Of a stretch of 64,000 nucleotides of DNA, positions 1 through 64,000 are shown in pieces (position 1 is the stretch's first letter; the number at the start of each line of letters is the position of its first letter). The stretch comes from Thiothrix fructosivorans (GTDB lineage Bacteria > Pseudomonadota > Gammaproteobacteria > Thiotrichales > Thiotrichaceae). Position numbers and translations under genes: made by a program. Below the pieces are notes generated by a model, which was given only the letters and a program-made list of their open reading frames with translations, ran no database searches and was not told the DNA's origin. Location of the stretch: the NCBI RefSeq assembly GCF_017349355.1, contig NZ_JAFMPM010000008.1, positions 682,001-746,000 on the forward strand. The letters run 5' to 3'.

Positions 1-415
1 GCAGCAGGAATACGTCGTATTGGTCAACATGCGGGCCAACCGAACCGCCTTCCACCGCAAAGCTGATCATCAAGTCGTCGATGCGCCAGTCGGGGATGAA
101 GCGAAACGGCTCGATAATGGCTTTTAATTCGGGCAAATGCTGATCGGTATCGTTGACTAGCAATGTCCAATGCGTTTCTGGCAAATTGCTGAAATCGTCG
201 TCGTCGAACGCGCCGTGGCGGACTTCCCACGGGTGTGCGCCGCCTTGTTCGATAACGATACGAGCGGCATCGGTTTCACACGCCAAACCCGCGAGTTCGT
301 CTTGCGTGATGGGCGATTGAAAATTCGGGAACGCATTACGGATTAGTAAAGGCTTTTTTTGCCAGTAATCACGCAGAAATTCTTCAACGGAAATATCACC
401 AAACATGCCAGCCAT
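1..415 (-). CDS. roxA: Ribosomal protein uL16 3-hydroxylase (RoxA/YcfD-type), 3' end outside window
   Basis: This is the N-terminal part (about 138 codons) of a JmjC/cupin-fold 2-oxoglutarate/Fe(II) oxygenase. The family hydroxylates an arginine of ribosomal protein uL16 in the cytoplasm. The start ATG is at 415-413, one base after the purB stop, so the two genes are probably co-transcribed. Visible hallmarks are an opening of the form EEFLRDYWQKKPLLIRNAF, then IPDWRIDDLMISFAVEGG, then GPHVDQYDVF, which contains the HxD iron-binding pair. These resemble E. coli RoxA closely. The gene runs off the left edge, so the second iron histidine and the C-terminal winged-helix region cannot be checked. 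Confidence 0.85.
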   Translation of the reverse strand, partial: MAGMFGDISVEEFLRDYWQKKPLLIRNAFPNFQSPITQDELAGLACETDAARIVIEQGGAHPWEVRHGAFDDDDFSNLPETHWTLLVNDTDQHLPELKAIIEPFRFIPDWRIDDLMISFAVEGGSVGPHVDQYDVFLL

Positions 416-416
416 G

Positions 417-1832
<1,416 letters not shown>

Positions 1833-1898
1833 TCATCGGGTGTTAAGCCTGTTAATGTGGGTGGTAAGAGAGAATTGAGGGGATTCGATGAATAATTT

Positions 1899-1929
1899 TT
1901 GTTGTCATGGGCATAAGATGTGTTAAATA
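1899..1929 (+). promoter_or_regulatory. Candidate promoter of the cas operon
   Basis: In the 181-bp gap between the divergent purB and cas3 there is a TTGTTG box (1899-1904) and a TG-T-TAAATA extended -10-like element (TG at 1921, hexamer 1924-1929) with a 19-bp spacer. The spacing is long and the match modest, so this is a candidate only. No clear operator was seen. Confidence 0.3.
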
Positions 1930-1965
1930 ATGCGCATCAAGCAAAGTTTACAATAGGGGGCTGTA

Positions 1966-4206
1966 TTGGAACTTTTACGTCCGATAGCGCATGTGCGTTT
2001 TGATGAAAAGGGGCTGCCAATTGAGCATTGGTTGGATGAACATCTGCACGACGTTGCTAAATTAGCAGCAGGCTATGCAGCATTGTTTGGTAAGGATTGG
2101 GCGCATGTTGCCGGAATCTGGCACGACTTAGGCAAATACAATCCTGAATTCCAACGTTACATCGGCGACAGAACTGGCTACACCGCCGCCAATGCCCACA
2201 TTGAAACCGATCATGCTCCCGGCAAGGTCAATCACTCCGCTGCTGGTGCGTTGTATGCCGTGCAGAAACATTCTGCGTTGGGCAGAATTCTTGCCTATCT
2301 GGTTGCGGGTCATCACTCCGGTTTGCCGGATTGGGTGAAAGATGATGCTGACGGACGTTCATTGGAAGAAATCCTGCAAGACGGTATTCATCTGACTAAA
2401 GCCCTGCAAGTACCTATTCCTGATAACATCCTGCAAACGCAAATGCCCAAGTCTTCGCCAGTAGGTGGCATTGATAATGCAGCCTTGTGGATACGGATGC
2501 TTTTCTCCTGCCTTGTGGATGCGGATTTTCTGGATACTGAAGTCTTCATGCAGCCCGAAAAGCAGGATTTGCGCGGGCAATACCCTGACCTGAATAGCTT
2601 GCTGGCTCGATTCAACGACCACATGGCAGGCTTTGCAGCAAAAGCAGCAGATACGCCAGTTAACCATTTGCGGACGCAAATCCTACGTGATTGCCGGGAA
2701 GTCGCAGCAAAACCACCGGGTATATTTTCCCTGACCGTACCAACAGGCGGTGGTAAAACGCTTTCTGGCATGGCCTTTGCGCTGGAACATGCCATCCAGC
2801 ACGGCAAGCAGCGCGTCATTTACGCCATCCCCTACACCAGCATCATTGAGCAAACCGCCAATATTTACCGCAGCATTTTTGGTAATTGCGTGGTGGAACA
2901 TCACAGTAATCTTGATCCTGACAAGGAAGATGCCCAAAGCCGCTTGGCAGCGGAAAACTGGGATGCGCCGATTATTGTTACTACTAATGTGCAACTGTTT
3001 GAATCACTGTTTGCCAGCCGCACCAGCCGTTGCCGTAAGCTACATAATCTAACCAACAGCGTGATTGTGTTGGATGAAGCGCAATTGTTACCGCCGGAAT
3101 TCCTGAACCCGATTCTCGGCGTGATGAAAGCCTTGGTGGAACACTACGGTGTGACGTTTGTGCTATCCACGGCTACCCAGCCTGCCTTGCACACTTACCA
3201 CGACCCGTTTGGCAAAGCCGTAGTGCAAGGGTTTGAAGCCGAGCAAATCAGCGAAATCATGCCAGACCCAGAAGCCCTGTTTGCTGCACTGGAGCGGGTG
3301 GAAGTCGAGTTGCCAGATGATTTGATTACCGAACGTTCGTGGGAAGATTTAGCGGAAGAAATAGCTGAACTGGATTCCGTGCTGGTCATTGTCAACACCA
3401 AACAGCAGGCAGCAGAACTGTGTCGCTTGTTGCCTCCTGAGACTTACTACCTGACGACCAATTTGTGTGGGGAACACCGTTCTGCGAAATTGAAAGAAAT
3501 CCGCCAGAGTTTGCAAGACGGTAAACCCGTGCAAGTAGTCAGTACGCAGTTGATTGAAGCCGGGGTTGATGTGGATTTCCCCGTGGTTTACCGGGCGTTA
3601 GCTGGGCTGGATTCGATTGCACAAGCGGCGGGGCGTTGCAACCGTGAGGGCAAGCTGTCGGAAAAAGGGCGCGTGGTGGTGTTTGTGCCGCCGCTCAATG
3701 CCAAATTACCGGGGCATCTGGGGCGGTCTGTTGCGGTGAGCCGTTCCCTGCTACCGACTTTCGCCGAAGCGCCGTTGCACCATTCGCATTTTCAGATTTA
3801 TTTTGAGCATTTCTATGCACGGGCTGAATCGCGGGATAAACATGGCATTGTCGATTTGCTTGCCCAGAATGCGCGTGAACTGAAAATCCAGTTCCGCACG
3901 GCTGCCCAGCGTTTCCGGCTAATTGATGACGAAGGTTCAGCAGTGCTGGTGACATACGGTGATGGTGCAAAATTGATTGAGCAACTGAAAATCATCGGGC
4001 CGAAACGTAACCTGATGCGCAAGCTACAACGCTACACCGTGACGGTGCGTGAACAGGTGAGAAAGCGTCTGTTGCAAGCGGGTGACATTCGCGAGCTTGC
4101 CAATCTGCCCGGTATTTACGAGCAAATTACCCCCGGCCTGTATGACGACAAACTTGGATTATTGGTCGATGGCGTATCGCTGTCTGCCGAATCCTTATAC
4201 CTATGA
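1966..4206 (+). CDS. cas3: CRISPR-associated nuclease/helicase Cas3 (type I-C)
   Basis: Cas3 is recruited by target-bound Cascade to nick, unwind and degrade invading DNA. This 746-aa protein has an N-terminal HD nuclease: WHDLGKY with H53/D54, H90 in VNHSAAGA, and H116/H117 in AGHHSGL. A superfamily 2 helicase follows: Walker A VPTGGGKT near 260, the DEAQ Walker B variant near 368, and QAAGRCNREGK near 555. The start is a TTG at 1966, eight bases after AGGGGG. An upstream ATG in frame was not found. It is the first gene of the cas operon, and cas5c begins 12 bp downstream. Confidence 0.96.
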   Translation: MELLRPIAHVRFDEKGLPIEHWLDEHLHDVAKLAAGYAALFGKDWAHVAGIWHDLGKYNPEFQRYIGDRTGYTAANAHIETDHAPGKVNHSAAGALYAVQKHSALGRILAYLVAGHHSGLPDWVKDDADGRSLEEILQDGIHLTKALQVPIPDNILQTQMPKSSPVGGIDNAALWIRMLFSCLVDADFLDTEVFMQPEKQDLRGQYPDLNSLLARFNDHMAGFAAKAADTPVNHLRTQILRDCREVAAKPPGIFSLTVPTGGGKTLSGMAFALEHAIQHGKQRVIYAIPYTSIIEQTANIYRSIFGNCVVEHHSNLDPDKEDAQSRLAAENWDAPIIVTTNVQLFESLFASRTSRCRKLHNLTNSVIVLDEAQLLPPEFLNPILGVMKALVEHYGVTFVLSTATQPALHTYHDPFGKAVVQGFEAEQISEIMPDPEALFAALERVEVELPDDLITERSWEDLAEEIAELDSVLVIVNTKQQAAELCRLLPPETYYLTTNLCGEHRSAKLKEIRQSLQDGKPVQVVSTQLIEAGVDVDFPVVYRALAGLDSIAQAAGRCNREGKLSEKGRVVVFVPPLNAKLPGHLGRSVAVSRSLLPTFAEAPLHHSHFQIYFEHFYARAESRDKHGIVDLLAQNARELKIQFRTAAQRFRLIDDEGSAVLVTYGDGAKLIEQLKIIGPKRNLMRKLQRYTVTVREQVRKRLLQAGDIRELANLPGIYEQITPGLYDDKLGLLVDGVSLSAESLYL

Positions 4207-4218
4207 GGTAAAGCCAAT

Positions 4219-4881
4219 ATGCAAACGTTTTGTCTGGAAGTAGCAGGTGATTTTGCCTGTTTCACCCGACCGGAAATGAAGGTAGAGCGTGTGTCTTACG
4301 ATGTCATCACGCCTTCTGCTGCCCGTGCCGTATTCGAGGCAATCTTGTGGAAGCCTGCGATTCGTTGGCATATCCGCAAAATTGAAGTGCTGAAGCCCAT
4401 TCGCTGGATCAACTTGCGCCGTAACGAAGTATCAGGGGTTGTACCTGCTGGGGCAGTCAAGTCTGCAATGAAGCAAGGCAAAGGCAACCTCGGTATGTAT
4501 ATCGAAGAAGACCGCCAGCAACGGGCAGGCTTGTTCTTGCGGGATGTGCGTTACCGACTCCACGCTGAGTTTGAAATGCTGGACAACAACCCGGAGAACA
4601 ATCCGGTCAAGTTTGCTGAAATGTTTAAACGCCGTGCCAGCAAAGGGCAATGTTTCAATCAGCCGTACCTTGGCACACGCGAATTTTCCTGTGACTTCCG
4701 TTTGGTTGAAGACGAAACAGTTCTCACACAACCATTGGCAGAAACACGGGAGCTGGGCTGGATGTTGTACGACATGGATTTTGCCGATACAGCCAACCCG
4801 ATGCCGCGCTTCTTTCAGGCAAAAATGCAAGACGGTGTGATTCACGTCCCCGCATGGGACAGCGAGGAGATACGCGGATGA
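4219..4881 (+). CDS. cas5c: Type I-C Cas5 (Cas5d/Cas5c), crRNA-processing Cascade subunit
   Basis: In type I-C systems Cas5 replaces Cas6. It cuts the pre-crRNA at the base of the repeat stem and stays on the 5' handle as part of Cascade. The 220-aa protein has the expected size. It starts QTFCLEVAGDFACFTRPEMK, the usual Cas5 first strand and helix, and contains KPIRWINLRRNEVSG and FLRDVRYRLHAEF, both typical of the Csd-subtype Cas5. I did not assign the catalytic residues. Its TGA overlaps the cas8c ATG in an ATGA, which implies translational coupling. Confidence 0.93.
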   Translation: MQTFCLEVAGDFACFTRPEMKVERVSYDVITPSAARAVFEAILWKPAIRWHIRKIEVLKPIRWINLRRNEVSGVVPAGAVKSAMKQGKGNLGMYIEEDRQQRAGLFLRDVRYRLHAEFEMLDNNPENNPVKFAEMFKRRASKGQCFNQPYLGTREFSCDFRLVEDETVLTQPLAETRELGWMLYDMDFADTANPMPRFFQAKMQDGVIHVPAWDSEEIRG

Positions 4882-6629
4882 TTCTGCAAGCACTCTACGA
4901 TTACTACCAACGCAAATCAGCCAGTGCAGATTCTGCGTTAGCCCCCGCCGGATTTGAGTACAAAGAAATTCCCTTCATCCTGGAAGTCACTGCCGATGGC
5001 AAACTGGCGCAGATTGAAGATACCCGCACGGGTGATGGCAAAAAGAAGCGGGCAAAGTCTGAGCGTGTGCCGCAAGGTGTCAAGAAAACCTCCGGTGTTG
5101 CTGCCAACCTGCTGTGGGATAACGCCGAATATGTGTTGGGCATTGATACAAAAGGCAAGCCTGAGCGGGTAAAGGAACAGCAAGCCGCTTTTGCCGAACG
5201 TATCCGCCAATTGGCTATTACGGAACAGGATGAAGGCATCGCTGCGGTATTAGCTTTTCTGGAAAATCTGGATACCGAAACGTTACAGCAGCAACCGCAA
5301 TGGGAAGAGATTGCTGCCACCAATCCCAACCTGACGTTTCGTTTGCAAGGGCAACTGCATCTGGTTTGCCAAAGCCGCAAGGTTCAAGCAGCGTTGATGA
5401 GTACAGGCGGTGACGATAACGCTAAAGCCACTTGCCTGTTGACGGGTGAACAAGCCGAAATTGAACGTCTGCATCCCTCCATCAAGGGTGTGTGGGGAGC
5501 GCAAAGCTCAGGTGCGAACATCATTTCTTTTAACCTTGATGCGTTTACGTCTTACGGCAAGAGTCAGAGTTTCAATGCGCCTGTCAGTAAAGAAGCGGCT
5601 TTTGCCTATACCACGGCGTTGAATCACTTGCTGAGTAAAGATTCTACGCAACGGATGCAGGTTGGTGATGCTTCCACGGTTTTCTGGGCTGAGCAAGAAC
5701 ATGCGCTGGTCGATGATTTCACCGCGCTATGGGGTGCTGCGGATAACAATAAAGATGACCCAGACCGCAATACCAATGCGGTAAAAGCCTTGTACAAAGC
5801 TGTCCAAGAATACGGGCGCAATCCTGCATTGGGCGAAACCACCCGCTTTTTTATTCTGGGGCTTGCACCCAATGCGGCGCGTATCAGCATCCGTTTTTGG
5901 CATGTGGGAACAGTACGGGAGGTCAGCCAGCGTATCGTCGATCATTTTGAGTATTTACGGATTGAACGCAGTGAACGCGATGTGGAATTTCTGCCGCTGT
6001 GGTTGTTGTTACGATCAACCGCGTTGCTGGGTAAAACGGAAAATGTGCCGCCTAATCTAGCGGGTGACGTTATCCGCTGCATTCTGGAAGGCTTGCCTTA
6101 CCCACAAACATTATTGGCTTCGGCTGTGCGGCGTATCCGTGCAGAACAGGAAGTCACTTACCCACGGGCGGCTTTGATCAAAGCCTATTTGAACCGACTT
6201 AACCCAACGGAGAATCTTGCCGTGTCACTTGATCTTGAAAATTCAAATACGGGCTACCGTTTAGGTCGTCTGTTTGCGGTGCTGGAAAAAATACAGGAAG
6301 AAGCCCAACCCGGTATCAATGCCACCATCCGTGACCGTTATTACGGGGCAGCTTCAGCCACACCTGTCACTGTGTTTTCCACGCTGTTGAAGTTGAAAAA
6401 TCATCATTTGAGCAAGCTGGATAACAAGGGGCGAGTCAGCAACTTTGAAAAGCTGTTGGGCGAAATTATGGGCGGCATTGTCGATTTCCCAGCCCATTTG
6501 CCATTGGCTGATCAAGGGCGTTTTGCGATTGGTTACTACCACCAGCGTCAAGATTTTTTCAAGAAACACACTAAAACCGAAACTACCCAACCTGAATCTG
6601 AGACTGGGGCACAAGGAGAATTGTTATGA
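4878..6629 (+). CDS. cas8c: Type I-C Cascade large subunit Cas8c (Csd1)
   Basis: Cas8c is the large subunit of the I-C surveillance complex, responsible for PAM recognition and Cas3 recruitment; in this subtype an internal start often also makes a small Cas11-like subunit. The chosen ATG at 4878 ([13 protein letters not shown]) overlaps the cas5c stop. A start 24 bp upstream is possible but lacks this coupling. The 583-aa length and features such as [48 protein letters not shown] and [26 protein letters not shown] are characteristic of Csd1. It overlaps cas7c by ATGA. I could not verify an internal Cas11 start. Confidence 0.94.
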
Positions 6630-7513
6630 GCCTGCAAAACCGTTATGACTTCGTACTGCTGTTTGATGTGAAAGATGGCAACCCTAATGGCGACCCGGAT
6701 GCAGGCAATTTGCCGCGTGTCGATGCAGAAACCGGGCAAGGCTTGGTGACGGATGTTAGCCTGAAACGCAAAGTCCGCAATTTCATAGGATTACTGAAAG
6801 AAGAACAGCCGCCGTATGAAATCTACGTGAAGGAAAAAGCCATTCTGAACAAGCAACACGAACGCGCTTATCAAGCTATTCCCGGTGGTGCTGAACTGTT
6901 GGCTGGTGATGACAAGAAACGTAAAGGCGGCGACAAGGTGGAGGAGGCACGGCAGTGGATGTGCCATAACTTCTTTGACGTGCGTACTTTCGGCGCGGTC
7001 ATGTCTACGGGGGTGAACTGCGGTCAGGTACGTGGGCCGGTACAAATCACCTTCGCCCGTTCGGTTGATCCTGTTATCGCCAGTGAACATTCCATTACCC
7101 GCATGGCTGTAGCAACGGAAAAAGAAGCGGAAAAGCAGGATGGTGACAACCGCACGATGGGGCGTAAATTCACTGTGCCGTATGGTTTGTATGTTGCGCA
7201 CGGTTTCGTTTCTGCACATTTAGCCGATCAGACAGGTTTTTCAGAGGGTGATTTAGAACTGTTGTGGCAAGCACTCGGCAATATGTTCGAGCATGACCGT
7301 TCCGCAGCGCGTGGTGAAATGGCGACCCGTGGTTTGTATGTGTTCAAGCATGAAAGCAAGTTGGGTAATGCGCAGGCGTTCAGTTTGTTTGAGCGTATTA
7401 AGGCTGAATTGAAAGACAAAAACAGTGTACCGCGTAGCTTCGGTGATTATGCCGTAACGGTGGATGAGGCTGATTTGCCAAATGGTGTCGAACTGTTGAA
7501 GTTGGTAGGCTGA
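6626..7513 (+). CDS. cas7c: Type I-C Cascade backbone subunit Cas7 (Csd2)
   Basis: Cas7 polymerises along the crRNA spacer to form the Cascade backbone. The 295-aa protein carries the Csd2 hallmark block near its N-terminus ([18 protein letters not shown], then PRVD, then [14 protein letters not shown]). It also has [19 protein letters not shown] in the middle, another strongly conserved Csd2 stretch. Start ATG 6626 overlaps the cas8c stop and is preceded by AAGGAG. A 56-bp gap follows before the small extra gene, so the tight coupling of the Cascade genes ends here. Confidence 0.96.
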
Positions 7514-7569
7514 TTTCCTACTTTGCGCTACCTGAAAAATGCTGAAATGGAAATGGTGAGGTGTTCATT

Positions 7570-7836
7570 ATGACAAGCAAGCAAGATGAGAAACGCTGGC
7601 AAGATACACTTGATGCTTTGGAGTCAGTCAAAGTGGGTAAGGTCATTGATGGAGAGAAAGTTCACGACTGGCTAGAAAGCTGGGGAACTGCCCAAGAACA
7701 AAATGCTGCTGACGAGGTACTGGCAAAAAATCAGAAGTTGTTGCAAACCTTAGGCGGTATTCTGTCTATGCCTGCGGATGGTTCAGTGAACTACAAGCAT
7801 GATGTGCAGCGTTATCTGGATGAGAAATTTAGATGA
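7570..7836 (+). CDS. Small antitoxin-like protein embedded in the cas operon
   Basis: This 88-aa protein is not one of the standard type I-C genes. The ATG at 7570 is preferred over a GTG at 7561 because GAGGTG lies about seven bases upstream of it. Residues roughly 10-42 (RWQDTLDALESVKVGKVIDG followed by VHDWLESWGT) resemble the short antitoxin pattern in which a helix, a G-x-V-hydrophobic turn and V-x-x-W-[LI]-x-S-W-G recur in small addiction-module proteins. The C-terminal half (about residues 45-88) is charged and unfamiliar. No toxin gene is adjacent. Its stop overlaps the cas4 start (ATGA), so it is translated within the cas message. The antitoxin resemblance is from memory of the pattern only; function unknown. 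Confidence 0.75.
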   Translation: MTSKQDEKRWQDTLDALESVKVGKVIDGEKVHDWLESWGTAQEQNAADEVLAKNQKLLQTLGGILSMPADGSVNYKHDVQRYLDEKFR

Positions 7837-8468
7837 CTGAACTCCTCCCCATCATGCTTTCGGCGCTGCAACACTACAGCTATTGCCCGCGCCAGTGTGC
7901 GTTGATCCATCAGGAACAGACGTTTGATGACAATGTGCATACGGTGCGCGGCAATTTGGCGCATGAGCGCGTGGATAGTGGTGAAAGTGGCACGGAATAC
8001 GGGGTGCGGGTGGAGCGTTCGTTGCCGTTGTACAGCGAGCGTTATGGGCTGACGGGCAGGGCGGATGCGGTGGAATTTCTCGACGATGGCACGCCTTACC
8101 CCATCGAATACAAGCAGGGTTCGCGCCAGAAGAAGATGCACGACGATGTGCAATTGGTGGGGCAGGCGTTGTGTTTGGAGGAAATGACGGGCAAGGCTGT
8201 GCCGGAAGGGGCGGTTTTTCATCACAAAAGCCGTCGTCGCCGCGCTGTGCCGATTACGCCGGAATTGCGTGAATTCACCATTGGTTTGATTGCGCAGGTG
8301 CGGGCGTTGCTGGAATCGGGGCAGATGCCGCCGCCTGTGGATGAGCGGGCGTTATGTAAGGAATGTTCGTTGCAGGACAGTTGTCAGCCGGATTTGTTGG
8401 GCAATCGGGGGCGTATTCGCCGTTTGCATGAGCGTTTGTATGACGCGGATGATGAGGGGGATGCGTGA
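7833..8468 (+). CDS. cas4: Cas4 adaptation nuclease (RecB-like, Fe-S)
   Basis: Cas4 trims prespacers and helps Cas1-Cas2 choose PAM-proximal, correctly oriented DNA. The 211-aa protein has a RecB-family nuclease core (GRADAVEF and later YPIEYKQGSRQKK, giving the D and E-x-K metal ligands). The four cysteines expected for a [4Fe-4S] cluster are visible: C18 and C22 in YCPRQCALIH, and a C-terminal CKECSLQDSC near residues 175-184. It overlaps both the upstream small gene (ATGA) and downstream cas1 (GTGA). Confidence 0.96.
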   Translation: MTELLPIMLSALQHYSYCPRQCALIHQEQTFDDNVHTVRGNLAHERVDSGESGTEYGVRVERSLPLYSERYGLTGRADAVEFLDDGTPYPIEYKQGSRQKKMHDDVQLVGQALCLEEMTGKAVPEGAVFHHKSRRRRAVPITPELREFTIGLIAQVRALLESGQMPPPVDERALCKECSLQDSCQPDLLGNRGRIRRLHERLYDADDEGDA

Positions 8469-9499
8469 AACAATTACTCAATACCTTGTATGTGTCGACG
8501 GATGGGGCGTACCTGAAACTAGAGGGTGAAACGCTGGTGTTGTCGGTGGAGAAGGTGAAAAAACACCAAGTGCCGCTGCACCATTTGGGGGCGATTGTGT
8601 GTCTGGGGCGGGTGGCGATTAGCCCAGCGTTGATGGCGCGGAGCATGGAGGATGGGCGCAGTATCGTGTGGCTGAGCGAACACGGGCGCTTTCAGGCGCG
8701 GGTGGAAGGCCCGGTGAATGGCAATATTTTGTTGCGGCAGGCGCAGTTTCGGGCAGCGGATAAAGTGGAGATTGCGCTGGAGATCAGCAAGGCGTTTATT
8801 GCGGGTAAGTTGCGCAATAGCCGCAATGTGTTGTTGCGCAGTGCGCGGGATAGCAAGGATGAGGAGGCGAAAGCGCAGTTGGTGCGGGCGGCGAAGTCGC
8901 TGGGTATCAATTTGCGCAATTTGGCTCATGCGGAATCGGCGGCGTCGGTGTTGGGGCTGGAAGGCGATGCGGCGCGGGTGTATTTCGAGCAGTTCAATAC
9001 CATGATTAAGCCGCAGATGCGTGAGGAGTTTGAGTACAAGGGGCGGAGTCGCCGTCCGCCGAAGGATACGGTGAATGCGCTGATTTCGTTCTTGTATGCG
9101 TTGTTGCTGAATGATTGCCGCAGTGCGTTGGAGACGGTGGGGCTTGATCCGCAGTTGGGATTTTTCCATGTGGTGCGCCCCGGTCGCCCGGCGTTGGCGT
9201 TGGATTTGTTGGAGGAGTTTCGGGCGGTGCTGGGGGATCGGCTGGCGTTGACGTTGATCAATCGTGGGCAGTTGCGCCAGAAGGATTTTGATTTTCGCCC
9301 CGGTGGTGCGGTGATGTTGAATGATACGGGGCGCAAAACGGTGATTTTGGCGTATCAGGAGCGTAAAAAGGAAACCTTGCAGCATCCGGTGTTGGAGTCG
9401 CAGGTGGAGATTGGGTTACTGCCGTTGCTTCAGGCGCGGATGTTGGCGCGGTATTTGCGCGGGGATGTAGAGGCATATATCCCGTTCTTTAACAAATGA
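8465..9499 (+). CDS. cas1: Cas1 spacer integrase (type I-C)
   Basis: Cas1 is the integrase that joins prespacers to the leader-proximal repeat. The 344-aa protein starts at a GTG (8465) that overlaps the cas4 TGA. The family metal-binding residues are recognisable: a glutamate near 165 in LEGDAARVYFEQFN, a histidine near 235 in GFFHVVRPGRPALALDLLEEFR, and an aspartate near 248 in the same block. The C-terminus (YLRGDVEAYIPFFNK) is typical of Cas1c. A hairpin with a T-run lies between cas1 and cas2. Confidence 0.97.
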   Translation: MKQLLNTLYVSTDGAYLKLEGETLVLSVEKVKKHQVPLHHLGAIVCLGRVAISPALMARSMEDGRSIVWLSEHGRFQARVEGPVNGNILLRQAQFRAADKVEIALEISKAFIAGKLRNSRNVLLRSARDSKDEEAKAQLVRAAKSLGINLRNLAHAESAASVLGLEGDAARVYFEQFNTMIKPQMREEFEYKGRSRRPPKDTVNALISFLYALLLNDCRSALETVGLDPQLGFFHVVRPGRPALALDLLEEFRAVLGDRLALTLINRGQLRQKDFDFRPGGAVMLNDTGRKTVILAYQERKKETLQHPVLESQVEIGLLPLLQARMLARYLRGDVEAYIPFFNK

Positions 9500-9523
9500 G
9501 TGAAGAATTCCCCCCATCCCCAA

Positions 9524-9557
9524 CCCCTTCCCCCACAAGGGGTGAAGGGGCTTTTTT
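9524..9557 (+). terminator. Terminator-like hairpin between cas1 and cas2
   Basis: CCCCTTC plus CCCC (9524-9534) can pair with GGGG-T-GAAGGGG (9539-9550) around an ACAA loop, followed by C and a run of six T (9552-9557). This has the form of a Rho-independent terminator with one bulged base. It sits only 12 bp before the cas2 start, so it may attenuate rather than end transcription. Confidence 0.5.
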
Positions 9558-9569
9558 GTGGAGTGAGCG

Positions 9570-9860
9570 ATGTTGGTTTTGGTGAGTTATGATGTTTCTA
9601 CGTTGGAGGCGGCGGGGCGGAAGCGCTTGCGGCGCGTGGCGAAGGTTTGCCAGAATTATGGGCAGCGGGTGCAGAAGTCGGTGTTTGAGTGCAAGGTGGA
9701 TGCGATGACGCTGGAAATTTTGCAGGATGCGCTGCTGAAGGAAATCAGTCTGACGGAGGATAATTTGCGGATTTACCGTTTGACTGAGCCGCTGACCAAG
9801 AACGTGAAGGAGTTTGGTAAGTTTCGGGCGACTGACTTTGATGCGCCGTTGATTTTGTGA
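9570..9860 (+). CDS. cas2: Cas2 adaptation protein
   Basis: Cas2 is the dimeric ferredoxin-fold scaffold of the Cas1-Cas2 integrase. The 96-aa protein begins [11 protein letters not shown], with the conserved aspartate (D8) after the first strand. It has [12 protein letters not shown], the second-strand block, and ends with the [17 protein letters not shown] segment seen in type I-C Cas2. It lies 70 bp downstream of cas1, separated by a terminator-like hairpin, and directly precedes the CRISPR leader. Confidence 0.97.
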
Positions 9861-10120
9861 TTGGCGCTTGTGGAAATGCGTTGTAGATCATAATCCTAGC
9901 GCACAACTTGTGAGTTTATGGTATAATTGGCGCTGACGTGTATTGCGCGAACCCGTAGCGATGGCGAATTCGCTGGGGGTTTCGCGGGATCATAACTTGT
10001 TGATTTTACTTGGAATGAAACCATGAACCCTCGCCGCGACCCATCCCTCTCATCCCCGCCTGATCGGTTCGCGCAATCTCGTCAAAAATCTCTTATATTT
10101 TATGCCCTTACACTTGGGCG
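9861..10120 (+). promoter_or_regulatory. CRISPR leader with candidate pre-crRNA promoter
   Basis: This is the 260-bp non-coding stretch between cas2 and the first repeat, on the side expected for a leader because cas2 precedes it and the repeats read GTGGATTGAAAC toward the distal end. It contains an extended -10 element TG-G-TATAAT (9919-9927), with no good -35. Downstream is a nested inverted repeat: CGCGAACCC (9946-9954) pairs with GGGTTTCGCG (9977-9986), enclosing AGCGA/TCGCT. Transcription from this -10 would cross about 190 nt of leader before repeat 1. I saw no convincing IHF site. Confidence 0.7.
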
Positions 10121-13094
10121 ATTCTCCCGGCTTTATTAGTCGGGAGTGGATTGAAACTATCAGTAAAGTGGCGGCGCGACGGGTTGCTGCGATTCTCCCG
10201 GCTTTATTAGTCGGGAGTGGATTGAAACTGTGCGATGCACCCCGTTTTCGTGCTCGGCTAGCATTCTCCCGGCTTTATTAGTCGGGAGTGGATTGAAACG
10301 CCGTATTCGTCTGGGCTTACTTGGATGCTATTGGTATATTCTCCCGGCTTTATTAGTCGGGAGTGGATTGAAACACCGCTCATCACCCCGGCAGCGTAGG
10401 CGCGTGCGTATTCTCCCGGCTTTATTAGTCGGGAGTGGATTGAAACTTTCGCAAGTTTTGCCGCCAGTCGGTGATATTTTGCATTCTCCCGGCTTTATTA
10501 GTCGGGAGTGGATTGAAACATCAATTCGTCTAAATGAATGTCCTTATTTTGCTATTCTCCCGGCTTTATTAGTCGGGAGTGGATTGAAACACGATATGGG
10601 GATGAAAAGTGAAATTGAACAAGCACATTCTCCCGGCTTTATTAGTCGGGAGTGGATTGAAACAATGTAACTCATGCGATTGGTCTGGCGATAGTGATAT
10701 TCTCCCGGCTTTATTAGTCGGGAGTGGATTGAAACATCAATTCGTCTAAATGAATGTCCTTATTTTGCTATTCTCCCGGCTTTATTAGTCGGGAGTGGAT
10801 TGAAACACACCAAAGCTGGGGAATACGCGTGGAAGGACCATTCTCCCGGCTTTATTAGTCGGGAGTGGATTGAAACATCCAAAGCGAATCAGTGAATATT
10901 CCCAAGGATATTCTCCCGGCTTTATTAGTCGGGAGTGGATTGAAACGCCGGTGCCGAGGTATTTAACGGTATTGTCGGCATTCTCCCGGCTTTATTAGTC
11001 GGGAGTGGATTGAAACAGCGAAAACCCTGAATGAATCAGCGAAGGCGGTGATTCTCCCGGCTTTATTAGTCGGGAGTGGATTGAAACCCGGAAAACCAAC
11101 TGGCTATTTTGGCAGGGTCGAATTCTCCCGGCTTTATTAGTCGGGAGTGGATTGAAACAAGCGGGGCTGTACCGAAGTGTGTGAATTCCACAATTCTCCC
11201 GGCTTTATTAGTCGGGAGTGGATTGAAACAGGGCGCGGGTGGTGCTGGCACTGCAAGAGCGCAATTCTCCCGGCTTTATTAGTCGGGAGTGGATTGAAAC
11301 ACCGCATGGCCCGGTAACACGATGACTGAACACACGATTCTCCCGGCTTTATTAGTCGGGAGTGGATTGAAACTTGTACAACGACTTGTGCATCATCATC
11401 AGGGTTTCATTCTCCCGGCTTTATTAGTCGGGAGTGGATTGAAACATGAGCATTAATGACACGGGACGGCATTGTTATAAGGATTCTCCCGGCTTTATTA
11501 GTCGGGAGTGGATTGAAACCCGTGCAAAGTGGAACGTCGCCCCAATCTGGCGAATTCTCCCGGCTTTATTAGTCGGGAGTGGATTGAAACAACATCGTAT
11601 TTTTTACGCCAATAGTCAGGGCCATTCTCCCGGCTTTATTAGTCGGGAGTGGATTGAAACTAGCGCTCAACTGGTTGTCACGCAGATAAAAATATTCTCC
11701 CGGCTTTATTAGTCGGGAGTGGATTGAAACCTTGATCTCTTGAGCGAACGTCACCGTAATGGCCCCCATTCTCCCGGCTTTATTAGTCGGGAGTGGATTG
11801 AAACGGCGCGTAGCTCGACCTTGAATCCGTGGTTGTAGTATTCTCCCGGCTTTATTAGTCGGGAGTGGATTGAAACATCGCGGAATGCACGGAGTGCGAC
11901 TAGATTTGCGTATTCTCCCGGCTTTATTAGTCGGGAGTGGATTGAAACACGGCAGCGCGTGCTGCCCTCTCCAATATGAGTTGGGATTCTCCCGGCTTTA
12001 TTAGTCGGGAGTGGATTGAAACCCTGAAAATTGCGCTGGATGCGCCAGAAATCACATTCTCCCGGCTTTATTAGTCGGGAGTGGATTGAAACAACGCCGT
12101 GCCAATCCCGCAGATATAGCGGCGCAATTCTCCCGGCTTTATTAGTCGGGAGTGGATTGAAACCTGCAAGAAAAGCTCGTGCCAACTGTCGAGTAATCAA
12201 TTCTCCCGGCTTTATTAGTCGGGAGTGGATTGAAACAAAGAAGCCCGCCCCGTGCGGGCTTGTTTGGTATATTCTCCCGGCTTTATTAGTCGGGAGTGGA
12301 TTGAAACTGCAACGGCTGAGTTCGGCGAGTCGCTGTATTTGCATTCTCCCGGCTTTATTAGTCGGGAGTGGATTGAAACCAGTCATCCATCAGCGTGTTA
12401 AAAATCACGGATGCATTCTCCCGGCTTTATTAGTCGGGAGTGGATTGAAACACAATGCCTTTCAGGTGATCAATGACCGCAGGAATTCTCCCGGCTTTAT
12501 TAGTCGGGAGTGGATTGAAACAGATGAAATACTGTCTACTCGTGAAGAGGGTGCAGCATTCTCCCGGCTTTATTAGTCGGGAGTGGATTGAAACGCTCTC
12601 CACCAATAACCCCACTGTCCAGACCAAATATTCTCCCGGCTTTATTAGTCGGGAGTGGATTGAAACAGCAAGACACCGCCACCGCCACCAAAGCGGGTAG
12701 AATTCTCCCGGCTTTATTAGTCGGGAGTGGATTGAAACCAGCCTTGGGTGCTTGGTTAGAGTCGCGCCTGCATTCTCCCGGCTTTATTAGTCGGGAGTGG
12801 ATTGAAACTCCGCTTCCGCGCCTGCAAGCCCTCCGTCCAGCATTCTCCCGGCTTTATTAGTCGGGAGTGGATTGAAACCATGAGCCATTGCAGGCTTTCA
12901 GCGGCGTATTGCTATTCTCCCGGCTTTATTAGTCGGGAGTGGATTGAAACGCGCTGCATCTTGTTCATCGGCACGACCTGACCCATTCTCCCGGCTTTAT
13001 TAGTCGGGAGTGGATTGAAACATGTGCTGGTCAAAGGTGAAGATCAGCGGCTTGTCAATTCTCCCGGCTTTATTAGTCGGGAGTGGATTGAAAC
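10121..13094 (+). CRISPR. Type I-C CRISPR array, leader-proximal segment (repeats 1-42)
   Basis: By hand count there are 42 copies of a 37-bp repeat starting ATTCTCCCGGCTTTATTAG and ending CGGGAGTGGATTGAAAC, with spacers of 33-37 bp. I saw no repeat variants. CTCCCGGC and GTCGGGAG form an 8-bp stem (one G-T pair) around TTTATTA, giving the hairpin that Cas5c would cut. The GTGGATTGAAAC end fits the type I-C 5' handle. The spacers at 10520-10553 and 10736-10769 are identical. Repeat 42 (13058-13094) is followed by the spacer into which the IS66 element inserted. Open reading frames through the array are artefacts. Confidence 0.99.
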
Positions 13095-13098
13095 ACCA

Positions 13099-13106
13099 CG
13101 GGGGTG
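13099..13106. repeat. Left 8-bp target-site duplication of the IS66 element
   Basis: CGGGGGTG directly precedes the left GTAA terminus of the insertion sequence and is repeated exactly at 14747-14754. Eight base pairs is the usual IS66-family duplication length. Both copies fall inside one CRISPR spacer. Confidence 0.95.
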
Positions 13107-14746
13107 GTAATTGATCACATCCCCACCCCTTGCGGTAAAGCGGGCAGGGCAAAGCCAGCGCGGGCAGCGGTAATAACACTGGCAAGATAAGCCAAGGCAG
13201 ACTGTCCACGTTTGCGGCAAGTACCGATGATGCTGGCCAGCATGGCAAACGCACGGCTCCCCGTAGCACTCTTTGTGCCATGGTTGGTTTTGCGCAGGAT
13301 CACCCAATGGCGCAACGCCCGCTCAGCCTCATTATTGGTCAAGGGAAGCCACGGGTGGTCAAGGATTCGGAAAATGGCATCCCAATCATTGATGAACTCT
13401 TTCGCCAGTGCCGCCGTCTTGTCATGGGCAGATACGGCATGGATCAAGCATAATGCCCTGAATTCCAGGAGTTTTGCCTGATGGCGTTGACGGATCACGT
13501 CGGTTTGCGTCCCCACCGTGCCGCCTGCTGCCCGCCAAGCGTAAATGTCGTCCTGTAATACCCTCAGCCAAGCGAGGGTGAAGTTGCCAAACGTCCGCCC
13601 GTCTTTGTCCAGTGATTCTGCCAGCCCACGGGCTTTGCGGATCAGGTGCGCCCAGCAACGCAAGCGTTTGGGGTGGTGGCGGTAAGCGGCATAGCCATCA
13701 CTCATCAGCCAGCCCCCAAAGTGGGGGCTAATCACGTTGTCGAGCATTTCAATGGTGCGCTGCCCTACGTAGAAACAAACGCTGAGGGTGGTGACGAATG
13801 TCCATAGCCACAGGGCTTCGCCACGCTCTTTCCAAGAGGTTTCATCAATATACAGCACCCCGCCGTCAGCGGTGGCTTCTGCCAACAGCCCTTCCACCAA
13901 GGCATCTTCCAATGGAGAAGCACTCGCGGCTGCTTCCTCAAAACATTGCTGCAACACCCCGACACTTAGGGGAATGCCCAACACCTCCCGCAACAGTTCT
14001 TGTGTGCCACGCAGTGACAAGCGTGAGCGCAGCCGTAGGTGGACAATAAGTGCCGCCAGATTGCCCCCAATCAGCCGCCACTCGCCCACATCAACCTCCG
14101 GGTATAACGGGTCGGGAGCTTGGCGATGCGGGATATGGCGGCTCACATGACCGCAGGTGCATACGCTATCGTGAAGGTGGTGGCGGGTGGTGATGACGGT
14201 CAGTCCGGGGTTCCCATCCGTGCCAAACTGGATGTCCACACTGTCATAGGCGGTATAAATACGGGAGACAGCCGCATCCAGGGACCTGCCACAGGCTTCA
14301 CATCGGCTGGGGTAATGGTGTTCGTCTGCATTGATGGGCGGATGCCATACCCGACCATAACCCGGTGCGCCGGGTTGTTTACCCGCTTTGCGTTTGGCTG
14401 GTTGGGCTGGCTTTGTGCCCGCCACAGCTTCTGGTTCCGGGGTTGGCTTTCCTCTGGCTGCACCCACCCCTTCTGTTTCGGGCAAAGCCACCGTTTTGGG
14501 TGACGTTTCCCACGGGAAACCGCTGCTGGGTGGTTTGGAGGAGTTGTTGGAGTTTTGGTTGATCTGTTCCCGCGCTTCTTTCAGGTCATGCAACAACTTG
14601 GTCGACAGGTGCAGCAGTTCCTCCGGCGTGAGCTTGGCAAGGTACTGGCTGTTAAGCTGTTTGAGGCTGTGGTCTTTCAGTTGTTGGGTCATCGGGGGAG
14701 TGTCGCAAATTTAGTGCGTTTGGGTAAGGGGGGACTGTTCAGTTAC
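13107..14746 (-). mobile_element. IS66-family insertion sequence (1640 bp) inside a CRISPR spacer
   Basis: The ends are imperfect inverted repeats: the left reads GTAATTGATCACATCCCC, and the right, read inward, GTAACTGAACAGTCCCCC. The element is flanked by the perfect duplication CGGGGGTG and carries a single transposase gene, without the tnpA/tnpB accessory genes of classical three-gene IS66 members. Removing it and one duplication restores a 35-bp spacer (13095-13106 joined to 14755-14777), within the normal spacer range. Insertion was therefore clean and did not touch a repeat. The perfect duplication and intact transposase suggest it is recent. Confidence 0.95.
13115..14692 (-). CDS. tnpC: IS66-family transposase (TnpC-type, single-gene element)
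   Basis: This is an intact DDE transposase of 525 aa. It has an N-terminal coiled segment followed by NSSKPPSSGFPW, the IS66 hallmark, then a basic proline-rich linker (about 65-115). A zinc-finger-like region follows (CEACGRSL, then CTCGHVSRHIP). The catalytic core shows YIDETSW, MSDGYAAYRHH and NNEAERALRHWVILRK as the D, D and E motifs. The stop lies eight bases inside the left end, and the start 54 bp inside the right end. It is transcribed against the direction of the CRISPR array. Confidence 0.95.
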   Translation of the reverse strand: MTQQLKDHSLKQLNSQYLAKLTPEELLHLSTKLLHDLKEAREQINQNSNNSSKPPSSGFPWETSPKTVALPETEGVGAARGKPTPEPEAVAGTKPAQPAKRKAGKQPGAPGYGRVWHPPINADEHHYPSRCEACGRSLDAAVSRIYTAYDSVDIQFGTDGNPGLTVITTRHHLHDSVCTCGHVSRHIPHRQAPDPLYPEVDVGEWRLIGGNLAALIVHLRLRSRLSLRGTQELLREVLGIPLSVGVLQQCFEEAAASASPLEDALVEGLLAEATADGGVLYIDETSWKERGEALWLWTFVTTLSVCFYVGQRTIEMLDNVISPHFGGWLMSDGYAAYRHHPKRLRCWAHLIRKARGLAESLDKDGRTFGNFTLAWLRVLQDDIYAWRAAGGTVGTQTDVIRQRHQAKLLEFRALCLIHAVSAHDKTAALAKEFINDWDAIFRILDHPWLPLTNNEAERALRHWVILRKTNHGTKSATGSRAFAMLASIIGTCRKRGQSALAYLASVITAARAGFALPALPQGVGM

Positions 14747-14754
14747 CGGGGGTG
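14747..14754. repeat. Right 8-bp target-site duplication of the IS66 element
   Basis: This exact copy of CGGGGGTG follows the right terminus TTAC of the insertion sequence. The remaining spacer half runs from here to the next repeat at 14778. Confidence 0.95.
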
Positions 14755-14777
14755 GTGTTGGCAGAGGTTGCCTTGCG

Positions 14778-17700
14778 ATTCTCCCGGCTTTATTAGTCGG
14801 GAGTGGATTGAAACTCCCGCAGTTGGGTACACCAACCGCACGGCAGGATATTCTCCCGGCTTTATTAGTCGGGAGTGGATTGAAACAGGGGAAAGCCCAA
14901 AATGCTTGGCAAGATCGTCCATTCTCCCGGCTTTATTAGTCGGGAGTGGATTGAAACTTCGCCGTCCATGCCCTCGAATTGCAGTGCGTACAATTCTCCC
15001 GGCTTTATTAGTCGGGAGTGGATTGAAACCCCCGGTGCGTTGGCACTGGTCGAGCAAATGCAGATTCTCCCGGCTTTATTAGTCGGGAGTGGATTGAAAC
15101 GCGGTCGGCTTTTTCCATCTCTGCCGCCAGCTCATATTCTCCCGGCTTTATTAGTCGGGAGTGGATTGAAACGACCGCCACCAAACCCACCCAAAATACA
15201 ACGACTAATTCTCCCGGCTTTATTAGTCGGGAGTGGATTGAAACAACGTAGTCATCAACCTTGATGAGCGCGTCAGAGGCATTCTCCCGGCTTTATTAGT
15301 CGGGAGTGGATTGAAACGATAATATCGACTTCCACAGCGTCCATTTCAACGGCGATTCTCCCGGCTTTATTAGTCGGGAGTGGATTGAAACCGAATGAAA
15401 CAGGTGCAATAGGTCTTCGGCTGGTACATTCTCCCGGCTTTATTAGTCGGGAGTGGATTGAAACACGCACCAGATCAGCATTGCTACGCTTGCCAATGCA
15501 TTCTCCCGGCTTTATTAGTCGGGAGTGGATTGAAACTAAAGCCGCCTGCTATGGGATAATGGCTAACGTGGATTCTCCCGGCTTTATTAGTCGGGAGTGG
15601 ATTGAAACAACTGTAACAACGCTTACCGTCAAGCCTGACAAGCATTCTCCCGGCTTTATTAGTCGGGAGTGGATTGAAACAGTTTCAGATTGGGTAGAGA
15701 AAAATTAAACGGTAGTATTCTCCCGGCTTTATTAGTCGGGAGTGGATTGAAACAGCGACTCAGTGGTCGAATCAATGGTTGCTTGATAATTCTCCCGGCT
15801 TTATTAGTCGGGAGTGGATTGAAACATAAATGGAACTCGGACATGCGCTTGTGCATCCAAGATTCTCCCGGCTTTATTAGTCGGGAGTGGATTGAAACCG
15901 TGCTGACCTTGGTTGGCGGCCCCGTGGGTGCGTATTCTCCCGGCTTTATTAGTCGGGAGTGGATTGAAACCGTGCTGACCTTGGTTGGCGGCCCCGTGGG
16001 TGCGTATTCTCCCGGCTTTATTAGTCGGGAGTGGATTGAAACCCAGTGAGCAAGTTTGTTTGATTCAAAAATCTCATTCTCCCGGCTTTATTAGTCGGGA
16101 GTGGATTGAAACCCCAGCGTTTCAGCGCATACCCAGCATTCTGTGTACACATTCTCCCGGCTTTATTAGTCGGGAGTGGATTGAAACTGACTGCCTTACG
16201 CACCTTGGGTATGCGCCTGCGAGATTCTCCCGGCTTTATTAGTCGGGAGTGGATTGAAACCACCAGCTTAGTGGCATGTGCAGGCGCTCTTACGGATTCT
16301 CCCGGCTTTATTAGTCGGGAGTGGATTGAAACAACATATCCCCTTTGCGCTGGAACATGGCACCGTATTCTCCCGGCTTTATTAGTCGGGAGTGGATTGA
16401 AACAGGTTTAATGGTTTTTTGTACTATGCCGTGTTCAATTCTCCCGGCTTTATTAGTCGGGAGTGGATTGAAACCGTGGGAAAATGATCGAAGGATCAAA
16501 GCTCTGCATTCTCCCGGCTTTATTAGTCGGGAGTGGATTGAAACCCTGTGCCCATCGGTAATGCGGTGATCGGGATGGCATTCTCCCGGCTTTATTAGTC
16601 GGGAGTGGATTGAAACTGATCGCCGTAGCAACCTTGGTTGTGGTTGGTCTGATTCTCCCGGCTTTATTAGTCGGGAGTGGATTGAAACATCCCATGCTGC
16701 TTCCATTCGTGCTTTGTCTGCATTCTCCCGGCTTTATTAGTCGGGAGTGGATTGAAACTTCGGTGACGTTGATAACGATATGTCGCTAGATACATTCTCC
16801 CGGCTTTATTAGTCGGGAGTGGATTGAAACGTTCGTTGTCTGTGAGACATTAGGTTCAGGCGACATTCTCCCGGCTTTATTAGTCGGGAGTGGATTGAAA
16901 CCCGTTTTGTAAGCGAAACGTTATCAGCGGTCTGCATTCTCCCGGCTTTATTAGTCGGGAGTGGATTGAAACAGAGGATCACGTAATAACCCCGGAACGT
17001 AACAGTACATTCTCCCGGCTTTATTAGTCGGGAGTGGATTGAAACGAGCGTGCGATATTGGTGCGCAACAAGATAAGAGAATTCTCCCGGCTTTATTAGT
17101 CGGGAGTGGATTGAAACCTCAGTAATCGCCCGCTCTTGATTGTGCCAGCCTAATTCTCCCGGCTTTATTAGTCGGGAGTGGATTGAAACTTGAGTTTGCC
17201 TAAAGCAAACCGCGATAAAACCACCATTCTCCCGGCTTTATTAGTCGGGAGTGGATTGAAACCGACTGGTTAAGTTGTGGCTTGCGTGTAGCAGGATTCT
17301 CCCGGCTTTATTAGTCGGGAGTGGATTGAAACACCGTCTTTGCTGTATCACCACGGCTTACCCTACATTCTCCCGGCTTTATTAGTCGGGAGTGGATTGA
17401 AACACGCAGCAGCAGTGCCTTCCCCGTTGCGTTATGCAATTCTCCCGGCTTTATTAGTCGGGAGTGGATTGAAACTTTTTGAATTGATTCTTTAGTCATC
17501 AATTCTTTTAATTCTCCCGGCTTTATTAGTCGGGAGTGGATTGAAACACTATTACAACGCTTCACAGCGATGGCAAGTTACATTCTCCCGGCTTTATTAG
17601 TCGGGAGTGGATTGAAACACCTGTGCATACCGAGGGTATCCGATTGCGCCAATATTCTCCCGGCTTTATTAGTCGGGAGTGGATTGAAACTGCCATGATC

Positions 17701-19486
17701 TGGCTAAGTCCGCCCACGCCTTGTTATTCTCCCGGCTTTATTAGTCGGGAGTGGATTGAAACAATGGCGCGATGTGGATGATGTTGGTGTTGGGCGATTC
17801 TCCCGGCTTTATTAGTCGGGAGTGGATTGAAACGACTGTAGACTGCATTGCAGCCAGCTTGGATTTAAGATTCTCCCGGCTTTATTAGTCGGGAGTGGAT
17901 TGAAACATGCCAACATAGCGACAAACGCCACGCTAATGAAATTCTCCCGGCTTTATTAGTCGGGAGTGGATTGAAACCAGCAAATCCAGCAGCCCAGCCG
18001 TTACATAGCCAATATTCTCCCGGCTTTATTAGTCGGGAGTGGATTGAAACCTCGGAATACTCAATCCACACATCACCATGACAAGGATTCTCCCGGCTTT
18101 ATTAGTCGGGAGTGGATTGAAACTGGAGTACGGAGGAACTTGCCTACTCCATCCTCAATTCTCCCGGCTTTATTAGTCGGGAGTGGATTGAAACATCTGT
18201 GCATAGCATATATGCTCTAAGGAACATAATATTCTCCCGGCTTTATTAGTCGGGAGTGGATTGAAACACCTAGCATACACAGATTAGCATATTCGCGCCA
18301 CATTCTCCCGGCTTTATTAGTCGGGAGTGGATTGAAACAACTGGCATGAGCTGCAAGGTGTACGTGTAAATACATTCTCCCGGCTTTATTAGTCGGGAGT
18401 GGATTGAAACATATTTTGGGATATTCGCGACTGCTCACAATGGTTATTCTCCCGGCTTTATTAGTCGGGAGTGGATTGAAACCGTAAGTGGACAACCGCA
18501 CGTCATACGACATACTAATTCTCCCGGCTTTATTAGTCGGGAGTGGATTGAAACTTCCATCGCCTGCTGCGCCACGGCTGCTTTAACATTCTCCCGGCTT
18601 TATTAGTCGGGAGTGGATTGAAACACAATCTGTGGCATTGGCATTGCTTGCCATAATCGCATTCTCCCGGCTTTATTAGTCGGGAGTGGATTGAAACACC
18701 CTGAGAGTGTTCTTTAAACCGAGGACTACGATTCTCCCGGCTTTATTAGTCGGGAGTGGATTGAAACCTATCCCAACACTCGCTAAACGTTGGGCAATAA
18801 ACCATTCTCCCGGCTTTATTAGTCGGGAGTGGATTGAAACGTTAACACGGATGGCACACTCTCAAAACTGGTACATTCTCCCGGCTTTATTAGTCGGGAG
18901 TGGATTGAAACACCCTGAGAGTGTTCTTTAAACCGAGGACTACGATTCTCCCGGCTTTATTAGTCGGGAGTGGATTGAAACACCTGCGAGGGGTTAATTT
19001 ATGAGCATGAAAACCGAATTCTCCCGGCTTTATTAGTCGGGAGTGGATTGAAACTCCGTATATGCGACGTTCTCCGAGCCATAATACTATTCTCCCGGCT
19101 TTATTAGTCGGGAGTGGATTGAAACAAGGGTACAACGTATTGACCGTTAGACATTGGCAAGATTCTCCCGGCTTTATTAGTCGGGAGTGGATTGAAACCA
19201 CTTATCCATACACATACACCTCAGGTAGTACCATTCTCCCGGCTTTATTAGTCGGGAGTGGATTGAAACAGGGTCAAACCGTTGCGCTGGCGTTATCCCT
19301 AGCTCATTCTCCCGGCTTTATTAGTCGGGAGTGGATTGAAACACCAGTAACCAACGGCGGATTTGGTCAATCGGCGGATTCTCCCGGCTTTATTAGTCGG
19401 GAGTGGATTGAAACTTTGAGAAAATACCAATACCGGTATCATCGTTCTCATTCTCCCGGCTTTATTAGTCGGGAGTGGATTGAAAC
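14778..19486 (+). CRISPR. Type I-C CRISPR array, leader-distal segment (repeats 43-108)
   Basis: By hand count there are 66 further copies of the same 37-bp repeat, same orientation, continuing the array beyond the IS66 insertion. All copies I read are identical, including the terminal one (19450-19486), which is often degenerate in other arrays. Two consecutive spacers (15899-15933 and 15971-16005) are identical. The spacers at 18698-18730 and 18912-18944 are also identical. The array ends 17 bp from the glnD stop codon. Short translated runs such as SPGFISREWIET or ILPALLVGSGLK come from the repeat and are not proteins. Confidence 0.99.
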
Positions 19487-19503
19487 GTTGGTCGGGAGCA
19501 AAA

Positions 19504-22140
19504 TCAACTCACCTGCAATGCCCGCTCCAACGCTTGCCGGATCTGTGTTTGTTGTACTTCATCGGTGATCATGTAGCAATCCCGCGTGGTGACGTAGAAA
19601 ATATCCTGCGCCTGTTCCCCCAGCGTATTAATGCGAGCGTTATGCACCCGTATACCCAACCCATCCATCGCTTCGCCGAGTCGTGAGAGCAGCCCCGGCA
19701 TATCGCCCGTATTGATTTCAATCAGCGTCAGGTTTTTTTCTGGTTGCTGGCTGAAGTGAATGCGCGTCGCTACGTCGAAATTGCGCAAAATGCGCGGCTT
19801 GCGGTGCGTTGAGTAATAGGGTTTTTCGCGCTCCAAATTTTCCGTCATGGTTTGGATAATGTGCTGCTGATCGGTATCGCTGATAATCAATTGGTTGTCA
19901 GAGCCAAGGATGTGCAGGGTATACAGGTCGAAGCCGTCCGTGGTCGACACAATCCGCGCCTGCACAACGTTGAGGTTAAGCTGTTCCAATGACGAAACCA
20001 CGCGTGAAAACAAGTCATCGCGGTCGCGGCTGTAGACAAACAAGACATTGCTGCTGCCGGAAAGGGTGCGGCGGATATGAATCAACGGCGTTCTAAGCGG
20101 CGCTTCCGTGAGGATATGACGGGTATGCCACAGCACCGATTCCACCGAATGTTGCAGGTGATAATCCGCGCCCAGTTTATGCCATAACGTCAAACACTCG
20201 GTTTCCGTAAAGCCTTCTTGCAACAATTGCTCTAACGCAGCATTGCGTTTTTCCTCAATCAGCAAGGTGCTTTCGTGCGATTGCACGGTGCGATTACTCA
20301 GCAAGCGCCGCGTCGAATGGTATAACTCATGCAGCAATGCCTGTTTCCAGCTATTCCACAACTTAGGGTTTGTGCCACGAATATCTGCCACCGTCAGCAA
20401 AAATAAGCAATCTAAGCGGCTTTGCGAGGCGACAATGCCCGCAAACTCTTGCACAACGCAGGGGTCGCTAATGTCTTTGCGTTGCGCGGTCATGCTCATC
20501 AGCAAGTGATGGCGAATCAGCCAACTGACCAGCGACGCATCGTGCAAATTGAGGCTGTGTTCGCGGCAAAACGCATACGCATCGTGTGAACCCAGTTCGG
20601 AATGATCGCCTTTGCGCCCTTTGGCAATGTCGTGGAATAGCCCCGCCAGATACAGCAATTCGGGGTCACGCAACGTTCTGAACACTTCCGCGCACAACGG
20701 CAATTCCTGAGCGCCAATCGCGGTGCTGTAACGCCGCAAATTGCGCACCACCAGCAGGGTATGCTCATCCACGGTGTACATGTGGAACAAGTCATATTGC
20801 ATCCGCCCGACAATATTAGCGAAAGCGGGGATGTACGCCGCCAAAATGCCGTAACGGTTCATCAAACGCATCACAAAGGTAATGCCTTTGGGCTGGCGCA
20901 ATATTTGGATGAACAATTGGCGGTGACGTGCTTGCTGGCGGAAACCGGCATCAATCCGGTGCAAGTTGTGGCGGATGAGGCGCGTAGTATCCGGCGTTAG
21001 CCCCGTGACCCCTGGCATCATTTGCAGCAACAGAAAGATTTCCAGCAGCGCAGTGGGGTAGATGACAAACACATCCGGCGAATTCACCGAAATCAAATTG
21101 CCGCGCTTTTGATACCACTCGCCCAGCATTTCCGGCGGCGCAGGGTGCAGGGTGAGGATGCGTTCGCGGAAAATCCCCATCAGTATATCGCTCAAGCGTT
21201 CCAGCTCGGTGATGGTGCGGTAATAACGCTGCATAAAGGCTTCCACGGCGGCGTTATCCGTGTCATCGGTATACCCAAACAGGTGCGCAAGGCTACGTTG
21301 GTAATCAAATAGCAGCCGATCTTCTTTACGCTTGGCTAGGATATGCAGGGCAAAGCGGATGCGCCACAGGAATAAACGCCCTTCGCGCAAGATTTCAAAT
21401 TCATCGTATTCCAGCAAGCGCTTTTCATGCAGTTCTTGCAAGGACATCGTGCCGTATTCCCGGTGTGTCACCCAACTGATGGTTTGAATATCGCGCAAGC
21501 CCCCACGCCCTTCCTTGAGATTGGGTTCGACGCGGTGCGAGGTATCACCGAATTTTTCGTAACGTTTTTGCTGTTCTTCCACCTTTGCTTGGAAAAATTC
21601 GCGGCTATCCCACATCTGTGTCGGGGTAATACTCGCCCGCAAGGTTTGGAAGAGGGCTTCATTACCGCACAAATAGCGTGATTCGATCAGGTTGGTAATA
21701 ACGGTTTGATCGCTACGCGCCGTTTCCAAGCATTCATCGAGGGTACGTACACTGTGCCCCACGTCCAGACCGATGTCCCACAGCAGGGTGATGAAGGCAG
21801 ACAGACGTTCACCACAGGCCGCTCCCGGCGTTTCCGTCAAGAGAATGAGCAAGTCAATATCAGAGGCAGGGTGTAATTCACGTCGACCGTAGCCCCCTAC
21901 CGCGATGAGGGTGGCTTGCTGGTGTTGCGCGATGCCTGTTTCATGCCACAGGTGCTGCAATAATTTGTCGATGAATTCGGCATGATTAAACAGCAAACGG
22001 CGGATTTCTTGCCCTGCGTGGAAGGCTTCTTCTTGCTGTTTGCGGGCATCACGAATCGCTTGGGCGTAATCACCGATTTGGAGCTGATCACGCGCCACGA
22101 GGTCATGGTAAATCGCCAGTAATGGGTTAGCTCGCATCAT
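19504..22140 (-). CDS. glnD: Bifunctional [protein-PII] uridylyltransferase/uridylyl-removing enzyme GlnD
   Basis: GlnD senses glutamine and adds or removes UMP on PII proteins to control nitrogen assimilation. The ATG at 22140 is preferred because it overlaps the map stop (ATGA); a TTG 15 bp upstream is an alternative. The 878-aa product has the nucleotidyltransferase motif GGYGRRELHPASDIDLLIL near 100. The HD domain (HDIAKGRKGDHSELG near 500) is followed by two C-terminal ACT domains, the last around TLIEINTGDMPGLLSRLGEAMD. It is the second gene of a map-glnD operon. Its 3' end faces the CRISPR array with only 17 bp between and no visible terminator. Confidence 0.96.
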   Translation of the reverse strand: MMRANPLLAIYHDLVARDQLQIGDYAQAIRDARKQQEEAFHAGQEIRRLLFNHAEFIDKLLQHLWHETGIAQHQQATLIAVGGYGRRELHPASDIDLLILLTETPGAACGERLSAFITLLWDIGLDVGHSVRTLDECLETARSDQTVITNLIESRYLCGNEALFQTLRASITPTQMWDSREFFQAKVEEQQKRYEKFGDTSHRVEPNLKEGRGGLRDIQTISWVTHREYGTMSLQELHEKRLLEYDEFEILREGRLFLWRIRFALHILAKRKEDRLLFDYQRSLAHLFGYTDDTDNAAVEAFMQRYYRTITELERLSDILMGIFRERILTLHPAPPEMLGEWYQKRGNLISVNSPDVFVIYPTALLEIFLLLQMMPGVTGLTPDTTRLIRHNLHRIDAGFRQQARHRQLFIQILRQPKGITFVMRLMNRYGILAAYIPAFANIVGRMQYDLFHMYTVDEHTLLVVRNLRRYSTAIGAQELPLCAEVFRTLRDPELLYLAGLFHDIAKGRKGDHSELGSHDAYAFCREHSLNLHDASLVSWLIRHHLLMSMTAQRKDISDPCVVQEFAGIVASQSRLDCLFLLTVADIRGTNPKLWNSWKQALLHELYHSTRRLLSNRTVQSHESTLLIEEKRNAALEQLLQEGFTETECLTLWHKLGADYHLQHSVESVLWHTRHILTEAPLRTPLIHIRRTLSGSSNVLFVYSRDRDDLFSRVVSSLEQLNLNVVQARIVSTTDGFDLYTLHILGSDNQLIISDTDQQHIIQTMTENLEREKPYYSTHRKPRILRNFDVATRIHFSQQPEKNLTLIEINTGDMPGLLSRLGEAMDGLGIRVHNARINTLGEQAQDIFYVTTRDCYMITDEVQQTQIRQALERALQVS

Positions 22141-22949
22141 AGGGTTGCTTGCCAATGGGCTTCTTCTTCACGCAGGGTGAGGATCTCAAAGCCGTCCTCT
22201 GTGACCAGTATGGTGTGTTCCCATTGCGCGGAGAGCTTGTGGTCTTTGGTAACGGCAGTCCATTGATCCGGCAGGATTTTGAGGTGGCGTTTGCCTTGAT
22301 TGATCATCGGTTCGATAGTGAAAATCATCCCTGCTTCCATAATGATTTTGTCACTGTCTTTGCTGTAGTAATGCAGGATTTGCGGGGCTTCGTGGAAGCG
22401 GCTGCCGATGCCGTGTCCGCAGAATTCTTCGACTACGCTGTAATGGTGTGCGTGCGCATGTTTTTGGATGACTTTGCCGATCTCGCCAAAGGTTGCGCCG
22501 GGGCGAACTTGCAAAATACCGAGGTATAGACATTGCTGGGTGATGTGGCTTAAGCGTTTGCCTGCAATGGTCGGTTCGCCAACGTGGAACATTTTACTGG
22601 TGTCACCGTGGTAGCCGTCTTTGATCACAGTAATGTCGATATTCAACGCATCGCCGCTTTTCAGTTTTTTGTCGCCAGGGATGCCGTGACACACGACGTG
22701 GTTGAGCGAAGTACAGATGGATTTAGGGAAGGGCGGTGTACCATAGTTTAACGGGGCTGGAATCGCTTGCTGCACATTAATAATGTAATCATGGCAAATT
22801 TTATCCAACGCATCCGTGGTGATACCCGGTTTGACGTGTTCTGCAATCATATCCAGCACGTCGGCTGCCAGTTTGCCTGCTACGCGCATTTTGGCGATTT
22901 CGTCGGCTGTTTTGATAGTAATCGCTTGATCGCGTTGTGTCTTTGCCAT
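22137..22949 (-). CDS. map: Methionine aminopeptidase type I
   Basis: This enzyme removes the initiator methionine from nascent proteins. The 270 aa match the type Ia length. The pita-bread fold metal ligands are recognisable in DALNIDITVIKDGYHGDTSKMF (two aspartates), FCGHGIGSRFHE (histidine), GMIFTIEPMI (glutamate) and SAQWEHTILVTEDG (glutamate). It is divergent from rpsB, as in most gammaproteobacteria, and overlaps glnD by four bases. Confidence 0.97.
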   Translation of the reverse strand: MAKTQRDQAITIKTADEIAKMRVAGKLAADVLDMIAEHVKPGITTDALDKICHDYIINVQQAIPAPLNYGTPPFPKSICTSLNHVVCHGIPGDKKLKSGDALNIDITVIKDGYHGDTSKMFHVGEPTIAGKRLSHITQQCLYLGILQVRPGATFGEIGKVIQKHAHAHHYSVVEEFCGHGIGSRFHEAPQILHYYSKDSDKIIMEAGMIFTIEPMINQGKRHLKILPDQWTAVTKDHKLSAQWEHTILVTEDGFEILTLREEEAHWQATL

Positions 22950-23040
22950 TTGTGGTTGTTCCCGGTAGCACTGAAAAGCGTTTCATGGTATAAAGCCGCC
23001 GCGATTTCCGCAAATTGTTTTACATTAATCCACACATACA

Positions 23041-23120
23041 TCGACACGACACGCAGGGTGCTTGCCTTAAAAACAAGTTGCGTTTGCCGGGATGTATGGA
23101 GGCATAACCCATACAGGAGC
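23041..23120 (+). promoter_or_regulatory. Putative rpsB (S2) autoregulatory leader
   Basis: The stretch before rpsB contains GTATGG (23094-23099) pairing with CCATAC (23109-23114) around a nine-base loop, immediately upstream of the CAGGAGC ribosome-binding site. The position between map and rpsB is where the t44/S2-binding leader of gammaproteobacteria lies. Assignment rests on position and hairpin only, and the leader boundaries are approximate. Confidence 0.4.
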
Positions 23121-23125
23121 TTATC

Positions 23126-23890
23126 ATGCCTAAAGTTACTATGCGCCAAATGCTCGAAGCAGGCGTCCATTTCGGTCACCAGACCCGTTACTGGAATCCA
23201 AAAATGGGCCAGTTCATCTTCGGTGAGCGCAATAAAATTCACATCATCAACCTTGAGCAGTCCCTGCCCATGTTCAATGATGCGACTAACTTCATCGGCA
23301 AGTTGGCTGCTAAAGGCGGCAAAATCATGTTCGTTGGCACTAAGCGTTCGGCGCGTGATGCGGTCAGCGAAGCGGCGGCTGCTTGCAAAATGCCTTACGT
23401 CAACCATCGCTGGTTGGGTGGGATGCTGACTAACTTCAAAACTGTTAAGCAATCCATCAAGCGTTTGAAAGATCTGGAGCGCATGGCTGAAGACGGCACG
23501 TTCCAGAAATTGGGCAAAAAAGAAATTCTGACCTTGACCCGCGAATCCGAAAAGCTGGAACGCAGCCTCGGCGGGATCAAAGACATGCGTGGTCTGCCGG
23601 ATGCGATTTTCGTTATCGACGTAGGCTACGAAAAAATTGCAGTACAAGAAGCGAACAAGCTGGGCATTCCGGTCATTGGTATCGTGGACACGAACAACTC
23701 CTTGCAAGGCGTTGATTATGTGATTCCGGGCAACGATGACGCGATTCGCGCTATCCAATTGTACGTTTCTGCCGCTGCTGATGCGATCAACGAAGGTCAC
23801 ACGGCTGCTGCTGTTACCCCAATGCCTGTTGAAGCACCAGCAGAAGTTGCTGCTGACGAAGCACAAACCACTGACGCTGCTAGCGAATAA
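23126..23890 (+). CDS. rpsB: Small ribosomal subunit protein uS2
   Basis: S2 is a 30S protein that binds late and contacts S1. The 254-aa sequence starts [20 protein letters not shown], includes [18 protein letters not shown] and later [20 protein letters not shown], and carries the family's [15 protein letters not shown] block. The acidic Ala/Glu-rich C-terminal tail (residues 225-254) is unstructured-looking. tsf follows after 30 bp with its own AAGGAG, giving the universal rpsB-tsf pair. Confidence 0.99.
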
Positions 23891-23920
23891 GCTAGCCCGT
23901 TCAAACAAGGAGTTACCCCA

Positions 23921-24793
23921 ATGGCAATTACTGCTGGAATGGTGAAAGAACTGCGCGAACGTACTGGCGCAGGCATGATGGAATGCAAAAAAGCCCTGAC
24001 TGAAACCAATGGTGACATGGAAGCGGCGATTGACCTGATGCGCAAATCCGGTGCAGCGAAAGCTGACAAGAAAGCCGGTCGTGTAGCAGCAGAAGGTCGT
24101 GTGGTGATTGCACTGACAGTTGACGCGAAACGCGCAGCGGTCATTGAAGTCAACAGTGAAACAGACTTTGCGGCAAAAGACAGCTTCTTCGTAGCGTTTG
24201 CTGATGAAGTGGGTGCAACTGCATTGGCAAACAATGTCGCTGACGTTGAAACCTTGTCAGCACTCACCGAAGCTAGCCGTACTGCTCTGATCGCCAAAAT
24301 TGGTGAAAACGTGCAAGTGCGTCGTTTGGTGTGGGTTGATGCGGGTGACGGTCAACTGGCTACTTACCAACACGGCGCGAAAATCGGCGTAGTGGTTTGC
24401 ATGGCAGGCGATGATGGTGAAGCAGGCAAGCATGTTGCGATGCACATCGCTGCGAGCCGCCCGGCTTGCGTTGACGAATCCGGTGTACCGCCTGAAATGG
24501 TGGAGCGTGAGCGCGAAATCCAGATCGACATCGCGATGCAAAGCGGCAAGGCGCGTGAAATTGCTGAAAAGATGGTGGTCGGTCGCATGAAGAAATTCAT
24601 GGGCGAAATCACCTTGGTGGGTCAGCCGTTCGTGATGAACCCTGATCAAACCGTTGGCGAATTCCTCGCATCCAAAGGCGCAAGCATTTCTCAGTTTGTG
24701 CGTCTGGAAGTAGGCGAAGGCATCGAGAAGAAGCAGGATAACTTTGCTGAGGAAGTAGCGGCGCAAGCGGCTGCGGCGGCGGCAGGGAACTAA
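23921..24793 (+). CDS. tsf: Elongation factor Ts
   Basis: EF-Ts is the guanine nucleotide exchange factor for EF-Tu. The 290 aa compare with 283 in E. coli. The N-terminal UBA-like domain ([19 protein letters not shown]) and the [20 protein letters not shown] and VDAGDGQL regions are typical. A strong ribosome-binding site (AAGGAG) precedes the ATG. A terminator follows at 24863-24884, so here rpsB-tsf forms a closed unit separate from pyrH, unlike genomes where pyrH-frr follows directly. Confidence 0.98.
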
Positions 24794-24862
24794 GAACCCC
24801 TCACCCAGTCCTTTGCAGGGGCATCCCTCAAGGGGCGATGGGCTAAGAGAGACGGTTTTGAT

Positions 24863-24884
24863 AAAGGGGCATTTGCCCCTTTTT
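24863..24884 (+). terminator. Intrinsic terminator after tsf
   Basis: AAAGGGGC (24863-24870), loop ATTT, GCCCCTTT (24875-24882) form a perfect 8-bp stem, and the 3' arm ends in a run of five T. Because of the symmetric A/T flanks it could also serve the convergent gene ending at 24887. Confidence 0.85.
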
Positions 24885-24886
24885 CT

Positions 24887-25150
24887 TTAATAGCCTGCGT
24901 GATCAGGTGGGATGGAGTCTTTTGCGGCAATCAGATAGCGCCTGCCCATTAGCCTGTCTGGCAACATGCAATCTGGGTCTAAGCCATCAATATATGCGTC
25001 CCATCCCCAATCTAGCAGGATATTTAGTAGTTGATTGTATTGGTGAACAATTTCTTCGGATCTTTCTCCTAAGCCTTTCAGGCTGCGCCATTCACCTGAT
25101 AAATCTCCTAATGCCCGTTGAATATTTAACACTGCTTTATGGTTTAACAT
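24887..25150 (-). CDS. Small protein, candidate immunity partner of the upstream effector-like gene
   Basis: This 87-aa acidic soluble protein starts at 25150, after AAGGTAAGT, six bases downstream of the preceding gene's stop. It has no signal peptide or membrane segment. Residues 1-45 look helical (QRALGDLSGEWRSL, then EEIVHQYNQLLNILLDWGW). I do not recognise a family. Its size, orientation and position directly after a larger toxin-like gene are those of an immunity gene, which is the only basis for the functional suggestion. Confidence 0.7.
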   Translation of the reverse strand: MLNHKAVLNIQRALGDLSGEWRSLKGLGERSEEIVHQYNQLLNILLDWGWDAYIDGLDPDCMLPDRLMGRRYLIAAKDSIPPDHAGY

Positions 25151-25156
25151 TTTTAC

Positions 25157-26257
25157 TTACCTTATCTTTTTTGCGCCTTGATCTTGCATAGCTGGAATAT
25201 AATTGATTAACTTTCCATCTTTTGATGGAATGGAAAGCCCACACTCGCCGAATGCAGTAGCACAGTTGCGAACGGTTTCTGTTGGGTGAGTGGCTTCTGG
25301 AAAGCCATATCTAACGCCACTAATTTCCCGTTGGTTAACAGCTCTATTTAGATGAGTCATCACATCCGGTGGAGTTTTGGTTGTCATGACGTACAGGTTA
25401 ATTGGTGGGGCATTACTGGGATCATACTTTCCAGCGACCACATCGCGAAATAGTGTGGAGTCGTCTGTAATGACTCCAGAATAGGTTTGGTGATTCTTTA
25501 GGTTACTAATAACGTCCATTTTGGTTTCATTGCTAGACACTTTAGGGCCAAATCCATAGATGGTTTTGCCCTTATCCAGAGAAACCCCTATGTGTCCGGT
25601 ATAGGCTTCTGCGCGAACGTTTGGATCAGGATTGTTTAGTACACTGCTTCTCGTGTCCCCCTTGCCTCCACGAAATCCCCAGATTTGCACTTCTTTGCTG
25701 CCAAGGTCTTTGATAGCAGAGGCGAGTTTGGGGACTGACTTTAGTAGTTGAGCACCGCCCAATATTGCTGAGCTGACTTCAGATGTGGTGGAAACATCAC
25801 CAAGCGTAAAGGTCTCTGAGCCAAAGAGCGGAGTTTCAGCATGGGCATCAATGTCTGCTGTATTTTGAATCGTATTATCGCCGCCGTACAGAGATCTAAC
25901 TTTATTGAAAATGGAGGCATGTTCGCTATTGGTTAATGTTGTTGGAAATAGCGTGCCGAAAGACAGACTATTAGCTGTTCTTTTGGTTACTCCGGCCATT
26001 ATGTCGCCATGAATGGCGTATGCAGCGCCCTGTAAAGGAGAGTTTGTTATATTGTTGGCTTGATGACTAGCAAGTGATGCTATTCTAGAGCGATTACTAG
26101 CCAGTTGTGCATCATCCGCGAAGGAAAAATTTTTGGGGCAGTATTGTGGTGATTGTTGTGCTAGAGAGCTACTGTCACTTGGCCGATAATGTTGGGCAGC
26201 AAGTATTTGAGTATTCTTGCCCGTATTCCAATTGCTGTTCTTAGTCGTTGCTTCCAT
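25157..26257 (-). CDS. Putative effector/polymorphic-toxin-like protein with His...Cys hydrolase-like C-terminal region
   Basis: The chosen ATG at 26257 has GGAG eight bases upstream, giving 366 aa. An in-frame ATG at 26440 would add 61 aa and would overlap the pyrH start. The N-terminal half (to about 185) is polar and Ser/Asn/Ala-rich without a recognised domain. The C-terminal half contains AYTGHIGVSLDKGKTIYGFG (His about 222) and, about 110 residues later, VRNCATAFGECGLSIP (Cys about 332). This order recalls permuted NlpC/P60 (LRAT-like) hydrolases, in which the histidine precedes the cysteine. No signal peptide is evident. Together with the small downstream gene it resembles an effector-immunity pair. 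The fold assignment is an inference from motif spacing. Confidence 0.65.
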   Translation of the reverse strand: MEATTKNSNWNTGKNTQILAAQHYRPSDSSSLAQQSPQYCPKNFSFADDAQLASNRSRIASLASHQANNITNSPLQGAAYAIHGDIMAGVTKRTANSLSFGTLFPTTLTNSEHASIFNKVRSLYGGDNTIQNTADIDAHAETPLFGSETFTLGDVSTTSEVSSAILGGAQLLKSVPKLASAIKDLGSKEVQIWGFRGGKGDTRSSVLNNPDPNVRAEAYTGHIGVSLDKGKTIYGFGPKVSSNETKMDVISNLKNHQTYSGVITDDSTLFRDVVAGKYDPSNAPPINLYVMTTKTPPDVMTHLNRAVNQREISGVRYGFPEATHPTETVRNCATAFGECGLSIPSKDGKLINYIPAMQDQGAKKIR

Positions 26258-26438
26258 GCTGTTTTCTCCATGATCGAAGCTAAGACCGTAGCAATATTGG
26301 CTGTGGCGTATGACGGTGGTAAACGCCAGTGGTTGCCTATGGCAGATGGACGGTTGTTTGATAAGGTCATCCATCGCTTGCCCCATCTTCCCACCACCTG
26401 TATAAATGCAACCACTTTTAATCACCGTAGGTGCGCCC

Positions 26439-27173
26439 ATGACCTCTCCAGCATCCAACCCTGCCCTTCGTTTCCGCCGTATTCTCTTGAAACTCAGTGG
26501 TGAAGCCCTTTTAGGCAACCAAGATTCCGGCATCGACCCCGACATCCTTTACCGCGTCGCAGGCGAAGCGCTTGCCGTACAACGTTCTGGCGTACAAGTC
26601 GCAATCGTCATCGGCGGCGGCAACTTGTTCCGGGGCGCGGGTTTGGCAGAAAAAGGCATGGATCGGGTACGTGGTGACCAAATGGGCATGTTGGCAACGG
26701 TGATGAATTCCCTCGCCATGCAAGACGCGATCGAAAAACTCGGCGGGAATTGCCGCGTGCTTACCGCGCTCGGCATTGATCAAGTCGGCGAACGCTACTC
26801 CGCGCATCAAGCCCGCCGTTATTTAGAGCAGGGCGACATCATTATTTGCGCCGCAGGCAGTGGCAACCCGTTTTTTACCACTGATACGGCTGCCAGCTTG
26901 CGCGGGGTTGAATTACAATGCGACTTGTTGCTGAAGGCGACCAAAGTGGACGGTATCTATGATGCTGATCCGAAAAAAAATCCTACGGCGAAACGCTTCG
27001 ATCGGTTATCCTTCGAGGACGCCATCCAGCGCCAATTAGGCGTCATGGACTTAACGGCAATGGTCATGTGCCGTGATAATAAACTGCCGCTGGGTGTGTT
27101 CGATATGTTCGCACCGGGGGCGCTTGCTGCGATGGTTCGTGGTGAGATTGTTGGAACATTGGTTGAGGTTTAA
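26439..27173 (+). CDS. pyrH: UMP kinase (bacterial PyrH)
   Basis: PyrH phosphorylates UMP to UDP. The start [14 protein letters not shown] at 26439 follows TAGGTG; an upstream in-frame ATG at 26406 has poorer context. The 244-aa amino-acid-kinase fold shows [27 protein letters not shown], and [21 protein letters not shown]. It leads the pyrH-frr-uppS-cdsA-dxr-rseP-bamA run. In many relatives it follows tsf directly; here about 1.6 kb of reverse-strand DNA intervenes, so it needs its own promoter, which I could not pin down in the upstream 180 bp. Confidence 0.97.
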
Positions 27174-27177
27174 GGTA

Positions 27178-27735
27178 ATGATTGCAGACATTAAAAAAGA
27201 TGCAGAGCAGCGGATGCACAAAAGTATTGACGCGCTACGCAATGATTTGACAAAAATTCGCACAGGTCGCGCTCACCCCAGTTTGCTGGATCAAATCACC
27301 GTGGATTACTACGGTTCGGAAGTTCCTTTAAGCCAAGTGGCGAATATCGGCACGGAAGATGCGCGTACCTTGAAAGTCACGCCGTGGGAAAAGCCAATGG
27401 CGGCGAAAATCGAAAAAGCGATCTTGACCTCCAATTTGGGTTTAAACCCGTCTAGCGATGGCAATGTGATTCGTGTGCCGTTGCCTGCTTTGACCGAAGA
27501 GCGTCGCCGCGATTTGGTGAAAGTGGTGAAAGGTGAAGCCGAAGGTGCGCGGGTCGCTATCCGTAATATTCGCCGTGATGCCAATTCGGACTTCAAGGCA
27601 TTGCTGAAAGAGAAAGAAATCTCCGAAGATGAAGAGCGCCGTGCGACTGACGACATTCAGAAGTTAACCGACCATTTCATCAAGGAAGTGGAAACGGTGC
27701 TGGAAACCAAAGAAAAAGAATTGATGGTCGTGTAA
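27178..27735 (+). CDS. frr: Ribosome recycling factor
   Basis: RRF splits post-termination ribosomes together with EF-G. The ATG at 27178 follows AAGG, four bases after the pyrH stop, and gives 185 aa, the standard length. Conserved parts are [40 protein letters not shown], and VRRDANSD-like [19 protein letters not shown]. The upstream reading frame inside pyrH is not part of it. Confidence 0.98.
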
Positions 27736-27779
27736 TAACGCCCGCTACCTTGAGTCTGGCGGCGGCGGATGGGGCTAGA

Positions 27780-28529
27780 ATGACAAATACAACATCAACA
27801 GATGCCGTTCCCCGGCATGTCGCGATTGTGATGGACGGGAACGGTCGCTGGGCAAAAGCCCGTTACTTGCCGCGCCTGATGGGACACCATCGCGGTGTGG
27901 AGGCGGCACGTAAAGTGATCCGTGCGTGCAGCAGCGCAGGTGTTGAATGCCTGACGCTGTTTGCGTTCAGCAGTGAAAACTGGCGTCGCCCTGAGGAAGA
28001 AGTCAGCGGTTTAATGTCGTTGTTCATGACGGCATTAGAGCGCGAGTCTGCTGCGTTGTTTCGTCACAATGTCAGGATGGCGTTTATCGGCGACCGTAGC
28101 GAGTTTTCCGCGAGCTTGCAGGACAAAATTCAGCAAGTAGAAGCCATGACCGCGAGTTGCACCGGAATGCGCTTGCTGATTGCGGCAAACTACGGCGGAC
28201 GTTGGGATATTCTGCAAGCAGTACGCACGTTGGCGACCCAAATCGCGGCGGGTGAGTTGGATGCCGCGATGCTGAATGAGCCAATGTTCGGTCGTTTGCT
28301 GTCGACGGCTGGCGTGCCCGAACCCGATTTGTTTATTCGCACAGGCGGAGAAAAACGCATCAGCAATTTCTTGATGTGGCAATTGGCATACGCGGAATTG
28401 TATTTCACGGATGTATTATGGCCGGAATTCGACGAAAACGCCTTGTCCGAAGCCTTTAAAGACTTTGCGCGACGGCAGCGGCGTTTCGGCATGACGGGTG
28501 AGCAGGTATCAGGAGGAAAACATGCTTAA
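27780..28529 (+). CDS. uppS: Isoprenyl (undecaprenyl) diphosphate synthase
   Basis: UppS condenses isopentenyl diphosphate onto farnesyl diphosphate to make the C55 lipid carrier for peptidoglycan and O-antigen. The ATG at 27780 follows GGGG and gives 249 aa. The cis-prenyltransferase signature is clear: IVMDGNGRWAK near the start with the Mg-binding aspartate, the SSENWRRP loop, and near the end FIRTGGEKRISNFLMWQLAY and VLWPEF. It overlaps cdsA by eight bases. Confidence 0.97.
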   Translation: MTNTTSTDAVPRHVAIVMDGNGRWAKARYLPRLMGHHRGVEAARKVIRACSSAGVECLTLFAFSSENWRRPEEEVSGLMSLFMTALERESAALFRHNVRMAFIGDRSEFSASLQDKIQQVEAMTASCTGMRLLIAANYGGRWDILQAVRTLATQIAAGELDAAMLNEPMFGRLLSTAGVPEPDLFIRTGGEKRISNFLMWQLAYAELYFTDVLWPEFDENALSEAFKDFARRQRRFGMTGEQVSGGKHA

Positions 28530-29340
28530 ACAACGAGTGATCACGGGATTGGTGCTGATTTTACTGGTGTTCGCCGGTATCCGTTTTTTGCCGACCGAGT
28601 TGTTCGGGTTGTTTTCATTGCTGTTTATCGTGGGCTTAGGTGCGTGGGAATGGGCGGGTTTGACCGGCTGTTATTTGCCCGAAAAGCGCATGGCGGGGAC
28701 GATGATGATTTTGCTGGCATCCGTGCCGCTGGTATTTATTCGTCCTGATCCGGTGTGGGTCTTGGCGGTCAGTGTGCCGGTATGGCTGGCAATATTGGTA
28801 GCGTTGAAGGTGTATCCACGCAATGCGGGCTTTTACAAGAAACACGCGCTGGCAATGCGTCTCTCCGGTATTCTCGTGCTGCTACCCGCTTGGTACGCGC
28901 TCATGCACTTACATAGTATTCACTACTCCTATGTTATCTATTTGATTACGCTGATTGCGTTGGCGGATACAGCGGCGTATTTCACTGGGCGTAAGTTCGG
29001 CAAAAATAAATTAGCTCCTGATTTAAGTCCCGGTAAAACCACGGAAGGTGTCTCCGGCGCGGTGGTGGCAACGGCGCTGTGGGCAGCATTGGCGTCGTTC
29101 TGGTTGGCTATTCCCGACGGCAAAGGCTTGATATTTATGGTGCTTTCCATGTTCATCGTTTTAATGTCCGTGGCAGGTGATTTATTTGAAAGTCTGTTGA
29201 AGCGCGAAGCCGGTGTGAAAGACAGCGGACGTATTTTGCCCGGTCATGGCGGTATTTTGGATCGTATTGACAGCTTATTAGCCGCCGCGCCCTTGTTCAC
29301 GCTGGGCTTGTTGTGGTTGGGGATTTACCGTGGTGTCTAA
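28522..29340 (+). CDS. cdsA: Phosphatidate cytidylyltransferase
   Basis: CdsA makes CDP-diacylglycerol, the precursor of all phospholipids, at the inner membrane. The ATG at 28522 follows AGGAGGAAAAC. The 272-aa protein is a polytopic membrane protein with hydrophobic segments throughout (for example residues 8-45 and 60-95). The C-terminal family signature is [20 protein letters not shown] followed by [17 protein letters not shown]. It overlaps uppS and dxr. Confidence 0.96.
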
Positions 29341-30505
29341 AGGAATAACGATTTTAGGGGCGAGCGGCAGCATTGGCGTGAGCACCTTGGATGTGTTGGC
29401 GCGTCACCCTGAGCGCTTCCATGTTTATGCGCTGACTGCGCATAGCAATGTCGAGAAGCTATTCGAGCAATGCCAGCAGTTTCAGCCACGTTACGCGGTG
29501 ATGGTTGACCCGGTTGCAGCGGCAGTGCTGGAAAAGCGTTTGCAAGCAGCCGATAGTGATGTGGTGGTGTTGGCAGGTGCGGAAGCGCTAGATGCAGTGG
29601 CAAGCAGTCCCGATACCGATTACGTTATGGCTGCGATTGTCGGTGCAGCCGGTTTATTACCCGCGTTGGCAGCGGCACGGGCTGGCAAGCGCGTGATGTT
29701 GGCGAATAAGGAAGCCTTGGTGATGTCGGGGCAATTGTTCATTGATGCGGTACGTGAACACGGTGCGGAATTGTTGCCGATCGACAGTGAACATAATGCG
29801 GTGTTCCAATGCCTACCGAGTGACGGCAAGAATGGTGTGGAAAAGATTTTGCTGACTGCCTCCGGTGGCCCCTTCCGTACATGGGCTGCCAGCGATTTGC
29901 ACGATATTACCCCCGAACAAGCTGTGGCACACCCGAATTGGTCAATGGGACAAAAGATTTCGGTCGATTCCGCTACCTTGATGAACAAAGGGCTGGAAGT
30001 GATTGAGGCGTGCTGGTTGTTTAACCTGCCTGCCGAGCGCGTCGAAGTGGTGGTACACCCACAAAGTACCATTCATTCGATGGTGTCCTATAATGATGGT
30101 TCGGTTTTGGCGCAATTGGGGAATCCCGATATGCGTACCCCGATTGCGTATGCGTTGGGGTGGCCGGAACGTTTGGCATCTGGCGTTGCGCCGTTGGATT
30201 TGTTTACGACGGCACGCTTGGATTTTGAACGACCGGACATGGCACGTTTTCCGTGCCTGCAACTGGCTTACGATGCACACACGCGTGGTGGTTATGCCAC
30301 GATTGCCCTGAATGCCGCGAATGAAGTGGCGGTGAAAGCCTTTTTAGGGCGGGAAATCGGTTTTACGGATATTCCGTTACTGGTTAAGGATGTGATGCAA
30401 CAAGCCTCGGCAGGTACACCGATGAACCTTGACGATATACTTATTCAGGATGAAGAAAGCCGTGCGCGTTCAGTATCTTGGATAAAAAACAAGAAAATAC
30501 ACTAA
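29330..30505 (+). CDS. dxr: 1-deoxy-D-xylulose 5-phosphate reductoisomerase
   Basis: Dxr (IspC) converts DXP to MEP with NADPH, the committed step of the non-mevalonate isoprenoid route. It starts at GTG 29330 (or 29333), inside the cdsA 3' end. The 391 aa include the nucleotide-binding [19 protein letters not shown] and the substrate region [16 protein letters not shown] (Asp/Glu metal ligands). [29 protein letters not shown] and the flexible-loop [20 protein letters not shown] complete the pattern. Confidence 0.97.
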
Positions 30506-30508
30506 ATC

Positions 30509-31879
30509 ATGAATTTGCTGCTTACCATTCCTGCGTTTCTTCTCGCCATCGGTGTGCTGGTAACAGTCCACGAATTCGGACACTTTTGGGTTGCCCGTAA
30601 ACTGGGCGTGAAAGTGCTGCGCTTTTCGATTGGCTTCGGTAAACCGCTGTGGCGGCGGGTGTCTAAAGATGCCGATAAAGTGGAATACGTGTTGGCAGCG
30701 CTACCGTTCGGCGGCTACGTCAAAATGCTGGATGAGCGTGAATGCGAAGACGGCTGTGAGATTCCTGAGCATGAAGTGCATCGTGCCTTCAATCGGCAGG
30801 TGTTGTGGAAACGTGCTGCGATTGTGGTCGCAGGACCGGTTGCGAATTTCTTGTTAGCGATTGCGGTGTACGCGCTGGTCTTTATGTTGGGTCAGGAGGC
30901 GATGCGTCCTTACGTCGATGTGGCAAAAGATTCTCCCTCAGCGGCAGCAGGTTTCCAACCCGGTGATCAAGTGGTGGCAATTAATGGCGTGGAAACGGCT
31001 TCGTGGGAAGATTTACGCATGTTGCTGGTCGAGGAATACCTGAAGTCCCCGCAATTAGTCTTCAGTGTCACCACGCCAGAGGGGACGCCCGTGCAACGGG
31101 ATTTGAACCTGCAAGGCTTGGCGATGTTCAAGGAAGAGTCAGGGACGCTGGATAAAATCGGCATGAAGCCGTGGTTGCCACCCTATGATGTCGTGGTGGA
31201 GCAGGTTGTGCCGAATACCCCCGCTGCGCAAGCGGGTTTGCAAGCGCACGATAAAATTCTAGCGATTGATGCATTAAAACCCACAGGCGGACGTAGCTTC
31301 GTTGAGTACATTCAAGCGCACCCAGACCAAGCCGTGACCTTAAAAGTGGAACGGGCGGGAGCAGCACAAGTGCTGACAGTTACACCGCGCATCAGCACGG
31401 GCGCAACAGTGGCTACCATTGGTGCGCAATTGGCTGCACCCCCGATAACGTTACGCGATAAAGTGTATTTCACCCAGTCGTATGGCGTAATGGAATCGCT
31501 GTGGCGTGGGGCGGCGAAGACGTGGCAAATGTCCGTGGTGACTTTAAAATTGATGGGGCGTATGCTCACGGGCGAAGTTTCGCTGAACAATGTCAGTGGT
31601 CCGGTGACAATTGCCCAATTTGCAGGTCTCTCCGCGTCGATTGGGTTGACGTATTACCTCGGTTTTTTGGCGATTGTGAGCGTGAGCCTTGGTGTGTTGA
31701 ATTTGCTGCCTGTACCCATGTTAGACGGTGGGCATTTGTTCTATTACCTGATCGAATGGATAAAAGGTAGCCCGGTATCAGCAGCGGTAGAAGCGGCTGG
31801 CTTCCGGTTAGGAATGGCAATCATTGGCGGACTCATGGTGCTTGCTTTGTATAATGACTTTACACGGTTATTAAATTAA
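30509..31879 (+). CDS. rseP: RIP metalloprotease RseP (site-2 protease)
   Basis: RseP cleaves the membrane anchor of RseA to release sigma-E and also removes remnant signal peptides. The 456-aa protein has the HExxH zinc motif VHEFGHFWVARK at residues 21-25 in the first membrane helix. Two tandem PDZ domains follow (SAAAGFQPGDQVVAING and PAAQAGLQAHDKILAID). The C-terminal LLPVPMLDGGHLFYYLIEW block supplies the third zinc ligand. It sits between dxr and bamA, the conserved gammaproteobacterial order. Confidence 0.97.
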   Translation: MNLLLTIPAFLLAIGVLVTVHEFGHFWVARKLGVKVLRFSIGFGKPLWRRVSKDADKVEYVLAALPFGGYVKMLDERECEDGCEIPEHEVHRAFNRQVLWKRAAIVVAGPVANFLLAIAVYALVFMLGQEAMRPYVDVAKDSPSAAAGFQPGDQVVAINGVETASWEDLRMLLVEEYLKSPQLVFSVTTPEGTPVQRDLNLQGLAMFKEESGTLDKIGMKPWLPPYDVVVEQVVPNTPAAQAGLQAHDKILAIDALKPTGGRSFVEYIQAHPDQAVTLKVERAGAAQVLTVTPRISTGATVATIGAQLAAPPITLRDKVYFTQSYGVMESLWRGAAKTWQMSVVTLKLMGRMLTGEVSLNNVSGPVTIAQFAGLSASIGLTYYLGFLAIVSVSLGVLNLLPVPMLDGGHLFYYLIEWIKGSPVSAAVEAAGFRLGMAIIGGLMVLALYNDFTRLLN

Positions 31880-31881
31880 TT

Positions 31882-34173
31882 ATGAAAAAACATACACTTG
31901 TAATTTCGGCTGTAAGCTGTTTGCTAGCGGTTTCACAGGCTGCTTGGGCTGCTGCATTTGTAGTCCGCGACATTGAAGTTAACGGTTTGGAACGCGTGGC
32001 AGCGGGTACGGTATTGAATTACTTGCCTGCGCGGGTCGGCGAGCAGTTTAACGATGCTAAATCCGCTGATGCGATTCGCGCTCTGTTCCAAACAGGTTTG
32101 TTTGAGGATGTGCAACTTGGTCGTCGTGGCGATGTGCTGGTGGTAACGGTGGTCGAACGCCCTGCCATTGGTGAGTTAAAAGTCACGGGCAACCGCAAAA
32201 TTCCGACAGAAAAGCTCATGGAAGTGCTGAAGCTGCGCAATATCAGCAAAGGCGACACGCTCGACAAAGCCGCCTTGGCGACCATCGAACGTGAATTGGC
32301 AGAGCAATACCAAGCGATGGGGCACTACGGTGTTGCCATCAAAACCACGGTAGAAGCCTTGCCGCGTAACCGTGTCGGTGTCAATATCGCCATCAACGAA
32401 GGCAATGTTGCACGCATCCAGCAAGTGAAAATCATCGGCAACAAAGCCTTCCCCGAAGCGGTATTGTTAAAGCAACTGGAATCGGGTCCGCGCGGCGCGT
32501 TTTCTATCCCCTTCCTCAGTGACAGCGATAAATATTCCAAAGAAAAGCTGATAGGCGACTTGGATGCGCTCAATAGTTTTTACCGCGACCGTGGCTACAT
32601 CAACTTTGAAATTACTTCGGCTGATGTATCCATGTCGCCGGACAAGAAAAACATTTTCTTGAATGTCAGCGTCAACGAAGGTCGGCAATACCGCATTGGT
32701 GATGTGAGCATGTCAGGCAACCCCGGCTTGTCACAAGAGCAATTGGGTAAAGCGATTAAGTTGCGTAAAGGCGAAGTCTTCTCGCAAAAAGCTTTGGAGG
32801 AAACCCGCAAAAATCTCTCCAGCAAACTGGGTTCGCAAGGTTACGCTTTCACCAAAGTCACTGCGACACCGGATTTTGACGAAGCCAATGGGCAAGTTGG
32901 CATTTTGTTATCCGTTGACCAAGGCAAGCGGACTTACGTGCGCCGCATCGACATCCGTGGTAATAACCGCACCAAGGATGAAGTGTACCGCCGTGAATTA
33001 CGTCAGGTGGAAAGTTCATGGTTCTCTAAAGAGCAGGTCGAACGCTCCAAAACCCGTTTGGAACGCTTGCCGTATGTGGAAGAAGCCAGCATTGAAGCTG
33101 AACCTGTCGCGGGTACGGAAGACCAAATCGACTTGATCGTGACGGTCAAAGAACGCTCGTCTAACCAGTTTCGCGTCGGTGCAGGTTTTTCGCAATCGCA
33201 AGGCGTGTTATTCAACGTTAACTTGAATCAAGACAACTTCATGGGGACGGGTAAAAAGCTTGACGTGAACGTGGACAACAGCAAGGTTAACAAGAATTAC
33301 AGCATTGGTTACACCGACCCGTATTACACACCGGATGGTATCAGCCGTGGTTTCAGCGGCTATTACAAAGAATACGATGCGGAAGCGGAAGACATTTCCA
33401 GCTATGCCTCTAACCGTTACGGCGGCAGCGTTAACTACACCGTGCCAATGAGCGAACACGATTCTGTGTATGCTAGTTTGGGTGCGGAAAAGCGTGAAAT
33501 TGTGTTGGGTTCAGAACCGGCGCAACGTATCAAAGATTTCGTGGCGAAAAATGGCGAGGAATACACGCAATTACCCGTGACAGTGAGTTACGTACACGAT
33601 ACCCGTAACCGCACTGTTTTCCCGACCGAAGGGCAGCGCCATCGCGTTTCCCTGCAAGCGAATGCGCCTGGCAGTGATTTGCAATACCAAAAGCTGAGTT
33701 ATGATGGCGCGACTTACCACCCTATTACCGATAACGTGACGTTTGTGGCAAAAGGTAAAGTCGGTACGAGCAACACGTCGGGTGGCTTGGATGAAACGCC
33801 GTTCTTCGACAAGTATTACGCGGGGGGCATTAACAGTGTGCGTGGTTTTGACCAAAGCACCTTGGGTAAACGTGATGAAAAAGATGACCCTATCGGTGGG
33901 GATTTGATGGTCACGGGTACGGCTGAAGTGCAATTCCCTGTGCCGTTCGCGGAAGATGTCAAAGGCTTGAAAATGAGCACATTCGTGGATGGCGGGAATG
34001 TGTTCGAGAAGTCCGGTGATTTTAAAAGTGATGAACTGCGTTATTCCGCTGGGGTAGGTGCAGTCTGGTTGTCGCCGATTGGCCCTCTAGAAGTCAGCTA
34101 CGCGAAGCCTTTGAATGCTAAAGACGACGATAAAGAACAGAAAGTCCAATTCAGCATTGGGGCATCGTTCTAA
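31882..34173 (+). CDS. bamA: Outer membrane protein assembly factor BamA
   Basis: BamA is the essential insertase of outer-membrane beta-barrels. The 763-aa precursor has a signal peptide cleaved about residue 22-24 (LAVSQAAWA-A). Five POTRA repeats occupy about residues 24-420, each beginning with a pattern such as VRDIEVNGLERVA or VKIIGNKAFPEA. The C-terminal 16-strand barrel carries the conserved loop-6 motif in INSVRGFDQSTLG near 650 and ends in a phenylalanine (IGASF), as needed for outer-membrane recognition. It begins two bases after rseP and is followed by skp. Confidence 0.97.
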   Translation: MKKHTLVISAVSCLLAVSQAAWAAAFVVRDIEVNGLERVAAGTVLNYLPARVGEQFNDAKSADAIRALFQTGLFEDVQLGRRGDVLVVTVVERPAIGELKVTGNRKIPTEKLMEVLKLRNISKGDTLDKAALATIERELAEQYQAMGHYGVAIKTTVEALPRNRVGVNIAINEGNVARIQQVKIIGNKAFPEAVLLKQLESGPRGAFSIPFLSDSDKYSKEKLIGDLDALNSFYRDRGYINFEITSADVSMSPDKKNIFLNVSVNEGRQYRIGDVSMSGNPGLSQEQLGKAIKLRKGEVFSQKALEETRKNLSSKLGSQGYAFTKVTATPDFDEANGQVGILLSVDQGKRTYVRRIDIRGNNRTKDEVYRRELRQVESSWFSKEQVERSKTRLERLPYVEEASIEAEPVAGTEDQIDLIVTVKERSSNQFRVGAGFSQSQGVLFNVNLNQDNFMGTGKKLDVNVDNSKVNKNYSIGYTDPYYTPDGISRGFSGYYKEYDAEAEDISSYASNRYGGSVNYTVPMSEHDSVYASLGAEKREIVLGSEPAQRIKDFVAKNGEEYTQLPVTVSYVHDTRNRTVFPTEGQRHRVSLQANAPGSDLQYQKLSYDGATYHPITDNVTFVAKGKVGTSNTSGGLDETPFFDKYYAGGINSVRGFDQSTLGKRDEKDDPIGGDLMVTGTAEVQFPVPFAEDVKGLKMSTFVDGGNVFEKSGDFKSDELRYSAGVGAVWLSPIGPLEVSYAKPLNAKDDDKEQKVQFSIGASF

Positions 34174-34176
34174 CAC

Positions 34177-34776
34177 ATGAATATACGGGGTGTGCTAGGG
34201 TTGTGGTTGGGGCTGATTCTAGCAAGTCAGTCGGTCGTGTGGGCGAATGACACGGCAACCCAGCCCGTGCGCATTGCGATTGTGAATGTGGCAACATTGC
34301 TGGATAATACCCCACAATCCAAAGCCGCCGAGGCAAAGTTAAAGCTGGACTTTGTACCCCGCGAGCAAAAACTGGCAGCCGATCAAAAGCAGATGCAGGC
34401 ATTGGAAGATGACCTTGCGCTGCGTAATGAGGCGGGTTCGTTGCCCGAAGATGAAAAGTTACAGCGGCAACGTGAGTTGCGTGATCGGCAACGTAAGTAT
34501 TCACGCGAGATGGAAGATTTCCGTGAAGAAGTCCGTGCTGCGCGTGATGCTGCGATTGATGCGCTACAAAACGGCATTATTCAGGCGATTGGCGAAGTCC
34601 GCGCACAGGAGAAAATCGACTTGGTATTGCGTGAGAGCAATTACATCGTTGCCAGTGACCGCATCGACATTACCAGCAAGGTCATGCAGCACTTGGAGCA
34701 AAAGTTTCAGGCACAAGCCACCCTCGCGCCACCTGCTGCTGCCGCGCCTGTCGTTGTTCCCCGCAAGCAGGAGTAA
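34177..34776 (+). CDS. skp: OmpH/Skp-family periplasmic chaperone
   Basis: Skp-type chaperones hold unfolded outer-membrane proteins on their way to the Bam complex. The 199-aa precursor has a signal peptide (residues 1-23, [14 protein letters not shown]). The core strand is [21 protein letters not shown] long charged helical-hairpin region (about 50-140, rich in Lys/Glu/Arg/Gln) forms the tentacles, and [18 protein letters not shown] completes the body. An Ala/Pro-rich tail is added. Position between bamA and lpxD is diagnostic. Confidence 0.93.
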
Positions 34777-34780
34777 AGCC

Positions 34781-35770
34781 ATGACACAAGGTTGTACGTT
34801 ACAGGAACTCGCGGATTTCACGGGTTCGGCGTTGCAGGGTAATGCGTCGGTGCGGCTGGTATCCGTGGCTTCTATCGAAAAGGCGGGGGCGGGGGAGATT
34901 AGTTACATCCGCGATGCAAAATACCGGCATTACTTGGAAGATTCCAACGCCAGTGCGTTGATTTTGCCGCCGGATATGGCGCAAGGCTATGCAGGCGATT
35001 GCCTGGTTAACCCGAATCCTTACCTTGCGTATGCAAAAGCGGTCACCTTATTACACCCTGTGCCGCGTCCTGCGGTCGCAATTCACCCCTCGGTCGTATT
35101 GGAAGACGGTGTGGTTTTGGGCGAGGGCGTGGTGATTGAAGCGGGTTGTGTGATTGGGCGCGATTGCCAGATTGGGGCGTATAGCTGGTTGCACGCTAAC
35201 GTAACCCTGTATGCTGACACGCACATCGGCAAACGCTGCATTATCCATTCGGGTGCAGTGTTGGGCGCTGATGGGTTTGGGTTTGCACCTGACCGGAAGA
35301 CATGGTTTAAAATTCCGCAAGTGGGCAATGTCGTGCTGGGCGATGATGTCGAAATCGGCGCGAATACCACAATTGACCGTGCCGCGCTGGGTTCAACCCT
35401 GATCGGTAATGGCGTAAAGCTGGATAACTTGATTCAAATCGGGCATAACACCCAGATTGGTGATTATACTGCAATGGCGGCGTGTACGGCTGTGGCAGGC
35501 AGTGTGCAAATCGGTAAGCATTGTCAAATTGCAGGCATGTGTGCAATTGCGGGGCATTTGAGCATTGCGGATAATGTCGTGGTAACGGGGACGAGCATGG
35601 TGTCGCACTCGATTACCAAACCAGGGGTATATTCTTCTGGTACAACAATAGAGGAAAATGCGGTCTGGCGTAAAAACGCAGTACGTTTTAACCAGTTAGA
35701 CACATTAGCACGCCGTTTACAGGCTTTAGAAAAACAGCTTGCGGCTTTACAAGAGAAAGGGAGTAGTTGA
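34781..35770 (+). CDS. lpxD: UDP-3-O-(3-hydroxyacyl)glucosamine N-acyltransferase
   Basis: LpxD performs the third step of lipid A synthesis, N-acylating UDP-3-O-acylglucosamine. The start at 34781, four bases after the skp stop and following CAGGAG, gives 329 aa. An N-terminal uridine-binding region (residues 1-100) precedes a left-handed beta-helix of hexapeptide repeats. The catalytic histidine is in [16 protein letters not shown] near residue 225. The C-terminal helix is [17 protein letters not shown] much longer frame reaching back into skp is spurious. Confidence 0.96.
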
Positions 35771-35775
35771 GCGCG

Positions 35776-36228
35776 ATGGGTACAATGAACGTTGAACAAA
35801 TTAGAAATTACCTGCCACACCGTTACCCGTTTTTGTTGGTGGATCGCGTGGTGGAATACGAAGTCGGTAAATCACTGACCGCGATTAAAAACGTTACCGT
35901 GAATGAGCCGTGGGTCAACGGGCATTTCCCGCATCAACCGATTATGCCGGGTGTGTTGATCATTGAAGCATTGGCACAAGCCACCGGCTTGCTGGGCTTT
36001 CGCACGATGGGTGAAGAGCCGCAAACCGATACGCTGTACTTGTTGGTAGCCGTCGATAAAGCCCGTTTCAAGCAGGCTGTTGTCCCTGGCGATCAATTGG
36101 TGATGAAAGTTGAATTGATTAAGCGCAAAGGCATTATGTGGGTTTTCAGTGCGGAAGCACGCGTTGATGGCAAACTTGCTGTATCCGCTGAACTCATGTG
36201 TGCCGCCAAAAAAGAGACGGCCGCTTGA
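35776..36228 (+). CDS. fabZ: 3-hydroxyacyl-ACP dehydratase FabZ
   Basis: FabZ dehydrates 3-hydroxyacyl-ACP in fatty acid elongation and competes with LpxA and LpxD for substrate. The hot-dog fold protein shows LPHRYPFLLVDRVVEYE and NGHFPHQPIMPGVLIIEALAQ, containing the catalytic His and Glu. Starts at TTG 35767 (overlapping the lpxD stop), ATG 35776 and ATG 35785 are all possible; I chose 35776, which gives 150 aa and lies 12 bases after GGGAG. Confidence 0.95.
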   Translation: MGTMNVEQIRNYLPHRYPFLLVDRVVEYEVGKSLTAIKNVTVNEPWVNGHFPHQPIMPGVLIIEALAQATGLLGFRTMGEEPQTDTLYLLVAVDKARFKQAVVPGDQLVMKVELIKRKGIMWVFSAEARVDGKLAVSAELMCAAKKETAA

Positions 36229-37004
36229 GCAGTCTGATTCACCCTACCGCTATTGTACACCCGTCAGCGCAACTGGCTGAGGGTGTCGAAGTGGGGGCGT
36301 ATAGCCTTATTGGTGCGGATGTGCGTATCGGACGTGATACCCGTATCGGTTCGCATGTGGTGGTAGAGGGACCTACGCGTATCGGCGCGGAAAATCACAT
36401 CTATCAATTTGCCTCGGTGGGTGCAGCCCCACAGGATAAAAAATTCAACGGCGAACCCACCGAGCTAATCATTGGCGACCGCAATGTGATCCGCGAATGT
36501 TGCACCTTAAACCGAGGCACAGCGCAGGATAAAGGCAAGACCGTTATCGGTGATGACAATTGGATCATGGCGTATGTTCACATTGCGCACGATTGCATCA
36601 TCGGCAATAACACCATTTTTGCGAATAGCGCGACCTTGGCAGGGCATGTGGAAGTGCGCGACTGGGTGATTCTGGGTGGGTTTACCTTGGTACACCAGTT
36701 TTGCACGATTGGCGAACACGCGTTTACCGGCATGGGGTCGGCAATTTCTAAAGACGTGCCGCCGTATACGATGGCAACGGGTACACCCGCTGAACCACGC
36801 AGTATCAATTTGGAAGGCTTAAAACGGCGGGGTTACACGGCGGAAGCGCTGCACCGTATTAAAGAAGCGCATCGTATTCTTTATCGCCACAACCTGACCA
36901 TGCAGGAAGCCTTAGTCAAGATTGACGTGGATTACGGTGAATTTGCCGACATCCGCTTATTACTCGATTTCTGTCACAACAGCCAGCGGGGGCTGATTCG
37001 TTAA
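36225..37004 (+). CDS. lpxA: Acyl-ACP--UDP-N-acetylglucosamine O-acyltransferase
   Basis: LpxA catalyses the first step of lipid A synthesis. The TTG at 36225 overlaps the fabZ stop (TTGA) and gives 259 aa, matching the family (262 in E. coli); the upstream frame has no homology. Hexapeptide repeats dominate residues 1-190, with the catalytic histidine in YVHIAHDCIIGNN near residue 120. The C-terminal helical domain follows LEGLKRRGYTAEALHRIKEA. Use of TTG in a four-base overlap suggests strong coupling to fabZ translation. Confidence 0.95.
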   Translation: MSSLIHPTAIVHPSAQLAEGVEVGAYSLIGADVRIGRDTRIGSHVVVEGPTRIGAENHIYQFASVGAAPQDKKFNGEPTELIIGDRNVIRECCTLNRGTAQDKGKTVIGDDNWIMAYVHIAHDCIIGNNTIFANSATLAGHVEVRDWVILGGFTLVHQFCTIGEHAFTGMGSAISKDVPPYTMATGTPAEPRSINLEGLKRRGYTAEALHRIKEAHRILYRHNLTMQEALVKIDVDYGEFADIRLLLDFCHNSQRGLIR

Positions 37005-37007
37005 GGC

Positions 37008-38162
37008 ATGAAGCGTATTGCCATCATTGCCGGAGAAGCATCGGGAGATTTGCTGGCAGCGCGGCTGATTCTAGCACTGCGTGAGCGTTGCCCTGACTGC
37101 CAGTTTGAAGGCATTGCTGGCACTGAAATGCAGGCGGCGGGTTGCCACAGTTTGTTTCCGCTGGAAAAACTCTCGGTGATGGGGCTGGTCGAAGTGTTGG
37201 TACATTTGCCTGAATTGCTCTCAATTCGCAAACAGTTGTTTGAGCGGTGGCGCGATAATCCGCCCGATTTGTTCATTGGTGTGGATGCGCCCGATTTCAA
37301 TTTACCCCTCGCTGCCAAACTACACACTATTGGTGTTCCCACGGTGCATTACGTTAGCCCGTCAGTATGGGCGTGGCGTGCTAAGCGAGTACGCAAAATG
37401 CGCGGGAACATTGATCTGATGCTCACGCTATTTCCGTTTGAAGTGGATTTCTACCGCGAACATGGCATTACGGCTGCATTCGTCGGGCATCCGTTAGCGG
37501 ATGAGGTGGTATTCGATGCGAGTCGGACAAGTGCGCGGCAAGTCTTGGGTTTGCCACAACAGCCCCGCATTCTGGCGATATTACCCGGCAGCCGTAGCGG
37601 CGAAGTTAACCGTCTTGCCCCCGATTTCTTGCAAGCGGCTTGGCAATTGCAGCAAAAATACCCCGATTTACAGTTAGTAACCCCCGCCGCGACACCGCGT
37701 TTGCGCCAAGCGTTGGAAGTTATTCGCCAACAAGTGACCCCCGCTTTGCGCCTGACCGTATTGGATGGGCAGTCGCGTACTTTGATGCAGGCGGCAGATT
37801 ACATTCTGCTCGCGTCTGGCACAGCGGTATTGGAGGGAATGCTGGCGGGGCGTTTAATGGTGGCGGCGTACCGCGTTGCCCCGCTCACGGCATGGCTGAT
37901 TCGTACCTTTAAGTTGCTGAAAGTGCCATTTGTGACATTGCCGAATAATCTCGCGGGTGAAGCACTCGTGCCAGAACTCTTACAAGAACAGGTTACGCCT
38001 GTGCAACTCGTCGCAGCGCTGGAAAATTTGTTTACCTTATCGCCTGAACGTCAGCAGTATATCTTGCAACGTTTCCAAGCATTGCACACGCAATTGCGCA
38101 AAAGCGCCAGTGACAGCGCCGCCAATGCTATTCTTACCCATTTTTCGCTCAAAGAATCTTAG
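37008..38162 (+). CDS. lpxB: Lipid A disaccharide synthase
   Basis: LpxB joins UDP-2,3-diacylglucosamine and lipid X to form the lipid A disaccharide at the inner membrane. The 384-aa GT19 glycosyltransferase starts RIAIIAGEASGDLLAARLI. It includes VHYVSPSVWAWRAKRVRKM, AILPGSRSGEVNRLAPDFL, ASGTAVLEGMLAGRLMV and VPFVTLPNNLAGEALVPELLQ, all conserved. It follows lpxA by three bases. Confidence 0.97.
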   Translation: MKRIAIIAGEASGDLLAARLILALRERCPDCQFEGIAGTEMQAAGCHSLFPLEKLSVMGLVEVLVHLPELLSIRKQLFERWRDNPPDLFIGVDAPDFNLPLAAKLHTIGVPTVHYVSPSVWAWRAKRVRKMRGNIDLMLTLFPFEVDFYREHGITAAFVGHPLADEVVFDASRTSARQVLGLPQQPRILAILPGSRSGEVNRLAPDFLQAAWQLQQKYPDLQLVTPAATPRLRQALEVIRQQVTPALRLTVLDGQSRTLMQAADYILLASGTAVLEGMLAGRLMVAAYRVAPLTAWLIRTFKLLKVPFVTLPNNLAGEALVPELLQEQVTPVQLVAALENLFTLSPERQQYILQRFQALHTQLRKSASDSAANAILTHFSLKES

Positions 38163-38174
38163 AGACACTACATT

Positions 38175-38714
38175 ATGGTCTACCTTACCAAACTCAAGCA
38201 CACCGGCTCCGTCATCAGTTCCAGCGATAAGTTTGGGGCGAAAATGTTTGAAGTCGCGGCACGTTATTTTTCTCAGTATGCTCGCGGTATCTTTATTGGC
38301 ACGGGCAGCGGGGTGGTGGCGCAATATTTCATGCAACCGCCGATTCCCTTTTCATTTGTGGAAAAACACCCGTCGTTTGTACGCCAGTTTCATGAGCGTT
38401 TTGGCGCTGATACCCCATTGTTAGCGAAGGATTTTTTCACCCTGCCCATCGACGAGAGCGAAGAAGGCTTGGGCAATTGTGTCTTGGTGTCGTGTATGCC
38501 CGTGACGGGGATGTTTTATTCCGAAAAGTTGGTGGAACAGTTCCGCGATTCCCTCAATAGCGGCTCGACGATTGTGCAGATGAGCTATACGCCGTTTATT
38601 AAGCAAATTCGTCTGTTTGACCGTTTGCAGCGTGAAGGCTTTAAAGTGCAACGCGTGAGCACGGTGTTTTTCAATATTCCACCCGCTTCCGTGTTTGTAC
38701 TGAGGAAAGCGTGA
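38175..38714 (+). CDS. SAM-dependent methyltransferase, phospholipid N-methyltransferase (PmtA)-like
   Basis: This 179-aa soluble protein resembles the PmtA family, which methylates phosphatidylethanolamine toward phosphatidylcholine. Supporting features are the N-terminal [18 protein letters not shown] (compare the family's G-x-[IV]-x-[PS]-S-S segment), the SAM-binding glycine motif [15 protein letters not shown], an acidic FVEKHPSF in motif II, and NCVLVSCMP in motif IV. rRNA-adenine methyltransferases share part of this pattern, so the substrate is not certain. It lies between lpxB and rnhB, normally adjacent, and its stop overlaps the rnhB start by one base, so it is expressed with the lipid A genes. 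Confidence 0.75.
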
Positions 38715-39289
38715 TGTTGATTGCAGGGGTCGATGAGGTTGGGCGCGGTCCCTTGGCGGGGGCTGTGGTTGCGGCGGCGGTCATTCTTGACCCGAATCGC
38801 CCGATTGCAGGCTTGAACGATTCCAAAAAACTTACCGCGAAACGCCGCGAGCAATTGGCGTTTGAAATCCGAGAGAAAGCGCTGGCGTGGAGTCTGGGAC
38901 GAGCCGAAGTGGAGGAAATTGATGCGATCAATATCCTGCAAGCCACGTTTCTAGCCATGCAGCGGGCGTTGGAAGGTTTAGCGGTGCAGCCCGATTTGGT
39001 GAAGATTGATGGCAATCGGTGTCCGCCATCGGCGTATAAAATGGAAGCAATCGTTGGCGGCGATGCAACGGTAGCAGAAATCAGCGCTGCGTCGATCATT
39101 GCGAAAGTGGCACGGGATGCGGAACTGGTGGCGTTGGATGCGGTGTATCCGCAGTATGGCTTTGCCAAGCACAAAGGCTATGGGACAGCGGTGCATTTGG
39201 CGGCATTGCGCGAGTTTGGGGCAACGCCTATCCATCGGCGCAGTTTTGCACCCATTAGGGATATATTGGCAGCAGTTGTTTCAACTTAG
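38714..39289 (+). CDS. rnhB: Ribonuclease HII
   Basis: RNase HII removes ribonucleotides embedded in DNA. The ATG at 38714 (TGATG overlap with the preceding stop) gives 191 aa; a GTG one codon upstream is equally in frame. The active site opens with [14 protein letters not shown] (Asp-Glu). [23 protein letters not shown] and [11 protein letters not shown] follow, and the usual aspartate lies in [11 protein letters not shown]. It ends the lipid A operon. Confidence 0.96.
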
Positions 39290-39454
39290 AGCAAGCATTG
39301 CTCAGTATAATCGAGATTTCGCTACTATTTCGCTAGTCTCGGTAACTCTCCCCCATTCTTGGGCATGAATCTTGCTAGATGAATGACAACAATAAGGTTT
39401 GCAGGCTTTTCAAAGCCGCTATTTACAACATCGACTCCTGACTGGAATAAGTCT

Positions 39455-40933
39455 ATGAAAAAAGAATGGAATCAATACGACCCCGGTGCGTTGTATGACG
39501 AACTGATTGCTGCGGTGCATCAACCGCGTGAAGCGAGCTACAAGCTGGTCGAGTATCTACGTCACCTTACCCCCGAACGTTTTCGTCAATGTGTGCAAGA
39601 ATCCGAGGCTGTTATCCGTGAAATGGGCATAACGTTCACGGTTTACAGCGATGCGGGCAACATTGACCGCGCTTGGCCATTTGACATTATTCCACGCATT
39701 ATTCCAGCAGCAGAATGGGATTGCACCGAAATAGGGCTGAAGCAACGCATACGTGCACTAAATATGTTCATCCAAGACATCTATAACGGTGGCAAGATCC
39801 TCAAAGACGGTGTAATGCCTGCGGACATCGTGCTGCAATCCAAAGGCTACCGCCAAGCGTGCATCGGTATGACTCCGCCGCACGGTGTTTGGGCGAATAT
39901 TTGCGGCTCGGATTTAGTGCGTCATAGCGATGGCGTGTTGTATGTGCTGGAAGATAACTTGCGTGTGCCGTCTGGTGTGGCGTATATGCTCGAAAACCGC
40001 AACATTACCAAGCGCGTGTTGCCGGAAATCTTCAACACTTTGCCGATTCGCCCCGTTAGCAATTACCCTGCGCAATTGTACGAAATGCTCGCATCGTTGC
40101 GCCCTGATCTGGATGACCCAACCATCGCACTGATGACTCCGGGCATCTACAACTCGGCCTACTTTGAACATGCTTTCCTCGCGCAACAAGCGGGTTTGGT
40201 GCTGTTGGAAGGTGCGGATTTGGTGGTCGGCAAAGACGAGTACGTCTACATGAAAACCATCAAAGGCTTAGAGCGCGTCGATGTGATTTACCGCCGTATT
40301 GATGACGATTTCATTGACCCCGAAGTATTCCGCGAAGATTCGATGCTCGGCGTTCCCGGTATTATGCGTGCATGGAAAGCGGGCAAGGTTGCTATCGCCA
40401 ATGCACCGGGATGTGGCGTAGCAGATGATAAAGTCATCTATGCCTATGTGCCGGACATGATTCGTTATTATCTCGGTGAAGAACCAACGCTGCCGAACGT
40501 GCCAACCTATGTGTGCCGTCGCGATGAAGACCGCGAATACGTGCTGGAACATTTGGCAGAATTAGTAGTGAAACCCGCCAATGAATCCGGTGGTTATGGC
40601 ATGTTGGTGGGGCCGCATTCCACGCCGGAAAAAGTTGAGGAATTCCGCACATTGATTCAGGAAGACCCTAACAATTACATTGCCCAGCCGACCTTGAGCC
40701 TGTCGGTCACGCCAACGTCATGTGAAACCCCCCATCAAGAACGCATTAAAATCGCCCCGCGCCATGTGGATTTACGCCCGTTCATTCTCAGCGGCAAGGA
40801 TATTTTTGTCACACCGGGTGGTTTGACCCGTGTGGCATTGGTGGAAGGTTCGTTGGTGGTGAATTCGTCGCAAGGTGGCGGCAGCAAAGATACGTGGATT
40901 GTGGGCGATGTCGTGGAAGGGGAGGAAGTCTGA
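39455..40933 (+). CDS. Circularly permuted type 2 ATP-grasp protein (predicted peptide ligase)
   Basis: Members of this family are predicted to form amide bonds, perhaps adding amino acids to a protein or small peptide, using ATP. The start at 39455 (MKKEWNQYDPGALYDEL) follows GGAATAAG and gives 492 aa; an ATG 72 bp upstream is less likely. Recognisable blocks are GVWANICGSDLVRHSDGVLYVLEDNLRVPSG, the central YIYRRIDDDF-like VIYRRIDDDFIDPE, and the ATP-grasp-type KPANESGGYGMLVGP near residue 390. HVDLRPFILSG and GGLTRVAL lie near the end. It heads a three-gene operon with the alpha-E and transglutaminase genes; a TATAAT occurs at 39306-39311 upstream. Confidence 0.93.
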   Translation: MKKEWNQYDPGALYDELIAAVHQPREASYKLVEYLRHLTPERFRQCVQESEAVIREMGITFTVYSDAGNIDRAWPFDIIPRIIPAAEWDCTEIGLKQRIRALNMFIQDIYNGGKILKDGVMPADIVLQSKGYRQACIGMTPPHGVWANICGSDLVRHSDGVLYVLEDNLRVPSGVAYMLENRNITKRVLPEIFNTLPIRPVSNYPAQLYEMLASLRPDLDDPTIALMTPGIYNSAYFEHAFLAQQAGLVLLEGADLVVGKDEYVYMKTIKGLERVDVIYRRIDDDFIDPEVFREDSMLGVPGIMRAWKAGKVAIANAPGCGVADDKVIYAYVPDMIRYYLGEEPTLPNVPTYVCRRDEDREYVLEHLAELVVKPANESGGYGMLVGPHSTPEKVEEFRTLIQEDPNNYIAQPTLSLSVTPTSCETPHQERIKIAPRHVDLRPFILSGKDIFVTPGGLTRVALVEGSLVVNSSQGGGSKDTWIVGDVVEGEEV

Positions 40934-41892
40934 TGTTATCCCGTGTAGCTGAACGTGTTTACTGGATGGCGCGTTACTTAGAACGTGCCGAAAAAACTGC
41001 CCGCCTGATCAACGTGCATACCGCGTTGCTGATGGATTTACCGGGGCGCATGGAAATCAACTGGTTCACCCTGATTCGCTTGTTCAATGCTGAAAAGGTC
41101 TTCAGCGAACATTACGAATGGGGCAATGAAGCCAATATCATGCAATTCCTGATTGCGGACACCAACAACCCTTCATCGCTGGCAACGTCCTTGGCGAATG
41201 TGCGCGAAAACGTGCGTACTTCGTTGGATGTGTTGCCGGAAGAAATTTGGGAACAAGCTAACCAGATTCATTTGCTGATGACCAATAGTTTGCCGCGCAT
41301 TGCTGACCGTTACGCGCGGCAGATTTTCCTGCGCGAAGTCATGAAGCATTGCCAGTGCATCCGTGGCGCGTTGGACAGCCATATGAGCCGTGACCACAGC
41401 TTCGATTTCATGCAAATCGGCAAGCATCTGGAACGCACCGACATGACCAGCCGGATTCTGGAAATGACATCCTTGCTGTTGTCGGATGATCGTAGCGACA
41501 CGCTGCGTAAATATGACGGCATCTTGTGGACAAACTTGCTGCAAGCATTGAGTGCGCGGCAGATGTATTTGCAGCACATCCATTCACGGGTGGAAGGCGC
41601 GAGCGTGATGCGCTTTTTGATGAATGACACCGTATTCCCCGGCTCGGTGGGTTATTCCTTGGCGGCAATGAGCCGTCGGATGCGCTATTTGCCTGACCCC
41701 GACATGCCGATGACGATGGCGCAACGGGTGCTGGAACATTCGCAAGCGCAAGACGTTGGCGCGATTCCGGCAGAACAGGTACACACCTTGATGGACTATT
41801 TGCAGAGCGAACTGGGCGTATTGCACGCCGAGATTGCCAAGACATGGTTTTATCCTGATCGTAGTGGTCAACAGCAAACACAAGGGCTTTAA
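40933..41892 (+). CDS. Alpha-E domain protein (DUF403)
   Basis: This is a 319-aa, almost wholly helical cytosolic protein of the alpha-E family, always found beside circularly permuted ATP-grasp and transglutaminase genes. The start MLSRVAERVYWMARYLERAEKTAR is the family signature. Further conserved parts are NVRENVRTSLDVLPEEIWEQAN and FDFMQIGKHLERTDMTSRILE. Its biochemical role is unknown, and a scaffold or helper for the ligase is a guess. The ATG overlaps the ATP-grasp stop by one base, and the next gene starts immediately after its TAA. Confidence 0.95.
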   Translation: MLSRVAERVYWMARYLERAEKTARLINVHTALLMDLPGRMEINWFTLIRLFNAEKVFSEHYEWGNEANIMQFLIADTNNPSSLATSLANVRENVRTSLDVLPEEIWEQANQIHLLMTNSLPRIADRYARQIFLREVMKHCQCIRGALDSHMSRDHSFDFMQIGKHLERTDMTSRILEMTSLLLSDDRSDTLRKYDGILWTNLLQALSARQMYLQHIHSRVEGASVMRFLMNDTVFPGSVGYSLAAMSRRMRYLPDPDMPMTMAQRVLEHSQAQDVGAIPAEQVHTLMDYLQSELGVLHAEIAKTWFYPDRSGQQQTQGL

Positions 41893-44800
41893 ATGAGTAT
41901 TCACGTCGCTTTAAACCATTACACCGGGTATAAATTTGATCGCCCGGTAAGCCTGTCGCCGCATGTGGTGCGTTTGCGCCCTGCGGTGCATTCGCGCACA
42001 CCGATTCTGGCGTATTCGCTGAAAATCAAACCGGAAAAGCATTACATCAACTGGCAGCAAGACCCGTTCGGTAACTGGCTGGCACGCTTGGTGTTCCCCG
42101 AAAAAACGATGGAATTCAGCGTGGAAGTTGATGTGGTTGCCGATATGGTGACGATCGACCCGTTCGATTTCTTTGTGGAAGAGTACGCGCAGAAATTCCC
42201 GTTCAAGTACGACAAAGCCCTGCAAAAAGAGCTGATTCCGTATCTGGAAATTGCTGAAGATGGCGAGTTGCTGAAGGAATGGTTGAAAGGTGTTGACCAT
42301 AAACAGCCCAACACCGTGCTGTTCCTGGTGGGAATCAATGGTCGCTTGCAGCAGGACATTGGTTACAACATTCGCCTCGAACCGGGCGTGCAATCGTGTG
42401 AAGAAACCCTGACCACGAAAACGGGTTCATGCCGCGATTCGGCGTGGTTGCTGGTACAAATTTTGCGGCATTTGGGGCTGGCGGCGCGGTTCGTGTCAGG
42501 TTATTTGGTGCAATTGACGGCTGACCAAAAGGCGTTGGATGGCCCTAGCGGGACAGAGGTGGATTTCACTGACTTGCACGCTTGGACAGAAGTGTATTTA
42601 CCGGGTGCGGGCTGGATTGGGCTTGACCCGACTTCGGGGCTGTTTGCAGGTGAGGGGCATATTCCGTTGGCGTGTACGCCTTCGCCGGGTAGTGCTGCGC
42701 CGATTGATGGTTTCACCGACAAGTGCGAAGTCGAGTTCGATTTCCACAATAATGTGCGCCGGATTCTCGAAGACCCGCGTGTGACCAAGCCGTATTCGGA
42801 TGAGCAATGGGCGGACGTGCTGGCACTGGGCAATCAGGTCGAAGCCGATTTGGTGCGCGGCGATGTGCGTTTGACGATGGGCGGCGAACCGACCTTTGTT
42901 TCCATCGACGATATGGATGGTGCGGAGTGGAACACGGCGGCGTTGGGCGAACACAAGCGCGAACGGGCGGGTGTGTTGTTGCGGCGGATGCAGAAAGTGT
43001 TTGCGCCGGGCAGTGCGCTGCAATTTGGGCAGGGCAAGTGGTATCCGGGCGAACCGTTCCCGCGTTGGGCGTTGGGTTGTTTCTGGCGACCGGACGGCGT
43101 GCCAGTGTGGAAAGATCCTGCACTGGTGGCGGACGATCAGAAGGATTACGGCTACAACGATACGCACGCGAAAGTGTTTGCTGAAACAGTGTGCGCCAAG
43201 CTGGCGTTGAACAAAAAGTACCTCGTGCCGGGTTACGAAGACCGTTTGTATTACTTGTGGAAAGAAGCGAACCAGCCTGCGAATGTGGATTGGTTGACCC
43301 TGAATTTGCGGGATAGTAAGCACCGGAACGATTTAGTGATGGCGTTGCAGCGCGGGTTAGATGTGCCGACAGGTTTCGCGCTGCCGTTGCGTTGGGATGA
43401 TGCGACGAAAAGCTGGGCGAGTGCGCCGTGGGAATTCCGTCGCCAAGAGATGTATTTGATTCCGGGCAATTCGCCGATGGGTTTCCGTCTGCCGCTGGAT
43501 AGTTTGGCGTGGACGGCTGAAGACGAGCGCGAAGTCGAGGCGCAGCCTTGCCCGTTTGAAGACCGCCCAACGTTGGCGGATTTCCACGGCGAAGTCGAGC
43601 AGCGTTACAGCGCGTATGTCGCGCCGCCTGAGCCGACCTTGCAGCACGCCGATGCGACCAAAACGATGGTGAAGGAATGGCGCGAAGTGCCGCGTACTAC
43701 CTTGTGTGTGCAGGCGCGGGAAGGGCGTTTGTATGTGTTCCTGCCGCCGTTGCATTTCTTGGAGCATTATCTGGATTTGGTGGCGACGCTGGAAACCACT
43801 GCTGCTGAACTGAAGATGCCGATTTTGCTGGAAGGCTACGAGCCGCCGTCTGATCCGCGTTTGAAATCGTTCAAGGTCACGCCTGATCCGGGTGTTATCG
43901 AGGTGAATATTCACCCGGCGACGACGTGGAAGGAATTGGTTCAGAATACTGAGTTGCTGTACGAAGAGGCACGGTTGTCGCGGCTGGGTGCGGAAAAATT
44001 CATGCTGGATGGGCGGCATACTGGCACAGGCGGCGGCAATCACGTCACGCTGGGTGCGGCTACGCCGAGCGATAGCCCGTTCTTGCGCCAACCGGATGTA
44101 TTGCGCAGTTTGTTGACGTTTTGGCAGCACCATCCGGCGTTGTCTTACCTGTTTTCGGGGATGTTCTTGGGGCCGACTAGCCAAGCACCACGGGTGGATG
44201 AGGCGCGGGATGAGAGTTTGTATGAGCTGGAAATCGCGTTCCAGCAAATGCCGAGCGGACACAATGATCAGCCGTGGTTGGTTGACCGTTTGCTGCGTAA
44301 CTTGCTGATTGATATTACGGGCAATACGCATCGGGCGGAGTTCTGCATCGACAAGCTGTATTCGCCGGATTCTTTCAGCGGTCGCCAAGGGCTGCTGGAA
44401 TTCCGTGGCTTTGAAATGCCGCCTCATGCGCGGATGTCGTTGGTACAGATGTTGCTGATCCGTACCCTGATGGTGCGTTTCTGGAATACGCCGTATGCGC
44501 ATCGCTTGGTGCGTTGGGGCACGGCGTTGCACGACCGTTTCATGTTGCCGCATTACGTGTGGGAAGACATGAAGGATGTGTGTGCGGACTTGCAGGCGGC
44601 GGGGTATCCGTTCCAGTTGGAGTGGCTTGCGCCGTTCCATGAGTTCCGTTTCCCGGTGTATGGGCGCGTGCAATATTGCGGCATTGAGCTGGAATTGCGG
44701 GCGGCGCTGGAGCCGTGGAATGTGTTGGGCGAGGAGTTGAGTAGCCAAGGCACGGCGCGGTTTGTGGATTCGTCGCTGGAACGGGTGCAGGTGAAAATCA

Positions 44801-45252
44801 ATGGTCTGACCGATTCGCGCTATGTGGTGGCGTGTAATGGGCGGCGTGTGCCGATGAAGGCGACGGGCGTGAAGGGTGAGTATGTGGCTGGGGTGCGTTT
44901 CCGCGCTTGGCAGCCGCCTTCCGCGTTGCATCCGACCATTGGGATTCATGCGCCGTTGGTGTTCGACATTATTGATACGTGGAATGGGCGTTCGGTGGGT
45001 GGGTGTACTTACCATGTGTCGCATCCGGGTGGGCGCAATTCCGAGATCTTCCCGGTGAATGCGTATGAGGCAGAAAGTCGGCGCTTCTCGCGCTTCCGTG
45101 AAGAGCATACGCCGGGCGTGATTGAGCCGAAGTTCTTGTCGGAAGCGACGCGGGCGTTCTATGAACATGGGGCGAAGCCGCAGCCGATGAGTCCACCGCC
45201 TGAAGAGGTGAATGCGGATTATCCGTATACGCTGGATTTGCGGCGAGTCTGA
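41893..45252 (+). CDS. Transglutaminase-like/DUF2126 protein
   Basis: This is a 1119-aa fusion. Residues about 1-100 are a transglutaminase N-terminal beta domain (VALNHYTGYKFDRPV). Residues about 160-270 are a papain-like transglutaminase core: the cysteine lies in TKTGSCRDSAWLLVQILRHLG, the histidine in DLHAWTEVYLPGAGW, and the aspartate in GLDPTSGL. From about 330 to the end it is DUF2126, with TMGGEPTFVSIDD, the GKWYPGEPFPRWALG block and GTGGGNHVTLG. The family is predicted to act as peptidase or transpeptidase on the peptide product of the neighbouring ATP-grasp. No signal peptide is seen. It is the last gene of the operon. Confidence 0.95.
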   Translation: MSIHVALNHYTGYKFDRPVSLSPHVVRLRPAVHSRTPILAYSLKIKPEKHYINWQQDPFGNWLARLVFPEKTMEFSVEVDVVADMVTIDPFDFFVEEYAQKFPFKYDKALQKELIPYLEIAEDGELLKEWLKGVDHKQPNTVLFLVGINGRLQQDIGYNIRLEPGVQSCEETLTTKTGSCRDSAWLLVQILRHLGLAARFVSGYLVQLTADQKALDGPSGTEVDFTDLHAWTEVYLPGAGWIGLDPTSGLFAGEGHIPLACTPSPGSAAPIDGFTDKCEVEFDFHNNVRRILEDPRVTKPYSDEQWADVLALGNQVEADLVRGDVRLTMGGEPTFVSIDDMDGAEWNTAALGEHKRERAGVLLRRMQKVFAPGSALQFGQGKWYPGEPFPRWALGCFWRPDGVPVWKDPALVADDQKDYGYNDTHAKVFAETVCAKLALNKKYLVPGYEDRLYYLWKEANQPANVDWLTLNLRDSKHRNDLVMALQRGLDVPTGFALPLRWDDATKSWASAPWEFRRQEMYLIPGNSPMGFRLPLDSLAWTAEDEREVEAQPCPFEDRPTLADFHGEVEQRYSAYVAPPEPTLQHADATKTMVKEWREVPRTTLCVQAREGRLYVFLPPLHFLEHYLDLVATLETTAAELKMPILLEGYEPPSDPRLKSFKVTPDPGVIEVNIHPATTWKELVQNTELLYEEARLSRLGAEKFMLDGRHTGTGGGNHVTLGAATPSDSPFLRQPDVLRSLLTFWQHHPALSYLFSGMFLGPTSQAPRVDEARDESLYELEIAFQQMPSGHNDQPWLVDRLLRNLLIDITGNTHRAEFCIDKLYSPDSFSGRQGLLEFRGFEMPPHARMSLVQMLLIRTLMVRFWNTPYAHRLVRWGTALHDRFMLPHYVWEDMKDVCADLQAAGYPFQLEWLAPFHEFRFPVYGRVQYCGIELELRAALEPWNVLGEELSSQGTARFVDSSLERVQVKINGLTDSRYVVACNGRRVPMKATGVKGEYVAGVRFRAWQPPSALHPTIGIHAPLVFDIIDTWNGRSVGGCTYHVSHPGGRNSEIFPVNAYEAESRRFSRFREEHTPGVIEPKFLSEATRAFYEHGAKPQPMSPPPEEVNADYPYTLDLRRV

Positions 45253-45268
45253 ACGGGGATTCAGGATG

Positions 45269-45295
45269 GAAGGATGGGCGGGATGCTCATCCTTC
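45269..45295. terminator. Hairpin at the convergent end of the ATP-grasp operon
   Basis: GAAGGATG (45269-45276) pairs with CATCCTTC (45288-45295) across an 11-base loop. It lies just past the 45252 stop and overlaps the last codons of the convergent gene ending at 45287. There is no T-run, so terminator function is uncertain. Confidence 0.35.
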
Positions 45296-46825
45296 TTCGA
45301 CCACCCAATCATCCACGCTTTTGGTCTCGCTGCTGAAATTGATGCCGATCAGCACTTTTGGGCGCGGGTCAGTGGCGTACTCACCCGCATACCCCCGGTT
45401 TTTAATCTGATCCATTGCCGCTTTCGCAGTCTTATCCAATTTGAATTCGAGGATGAAAATGTGGGTTGGGGTCTTCACCACGCAGTCGATACGCCCATTG
45501 CTGTCGTTGACTTCTGCCTCGGCGTATTGCCCCAGATAGAAAAATGTCAGGTAAATCAGGCTGTGGTAATAGGCTTCGCGGTCTTGCAGGAAAATTTGGT
45601 AAGGGACTTTCTTGAACACCGTTTTGATGACTTCAATGATCGCAGGCACATCGTTGTCATCGAAGGCATCACTGAGTTGCACCACCATCGGGGTGGTATA
45701 GGATGGCTCGACATGCGCCCATTCTGACATCAGGAAAATCAGCATGGAATTACGCACTTCGCGGTTGGGGTAGTCCAGCCAATACATACCGCGCTTGTCT
45801 TTGCTTTGCAACGTCAAATAACCCGTCTGGAACATGACCGGAATCAGTTGCAAGGTTTCCAGATCGTAATTACCCAGCATTAACTCATCCACTTTGAACT
45901 TATCCAGCCGATACACCTTATCGCGGTGCATCAACTTGGGTAAAAACGTCGGCGTACCGGATTCAAACCAGAAATTGCGGAAATCCCCGTTCGCAAACAG
46001 GTTTAGCACCGAAAATGGGTTGTACAGGGAGGTTTGTAAATCCCACGTATAGCCGTTGTACCAATAACGGATTTTTTTCAGCAATTCAGCGCGGTTGAGT
46101 TGGCAATGCTGCTCCAATTCAGGCATGTACGGCGCGAAATAATGCTCCAATTCTTGTTGGGTGTAACCCGTCAAGGTGGCAAAACGGCGGTGCATGGTTA
46201 AATCCGCCAGATTATTCAGGTCGGAAAAAATCGACACGCGGCTGAATTTCGATACGCCCGTGATCAGCAAAAATTCCAGATACGTGTCACTGTCTTTGAT
46301 GACAGAGTAGAACGTTTTCATGATCTGCTGGTTGGCTTTTGCCTGCGGGATGTCATCGAGATAGTCAATCAGCGGCTTGTCGTACTCGTCGATGAGCAGC
46401 ACCACATTGCTGTGTTTGTTGGCGAGTTTTTCCAGCAATTCAGTGAACAGATTTTTCAGGGTGAGGCTGTGTAATTCGACCTGATAGTGTGTGGCGCATT
46501 GGTGTAGGGCTTGTTGCAATGCCGCATCCAGCCCTGAACCTTGATAGTCCAGCTTGTTGATGGAGAGATGCACCACCGGATGCACCTTGCCCCAATCCCA
46601 CTGATCGGCAATCCACAAGCCGTCGAACAGGGCGCGATTACCTTGGTAAATTTCTTTGATGGTAGATAGCAATAGCGATTTTCCGAAGCGGCGCGGGCGC
46701 GACAGGAAGAAGTATTTCCCTGTCGTAAGTAAGCGGTGGATGGCTTCCGTTTTGTCCACATACAGGCAGTCACGGCTGCGAAGCTCGGAAAAGGTTTGGA
46801 TACCGACGGGTAAGCGTTGCAACAT
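45287..46825 (-). CDS. AAA-ATPase-like protein with C-terminal PD-(D/E)XK nuclease domain (DUF1703 type)
   Basis: This 512-aa protein belongs to a widespread, often multicopy family of uncertain role, sometimes linked to selfish or defence elements. The N-terminal ATPase-like domain has YVDKTEAIHRLL, the variant P-loop FFLSRPRRFGKSLLLSTI near 40-55 and Walker B VVLLIDEYDKPL near 145. The C-terminal nuclease-like domain shows GRIDCVVKTPTHIFILEFK near 455-475, giving the D...ExK triad, and YAGEYATDPR. It points opposite to the flanking peptide-ligase and protease genes and splits that locus, consistent with later insertion. No mobile-element ends were found. Confidence 0.92.
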   Translation of the reverse strand: MLQRLPVGIQTFSELRSRDCLYVDKTEAIHRLLTTGKYFFLSRPRRFGKSLLLSTIKEIYQGNRALFDGLWIADQWDWGKVHPVVHLSINKLDYQGSGLDAALQQALHQCATHYQVELHSLTLKNLFTELLEKLANKHSNVVLLIDEYDKPLIDYLDDIPQAKANQQIMKTFYSVIKDSDTYLEFLLITGVSKFSRVSIFSDLNNLADLTMHRRFATLTGYTQQELEHYFAPYMPELEQHCQLNRAELLKKIRYWYNGYTWDLQTSLYNPFSVLNLFANGDFRNFWFESGTPTFLPKLMHRDKVYRLDKFKVDELMLGNYDLETLQLIPVMFQTGYLTLQSKDKRGMYWLDYPNREVRNSMLIFLMSEWAHVEPSYTTPMVVQLSDAFDDNDVPAIIEVIKTVFKKVPYQIFLQDREAYYHSLIYLTFFYLGQYAEAEVNDSNGRIDCVVKTPTHIFILEFKLDKTAKAAMDQIKNRGYAGEYATDPRPKVLIGINFSSETKSVDDWVVEEG

Positions 46826-46855
46826 GGCGGTGGTCTGTTTTCAGTGGCGATGGGG

Positions 46856-47070
46856 CTAGGATAGCATTTTCTGGGTATTTCTGATTGATGCTATCTGCCG
46901 ATCATGCCACCGACCCAACACCGCCAGCGCAACCACAGCCCCCAGTAACGCCAGCGCCATATCCGATTGCGTATCCCATACATAACCTTGCGTACCCAAA
47001 AACGCTTCCGCCGATTCGCCCGAAAATGCTGCGACCGCCCATTCAATCAGCTCGTAGAGTACGACGAGTG
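46856..47070 (-). pseudogene. 3' fragment of a second DUF2238 (YjdF-like) gene
   Basis: Translated on the minus strand, this segment reads LYELIEWAV, then FLGTQGYVWDTQSDMALALLG, then GRWHDRQ, nearly the same as the C-terminal third of the intact gene at 47846-48466, before diverging and ending at a TAG (46856). The first two thirds are absent and no start remains. The DNA match to 47880-48060 is high. It is the left remnant of a tandem duplication. Confidence 0.85.
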
Positions 47071-47093
47071 CTGTTAAGCACGGAGTGGATGTC

Positions 47094-47130
47094 CGTGGTA
47101 TATTGATGATTCATCGACAATCTGAGGAAA
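47094..47130 (+). promoter_or_regulatory. Promoter of the hlyIII gene, copy 1 of a duplicated promoter
   Basis: GGATGTCCGTGGTATATTGA contains an extended -10 (TG-G-TATATT, hexamer 47099-47104). It is followed about 20 bp later by the TCTGAGGAAAT ribosome-binding region. The same block recurs at 48501-48545 before another gene. No strong -35 is present in either copy, and conservation of the extended -10 in both supports function. Confidence 0.55.
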
Positions 47131-47135
47131 TTTCG

Positions 47136-47786
47136 ATGCAAGCCAAAAACATGACCCATTACAGTCTAGGTGAAGAAATTGCCAATGCCGTCACGCATGG
47201 CTTGGGTACTGCGGCAGCGATTGTGGCGTTGACATTAATGATGGTAAAAGCGTCAGGGACACTAGACGCGGCTAATATAGCCGGAGTAGCTGTGTATGGC
47301 GCGAGCTTGATCATTCTGTTCCTGTGTTCCACCCTGTACCACAGTTTTTATCACCCGACCGTCAAGGCAGTGTTGAAGCGGCTGGATCACAGCGCCATCT
47401 TTGTGCTGATTGCGGGAACCTATACGCCGTTTTTGATGATTACCCTGCATTCCCCATTGGCACGGGTACTGCTGTTTGTGATCTGGGGAATGGCAGTGGC
47501 TGGGGTGTTGTTCAAGGTGTTTTTTATCCACCGGCTGAAACGTGCATCCTTGGTGATTTACCTGCTGATGGGCTGGTTGTCGTTGCTGGTAGTGTATGAG
47601 CTGTATGTGGCGTTGCCAGCCCCCGGTTTTGCGCTGCTGGTGGCTGGCGGGCTTGCCTATACGGTTGGGGCGCTGTTTTATGCGGCGAAGCAATACCACT
47701 ACACCCATGCTATTTGGCACCTGTTCGTGCTGGCTGGGGCTGCTTGCCATTGCGTGGCGATTGCGGTGTATGTGATCCCGGCGTAA
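47136..47786 (+). CDS. Hemolysin III/PAQR family membrane protein
   Basis: This is a 216-aa seven-helix inner-membrane protein of the HlyIII/PAQR (YqfA/TrhA) family. Some relatives influence membrane fluidity; hemolysis is not implied. The chosen ATG at 47136 follows GAGGAAATTTC. The family's zinc-site motifs are visible: STLYHSFYHP and LDHSAIFVLIAGTYTP in the N-terminal half, and HAIWHLFVLAGAACHCVAI at the C-terminus. A truncated copy of its 5' end lies at 48550-48591. Confidence 0.93.
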   Translation: MQAKNMTHYSLGEEIANAVTHGLGTAAAIVALTLMMVKASGTLDAANIAGVAVYGASLIILFLCSTLYHSFYHPTVKAVLKRLDHSAIFVLIAGTYTPFLMITLHSPLARVLLFVIWGMAVAGVLFKVFFIHRLKRASLVIYLLMGWLSLLVVYELYVALPAPGFALLVAGGLAYTVGALFYAAKQYHYTHAIWHLFVLAGAACHCVAIAVYVIPA

Positions 47787-47845
47787 ACGCTTTGTCCAAT
47801 GGCTAATAGTCAACTGGACTTGTCTGTGCCTGCCAGCCGCAAGGT

Positions 47846-48466
47846 TTACATCATCGACGAGCTTGACCGCAGCCTGCACACTGTCAACTGCCGATCATGC
47901 CACCGCCCCAACACCACCAGCGCCACCACAGCCCCCAGCAACGCTAGCGCCATATCCGACTGCGTATCCCACACATAGCCTTGCGTACCCAAAAATGCTT
48001 CGGCGGATGTACCCGAAAATTCCGCGACCGCCCATTCAATCAGCTCGTAGAGCGCACTGAATGCCAGACAGAAACTCACAATGAAGAAATTCATCCAGCC
48101 GCGCCCGTTAATGATGGCTTTGCGGATGAGGATTTCGCGGGCAATCAGCGCGGGCACGAAACCTTGCACAAAATGCCCTACTTTGTCGTAATTGTTACGC
48201 TCAAAGCCGAACCATTCCTTGAACCAGTCAAACAGCGGCACTTCTGCGTAGGTGTAATGCCCACCCACCATCAAGATGATGCAGTGGAACAGGATCAGCA
48301 CGTACACCAGCGGCGTGAGCGGAAATGACCTGTAGGTAAACGCCAGCACTACAAGCCCAATCAGCGCAGGCACCACTTCCAGAAACCACGTGAAGTAGTC
48401 TTTTGGATGGATGCCTGACCATAACAGCGTGGCAGCAAAAATACCGAGCCAAAGCGTTTTTAACAT
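47846..48466 (-). CDS. DUF2238 (YjdF-like) integral membrane protein
   Basis: This is a 206-aa polytopic membrane protein with about six hydrophobic segments. The family pattern HYTYAEVPLFDWFKE, NYDKVGHFVQGFVPALIARE, and FSALYELIEWAVAEFSGTSAEAFLGTQ is clear. No function is established for the family. The extreme C-terminus (residues about 193-206, LTVCRLRSSSSMM) differs from that of the fragment at 46856-47070 and looks like read-through into new sequence. It is convergent with hlyIII (60 bp apart). Confidence 0.9.
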   Translation of the reverse strand: MLKTLWLGIFAATLLWSGIHPKDYFTWFLEVVPALIGLVVLAFTYRSFPLTPLVYVLILFHCIILMVGGHYTYAEVPLFDWFKEWFGFERNNYDKVGHFVQGFVPALIAREILIRKAIINGRGWMNFFIVSFCLAFSALYELIEWAVAEFSGTSAEAFLGTQGYVWDTQSDMALALLGAVVALVVLGRWHDRQLTVCRLRSSSSMM

Positions 48467-48500
48467 GCGTTGTGTGCGTCCTGTTGATTGTTATGAGCGC

Positions 48501-48545
48501 GGATGTCCGTGGTATATTGATGCTTCACTTATCATCTGAGGAAAT
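48501..48545 (+). promoter_or_regulatory. Second copy of the hlyIII-type promoter, upstream of the metallopeptidase gene
   Basis: GGATGTCCGTGGTATATTGA is shared exactly with the region upstream of hlyIII, including the extended -10 (hexamer 48513-48518). A possible -35 TTGTTA lies at 48488-48493 with a 19-bp spacer. ATCTGAGGAAAT follows. It now appears to drive the gene at 48588. Confidence 0.5.
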
Positions 48546-48549
48546 CCCG

Positions 48550-48591
48550 ATGCAACCCAACGATATTACCCAATTTTGGGGTGATGGATGA
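48550..48591 (+). pseudogene. Truncated 5' end of a duplicated hlyIII gene, now a 13-codon open frame
   Basis: ATG at 48550 opens MQPNDITQFWGDG and stops at TGA 48589-48591. This aligns with the start of the intact HlyIII (MQAKNMTHYSLGEE), preceded by the same promoter and ribosome-binding site. The rest of the gene is missing. Its stop overlaps the ATG of the metallopeptidase gene (ATGA), so the remnant may act as a coupled leader peptide. Confidence 0.7.
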
Positions 48592-49571
48592 AGCGTTTCC
48601 ACTGTGTCTGCGGGCAAGAAGTCTTTTTTGAGGATAAGGCATGTTCCTATTGCAACAACCCGTTAGGATTTAACCCCGATACCCTGAAAATGGTGGTGCT
48701 GACGCGTTCAACGCTGCGTACTTGTGGTTTGCGGGATCATGCGGTGGGGTGTAATTGGCTGATTGCAGCGGGGGATAGCCATAAGCAATGCCGTTCTTGC
48801 CGCTTGACGCGCACTGTTCCGGCGCAAGATATTCCAATCAATGTGCGTCGTTGGTCTGTGTTAGAAAGTGCTAAACGGCGCTTGGTGTATTCGTTGATTG
48901 CACTGGGCTTGCCGGTGGTGAGTCGCACGCAAGATCTCAACTACGGGCTAGCGTTTGATTTTCTGGAAGACCAGCGCACCAATCCCTTGGTGAAAAAATC
49001 GCTGGTGTATACGGGGCATCATAACGGGGTGATTACCCTGCACGCGGTGGAGGCGGATGAAGCACATCGAGTAACCGCCCGCGAACAATTGAACGAACGT
49101 TACCGCACGGTGTTAGGGCATTTGCGTCATGAAAGCGGGCATTATTATTGGGATAAATTGATCCACAATTCAGCATGGTATTCGCGCTTTCGCTCTCTGT
49201 TCGGTGACGAGGAAAACTACCGGCAAGCGTTGGATTATTATTACGCGTGTGGCCCTGCGCCGCATTGGCAAAAACGCCATATCAGCGCTTACGCCAGCTC
49301 GCACCCGTGGGAGGATTGGGCAGAAACGTGGGCGCATTATTTACACATCATGGATACGCTGGAAACCGCGACCGAATTCGGTTTAATCCAGCAAGATGCC
49401 GTCGACGCCAGCGGTTTTACACTGTTAATGCAGGAATGGCGGCAATTGACACTGATGATGAATGCGCTAAATCGCAGCATGGGGCAGCGCGACGCTTACC
49501 CCTTCACGTTATCACGGCAGGTGATTGTGAAACTGCGGTTTATCCATCAGTTGGTGATTGGCTCAGATTGA
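48588..49571 (+). CDS. Zinc-ribbon domain putative metallopeptidase (DUF2248 type)
   Basis: This 327-aa cytosolic protein has N-terminal zinc-ribbon cysteines (HCVCGQEV, then CSYCNN, and a second set in GCNWLIAAGD and CRSCR). A gluzincin-like active site follows: LGHLRHESGHYYWDKLI near 180 (HExxH variant HESGH), and WEDWAETWAHYLHIMDTLETA near 245 as the third-ligand region. Such genes commonly accompany the ATP-grasp/alpha-E/transglutaminase/Anbu set. Its start overlaps a 13-codon leader frame, and its 3' end overlaps the convergent Anbu gene by nine bases. Confidence 0.9.
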   Translation: MKRFHCVCGQEVFFEDKACSYCNNPLGFNPDTLKMVVLTRSTLRTCGLRDHAVGCNWLIAAGDSHKQCRSCRLTRTVPAQDIPINVRRWSVLESAKRRLVYSLIALGLPVVSRTQDLNYGLAFDFLEDQRTNPLVKKSLVYTGHHNGVITLHAVEADEAHRVTAREQLNERYRTVLGHLRHESGHYYWDKLIHNSAWYSRFRSLFGDEENYRQALDYYYACGPAPHWQKRHISAYASSHPWEDWAETWAHYLHIMDTLETATEFGLIQQDAVDASGFTLLMQEWRQLTLMMNALNRSMGQRDAYPFTLSRQVIVKLRFIHQLVIGSD

Positions 49572-50312
49572 ATGCAGTGAATTGTCGGGTTGCGCGTGGT
49601 CTTGTAACCGTGGCATCGCCCGGAAGGCATGGTTCAACTGGTTCGCCCATTCGTGGCGGATAGCGAGTAAATACGGGTTTTCCGCATCCAATTTGTAATG
49701 GATGGGGGCGTTGAATTGGTCACGCGGGTAGAGCAGCATTTCAATTGGTGGCCCCACGCTGGCGTTACTTTTCATGGTGGAATCCATCGAAATCAGCGAG
49801 CACACCGCCGCATCTTCCAGCGAGGTTTCGAGGGTAAGAAAACGGTCAAGCACGGGTTTGCCGTATTTGCTTTCGCCGATTTGTAGGTAAGGTGTGTCTT
49901 CCGACGAGGTAATGTAATTGCCTTGCGGGTAGATCATGTAAAGATTGGGATTGCGTCCGCGAATTTGCCCACCCAGCATGAGGGTAGCATCCGGCACAAA
50001 GCCGGTTTGTTCGGTGTGTTTGCGGATACGGTTGACCAACACATCCCCTAAGTATTCGGCAACATCTGCCAGATAATTCAGCGTATTGATATTGCGGGGT
50101 GCGCCTTCTTGCACATCGCGGCGAATTTGCTGGATAACGCCTTGGGTGGTGGCAAGGTTGCCTGCACTCATGATCACCAAGCAGCGGTCGGGCGTGGTGG
50201 CGCAACGGTGCATCTTGCTGTACTGGCTGACATGATCAATGCCTGCGTTGGTACGGGAATCTGAGGTTAAAACAAGCCCAGCATCGAGAGAAATGCCTAT
50301 ACAGTATGTCAT
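49563..50312 (-). CDS. Anbu, proteasome-type (ancestral beta-subunit) protease
   Basis: This 249-aa protein has the Ntn-hydrolase fold related to HslV and the 20S beta subunit. The sequence begins Met-Thr-Tyr-Cys, placing the nucleophile threonine right after the initiator, with no propeptide, as in Anbu. LDAGLVLTSDSRTNAGIDHVS supplies the following strands with the conserved Asp/Arg. LVIMSAGNLATTQGV and DATLMLGGQIRG, and in the C-terminal half YGKPVLDRFLT and SMDSTMKSNASVGPPIEML, are family blocks. It belongs functionally with the peptide-ligase genes at 39455-45252. No dedicated ATPase is visible beside it. Confidence 0.93.
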   Translation of the reverse strand: MTYCIGISLDAGLVLTSDSRTNAGIDHVSQYSKMHRCATTPDRCLVIMSAGNLATTQGVIQQIRRDVQEGAPRNINTLNYLADVAEYLGDVLVNRIRKHTEQTGFVPDATLMLGGQIRGRNPNLYMIYPQGNYITSSEDTPYLQIGESKYGKPVLDRFLTLETSLEDAAVCSLISMDSTMKSNASVGPPIEMLLYPRDQFNAPIHYKLDAENPYLLAIRHEWANQLNHAFRAMPRLQDHAQPDNSLHSI

Positions 50313-50396
50313 GTCAGTTCAAAGGGGTGGTTGAGGTGAAGATAACTTATTAGACTCTTTGCGTAAGGTCAATGTTCTATTGTGTTTTCAGGATAA

Positions 50397-51134
50397 ATGA
50401 TACGTATGTCGAGCTGGTTTATTGCCGATTTGCATTTAGATGCGTCCCGCGCCGGTGTGATGCGCCAATTATTGGCGTTGCTGGGGCAGATTGAGGGTAG
50501 GGCGGATGCACTCTACATGCTGGGTGATTTCTTTGAATATTGGGTCGGTGATGATGCTCTGGCTACGCCTCATGCGGCGATTTTTCAGCCGGTAGTAGCA
50601 GCTTTGCGGCAAGTGAGTGACAGTGGCGTGAAGCTGTATTTCCAACACGGCAATCGCGACTTTTTGGTGGGGGAGCGTTTTGCAGAGGTGACGGGCTGTA
50701 CCTTGTTGCCAGAGCAGCACCTCATCGACTTGTATGGCACGCCGACCTTGTTATTGCACGGTGATACGCTGTGTACCGATGATGTCGAATACCAGCAAGT
50801 GCGCAAGCTGTTCCGCAACCCGCAATGGCAGCAGCAATTCCTTGCCTTACCGCTGGCGGAACGTATTCGTCAAGCCGAAGTGATGCGAGCGCAAAGCCGC
50901 CAGAGTATGCAGGGCAAGGCGGAGGCGATTTTGGATGTGAATCAGCAGACAGTAGAAGCGACCTTGCGAGCAACGGGTGTAACGTGCATGATTCACGGGC
51001 ATACGCATCGCCCTGCTGTGCATGATTTCTTGCTGGATGACTTGCGATCACAGCGGGTAGTATTGGGCGATTGGCACGAAGCCAAAGGGAGTTTTTTGCG
51101 TGTGGATGCTGACACTATGACGTTGGAATGTTAA
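50397..51134 (+). CDS. lpxH: UDP-2,3-diacylglucosamine diphosphatase
   Basis: LpxH hydrolyses UDP-2,3-diacylglucosamine to lipid X, the fourth step of lipid A synthesis, at the membrane surface. The 245-aa calcineurin-like phosphoesterase shows WFIADLHLD, MLGDFFEYWVGDD, FQHGNRDFLVG, LLHGDTLCTDD and MIHGHTHRPAVH, all metal-ligand motifs. ATG 50397 is close after AGGA; ATG 50406 (MSSWFIADLHL) matches family N-termini better and may be the true start. It overlaps the following kinase gene. Confidence 0.96.
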   Translation: MIRMSSWFIADLHLDASRAGVMRQLLALLGQIEGRADALYMLGDFFEYWVGDDALATPHAAIFQPVVAALRQVSDSGVKLYFQHGNRDFLVGERFAEVTGCTLLPEQHLIDLYGTPTLLLHGDTLCTDDVEYQQVRKLFRNPQWQQQFLALPLAERIRQAEVMRAQSRQSMQGKAEAILDVNQQTVEATLRATGVTCMIHGHTHRPAVHDFLLDDLRSQRVVLGDWHEAKGSFLRVDADTMTLEC

Positions 51135-53821
51135 TGATACGTCGCCTCATCTGGTTAGGGTTGCTGTGCTGTCTCTTTGGAAAGCTGGCAATTGCCGCGC
51201 AGCCGCCTCTGGAATCGCTTACCGTGCAATTGAAGTGGCAACCGCAGTTCCAGTTTGCGGGGTATTACGCTGCGTTGGAATACGGCTTTTTCCGTGAGGA
51301 AGGGCTGGATGTCAGCTTATTGCCCGGTGGCTCTGACATAGCGCCACTAATTGAGGTGTTGGAGGGGCGGGCGGACTACGCGATTGAGGCGGGGGAATTG
51401 GTGTACTACCGTTTGCAAGGCAAGCCAGTGGTGGCATTGGCGAGCATTTTCCAACATTCGCCCGCAATGTTAATGACTGAGGGCACGGCGGGTTTGCGCA
51501 CGCCGCACGATTTAGCTCATAAACGCATTGGAATGCAGGTCGGCGGGCAGCCGATTGTAGAAATCGCTGCGATGTTTGTGAACGAAGGGGTGGCGCTGGA
51601 TGCCTTGGCGTTGCAGCCGAATCGACCGGGAATGGAGGCATTGCTGTCTGGGCAGGTGGATGCGGAATACGGTTACATGACCAGTGAGCCCTTTTTCAAT
51701 ACGCAGGCGGGGCACGACATTCATTACATTCAGCCGATCACTTACGGGGTGGATTTTTACGGCGATACCTTGTTTACTAGCGAGCGGCATTTGCAGGAAC
51801 ACCCAGCGCAAGTGGCGGCGTTACGCCGTGCGGTGGTGAGAGGCTGGCAATACGCGCTGGAAAACCCCGATGACATGATCAGCGTCTTGCTGAAACGTTA
51901 CCCGCAGTTGAACCGTGAGGCCTTGCAGTTTGAAGCGGTGCGTATTCATGATTTAGTGAAACCGGATATTGTCAAAATCGGTCACATGAATTCGGAACGC
52001 TGGCGGCGCATGGCGGATACGTTCATCAAGCTGGGCATGGTTAACGATACCAGCCAGTTGGATGGCTTTTTGTACGACCCCGATCAAAAGCCGGATTATC
52101 GCTGGTTGTGGTGGATACTCGGCGGGTTTGGGGTGGTTGCGCTATTGGGATTTATTGGCAGTGGTGTGGTAGCGTGGGTCAACGGGCGTTTGCAGGAAAA
52201 GAACACCTTATTGCAACAATCGGTCGCTGCCCAGCAAGCGAGTGAGCGTTTGTTGCAGGACAGCCAGCGTTCCTTGCAAAACCTGATTGGGCATCTACCG
52301 GGGATGGCTTACCGTTGCCATAACGATGCTGATTGGACGATGGAGTTTGTCAGTGAAGGCTGCGAAGCCCTGACGGGTTATCCACCCGAGTGGTTGATTG
52401 CATCGCAGCGGTTGACGTGGACGCGTTTGATTCATCCCGATGATCGTGCGGAGGTGACGGCAACGGTGGTTAAGGCCAGTGCTGCGCGGCATCTGTTCCA
52501 GTTGAGTTACCGGATACAACACCGTTCGGGGGAATGGCGTTGGGTGTGGGAACAGGGGCACTGCGTGGCTTACGATGCGGCGGGCGAGCCGCTGATATTG
52601 GAAGGCTTGATTATGGATATTACCGCACAGGTCGATGTTCAGCAGAAATTGCAGCAAGCCAAGGAACAAGCCGATGCGGCGACCCGCGCCAAATCCATTT
52701 TCCTTGCCAATATCAGCCATGAAATCCGCACGCCGTTGAATGCCGTCACGGGTTTGGCGCAATTGCTGCAACAGGAAAGTTTGCAGGGTAAGCAGCGTGA
52801 ATACGCCCAACAATTGCACAGTTCTTCCAAGTTGTTGCTGGGGATTGTCGAAGATGTGATGGATTTTTCCTGTATCGAAGCGGGGGAGGTGGTGTTGCGC
52901 CTTGTGCCGTTCAATATGCAGGGAATTCTGCAAGGCATTCGACATATTGTGCAAGATACCATCGCGGACAAGGGCTTGGCGTTCACGATGGATGTGCAAG
53001 ATGACATTCCCGCTGTGTTGATCGGCGACCCGTTGCGTCTGAGCCAAGTGTTGAATAATTTGCTGATTAATGCGGTTAAATTTACCAATAAGGGCGGCGT
53101 TTCCCTGCATGTGGGCTTGCAAGCGCATATGGCGGCTAAGGTTAGGTTGCAATTCAGTGTGCGTGATACGGGTATCGGAATTCCGGCAAATCAGCGCGAG
53201 AGCTTGTTTGAACCCTTCGTGCGGATTGATGCGGGTGAGTATGAGGCGGTGAAAGGCGCGGGTTTGGGCTTATCCATCAGCCGCCATTTGGTGGAATTGA
53301 TGGGCGGCGCGATTAGTGTGGAAAGTATTCCCGGTGTGGGCAGTGAGTTTACGTTCTGTGCGGACTTTGGGTGTGATGCGCCGTCTACGCTGTTGCCTGA
53401 CGCGGCGGTGTTATCCACGACGGCAGCGAATGCGCTATTGGTAGGGGCGCAGATTCTGGTGGTGGACGATGATGTATTGAACCTGATGATCAGCATTGAG
53501 TTGTTACATATCCTCGGCTGTATCACATCCAGTGCGGAGAATGCTGCCCAAGCAATGGTGGCACTTGAAACAGGTACGTTTGACCTCGTATTCATGGATG
53601 TTGAAATGCCGGGGATCAAAGGGGATGCCTTAACCACACAACTGCGTGCTGACCCGCGTTGGCGAGCTTTGCCGATTATTGCCATGACCGCGCACGCCCA
53701 TGCCGACATCCGTAGCCAGTGTTTGGCAAGCGGGATGAGTGATTACCTTGCAAAACCGTTTGATATGGTGCAATTGCGGGCGGTGTTGGTGCGGTGGTTG
53801 GCGGGGCGCACCTTGGCTTAA
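51134..53821 (+). CDS. Hybrid sensor histidine kinase with periplasmic THI5/NMT1-like binding domain
   Basis: This 895-aa inner-membrane sensor has a signal/anchor segment (residues 5-22), then an SsuA/THI5-like solute-binding domain (about 28-310, VQLKWQPQFQFAGYYAALEYGFFREEGLDV). A transmembrane helix lies near 325-348. Next come a PAS domain (about 385-490) with its PAC strand, and HisKA with the phospho-acceptor in FLANISHEIRTPLNAVTGL. HATPase_c has NNLLINAVKFTN, DTGIGIP and GAGLGLSISR, and a receiver domain follows (ILVVDDDVLN, FMDVEMPG, YLAKPF). The ligand is unknown, though THI5-like domains bind pyrimidine or aromatic sulfonate compounds. No output regulator is adjacent, and the 3' end overlaps convergent phoR by four bases. 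Confidence 0.94.
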   Translation: MIRRLIWLGLLCCLFGKLAIAAQPPLESLTVQLKWQPQFQFAGYYAALEYGFFREEGLDVSLLPGGSDIAPLIEVLEGRADYAIEAGELVYYRLQGKPVVALASIFQHSPAMLMTEGTAGLRTPHDLAHKRIGMQVGGQPIVEIAAMFVNEGVALDALALQPNRPGMEALLSGQVDAEYGYMTSEPFFNTQAGHDIHYIQPITYGVDFYGDTLFTSERHLQEHPAQVAALRRAVVRGWQYALENPDDMISVLLKRYPQLNREALQFEAVRIHDLVKPDIVKIGHMNSERWRRMADTFIKLGMVNDTSQLDGFLYDPDQKPDYRWLWWILGGFGVVALLGFIGSGVVAWVNGRLQEKNTLLQQSVAAQQASERLLQDSQRSLQNLIGHLPGMAYRCHNDADWTMEFVSEGCEALTGYPPEWLIASQRLTWTRLIHPDDRAEVTATVVKASAARHLFQLSYRIQHRSGEWRWVWEQGHCVAYDAAGEPLILEGLIMDITAQVDVQQKLQQAKEQADAATRAKSIFLANISHEIRTPLNAVTGLAQLLQQESLQGKQREYAQQLHSSSKLLLGIVEDVMDFSCIEAGEVVLRLVPFNMQGILQGIRHIVQDTIADKGLAFTMDVQDDIPAVLIGDPLRLSQVLNNLLINAVKFTNKGGVSLHVGLQAHMAAKVRLQFSVRDTGIGIPANQRESLFEPFVRIDAGEYEAVKGAGLGLSISRHLVELMGGAISVESIPGVGSEFTFCADFGCDAPSTLLPDAAVLSTTAANALLVGAQILVVDDDVLNLMISIELLHILGCITSSAENAAQAMVALETGTFDLVFMDVEMPGIKGDALTTQLRADPRWRALPIIAMTAHAHADIRSQCLASGMSDYLAKPFDMVQLRAVLVRWLAGRTLA

Positions 53822-55113
53822 TCCAGCACCCGCTTTGCTGGGAAGCAAGCGCGAAACACTGTGCGTCCGGGCTTGCTTTCAATCGTCAATTTGCCGTTAT
53901 GCCACTGCATAACGTGTTTAACAATCGCTAAACCCAAGCCTGTGCCGCCACTAGCGCGTGAACGTCCTTCGTCCACCCGATAAAAGCGTTCAGTCAAATG
54001 CGGCAAGTGCTTTTCAGGAATGCCAGGGCCATTGTCTTCTATGCTTAAACAGGCTTGTCCATCCGCTTCGCTTTGCCACAGGATGCGAATGCGCGTTCCC
54101 GTCGGGGTATGTTTGACCGCATTGGCGAGCAAGTTCGTGATGATGCTGTGGATGTCCTTTTCCGAACCACACACACATAAATCGGATTCGATTTGTGCTT
54201 CTAACGTGTGCGTATTCGCTGCCAACGTGTCGCGGATTGCTTGAATACCACTCTCCAACAGTGCGGGTACATCCACTTGATTGCCCATTAAGGGTGTCGT
54301 TTCCTGACTTTCCAGCCGTGACAGTGCCAGCATATCACTGATGATTTGCTGCATTCGGGCGGCTTGTTCGCGGGATTGTTGCAACGGTGCTTGGAAATAA
54401 TCCGGTAATTCCGGGTCTTGCTCAAACAGCTCGATATAACCCGTCAACACCGTCAAGGGGGTGCGCAATTCATGGGAAGCGTTAGCGATAAAGGCTTTGC
54501 GGGTTTTTTGCAATTGCACACCTTCACTAATGTCACGCACGCTCAATACCCGTGAGCCACCTTGCAAGGGTAACAAACGCCCACGCAACGTCAGATTGCT
54601 ATGACGCGGTGAAGGAAACGTGACTTTACGCTCGCTGTTTTCTTCTAACAATTTGTGTAAGTCAGGATTACGTAGCAGCGTATCAATGCGCTTGCCTCGG
54701 TCAACTTCATCGCGAATACCCAGCAGTTTTGCGGCTGATTTATTCGCCCACTGAATATGATTGTCAATATCCAGCAAAATGGCTGCATCGGGTAAGACGG
54801 AGAGCACATTGTCGAAGCGATTGAGTAATTCTTTTTGTTTTTGTTTGCGCTCAGCACTTTTTTGTTGGGATTTGTGGAACAAGTAGGCAATTTGTTCCCA
54901 TGCACCATCACTGTCAGGCATTTCCTCTGGTTTTTGTCCATTGGTAAGCCAGCGTTGCAATTCGTAGAGTTTGTGTAACATCCAAGCAATGTAACCCAGC
55001 AATACCAGCACCATGATGGGGAATGGGTAGGGAGTCAACCACGCCAATAGAAACCCGCCACCGACGACAATTGCAAGACGGTAGCGTTCGATACTCCAAT
55101 AATCATTCGACAT
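53818..55113 (-). CDS. phoR: Phosphate regulon sensor kinase PhoR
   Basis: PhoR phosphorylates PhoB when phosphate is scarce and is held inactive by PhoU and the Pst transporter. The ATG at 55113 overlaps the phoB stop (TGATG); a TTG one codon earlier is possible. Of 431 aa, residues 10-45 form two membrane helices with a negligible periplasmic loop, as in PhoR. A PAS domain (about 100-195, LLNRFDNVLSVLPDAAILLD) is followed by HisKA (FIANASHELRTPLTVLTGYIE) and HATPase (LLANAVKHTPTGTRI, DNGPGIPEKH, GGTGLGLAIVKHVM). It is the last gene of the pst-pho operon. Confidence 0.96.
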   Translation of the reverse strand: MSNDYWSIERYRLAIVVGGGFLLAWLTPYPFPIMVLVLLGYIAWMLHKLYELQRWLTNGQKPEEMPDSDGAWEQIAYLFHKSQQKSAERKQKQKELLNRFDNVLSVLPDAAILLDIDNHIQWANKSAAKLLGIRDEVDRGKRIDTLLRNPDLHKLLEENSERKVTFPSPRHSNLTLRGRLLPLQGGSRVLSVRDISEGVQLQKTRKAFIANASHELRTPLTVLTGYIELFEQDPELPDYFQAPLQQSREQAARMQQIISDMLALSRLESQETTPLMGNQVDVPALLESGIQAIRDTLAANTHTLEAQIESDLCVCGSEKDIHSIITNLLANAVKHTPTGTRIRILWQSEADGQACLSIEDNGPGIPEKHLPHLTERFYRVDEGRSRASGGTGLGLAIVKHVMQWHNGKLTIESKPGRTVFRACFPAKRVLD

Positions 55114-55811
55114 CAATCACCTGTTGATTCGCCACTAAACAAATAACCTGCGCCGCGAATCGTTTGGATGACGTTATCGGCAGCATGGGTTTTCAACGTT
55201 TTGCGCAAGCGTAGCACATGCACATCAACAGTGCGTTCTTCGATATAGGTGTTTTGACCCCAAACAAAGTCGAGTAATTGAGCACGGGAATAGACCTTTT
55301 CTGGGTGCTGCATGAAAAATTCCAGCAAGCGGTATTCGGTCGTACCCAAATGCACGGGTGTGCCATCAATGCGTAACTGGTGCGCATCCTGATTAAGTTG
55401 CAGGCGTCCCGCGTTGATTACGCGTTGTTCATCGAAACCTTCCGAACGGCGCAACAAGGCTTTGATTCGCGCACTCAGGGCTTTGAGTGACACGGGTTTG
55501 ATGAGGTAATCGTCTGCACCTGCGTCCAGCCCGTGGATCATGTCATCCTCTTCGCTTTTGGCGGTGAGCATGATAATCGGAATATCGCGGGTCAGTGGGT
55601 CACGGCGGAAGCGGCGGATGAGTTCGGGGCCGGACAAGTCCGGCAGCATCCAATCGACCAACATCAAGTCAGGTAACTGGTCTGCTGCCAGATCACGCGC
55701 AACTCGCGCATCCGCCGCTTCTTGCACCGCATAGCCTTCGCGTTCCAAGGAAAAGCGGATCATGGCACGGATCGCCGCTTCATCCTCAATGCATAGAATG
55801 CGTTTTTTCAT
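55113..55811 (-). CDS. phoB: Phosphate regulon response regulator PhoB
   Basis: PhoB binds Pho boxes when phosphorylated and activates phosphate-starvation genes. The 232-aa protein has a receiver domain (RILCIEDEAAIRAMIRFSLE, phospho-acceptor Asp in LMLVDWMLPDLSGPE, Lys in YLIKPVSL). The OmpR-type winged helix runs from about 130 to 228 (LGTTEYRLLEFFMQHPEKVYSR and TVDVHVLRLRKTL). It lies nine bases after phoU. Candidate target sites are the three Pho boxes near 60180, 61037 and 63200 in this window. Confidence 0.97.
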   Translation of the reverse strand: MKKRILCIEDEAAIRAMIRFSLEREGYAVQEAADARVARDLAADQLPDLMLVDWMLPDLSGPELIRRFRRDPLTRDIPIIMLTAKSEEDDMIHGLDAGADDYLIKPVSLKALSARIKALLRRSEGFDEQRVINAGRLQLNQDAHQLRIDGTPVHLGTTEYRLLEFFMQHPEKVYSRAQLLDFVWGQNTYIEERTVDVHVLRLRKTLKTHAADNVIQTIRGAGYLFSGESTGD

Positions 55812-55820
55812 GCAGGTGAC

Positions 55821-56531
55821 TTAATCATTACCCAGAATTTCGTCGCGCATTTTTTCCAGATTGGTGTGGCGCACGTCCTTGCCTTTCACCAAATAGATGA
55901 CGTATTCGCAGATGTTTTTGCAATGGTCGCCGATGCGTTCCATTGAGCGGGCGCACCACGTCACGTTCAAGCTGTCCTTGATATTGCGTGGGTCTTCCAG
56001 CATCCGCGTGTAGAGTTGGCGAGTAATGGAATCGAATTCCTCATCCACTTGCTGATCATTGCTAACGACCTGCATGGCTTGCTTTACATCCAAACGTGCC
56101 AGCGCATCTAACGTATCACTGAGCATGGCTTTGACGTGTTCACCCAAGTGGCGCAATGAGTTGTGTAAATCGCCGTAACTGGCTGTTTCGGTCATTTCCA
56201 CCGCGTAACGTCCGACTTTTTCCGCTTCGTCGCCAATGCGCTCAAGGTCGGTAATGACCTTGATAATGGTCAGCAGCAAGCGCAAATCGCTGGCAGCCGG
56301 TTGGCGACGGGCGATAATTTCCGCACATTGCTCATCAATCGCCACTTCCATCGTATTGATTTCGTAGTCGGAGAACGAGACTTTTTCACCCAAGGCACTA
56401 TCACGTTCCAGCAAGGCTTTAATGGCATCCGTGACTTGAGTTTCCACTAAGCCGCCCATCGTCATCAGTTTGCTACGAGCCGCTTCCAGTTCCTGATTGT
56501 ATTGGTGCGAAGTATGTTGCGTATTATTCAT
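55821..56531 (-). CDS. phoU: Phosphate signalling protein PhoU
   Basis: PhoU links the Pst transporter to PhoR, switching signalling off when phosphate is ample. The start at 56531 overlaps the pstB stop (ATGA) and gives 236 aa; a longer frame reading back into pstB is spurious. It consists of two three-helix bundles, each with a metal-binding repeat: [21 protein letters not shown] in the first and [22 protein letters not shown] in the second. Confidence 0.96.
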
Positions 56532-57412
56532 CCGAAGCGTCCTGTAATGTAGTTTTCCGTTAATTGGTGCTGGGGATTGGTGAAGACCGTTTTGGTGTTG
56601 TTCACTTCCACCAGTTTGCCCATGTGGAAGTAAGCAGTCCGTTGCGAAATCCGCGCAGCCTGTTGCATCGAGTGGGTAACGATACAAATAGTAAAGCTCT
56701 GGCGCAATTCGTCAATCAATTCTTCGATAGTCGCGGTGGCAATTGGGTCAAGCGCAGAGGTCGGTTCATCCATCAGGATCACTTCCGGGCTGACCGCGAT
56801 GGTGCGGGCAATGCACAGGCGTTGTTGCTGACCACCTGATAAACCTGTCCCCGGTGTTTGCAAGCGATCTTTAACTTCTTTAAACAAACCTGCTTTAGTC
56901 AAGCTGCTTTCTACGATCTCATCTAACTCGGCGCGGTTAGCTGCCAGTCCGTGCAGGCGCGGGCCATACGCCACGTTGTCGTAGATGGATTTCGGGAAGG
57001 GGTTGGGCTTTTGGAACACCATGCCGACCCGTGCACGCAACAGTACCGGATCTTGCTCTTTACCGTGAATATCTTCACCGTCCAGTCTAATGTCACCCGT
57101 GACGCGGCAGCCTGCAATGGTGTCGTTCATGCGGTTCAGACAACGCAAAAAGGTGGATTTACCGCAACCAGATGGGCCGATCATGGCAATCACTTCATTG
57201 CGCCCGATGTCCACATTCACGTCGAAAATCGCTTGCTTATTGCCGGTATAAAACACATTCACGCCCCGGCTGAAGAACTTAGTGTCTTTGCCATCAAGGA
57301 AAGGTTTACCAACTGTGCCGGTAATGTCATGCGCAAATTCTTCACGACCGCCAGCAGCAGGCTTATGGGTTTGGGGCGCGGCAGCCGCCATGTTCAAGGT
57401 TGCTTCTGTCAT
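56528..57412 (-). CDS. pstB: Phosphate ABC transporter ATP-binding protein
   Basis: PstB is the ATPase of the high-affinity phosphate importer. Of 294 aa, the first 35 or so form an Ala/Pro-rich extension absent from E. coli PstB. The core has Walker [22 protein letters not shown], the signature [16 protein letters not shown], Walker [14 protein letters not shown] and the H-loop [13 protein letters not shown]. It lies between pstA (six bases upstream) and phoU (overlap), transcribed from the Pho-box promoter before pstC. Confidence 0.97.
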
Positions 57413-57418
57413 AAGATG

Positions 57419-58702
57419 TTACCAACGTCTCTCAAATTGTTTACGCAAGACAATTGCCAGCAAGTTCATCAGAATCATGAACGCCAGCAGGATAATAATG
57501 GCAGCGGACGTGCGTTCCGTAAAGGCACGTTCCGGGCTGTCTGCCCACAAATAAATTTGCACGGGAAGGATGGTTGCCGGATCGGTTATGCCGTGTGGCA
57601 CATCGACGATGAACGCCACCATGCCGACCATCAGCAGCGGCGCGGATTCACCCACTGCGTGCGCCATACCGATGATTGTCCCCGTCAAAATGCCGGGCAT
57701 TGCCAACGGTACAACATGGTGGAACACCGATTGGGTTTTGGATGCACCAATCCCCAACGCCCCTTCACGGATCGACGGCGGCACAGACTTCAGCGCCGCC
57801 CGACTGGCAATAATAATCGTCGGCAAAATCATCAAGGTGAGAACAAAACTGCCCACTAACGGCGAGGAACGCGGCATTCCAAAAATTTGAATAAACACCG
57901 CCAGCCCCAGCAAACCAAAGATAATCGAGGGCACAGAGGCAAGGTTATTGATATTGACCTCGATGAAATCGACCCAGAAATTGTTCTTAGGCGCGAATTC
58001 TTCCAAGTAAATCGCCGCCATAACGCCCAATGGGAAGGCAAACAACAGGGTTAAACTCATGGTGTACACCGACCCCATCAGCGCACTCAAGATACCCGCT
58101 TGCTCTGGCTCGCGGGAGTCGCCACGGGTGAAAAAGGTGGTGTTGAATTGGCTGTCGATACGCCCTTCTGCTTCCAGTTTATCCAACCAGACCAGTTGGA
58201 AATCCTTGATACGGCGATCCGCTTCGGGGGCGGTGCGGTCAACATAGCCCTTATGGAACATGTCGATGTCATCGTCCGCCAATACCCACACCGTTTGGTT
58301 GGTGCCAATCAGTTTGGGGTCAGCCAAGACCATGCGTTGCAATTCGTACTGCGCGTCGCCACTGACCAGTGATTTCAACGCCTTTTTCTGCTTGCGCTCT
58401 TCTACCGCCGGGAACAGGGCTTGCACCCCTTTTTGCACCACGCTGTTGTAACTGGCGGTACGCAATTGTTCGGGCGTGGCATCAGCCGTAACGCCCAAGG
58501 TTTGTGCGTCCAACGTCACATCCAGTTTGATGTAGGTGCTGCTGAAGGCAGGTAGACCTTTGCTGAAAATATTGAACATCAGCAACACCAAGAACATCAG
58601 GCTCAAGGCGATGGAAATAAAGCCATACGCGCGGAAACGCTTTTCGCGGGCGTAACGCTTGCCAAGGCTGGCGCGGACTTTTTCGGTAATCGTGGTACTC
58701 AT
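57419..58702 (-). CDS. pstA: Phosphate ABC transporter permease PstA (long form)
   Basis: This is an inner-membrane permease of the Pst system. At 427 aa it is much longer than the roughly 296 aa of E. coli PstA. After the first helix (about 25-47) there is a hydrophilic stretch to about residue 200, probably periplasmic. Five or six membrane helices follow, with the BPD_transp_1 signature around LPTIIIASRAALKSVPPSIREGALGIGASKTQSVFHHVVPL. The long form with the insert is known from other proteobacteria. It begins 12 bases after pstC. Confidence 0.95.
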   Translation of the reverse strand: MSTTITEKVRASLGKRYAREKRFRAYGFISIALSLMFLVLLMFNIFSKGLPAFSSTYIKLDVTLDAQTLGVTADATPEQLRTASYNSVVQKGVQALFPAVEERKQKKALKSLVSGDAQYELQRMVLADPKLIGTNQTVWVLADDDIDMFHKGYVDRTAPEADRRIKDFQLVWLDKLEAEGRIDSQFNTTFFTRGDSREPEQAGILSALMGSVYTMSLTLLFAFPLGVMAAIYLEEFAPKNNFWVDFIEVNINNLASVPSIIFGLLGLAVFIQIFGMPRSSPLVGSFVLTLMILPTIIIASRAALKSVPPSIREGALGIGASKTQSVFHHVVPLAMPGILTGTIIGMAHAVGESAPLLMVGMVAFIVDVPHGITDPATILPVQIYLWADSPERAFTERTSAAIIILLAFMILMNLLAIVLRKQFERRW

Positions 58703-58714
58703 ACAAACTCCTGC

Positions 58715-60103
58715 TTACTCGTACTGTTCGCGGTATTTGCGCACGATTTGCAGCGCAAGGATGTTGAGAATCAAGGTGACAACAAACAGTGCCAAACCGA
58801 GGGCGAAGGCTGCCAGTGTTTTCGCGCTGTCAAACTCTTGGTCGCCGGTCAGCAAGGTCACGATTTGCACCGTGACGGTGGTAACAGCTTCCAGCGGGTT
58901 AACGGTGAGGTTGGCAGACAGACCCGCTGCCATCACCACGATCATGGTTTCACCAATCGCGCGGGAAGCCGCCAGCAAGAATGCGCCGACAATCCCCGGC
59001 AATGCTGCTGGCAATACCACCTGCTTGATGGTTTCGGATTTGGTTGCACCCATGCCGTAAGAGCCGTCGCGCATCGCTTGGGGTACAGCATTGATAACGT
59101 CATCCGACAGTGATGACATGAAGGGGATAATCATCACCCCCATGACGACACCTGCCGCAAGCGCACTTTCTGACGCAACGTTTAAGCCGATCATTGCGCC
59201 CACGTCACGAATGAAGGGTGCAACGGTCAAGGCGGCAAAGAAGCCGTACACGACGGTTGGGATGCCCGCCAGAATTTCCAACGCGGGTTTGACGTAGGCG
59301 CGGACAAAGGGGCTGGCGTATTCTGATAGGTAGATGGCTGACATCAGACCTAACGGCACGGCAATCAGCAAGGCAATCGCCGAAATCAGCAATGTACCGA
59401 CAAATAGCGGGATTGCGCCAAACGATCCTGAACCACCCACCTGATCCGCACGGATAGCCGTTTGTGGACTCCAGTGTGTGCCGAACAAAAAGTCGGTGGC
59501 GGGGACTTGCCCAAAAAAGCGAATAGATTCAAATAGTACCGAGGTGATAATGCCCACGGTGGTGAGGATTGCCACTGCCGCACACAAGATCATCACGTAT
59601 TGGATAACGTGTTCTACCTGATTACGGGCGCGGGTAGTGGGCTTGATAAAGCGCATCCCGATAGCGAAACCGATGATTGCTAGCACCAAGACCACCACGG
59701 TTTTTGCCATGTTGCTGATGCCTTGCAAACGGCTGTATTCTTCCGCAGCAACCTTCATCGCTGGGTCGGTAGCCGTTTCGATGCCATTGGCGACAAGGTT
59801 GCGGATCTGGTTGCTGATCAAGCTCACTTGGTCGCCGGACTGGTTTTGTAATTCAGTGGGCAAGTGGGCAAGCGTCATCTGGGTAATGATGGAATCGGAG
59901 AGTACCGACCACAGCAGCAGGATGATCAACGCAGGAATGCCGCACCAAATAGCGACCAGATAGCCATAGTAACCGGGCAAGGAATGCAGGTTATTACCGC
60001 CGCGTTTCGCAGGGGTAGCCAGTGCGAGGGAACGCTTCCGGCCTATGTAGTAGCTGAACGCGGCAAGCACGCTCAGTGTTAGCAAAATACCCAAGGTATT
60101 CAT
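58715..60103 (-). CDS. pstC: Phosphate ABC transporter permease PstC (long form)
   Basis: This is the partner permease of PstA, 462 aa versus about 319 in E. coli. The extra N-terminal part has additional hydrophobic segments (about 3-20, 45-70 and 128-148) and a loop of about 60 residues. The C-terminal core carries the permease motif near VINAVPQAMRDGSYGMGATKSETIKQVVLPAALPGIV. It is the first gene of pstCAB-phoU-phoBR, preceded by a Pho box at 60172-60189. No pstS is adjacent in this window; the binding protein must be encoded elsewhere. Confidence 0.95.
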   Translation of the reverse strand: MNTLGILLTLSVLAAFSYYIGRKRSLALATPAKRGGNNLHSLPGYYGYLVAIWCGIPALIILLLWSVLSDSIITQMTLAHLPTELQNQSGDQVSLISNQIRNLVANGIETATDPAMKVAAEEYSRLQGISNMAKTVVVLVLAIIGFAIGMRFIKPTTRARNQVEHVIQYVMILCAAVAILTTVGIITSVLFESIRFFGQVPATDFLFGTHWSPQTAIRADQVGGSGSFGAIPLFVGTLLISAIALLIAVPLGLMSAIYLSEYASPFVRAYVKPALEILAGIPTVVYGFFAALTVAPFIRDVGAMIGLNVASESALAAGVVMGVMIIPFMSSLSDDVINAVPQAMRDGSYGMGATKSETIKQVVLPAALPGIVGAFLLAASRAIGETMIVVMAAGLSANLTVNPLEAVTTVTVQIVTLLTGDQEFDSAKTLAAFALGLALFVVTLILNILALQIVRKYREQYE

Positions 60104-60155
60104 GAAAACTCCTGAGTTGGAACGGGTATGGTCAGGTTAATGGTTCGCGCCCCGG

Positions 60156-60189
60156 ATTGTAGGCGTTGAATATGACAGTAATGTTACAA
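60156..60189 (-). promoter_or_regulatory. Pho box and -10 of the pst-pho operon
   Basis: Read on the minus strand: TTGTAAC, ATTA, CTGTCAT (60189-60172). Ten bases later comes TACAAT (60161-60156) as the -10. The second half-site matches the PhoB consensus fully; the first matches at four of seven positions. The 10-nt spacing to the -10 is the same as in the classic E. coli phoA promoter, where PhoB replaces the -35. Confidence 0.75.
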
Positions 60190-60203
60190 GGTGTCACATT
60201 ACG

Positions 60204-60983
60204 TTAAGCAGCCCGTAACAAACCCACATCGTTGACGGGGCGGCGTTGCAAGCTGCCTTGCACAAAATGACGATGGTAACGGGTATTGAGGTTATTAACG
60301 TCCAACAGAATGAAAATATCCGCTACGTTGAAATCAGGGTCGAGGCACGGTTCACCCGCCACCCATGCACCGAGTTTCAGATAGGCTTTGAGAAGCGGCG
60401 GCATCGTAACTTTGGCGGCAGGTTGTGCAGGCAGCAAGTGCATCAATGGTTTGACGCGCAATTCAGCAGGTGCGAGGTTGTGGGTACGCGCTTCCCGCAT
60501 AATGGCAGAGGCTTGTGCGCCGCCGTCGCTCATGCTGATGCTGGCGCACCCGAACATGAAATCGACGCGGTGCATTTCCATGAATTGCGCCAAACCTAAC
60601 CACAACATGCCGATGCCTGCGCCATTGCGGAAGTCGGGGTGGATGCAGGTACGCCCGATTTCTATCGCATTGCCCTTCAATTGCGGAAATAAGCCGCGCA
60701 GGTCGAATTCGTTTTCGGAGTAGAAACTGCCTGCACGGCGTGCATTCGGCGTGGTGAGGATGCGCGTTGAACCGATCACCGCATTCGTGTCGGTGCGGCG
60801 TACCAGCAGGTGGTGGCAGTAGTCATCGTAATGGTCGCGGTCGATACCTTCACGAGCGCTTTCTAGGTGAGCACCTTGTTCTTTGGCGAAGATGTCGTAA
60901 CGCAACAGTTGAGAGGCGTGAACATCTTGCGGTGTTGTGGCAAGTTCTACGCGCAGTTGGGGTAAGTGAATAGCGGCGGTCAT
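60204..60983 (-). CDS. olsB: L-ornithine N(alpha)-acyltransferase (OlsB-type)
   Basis: OlsB transfers a 3-hydroxyacyl group from ACP to ornithine, giving lyso-ornithine lipid, a phosphate-free membrane lipid precursor. The ATG at 60983 follows AAAGGAG and gives 259 aa; an ATG 18 bp upstream is less well placed. The GNAT-like core shows VHASQLLRYDIFAKEQGA, YCHHLLVRRTDTNAVIGSTRIL, EIGRTCIHPDFRNGAGIGMLW and FMFGCASI. A Pho box precedes it, and the pst operon follows in the same direction. OlsA was not found here. Confidence 0.88.
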   Translation of the reverse strand: MTAAIHLPQLRVELATTPQDVHASQLLRYDIFAKEQGAHLESAREGIDRDHYDDYCHHLLVRRTDTNAVIGSTRILTTPNARRAGSFYSENEFDLRGLFPQLKGNAIEIGRTCIHPDFRNGAGIGMLWLGLAQFMEMHRVDFMFGCASISMSDGGAQASAIMREARTHNLAPAELRVKPLMHLLPAQPAAKVTMPPLLKAYLKLGAWVAGEPCLDPDFNVADIFILLDVNNLNTRYHRHFVQGSLQRRPVNDVGLLRAA

Positions 60984-61012
60984 GGGTTGCACTCCTTTCA
61001 TAATATCGCGCC

Positions 61013-61046
61013 AGCTTATGAAAGGTCTGTGACAGATGAATGACGG
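61013..61046 (-). promoter_or_regulatory. Pho box and -10 of olsB
   Basis: Read on the minus strand: CCGTCAT, TCAT, CTGTCAC (61046-61029), a near-consensus PhoB site. Ten bases later comes TAAGCT (61018-61013) as a weak -10. The site could also influence the divergent gene starting at 61155. Confidence 0.8.
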
Positions 61047-61154
61047 TTATTTTGCAGTACCATGAAATGCCTAGCCCGCTTGCGCAGCAAAACCGTAAGC
61101 CTTAAGCTACTTTACGTGACATGATAAAAATAATCACTGATTGCGAGGTCATTA

Positions 61155-61685
61155 ATGCCTAACAGCAAGTCGAATGCTGCGTTGGAACTGCACGCTTTAG
61201 GGAACGCTTACGCGGTATTTCGTGGGCAGCGCTTGCACCTATCCCAACGCCAGTTGGAAATTTTATGCATTCTCGCGCTACACCCTGAAGGTCTGTCGTT
61301 GGCAGATTTACATCATGCCTTGTGCCGTAATGTGGCGACGACTCGACCCACGACGATTAGAACGATGCTGACGGCATTACGTCATCTGCTGGATGGGCAA
61401 ATCGGTTCACACCCTTATCGTTTACTCATACCTGTCTGGACAGATTTCAGGGCGTTATCCGATAGGCTGGAGCAGCACGATATTGCGGCGGCGCTCGCGC
61501 TCTACCGTGGGGCGTTGTTGCCGTTATCCATGGCTCCGGCATTAGTGGAATACCGTTATTACCTTGATGCTGGTATGGATGATTTATTGCGTACCTGCAC
61601 CTCGGCGCAATTGCTGATCGACAATGCTGACAACCTCTTGTGTACCCCGCTGGTGCGCGAACGTTTATTGGCATTACTGGCTTAA
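61155..61685 (+). CDS. SARP/BTAD-like winged-helix regulator, paralogue 1
   Basis: This 176-aa protein resembles the DNA-binding and BTAD-like C-terminal module of SARP or GAF-linked regulators, standing alone. The pattern LELHALGNAYAVFRGQRLHLSQRQLEILCILALHPEGLSL (residues about 10-50) is the winged-helix entry with the recognition region, then RTMLTALRHLLDG and PYRLLIPVWTDF. ALALYRGALLPLSMAPALVEYR follows as the start of the helical module. No sensory domain is present. It is divergent from olsB and has a paralogue at 62718. Targets are unknown. Confidence 0.75.
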   Translation: MPNSKSNAALELHALGNAYAVFRGQRLHLSQRQLEILCILALHPEGLSLADLHHALCRNVATTRPTTIRTMLTALRHLLDGQIGSHPYRLLIPVWTDFRALSDRLEQHDIAAALALYRGALLPLSMAPALVEYRYYLDAGMDDLLRTCTSAQLLIDNADNLLCTPLVRERLLALLA

Positions 61686-61694
61686 AGGTTAATA

Positions 61695-61730
61695 AAAGGT
61701 TGGTAATAAAAACCAGTATTGCCAACCTTT
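61695..61730. terminator. Inverted repeat after the first regulator gene
   Basis: AAAGGTTGGTAAT (61695-61707) pairs with ATTGCCAACCTTT (61718-61730) over 13 bp with one G-T pair and a 10-base loop. It begins ten bases after the stop. No T-run follows, so it may be a Rho-dependent or processing hairpin, or an operator. A second nested hairpin (TGTAGTG...CACTACA, 61747-61789) lies in the leader of the next gene. Confidence 0.45.
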
Positions 61731-61805
61731 CATCAACCTATCTTGCTGTAGTGTTAGCACCATAGAGAGCCGCTAACAATCCCACTACAACAAAGGATCT
61801 GTGTC

Positions 61806-62537
61806 ATGAAAACGCATCCAAGCATTCAAATCAGTATTGCTCTATTAGCATTGGCAATCACTTCTCCCAGCGTTGCTGGTGTCCAATTTCGTATCAGCCA
61901 TGATGCCAGTAGCAAAGAATACGTAGTCTACATGACCCCAGACACCGTACCTTCACCGGATATGGTGTTGTCCTCACAAGTGACGCTGAGAGTGCCGCAC
62001 GGTATTGATAAGACCCGTTTTAATATTGATACATTGACCAGTGCGGTAACAGGCATCCATTGGGTTAACCATTCACGCGTGGATGCTCCTGTGGAAAGCC
62101 CTGATGCCGATTACCTGTCTTTCGGCTTACTGTATAGCGGTGGCAAACCCCCGCCCTTCGATTGGCAAGCCGGTAAAGAAAAGCGGATTTTTTCGTTCAA
62201 AAGCGCTGTGGGGTGTGTGGCGGGGGTTACCTTGATTGATAACCATGACCCTTTCAGTCAATTGCCCAATTCTGCCAATACGAATCCGGGGAATGAGTTT
62301 TCCAATATCGGTTGGTTAGGCGGGAATAGTTATACCGGTAATTACGGCAAGCCCATAACGTGCGGCAATGTGCCAACGCCATCGTCCATTTGTGAAAAAA
62401 ACCCTCTGCTGTTAAGTGCTATTAAGCGCGAAGTATCGGTTCTAGCGGCATTGATCAATAAAATTGGCTCTATCAGCCAACGGCAGACCCTTCAGAAAAA
62501 GTTGAACGACTTGCGTAGTAGCTTGCAATGCAACTAA
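61806..62537 (+). CDS. Secreted protein of unknown function
   Basis: This 243-aa protein has a clear signal peptide (residues 1-25, ISIALLALAITSPSVAG). The mature part starts VQFRISHDASSKEYVVYMTPD and is beta-rich up to about residue 190 (SQVTLRVPHG, FSFKSAVGCVAGVTLIDNHDPF, NIGWLGGNSYTGNYGKP). Four cysteines of the mature protein could form disulfides. The last 50 residues form a helix (SAIKREVSVLAALINKIGSISQRQTLQKK). I do not recognise the family. It lies between two paralogous SARP-like regulators. Periplasmic, outer-membrane or extracellular location cannot be decided. Confidence 0.8.
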   Translation: MKTHPSIQISIALLALAITSPSVAGVQFRISHDASSKEYVVYMTPDTVPSPDMVLSSQVTLRVPHGIDKTRFNIDTLTSAVTGIHWVNHSRVDAPVESPDADYLSFGLLYSGGKPPPFDWQAGKEKRIFSFKSAVGCVAGVTLIDNHDPFSQLPNSANTNPGNEFSNIGWLGGNSYTGNYGKPITCGNVPTPSSICEKNPLLLSAIKREVSVLAALINKIGSISQRQTLQKKLNDLRSSLQCN

Positions 62538-62562
62538 AGCTCTTAACGCACCGCAACCGACC

Positions 62563-62599
62563 CCTATTCACCCTATGGTTGACCCCTAGGGTGAATAGG
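62563..62599. repeat. Perfect 13-bp inverted repeat
   Basis: CCTATTCACCCTA (62563-62575) and TAGGGTGAATAGG (62587-62599) are perfectly complementary across an 11-base loop, 26 bp after the secreted-protein gene. No T-run follows. It may be a terminator-like hairpin or a binding site for a dimeric regulator of the gene at 62718. Confidence 0.8.
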
Positions 62600-62621
62600 C
62601 TTATTAAGCTGTCATACAGTA

Positions 62622-62650
62622 TTGACACCTTGTGGCTGGATAATTAGTAT
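62622..62650 (+). promoter_or_regulatory. Sigma-70-type promoter of the second SARP-like gene
   Basis: A consensus -35 TTGACA (62622-62627), 17-bp spacer and TAGTAT (62645-62650) lie 68 bp before the ATG at 62718. A CTGTCAT half Pho box (62609-62615) sits just upstream, but its 11-bp-spaced partner is poor. Confidence 0.5.
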
Positions 62651-62717
62651 CTTTCTCATTGATAAAACTCAATCATCAATAAAAAAAAACGAGTTGTCAC
62701 CTGTGAGGAATACAAGA

Positions 62718-63176
62718 ATGCCTGTCATGTCTCCACCCTTTGGATGGCGGCAACGCTGTCCGCAAAGTGAATTAGAAGTCCACGCACTTGGGTCGCCGTA
62801 CATATTTTTTCGGGATAAACCACTCCACCTCAGCCCGCGTATGCTGGAAATTCTGTGTGTTCTCGCACTCAACCCCGAAGGGCTGACTTTAGAAGCCTGT
62901 CACGCGATTCTCTACGGTGATGAGCATGTCGCTACCGCTACTTTGAAAGCTGAACTTTCCCACTTGCGCACCCTGTTGGATGGACGTATCAGTGCGCGAA
63001 CTTACCGTTTGGTGGGGACGGTTTGGGTCGATTTTATCGCCTTGTGGGCAGCCATTCGCCAACATCAAGTGGCTGAAGCCCGTCACTTATACCGAGGAGA
63101 ACTTTTACCTCATTCTCAATCCCTCGAAATCAAGGAATGGCGTGCCTGCATCAATGCCGTGATGGCGAGGCAATAA
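62718..63176 (+). CDS. SARP/BTAD-like winged-helix regulator, paralogue 2
   Basis: The ATG at 62718, after GAGGAA, gives 152 aa; an upstream start at 62622 would translate the promoter region and is rejected. It aligns along its length with the regulator at 61155 (SELEVHALGSPYIFFRDKPLHLSPRMLEILCVLALNPEGLTL, then LSHLRTLLDGRIS, TYRLVGTVWVDF and ARHLYRGELLPHSQSLEIKEWR). It is shorter at the C-terminus. It has no sensor domain, so it may respond through expression level or a partner. Confidence 0.75.
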   Translation: MPVMSPPFGWRQRCPQSELEVHALGSPYIFFRDKPLHLSPRMLEILCVLALNPEGLTLEACHAILYGDEHVATATLKAELSHLRTLLDGRISARTYRLVGTVWVDFIALWAAIRQHQVAEARHLYRGELLPHSQSLEIKEWRACINAVMARQ

Positions 63177-63192
63177 TAAAACCATCATACAA

Positions 63193-63226
63193 GCGTCACG
63201 TTGCCGTCATTCCCAAGCCTTAGCCT
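63193..63226 (+). promoter_or_regulatory. Pho box and -10 of btaA
   Basis: GCGTCAC, GTTG, CCGTCAT (63193-63210) is followed after exactly ten bases by TAGCCT (63221-63226) as a weak -10, the same geometry as the pstC and olsB sites. The second half-site matches the PhoB consensus at six of seven positions. Confidence 0.65.
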
Positions 63227-63261
63227 CAAGCCCACGATTCGATTTTGTTAGTGAGAGTTTC

Positions 63262-64000
63262 ATGGCAGGTATTTCCGACGCAATGCGCGATGCTGTGCAT
63301 CAACATGCCCCAACATCCTTGATGGGAATGCAGCAACGTTTATTCAGCTTTTGGTTCAATAGCTTCATCTACAACCAGATTTGGGAAGACCCAGCGGTGG
63401 ATTTGCAAGCCTTGCAACTGACAGCGGAAAGCCGCGTACTGACGATTGCCTCCGGTGGTTGCAATGTATTGAATTACCTTACTGCGCATCCGGCACATAT
63501 CACCGCTCTTGACCTGAACCCTTACCACTTGTCCTTGACGCGCCTGAAACTGGCGGCGATGAAACATTTGCCGGATCATGCCAGTTTTTACGATTTTGTT
63601 GGCTATGCCGACCGTGATAATAATGTAGCGCTTTATAACCGCTATATCCAGCCGCATCTGGAGGAAGAACTGGAGCGCTTCTGGCAGGGGCGTAACATCC
63701 TCGGTCAGAAGCGCATCCATATGTTTCGCGATGGACTGTATCGCCACACCCGCTTCGGCTATTTCATGCGCTTTTTGCATTGGATAGCGCGTCGAACGAA
63801 CTATCAGCCCGAAAAACTACTGACGGCTGCCAGCCTATACGAACAGCAAGCGATTTTTCGCCAACACATCGCCCCATTTTTCGACAATAAACTGGTGAAG
63901 TTGTTGGGTAAATTACCGATGTCGGTGTTTAGCCTCGGCATTCCACCGCAGCAATACAAAGCGATGCAAGCGCAGGGCAACCTGATTGCGCAGTACCGCG
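63262..64000 (+). CDS. btaA: BtaA-type S-adenosylmethionine:diacylglycerol 3-amino-3-carboxypropyl transferase, 3' end outside window
   Basis: BtaA transfers the aminocarboxypropyl group of SAM to diacylglycerol, the first step to betaine lipid (DGTS), a phosphate-free substitute for phosphatidylcholine. About 246 codons of a DUF3419 protein are visible. They include QRLFSFWFNSFIYNQIWEDPAVDLQAL, the SAM-binding VLTIASGGCNVLNYLTAHPAHITALDLNP, and FRDGLYRHTRFGYFMRFLHW. The ATG at 63262 follows GTGAGAG. A Pho box lies 52 bp upstream. BtaB, which would methylate the product, is not in the window. Confidence 0.9.
   Translation, partial: MAGISDAMRDAVHQHAPTSLMGMQQRLFSFWFNSFIYNQIWEDPAVDLQALQLTAESRVLTIASGGCNVLNYLTAHPAHITALDLNPYHLSLTRLKLAAMKHLPDHASFYDFVGYADRDNNVALYNRYIQPHLEEELERFWQGRNILGQKRIHMFRDGLYRHTRFGYFMRFLHWIARRTNYQPEKLLTAASLYEQQAIFRQHIAPFFDNKLVKLLGKLPMSVFSLGIPPQQYKAMQAQGNLIAQYR

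What the first reader, a model, noticed from the sequence alone, without database searches (positions are those of the whole stretch)
60156..63226. Three Pho boxes of identical geometry place ornithine-lipid and betaine-lipid genes with pst-phoBR
pstC (60172-60189), olsB (61029-61046) and btaA (63193-63210) each have a 7-4-7 PhoB site followed after exactly ten bases by a -10-like hexamer. Having both OlsB and BtaA routes to phosphate-free lipids beside the phosphate uptake and sensing genes points to an integrated membrane-remodelling response to phosphate limitation.
Basis: partly seen in the sequence, partly recalled or inferred. Interest (0 to 1): 0.65.

Follow-up and report, generated by a model that had tools for sequence, protein, structure and literature searches.

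The report
Phosphate-starvation lipid-swap island in Thiothrix
A sulfur-oxidising bacterium of the genus Thiothrix keeps its phosphate-uptake, phosphate-sensing and phosphorus-free membrane-lipid genes side by side under the same type of control switch, a compact version of a phosphate-saving response already known from soil and marine bacteria.

Summary
The three Pho boxes lie at the stated coordinates, each followed after 10 nt by a -10-like hexamer. The hexamer is strong at pstC (TACAAT) and weak at olsB and btaA (3/6). Across the genus the boxes and the 10-nt gap are conserved; start sites inside operons lack them. The geometry is the standard PhoB one.

Just beyond the window lie btaB, a PlcP-like phospholipase C gene, pstS, an olsA homologue, phoX, a glycolipid-type glycosyltransferase, ppk1 and a second pstS. 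Nine promoters share the geometry. All 16 genomes of the genus (Thiothrix) have olsB, btaA and olsA homologues. The regulon logic matches Sinorhizobium meliloti (PMC3972451), so this is a new member of a known kind.

Two additions. Every genome has two PhoB paralogues; the second, without an adjacent PhoR, resembles E. coli PhoB more than the one in the window. Lipid-gene boxes tend to CGTCA, most others to TGTCA. Untested: Pi induction, PhoB binding, and the head group made by 'OlsB'.

The parts
53818..55116 (-). phoR (sensor kinase)
   Evidence: TIGR02966 phoR_proteo 351 bits, cut-off 334
55113..55811 (-). phoB1 (response regulator, pst-linked)
   Evidence: TIGR02154 PhoB 312 bits, cut-off 296; second PhoB equivalog at C8:757428-758111 outside the window
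55821..56531 (-). phoU (start chosen by homology)
   Evidence: ORF; orthologues in conserved order in relatives
56528..57412 (-). pstB
   Evidence: TIGR00972 387 bits
57419..58702 (-). pstA
   Evidence: TIGR00974 232 bits
58715..60103 (-). pstC
   Evidence: TIGR02138 294 bits
60172..60189 (-). Pho box of pstC, TTGTAAC-atta-CTGTCAT
   Evidence: conserved in 13/13 genomes examined
60156..60161 (-). -10 hexamer TACAAT, 10 nt after the box
   Evidence: TACAAT kept in 12 of 13 promoters, TACTAT in the other
60204..60983 (-). olsB (N-acyltransferase, PF13444); ATG at 60983 rather than 61001
   Evidence: NCBIfam OlsB models 165 and 151 bits, below cut-offs 350 and 320; PF13444 108 bits
61029..61046 (-). 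Pho box of olsB, CCGTCAT-tcat-CTGTCAC
   Evidence: third repeat CTTTCAT at 61018-61024
61013..61018 (-). -10-like TAAGCT, 10 nt after the box
   Evidence: kept in olsB promoters of the genus where flanking bases diverge (TAAGAT in G056); GATATT further down, 10 nt after the third repeat, is an alternative
63193..63210 (+). Pho box of btaA, GCGTCAC-gttg-CCGTCAT
   Evidence: further repeat CCATCAT at 63182-63188; boxes upstream of btaA in 20/20 genomes
63221..63226 (+). -10-like TAGCCT, 10 nt after the box
   Evidence: TARCCT or TAATCT kept at the same gap in the genus except G050 (TAAATT)
63262..64000 (+). btaA, 5' part (the gene ends 476 bases past the window, at C8:746476; followed by btaB and a plcP-like gene)
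   Evidence: PF11899 339 bits
61155..63176 (+). Insert of three ORFs of unknown function (two HTH-like paralogues around a secreted-looking ORF) separating the olsB and btaA promoters in this species; not part of the regulon
   Evidence: not found at the loci of relatives, where olsB and btaA are divergent and about 200 bp apart in G052, G054, G057, G059 and G061; no Pfam match

Best explanation
This is the left half of a Pi-starvation island of about 29 kb in Thiothrix. When Pi is scarce, PhoR (sensing through PstSCAB-PhoU) phosphorylates PhoB. PhoB~P binds tandem 11-bp repeats that stand in for a -35 element, exactly 10 nt upstream of the -10, and recruits RNA polymerase. That switches on three things together: uptake and scavenging (pstCAB-phoU-phoBR, pstS, pstS2, phoX); removal of phospholipid (plcP in the btaAB operon, giving diacylglycerol and a phospho-alcohol); and replacement lipids (BtaA/BtaB make the betaine lipid DGTS from that diacylglycerol; the OlsB/OlsA homologues make an aminolipid, most likely ornithine lipid). 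Shown here: boxes, geometry, conservation, gene order, families. Inferred: Pi induction, PhoB binding, PlcP activity, lipid products.
For: Boxes and 10-nt gap confirmed and conserved across the genus and, for btaA, beyond. Operon-internal starts are negative. Nine promoters share the geometry. In genomes where olsB and btaA lie apart (e.g. G053, G055, G056) each keeps its own box. Synteny phoRB-phoU-pstBAC-olsB / btaA-btaB-plcP / pstS is conserved. olsB and btaA co-occur in 18 of the 20 genomes that have btaA; OlsA homologues in all of these. The btaAB-linked phosphoesterase is not LpxH: 49 bits against cut-off 134, while the genome's own LpxH at 50397-51134 scores 292; it is 54% identical to a gene just before btaAB in an alphaproteobacterial MAG, the arrangement reported for PlcP (PMC4796936). 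The PhoB DNA-binding domain matches solved E. coli PhoB. PhoB control of OL and DGTS synthesis and plcP is established in S. meliloti (PMC3972451).
Against: No transcript, binding or lipid data. The olsB and btaA -10 hexamers are weak (3/6). OlsB and OlsA score below the curated NCBIfam cut-offs, and related N-acyltransferases make glutamine or glycine lipids (PMC11631085). The olsA gene itself has no Pho box here. In Leucothrix-type G028 and G029 a good Pho box was found for btaA but not for olsB. The whole-genome pattern count is not enriched.
Confidence: 0.86

Rival explanations
1. The OlsB homologue makes an aminolipid other than ornithine lipid (for example a glutamine lipid), so 'ornithine-lipid gene' is wrong although the Pi response is right.
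For: OlsB homologues make glutamine and glycine lipids in other bacteria (PMC11631085); NCBIfam OlsB models match below cut-off; no solved relative found.
Against: The best models are OlsB of Rhodobacter and Brucella; it is the only strong PF13444 protein in the genome; an OlsA homologue sits in the same island and is next to olsB in G056; glutamine-lipid enzymes are mainly in roseobacters (PMC11631085).
Confidence: 0.2
2. The promoters are driven mainly by the second PhoB (C8:757428-758111, no adjacent PhoR), not by the PhoB in the window; the lipid genes may form a PhoB2 sub-regulon or a late, lower-affinity tier.
For: Two PhoB equivalogs in all 16 genomes of the genus. PhoB2 matches the E. 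coli PhoB DNA-binding domain better (143 against 108 bits) and has its own conserved Pho box. PhoB2 is present in all 18 genomes with a full olsB and in G018 (olsB fragment), and sits beside olsB or btaA in G050, G057, G058 and G018. Lipid boxes favour C at position 2 (btaA 30/30, GT4 26/28, olsB 15/30); pstC 1/24, phoB2 0/30, pyk 0/18.
Against: The recognition helices are nearly identical (RTVDVHVLRLRKTL and RTVDVHILRLRKTL), so different DNA specificity is unlikely. btaA keeps boxes in G040 and G045, which have one PhoB. pstS boxes are mixed (13/22 C). Few independent promoters.
Confidence: 0.22
3. The box-like sequences are chance or belong to another OmpR-type regulator.
For: The bare pattern is common genome-wide and not above its reversed control; several other OmpR-type regulators are present.
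Against: Conservation, fixed 10-nt gap, negative operon-internal starts and shared motif with pstS, pstC and phoB2.
Confidence: 0.04

Closest known systems
PhoB-controlled membrane lipid remodelling of Sinorhizobium meliloti / Agrobacterium (plcP, btaAB, olsB) (PMC3972451)
   Same: Same gene families, same regulator family, Pho box reported for olsB (Agrobacterium), same logic of swapping phospholipids for DGTS and ornithine lipids.
   Different: Here the genes sit together with pst-phoU-phoBR in one island of a sulfur-oxidising gammaproteobacterium; two PhoB paralogues; a glycosyltransferase, phoX and ppk1 in the same island.
Type 1 plcP-btaA-btaB clusters with Pho boxes, e.g. Phaeobacter sp. 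MED193 (PMC4796936)
   Same: plcP next to btaA and btaB, Pho boxes predicted in plcP gene clusters, diacylglycerol from PlcP feeding DGTS synthesis.
   Different: Gene order btaA-btaB-plcP here; linked to olsB and the pst operon.
E. coli PhoB-activated promoters (pho box; PMC10294691)
   Same: Direct-repeat pho boxes at a fixed spacing from the core promoter; strict spacing reported as required.
   Different: Additional degenerate repeats in some Thiothrix promoters, and CGTCA cores on the lipid genes.

Membership tests
PhoB-activated promoter (pho box) | 7-bp direct repeats with 4-bp spacer (11-bp register) | tested here: met
PhoB-activated promoter (pho box) | Fixed spacing to the -10 element | tested here: met
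   A gap of 10 nt is the best gap in five promoters across species and in nine promoters of this genome
PhoB-activated promoter (pho box) | Occupied by PhoB~P and induced in low Pi | not testable with these tools
   Needs ChIP, EMSA or RNA-seq
BtaA/BtaB betaine-lipid synthesis | BtaA (DUF3419) with adjacent BtaB methyltransferase | tested here: met
   PF11899 339 bits; methyltransferase ORF directly downstream and kept with btaA in relatives
BtaA/BtaB betaine-lipid synthesis | DGTS is produced | not testable with these tools
   Needs lipidomics
OlsBA ornithine-lipid synthesis | OlsB-family N-acyltransferase passing a curated OlsB cut-off | tested here: inconclusive
   OlsB models are the best hits at 165 and 151 bits but below the narrow cut-offs 350 and 320
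OlsBA ornithine-lipid synthesis | OlsA O-acyltransferase present | tested here: inconclusive
   Homologue at L002:14199-14951, OlsA models best (138 bits, cut-off 300), present in all genomes with olsB but also in some without
OlsBA ornithine-lipid synthesis | Ornithine as head group | not testable with these tools
   Glutamine and glycine variants exist (PMC11631085)
PlcP phospholipase C | Metallophosphoesterase distinct from LpxH, linked to phosphorus-free lipid genes | tested here: met
   no characterised PlcP sequence was at hand for direct comparison
PlcP phospholipase C | Cleaves phospholipids to diacylglycerol | not testable with these tools
   Needs enzyme assay

The most novel reading that the evidence does not exclude
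Thiothrix runs a two-tier phosphate response with two PhoB proteins: the pst-linked PhoB-PhoR pair, and a second PhoB that has lost its adjacent PhoR, controls its own gene and is tied to the lipid-remodelling branch. The CGTCA-type boxes of the lipid genes mark a separate, lower-affinity or PhoB2-preferred tier, so that uptake is induced first and the membrane is rebuilt only in deeper starvation.
Probability: 0.2. Interest if true: 0.55.

Novelty: new member of a known kind. Interest (0 to 1): 0.38.

Why it matters
Thiothrix is discussed as a phosphorus-removing organism in activated sludge (PMC11355018); the searches run here found no paper joining it to ornithine lipids, and that review does not mention lipids. 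If right, these bacteria can shed membrane phosphorus and rebuild with at least two phosphorus-free lipids under the switch that controls Pi uptake. That bears on their phosphorus budget, and on the use of DGTS and ornithine lipids as environmental markers, since a sulfur-oxidising gammaproteobacterium would be a source. The compact island and the duplicated PhoB also make a neat natural test of graded Pho responses.

Tried and rejected
The whole-genome pho-box pattern with 2 mismatches is uninformative: 1,608 hits against 2,005 for the reversed control, and its listing was truncated. PDB searches with OlsB and BtaA gave nothing; PlcP gave only weak LpxH matches. The reading that the btaAB-linked phosphoesterase is LpxH was rejected because a true LpxH lies at 50397-51134. 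Chance origin of the boxes was rejected. The order-level search returned the same 63 genomes as the family search. A literature search for a second PhoB gave no paper with all its terms.
Full report
Check of the observation. The hexamers differ in quality: TACAAT at pstC is good, TAAGCT (olsB) and TAGCCT (btaA) match TATAAT at 3 of 6. olsB and btaA each have a further repeat in 11-base register. For olsB the further repeat offers an alternative -10 (GATATT), but TAAGCT is the hexamer kept when the third repeat is lost (G053, G054, G056 as TAAGAT, G057, G058).

More than chance. A bare pattern search of the genome is not enriched over its reversed control, so the boxes need other support. It comes from four sides. 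(i) In 84 kb of contiguous sequence all seven sites scoring >=12.2 lie in five promoters, pstC, olsB, btaA, pstS and the pyruvate-kinase gene. (ii) Across relatives the boxes upstream of these genes beat dinucleotide shuffles in 88-100% of cases, while starts inside operons do so in 0-8%. (iii) The match to TATAAT peaks at a gap of 10 at each of five promoters across species, and at nine promoters of this genome it averages 3.67 against 1.58 at 19 control sites, p = 1.4e-4. Of the nine, phoX and the glycosyltransferase are the weakest cases; the hexamer of the latter is not conserved as a good -10. (iv) Where olsB and btaA lie apart in the genome (e.g. G053, G055, G056) each still carries its own box. 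Species within the genus are related, so these counts are not independent; the sites in other genera (G028, G029, G040, G045) add some independence for btaA.

What is there. The window holds phoR, phoB, phoU, pstB, pstA, pstC and olsB on the minus strand, and btaA on the plus strand. Past the window end come btaB and a metallophosphoesterase gene, apparently in one operon with btaA, then pstS on the opposite strand and a pyruvate-kinase-like gene diverging from it with its own conserved Pho box. Further on come an OlsA homologue, phoX (PF05787, 430 bits), a second phoB, a family-4 glycosyltransferase whose best models are lipid glucosaminyl- and glucosyltransferases, a PAP2 phosphatase, a GNAT gene, ppk1 and a second pstS with its own box. 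The phosphoesterase is most likely PlcP. It matches LpxH models far below cut-off while a true LpxH lies at 50397-51134, it is the only close copy in the genome, and 54% and 52-53% identical genes lie beside btaAB in two distant MAGs.

Distribution. BtaA is in 20 of 63 family genomes: all 16 of the genus, two of genus g5 and two of g8. Named matches identify the group as Thiothrix, Leucothrix and relatives. OlsB is intact in the 16 and the two of g5, a fragment in G018, and a decayed fragment in G045. OlsA homologues accompany all of them but are also found in genomes without olsB, so OlsA presence alone is weak evidence. The order phoRB-phoU-pstBAC-olsB, diverging from btaA-btaB-plcP, facing pstS, recurs across the genus. 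In five relatives (G052, G054, G057, G059, G061) olsB and btaA are divergent neighbours about 200 bases apart; in the genome studied a 2-kb block of three unknown ORFs lies between them.

Two PhoB proteins. Each of the 16 genomes has exactly two matches at the threshold used: PhoB1 beside pst and PhoR in most of them, and PhoB2 with no PhoR-type kinase next to it in Thiothrix. In G028-G030 PhoB2 is followed by a PhoR-like gene, the usual phoBR arrangement, so Thiothrix PhoB2 most likely lost its partner. PhoB2 resembles the solved E. coli PhoB DNA-binding domain more closely (143 against 108 bits) and has a conserved Pho box with a TTAAAT-type -10 at 10 nt. The recognition helices of the two are nearly identical, so both could bind the same boxes. 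The lipid-gene boxes favour C at position 2 of the repeat (btaA 30/30, glycosyltransferase 26/28, olsB 15/30), whereas pstC, phoB2 and pyk have T (71 of 72); pstS is mixed. In E. coli, box affinity sets the order of induction (Gao and Stock 2015, as cited in PMC6194859), so a graded response is conceivable, but seven promoters are too few to claim it.

Mechanism. Low Pi is sensed through PstSCAB-PhoU and PhoR; PhoB~P binds the tandem repeats in place of a -35 element and recruits RNA polymerase at a fixed spacing (established for E. coli, PMC10294691). Uptake, scavenging, phospholipid breakdown and synthesis of DGTS and an aminolipid are then induced together. The DNA side is shown here by sequence and conservation; induction, binding, enzyme activities and lipid products are inferred from the families and from S. 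meliloti and Phaeobacter (PMC3972451, PMC4796936).

Known or new. In S. meliloti PhoB activates OL and DGTS synthesis and plcP, and plcP-btaAB clusters with Pho boxes are described in marine bacteria. This is a new member of that kind in Thiothrix, unusual for its single-island layout and duplicated PhoB. I therefore score it moderate. The main caution for the title is that 'ornithine lipid' is the likeliest but not the only possible product of this OlsB homologue (PMC11631085).

Noticed in passing
L189:3428-4114 (C8:757428-758111); window 55113-55811: Two PhoB paralogues conserved in all 16 genomes of the genus; the second lacks an adjacent PhoR in Thiothrix but has one in G028-G030, and carries its own Pho box with a TTAAAT-type -10.
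   Followed up: partly
Promoters of btaA, GT4, olsB versus pstC, phoB2, pyk across the genus: Position 2 of the Pho repeat is nearly always C in btaA and GT4 and T in pstC, phoB2 and pyk; olsB is half and half, pstS mixed.
   Followed up: partly
L002:9287-11113 (C8:749287-751113): Pyruvate-kinase-like gene (NF011314, 728 bits) divergent from pstS with a conserved Pho box and TAGCAT at 10 nt: a glycolytic enzyme apparently in the Pho regulon.
   Followed up: partly
window 61155-63176: Block of two paralogous HTH-like ORFs around a secreted-looking ORF, no Pfam match, wedged between the divergent Pho promoters in this species only among those examined; a relative of the HTH-like ORFs is part of a 399-aa frame at C6:493889-494308.
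   Followed up: partly
L075 (G045:C42:60024-60296): Decayed olsB fragment with two in-frame stops about 80 bases from the single phoB of a genome that keeps btaA, suggesting loss of the aminolipid branch.
   Followed up: no
L189:4151-5907: Family-4 glycosyltransferase plus PAP2 phosphatase behind phoB2, conserved in the genus with a Pho-like box: a possible third, glycolipid, route to phosphorus-free lipids.
   Followed up: partly
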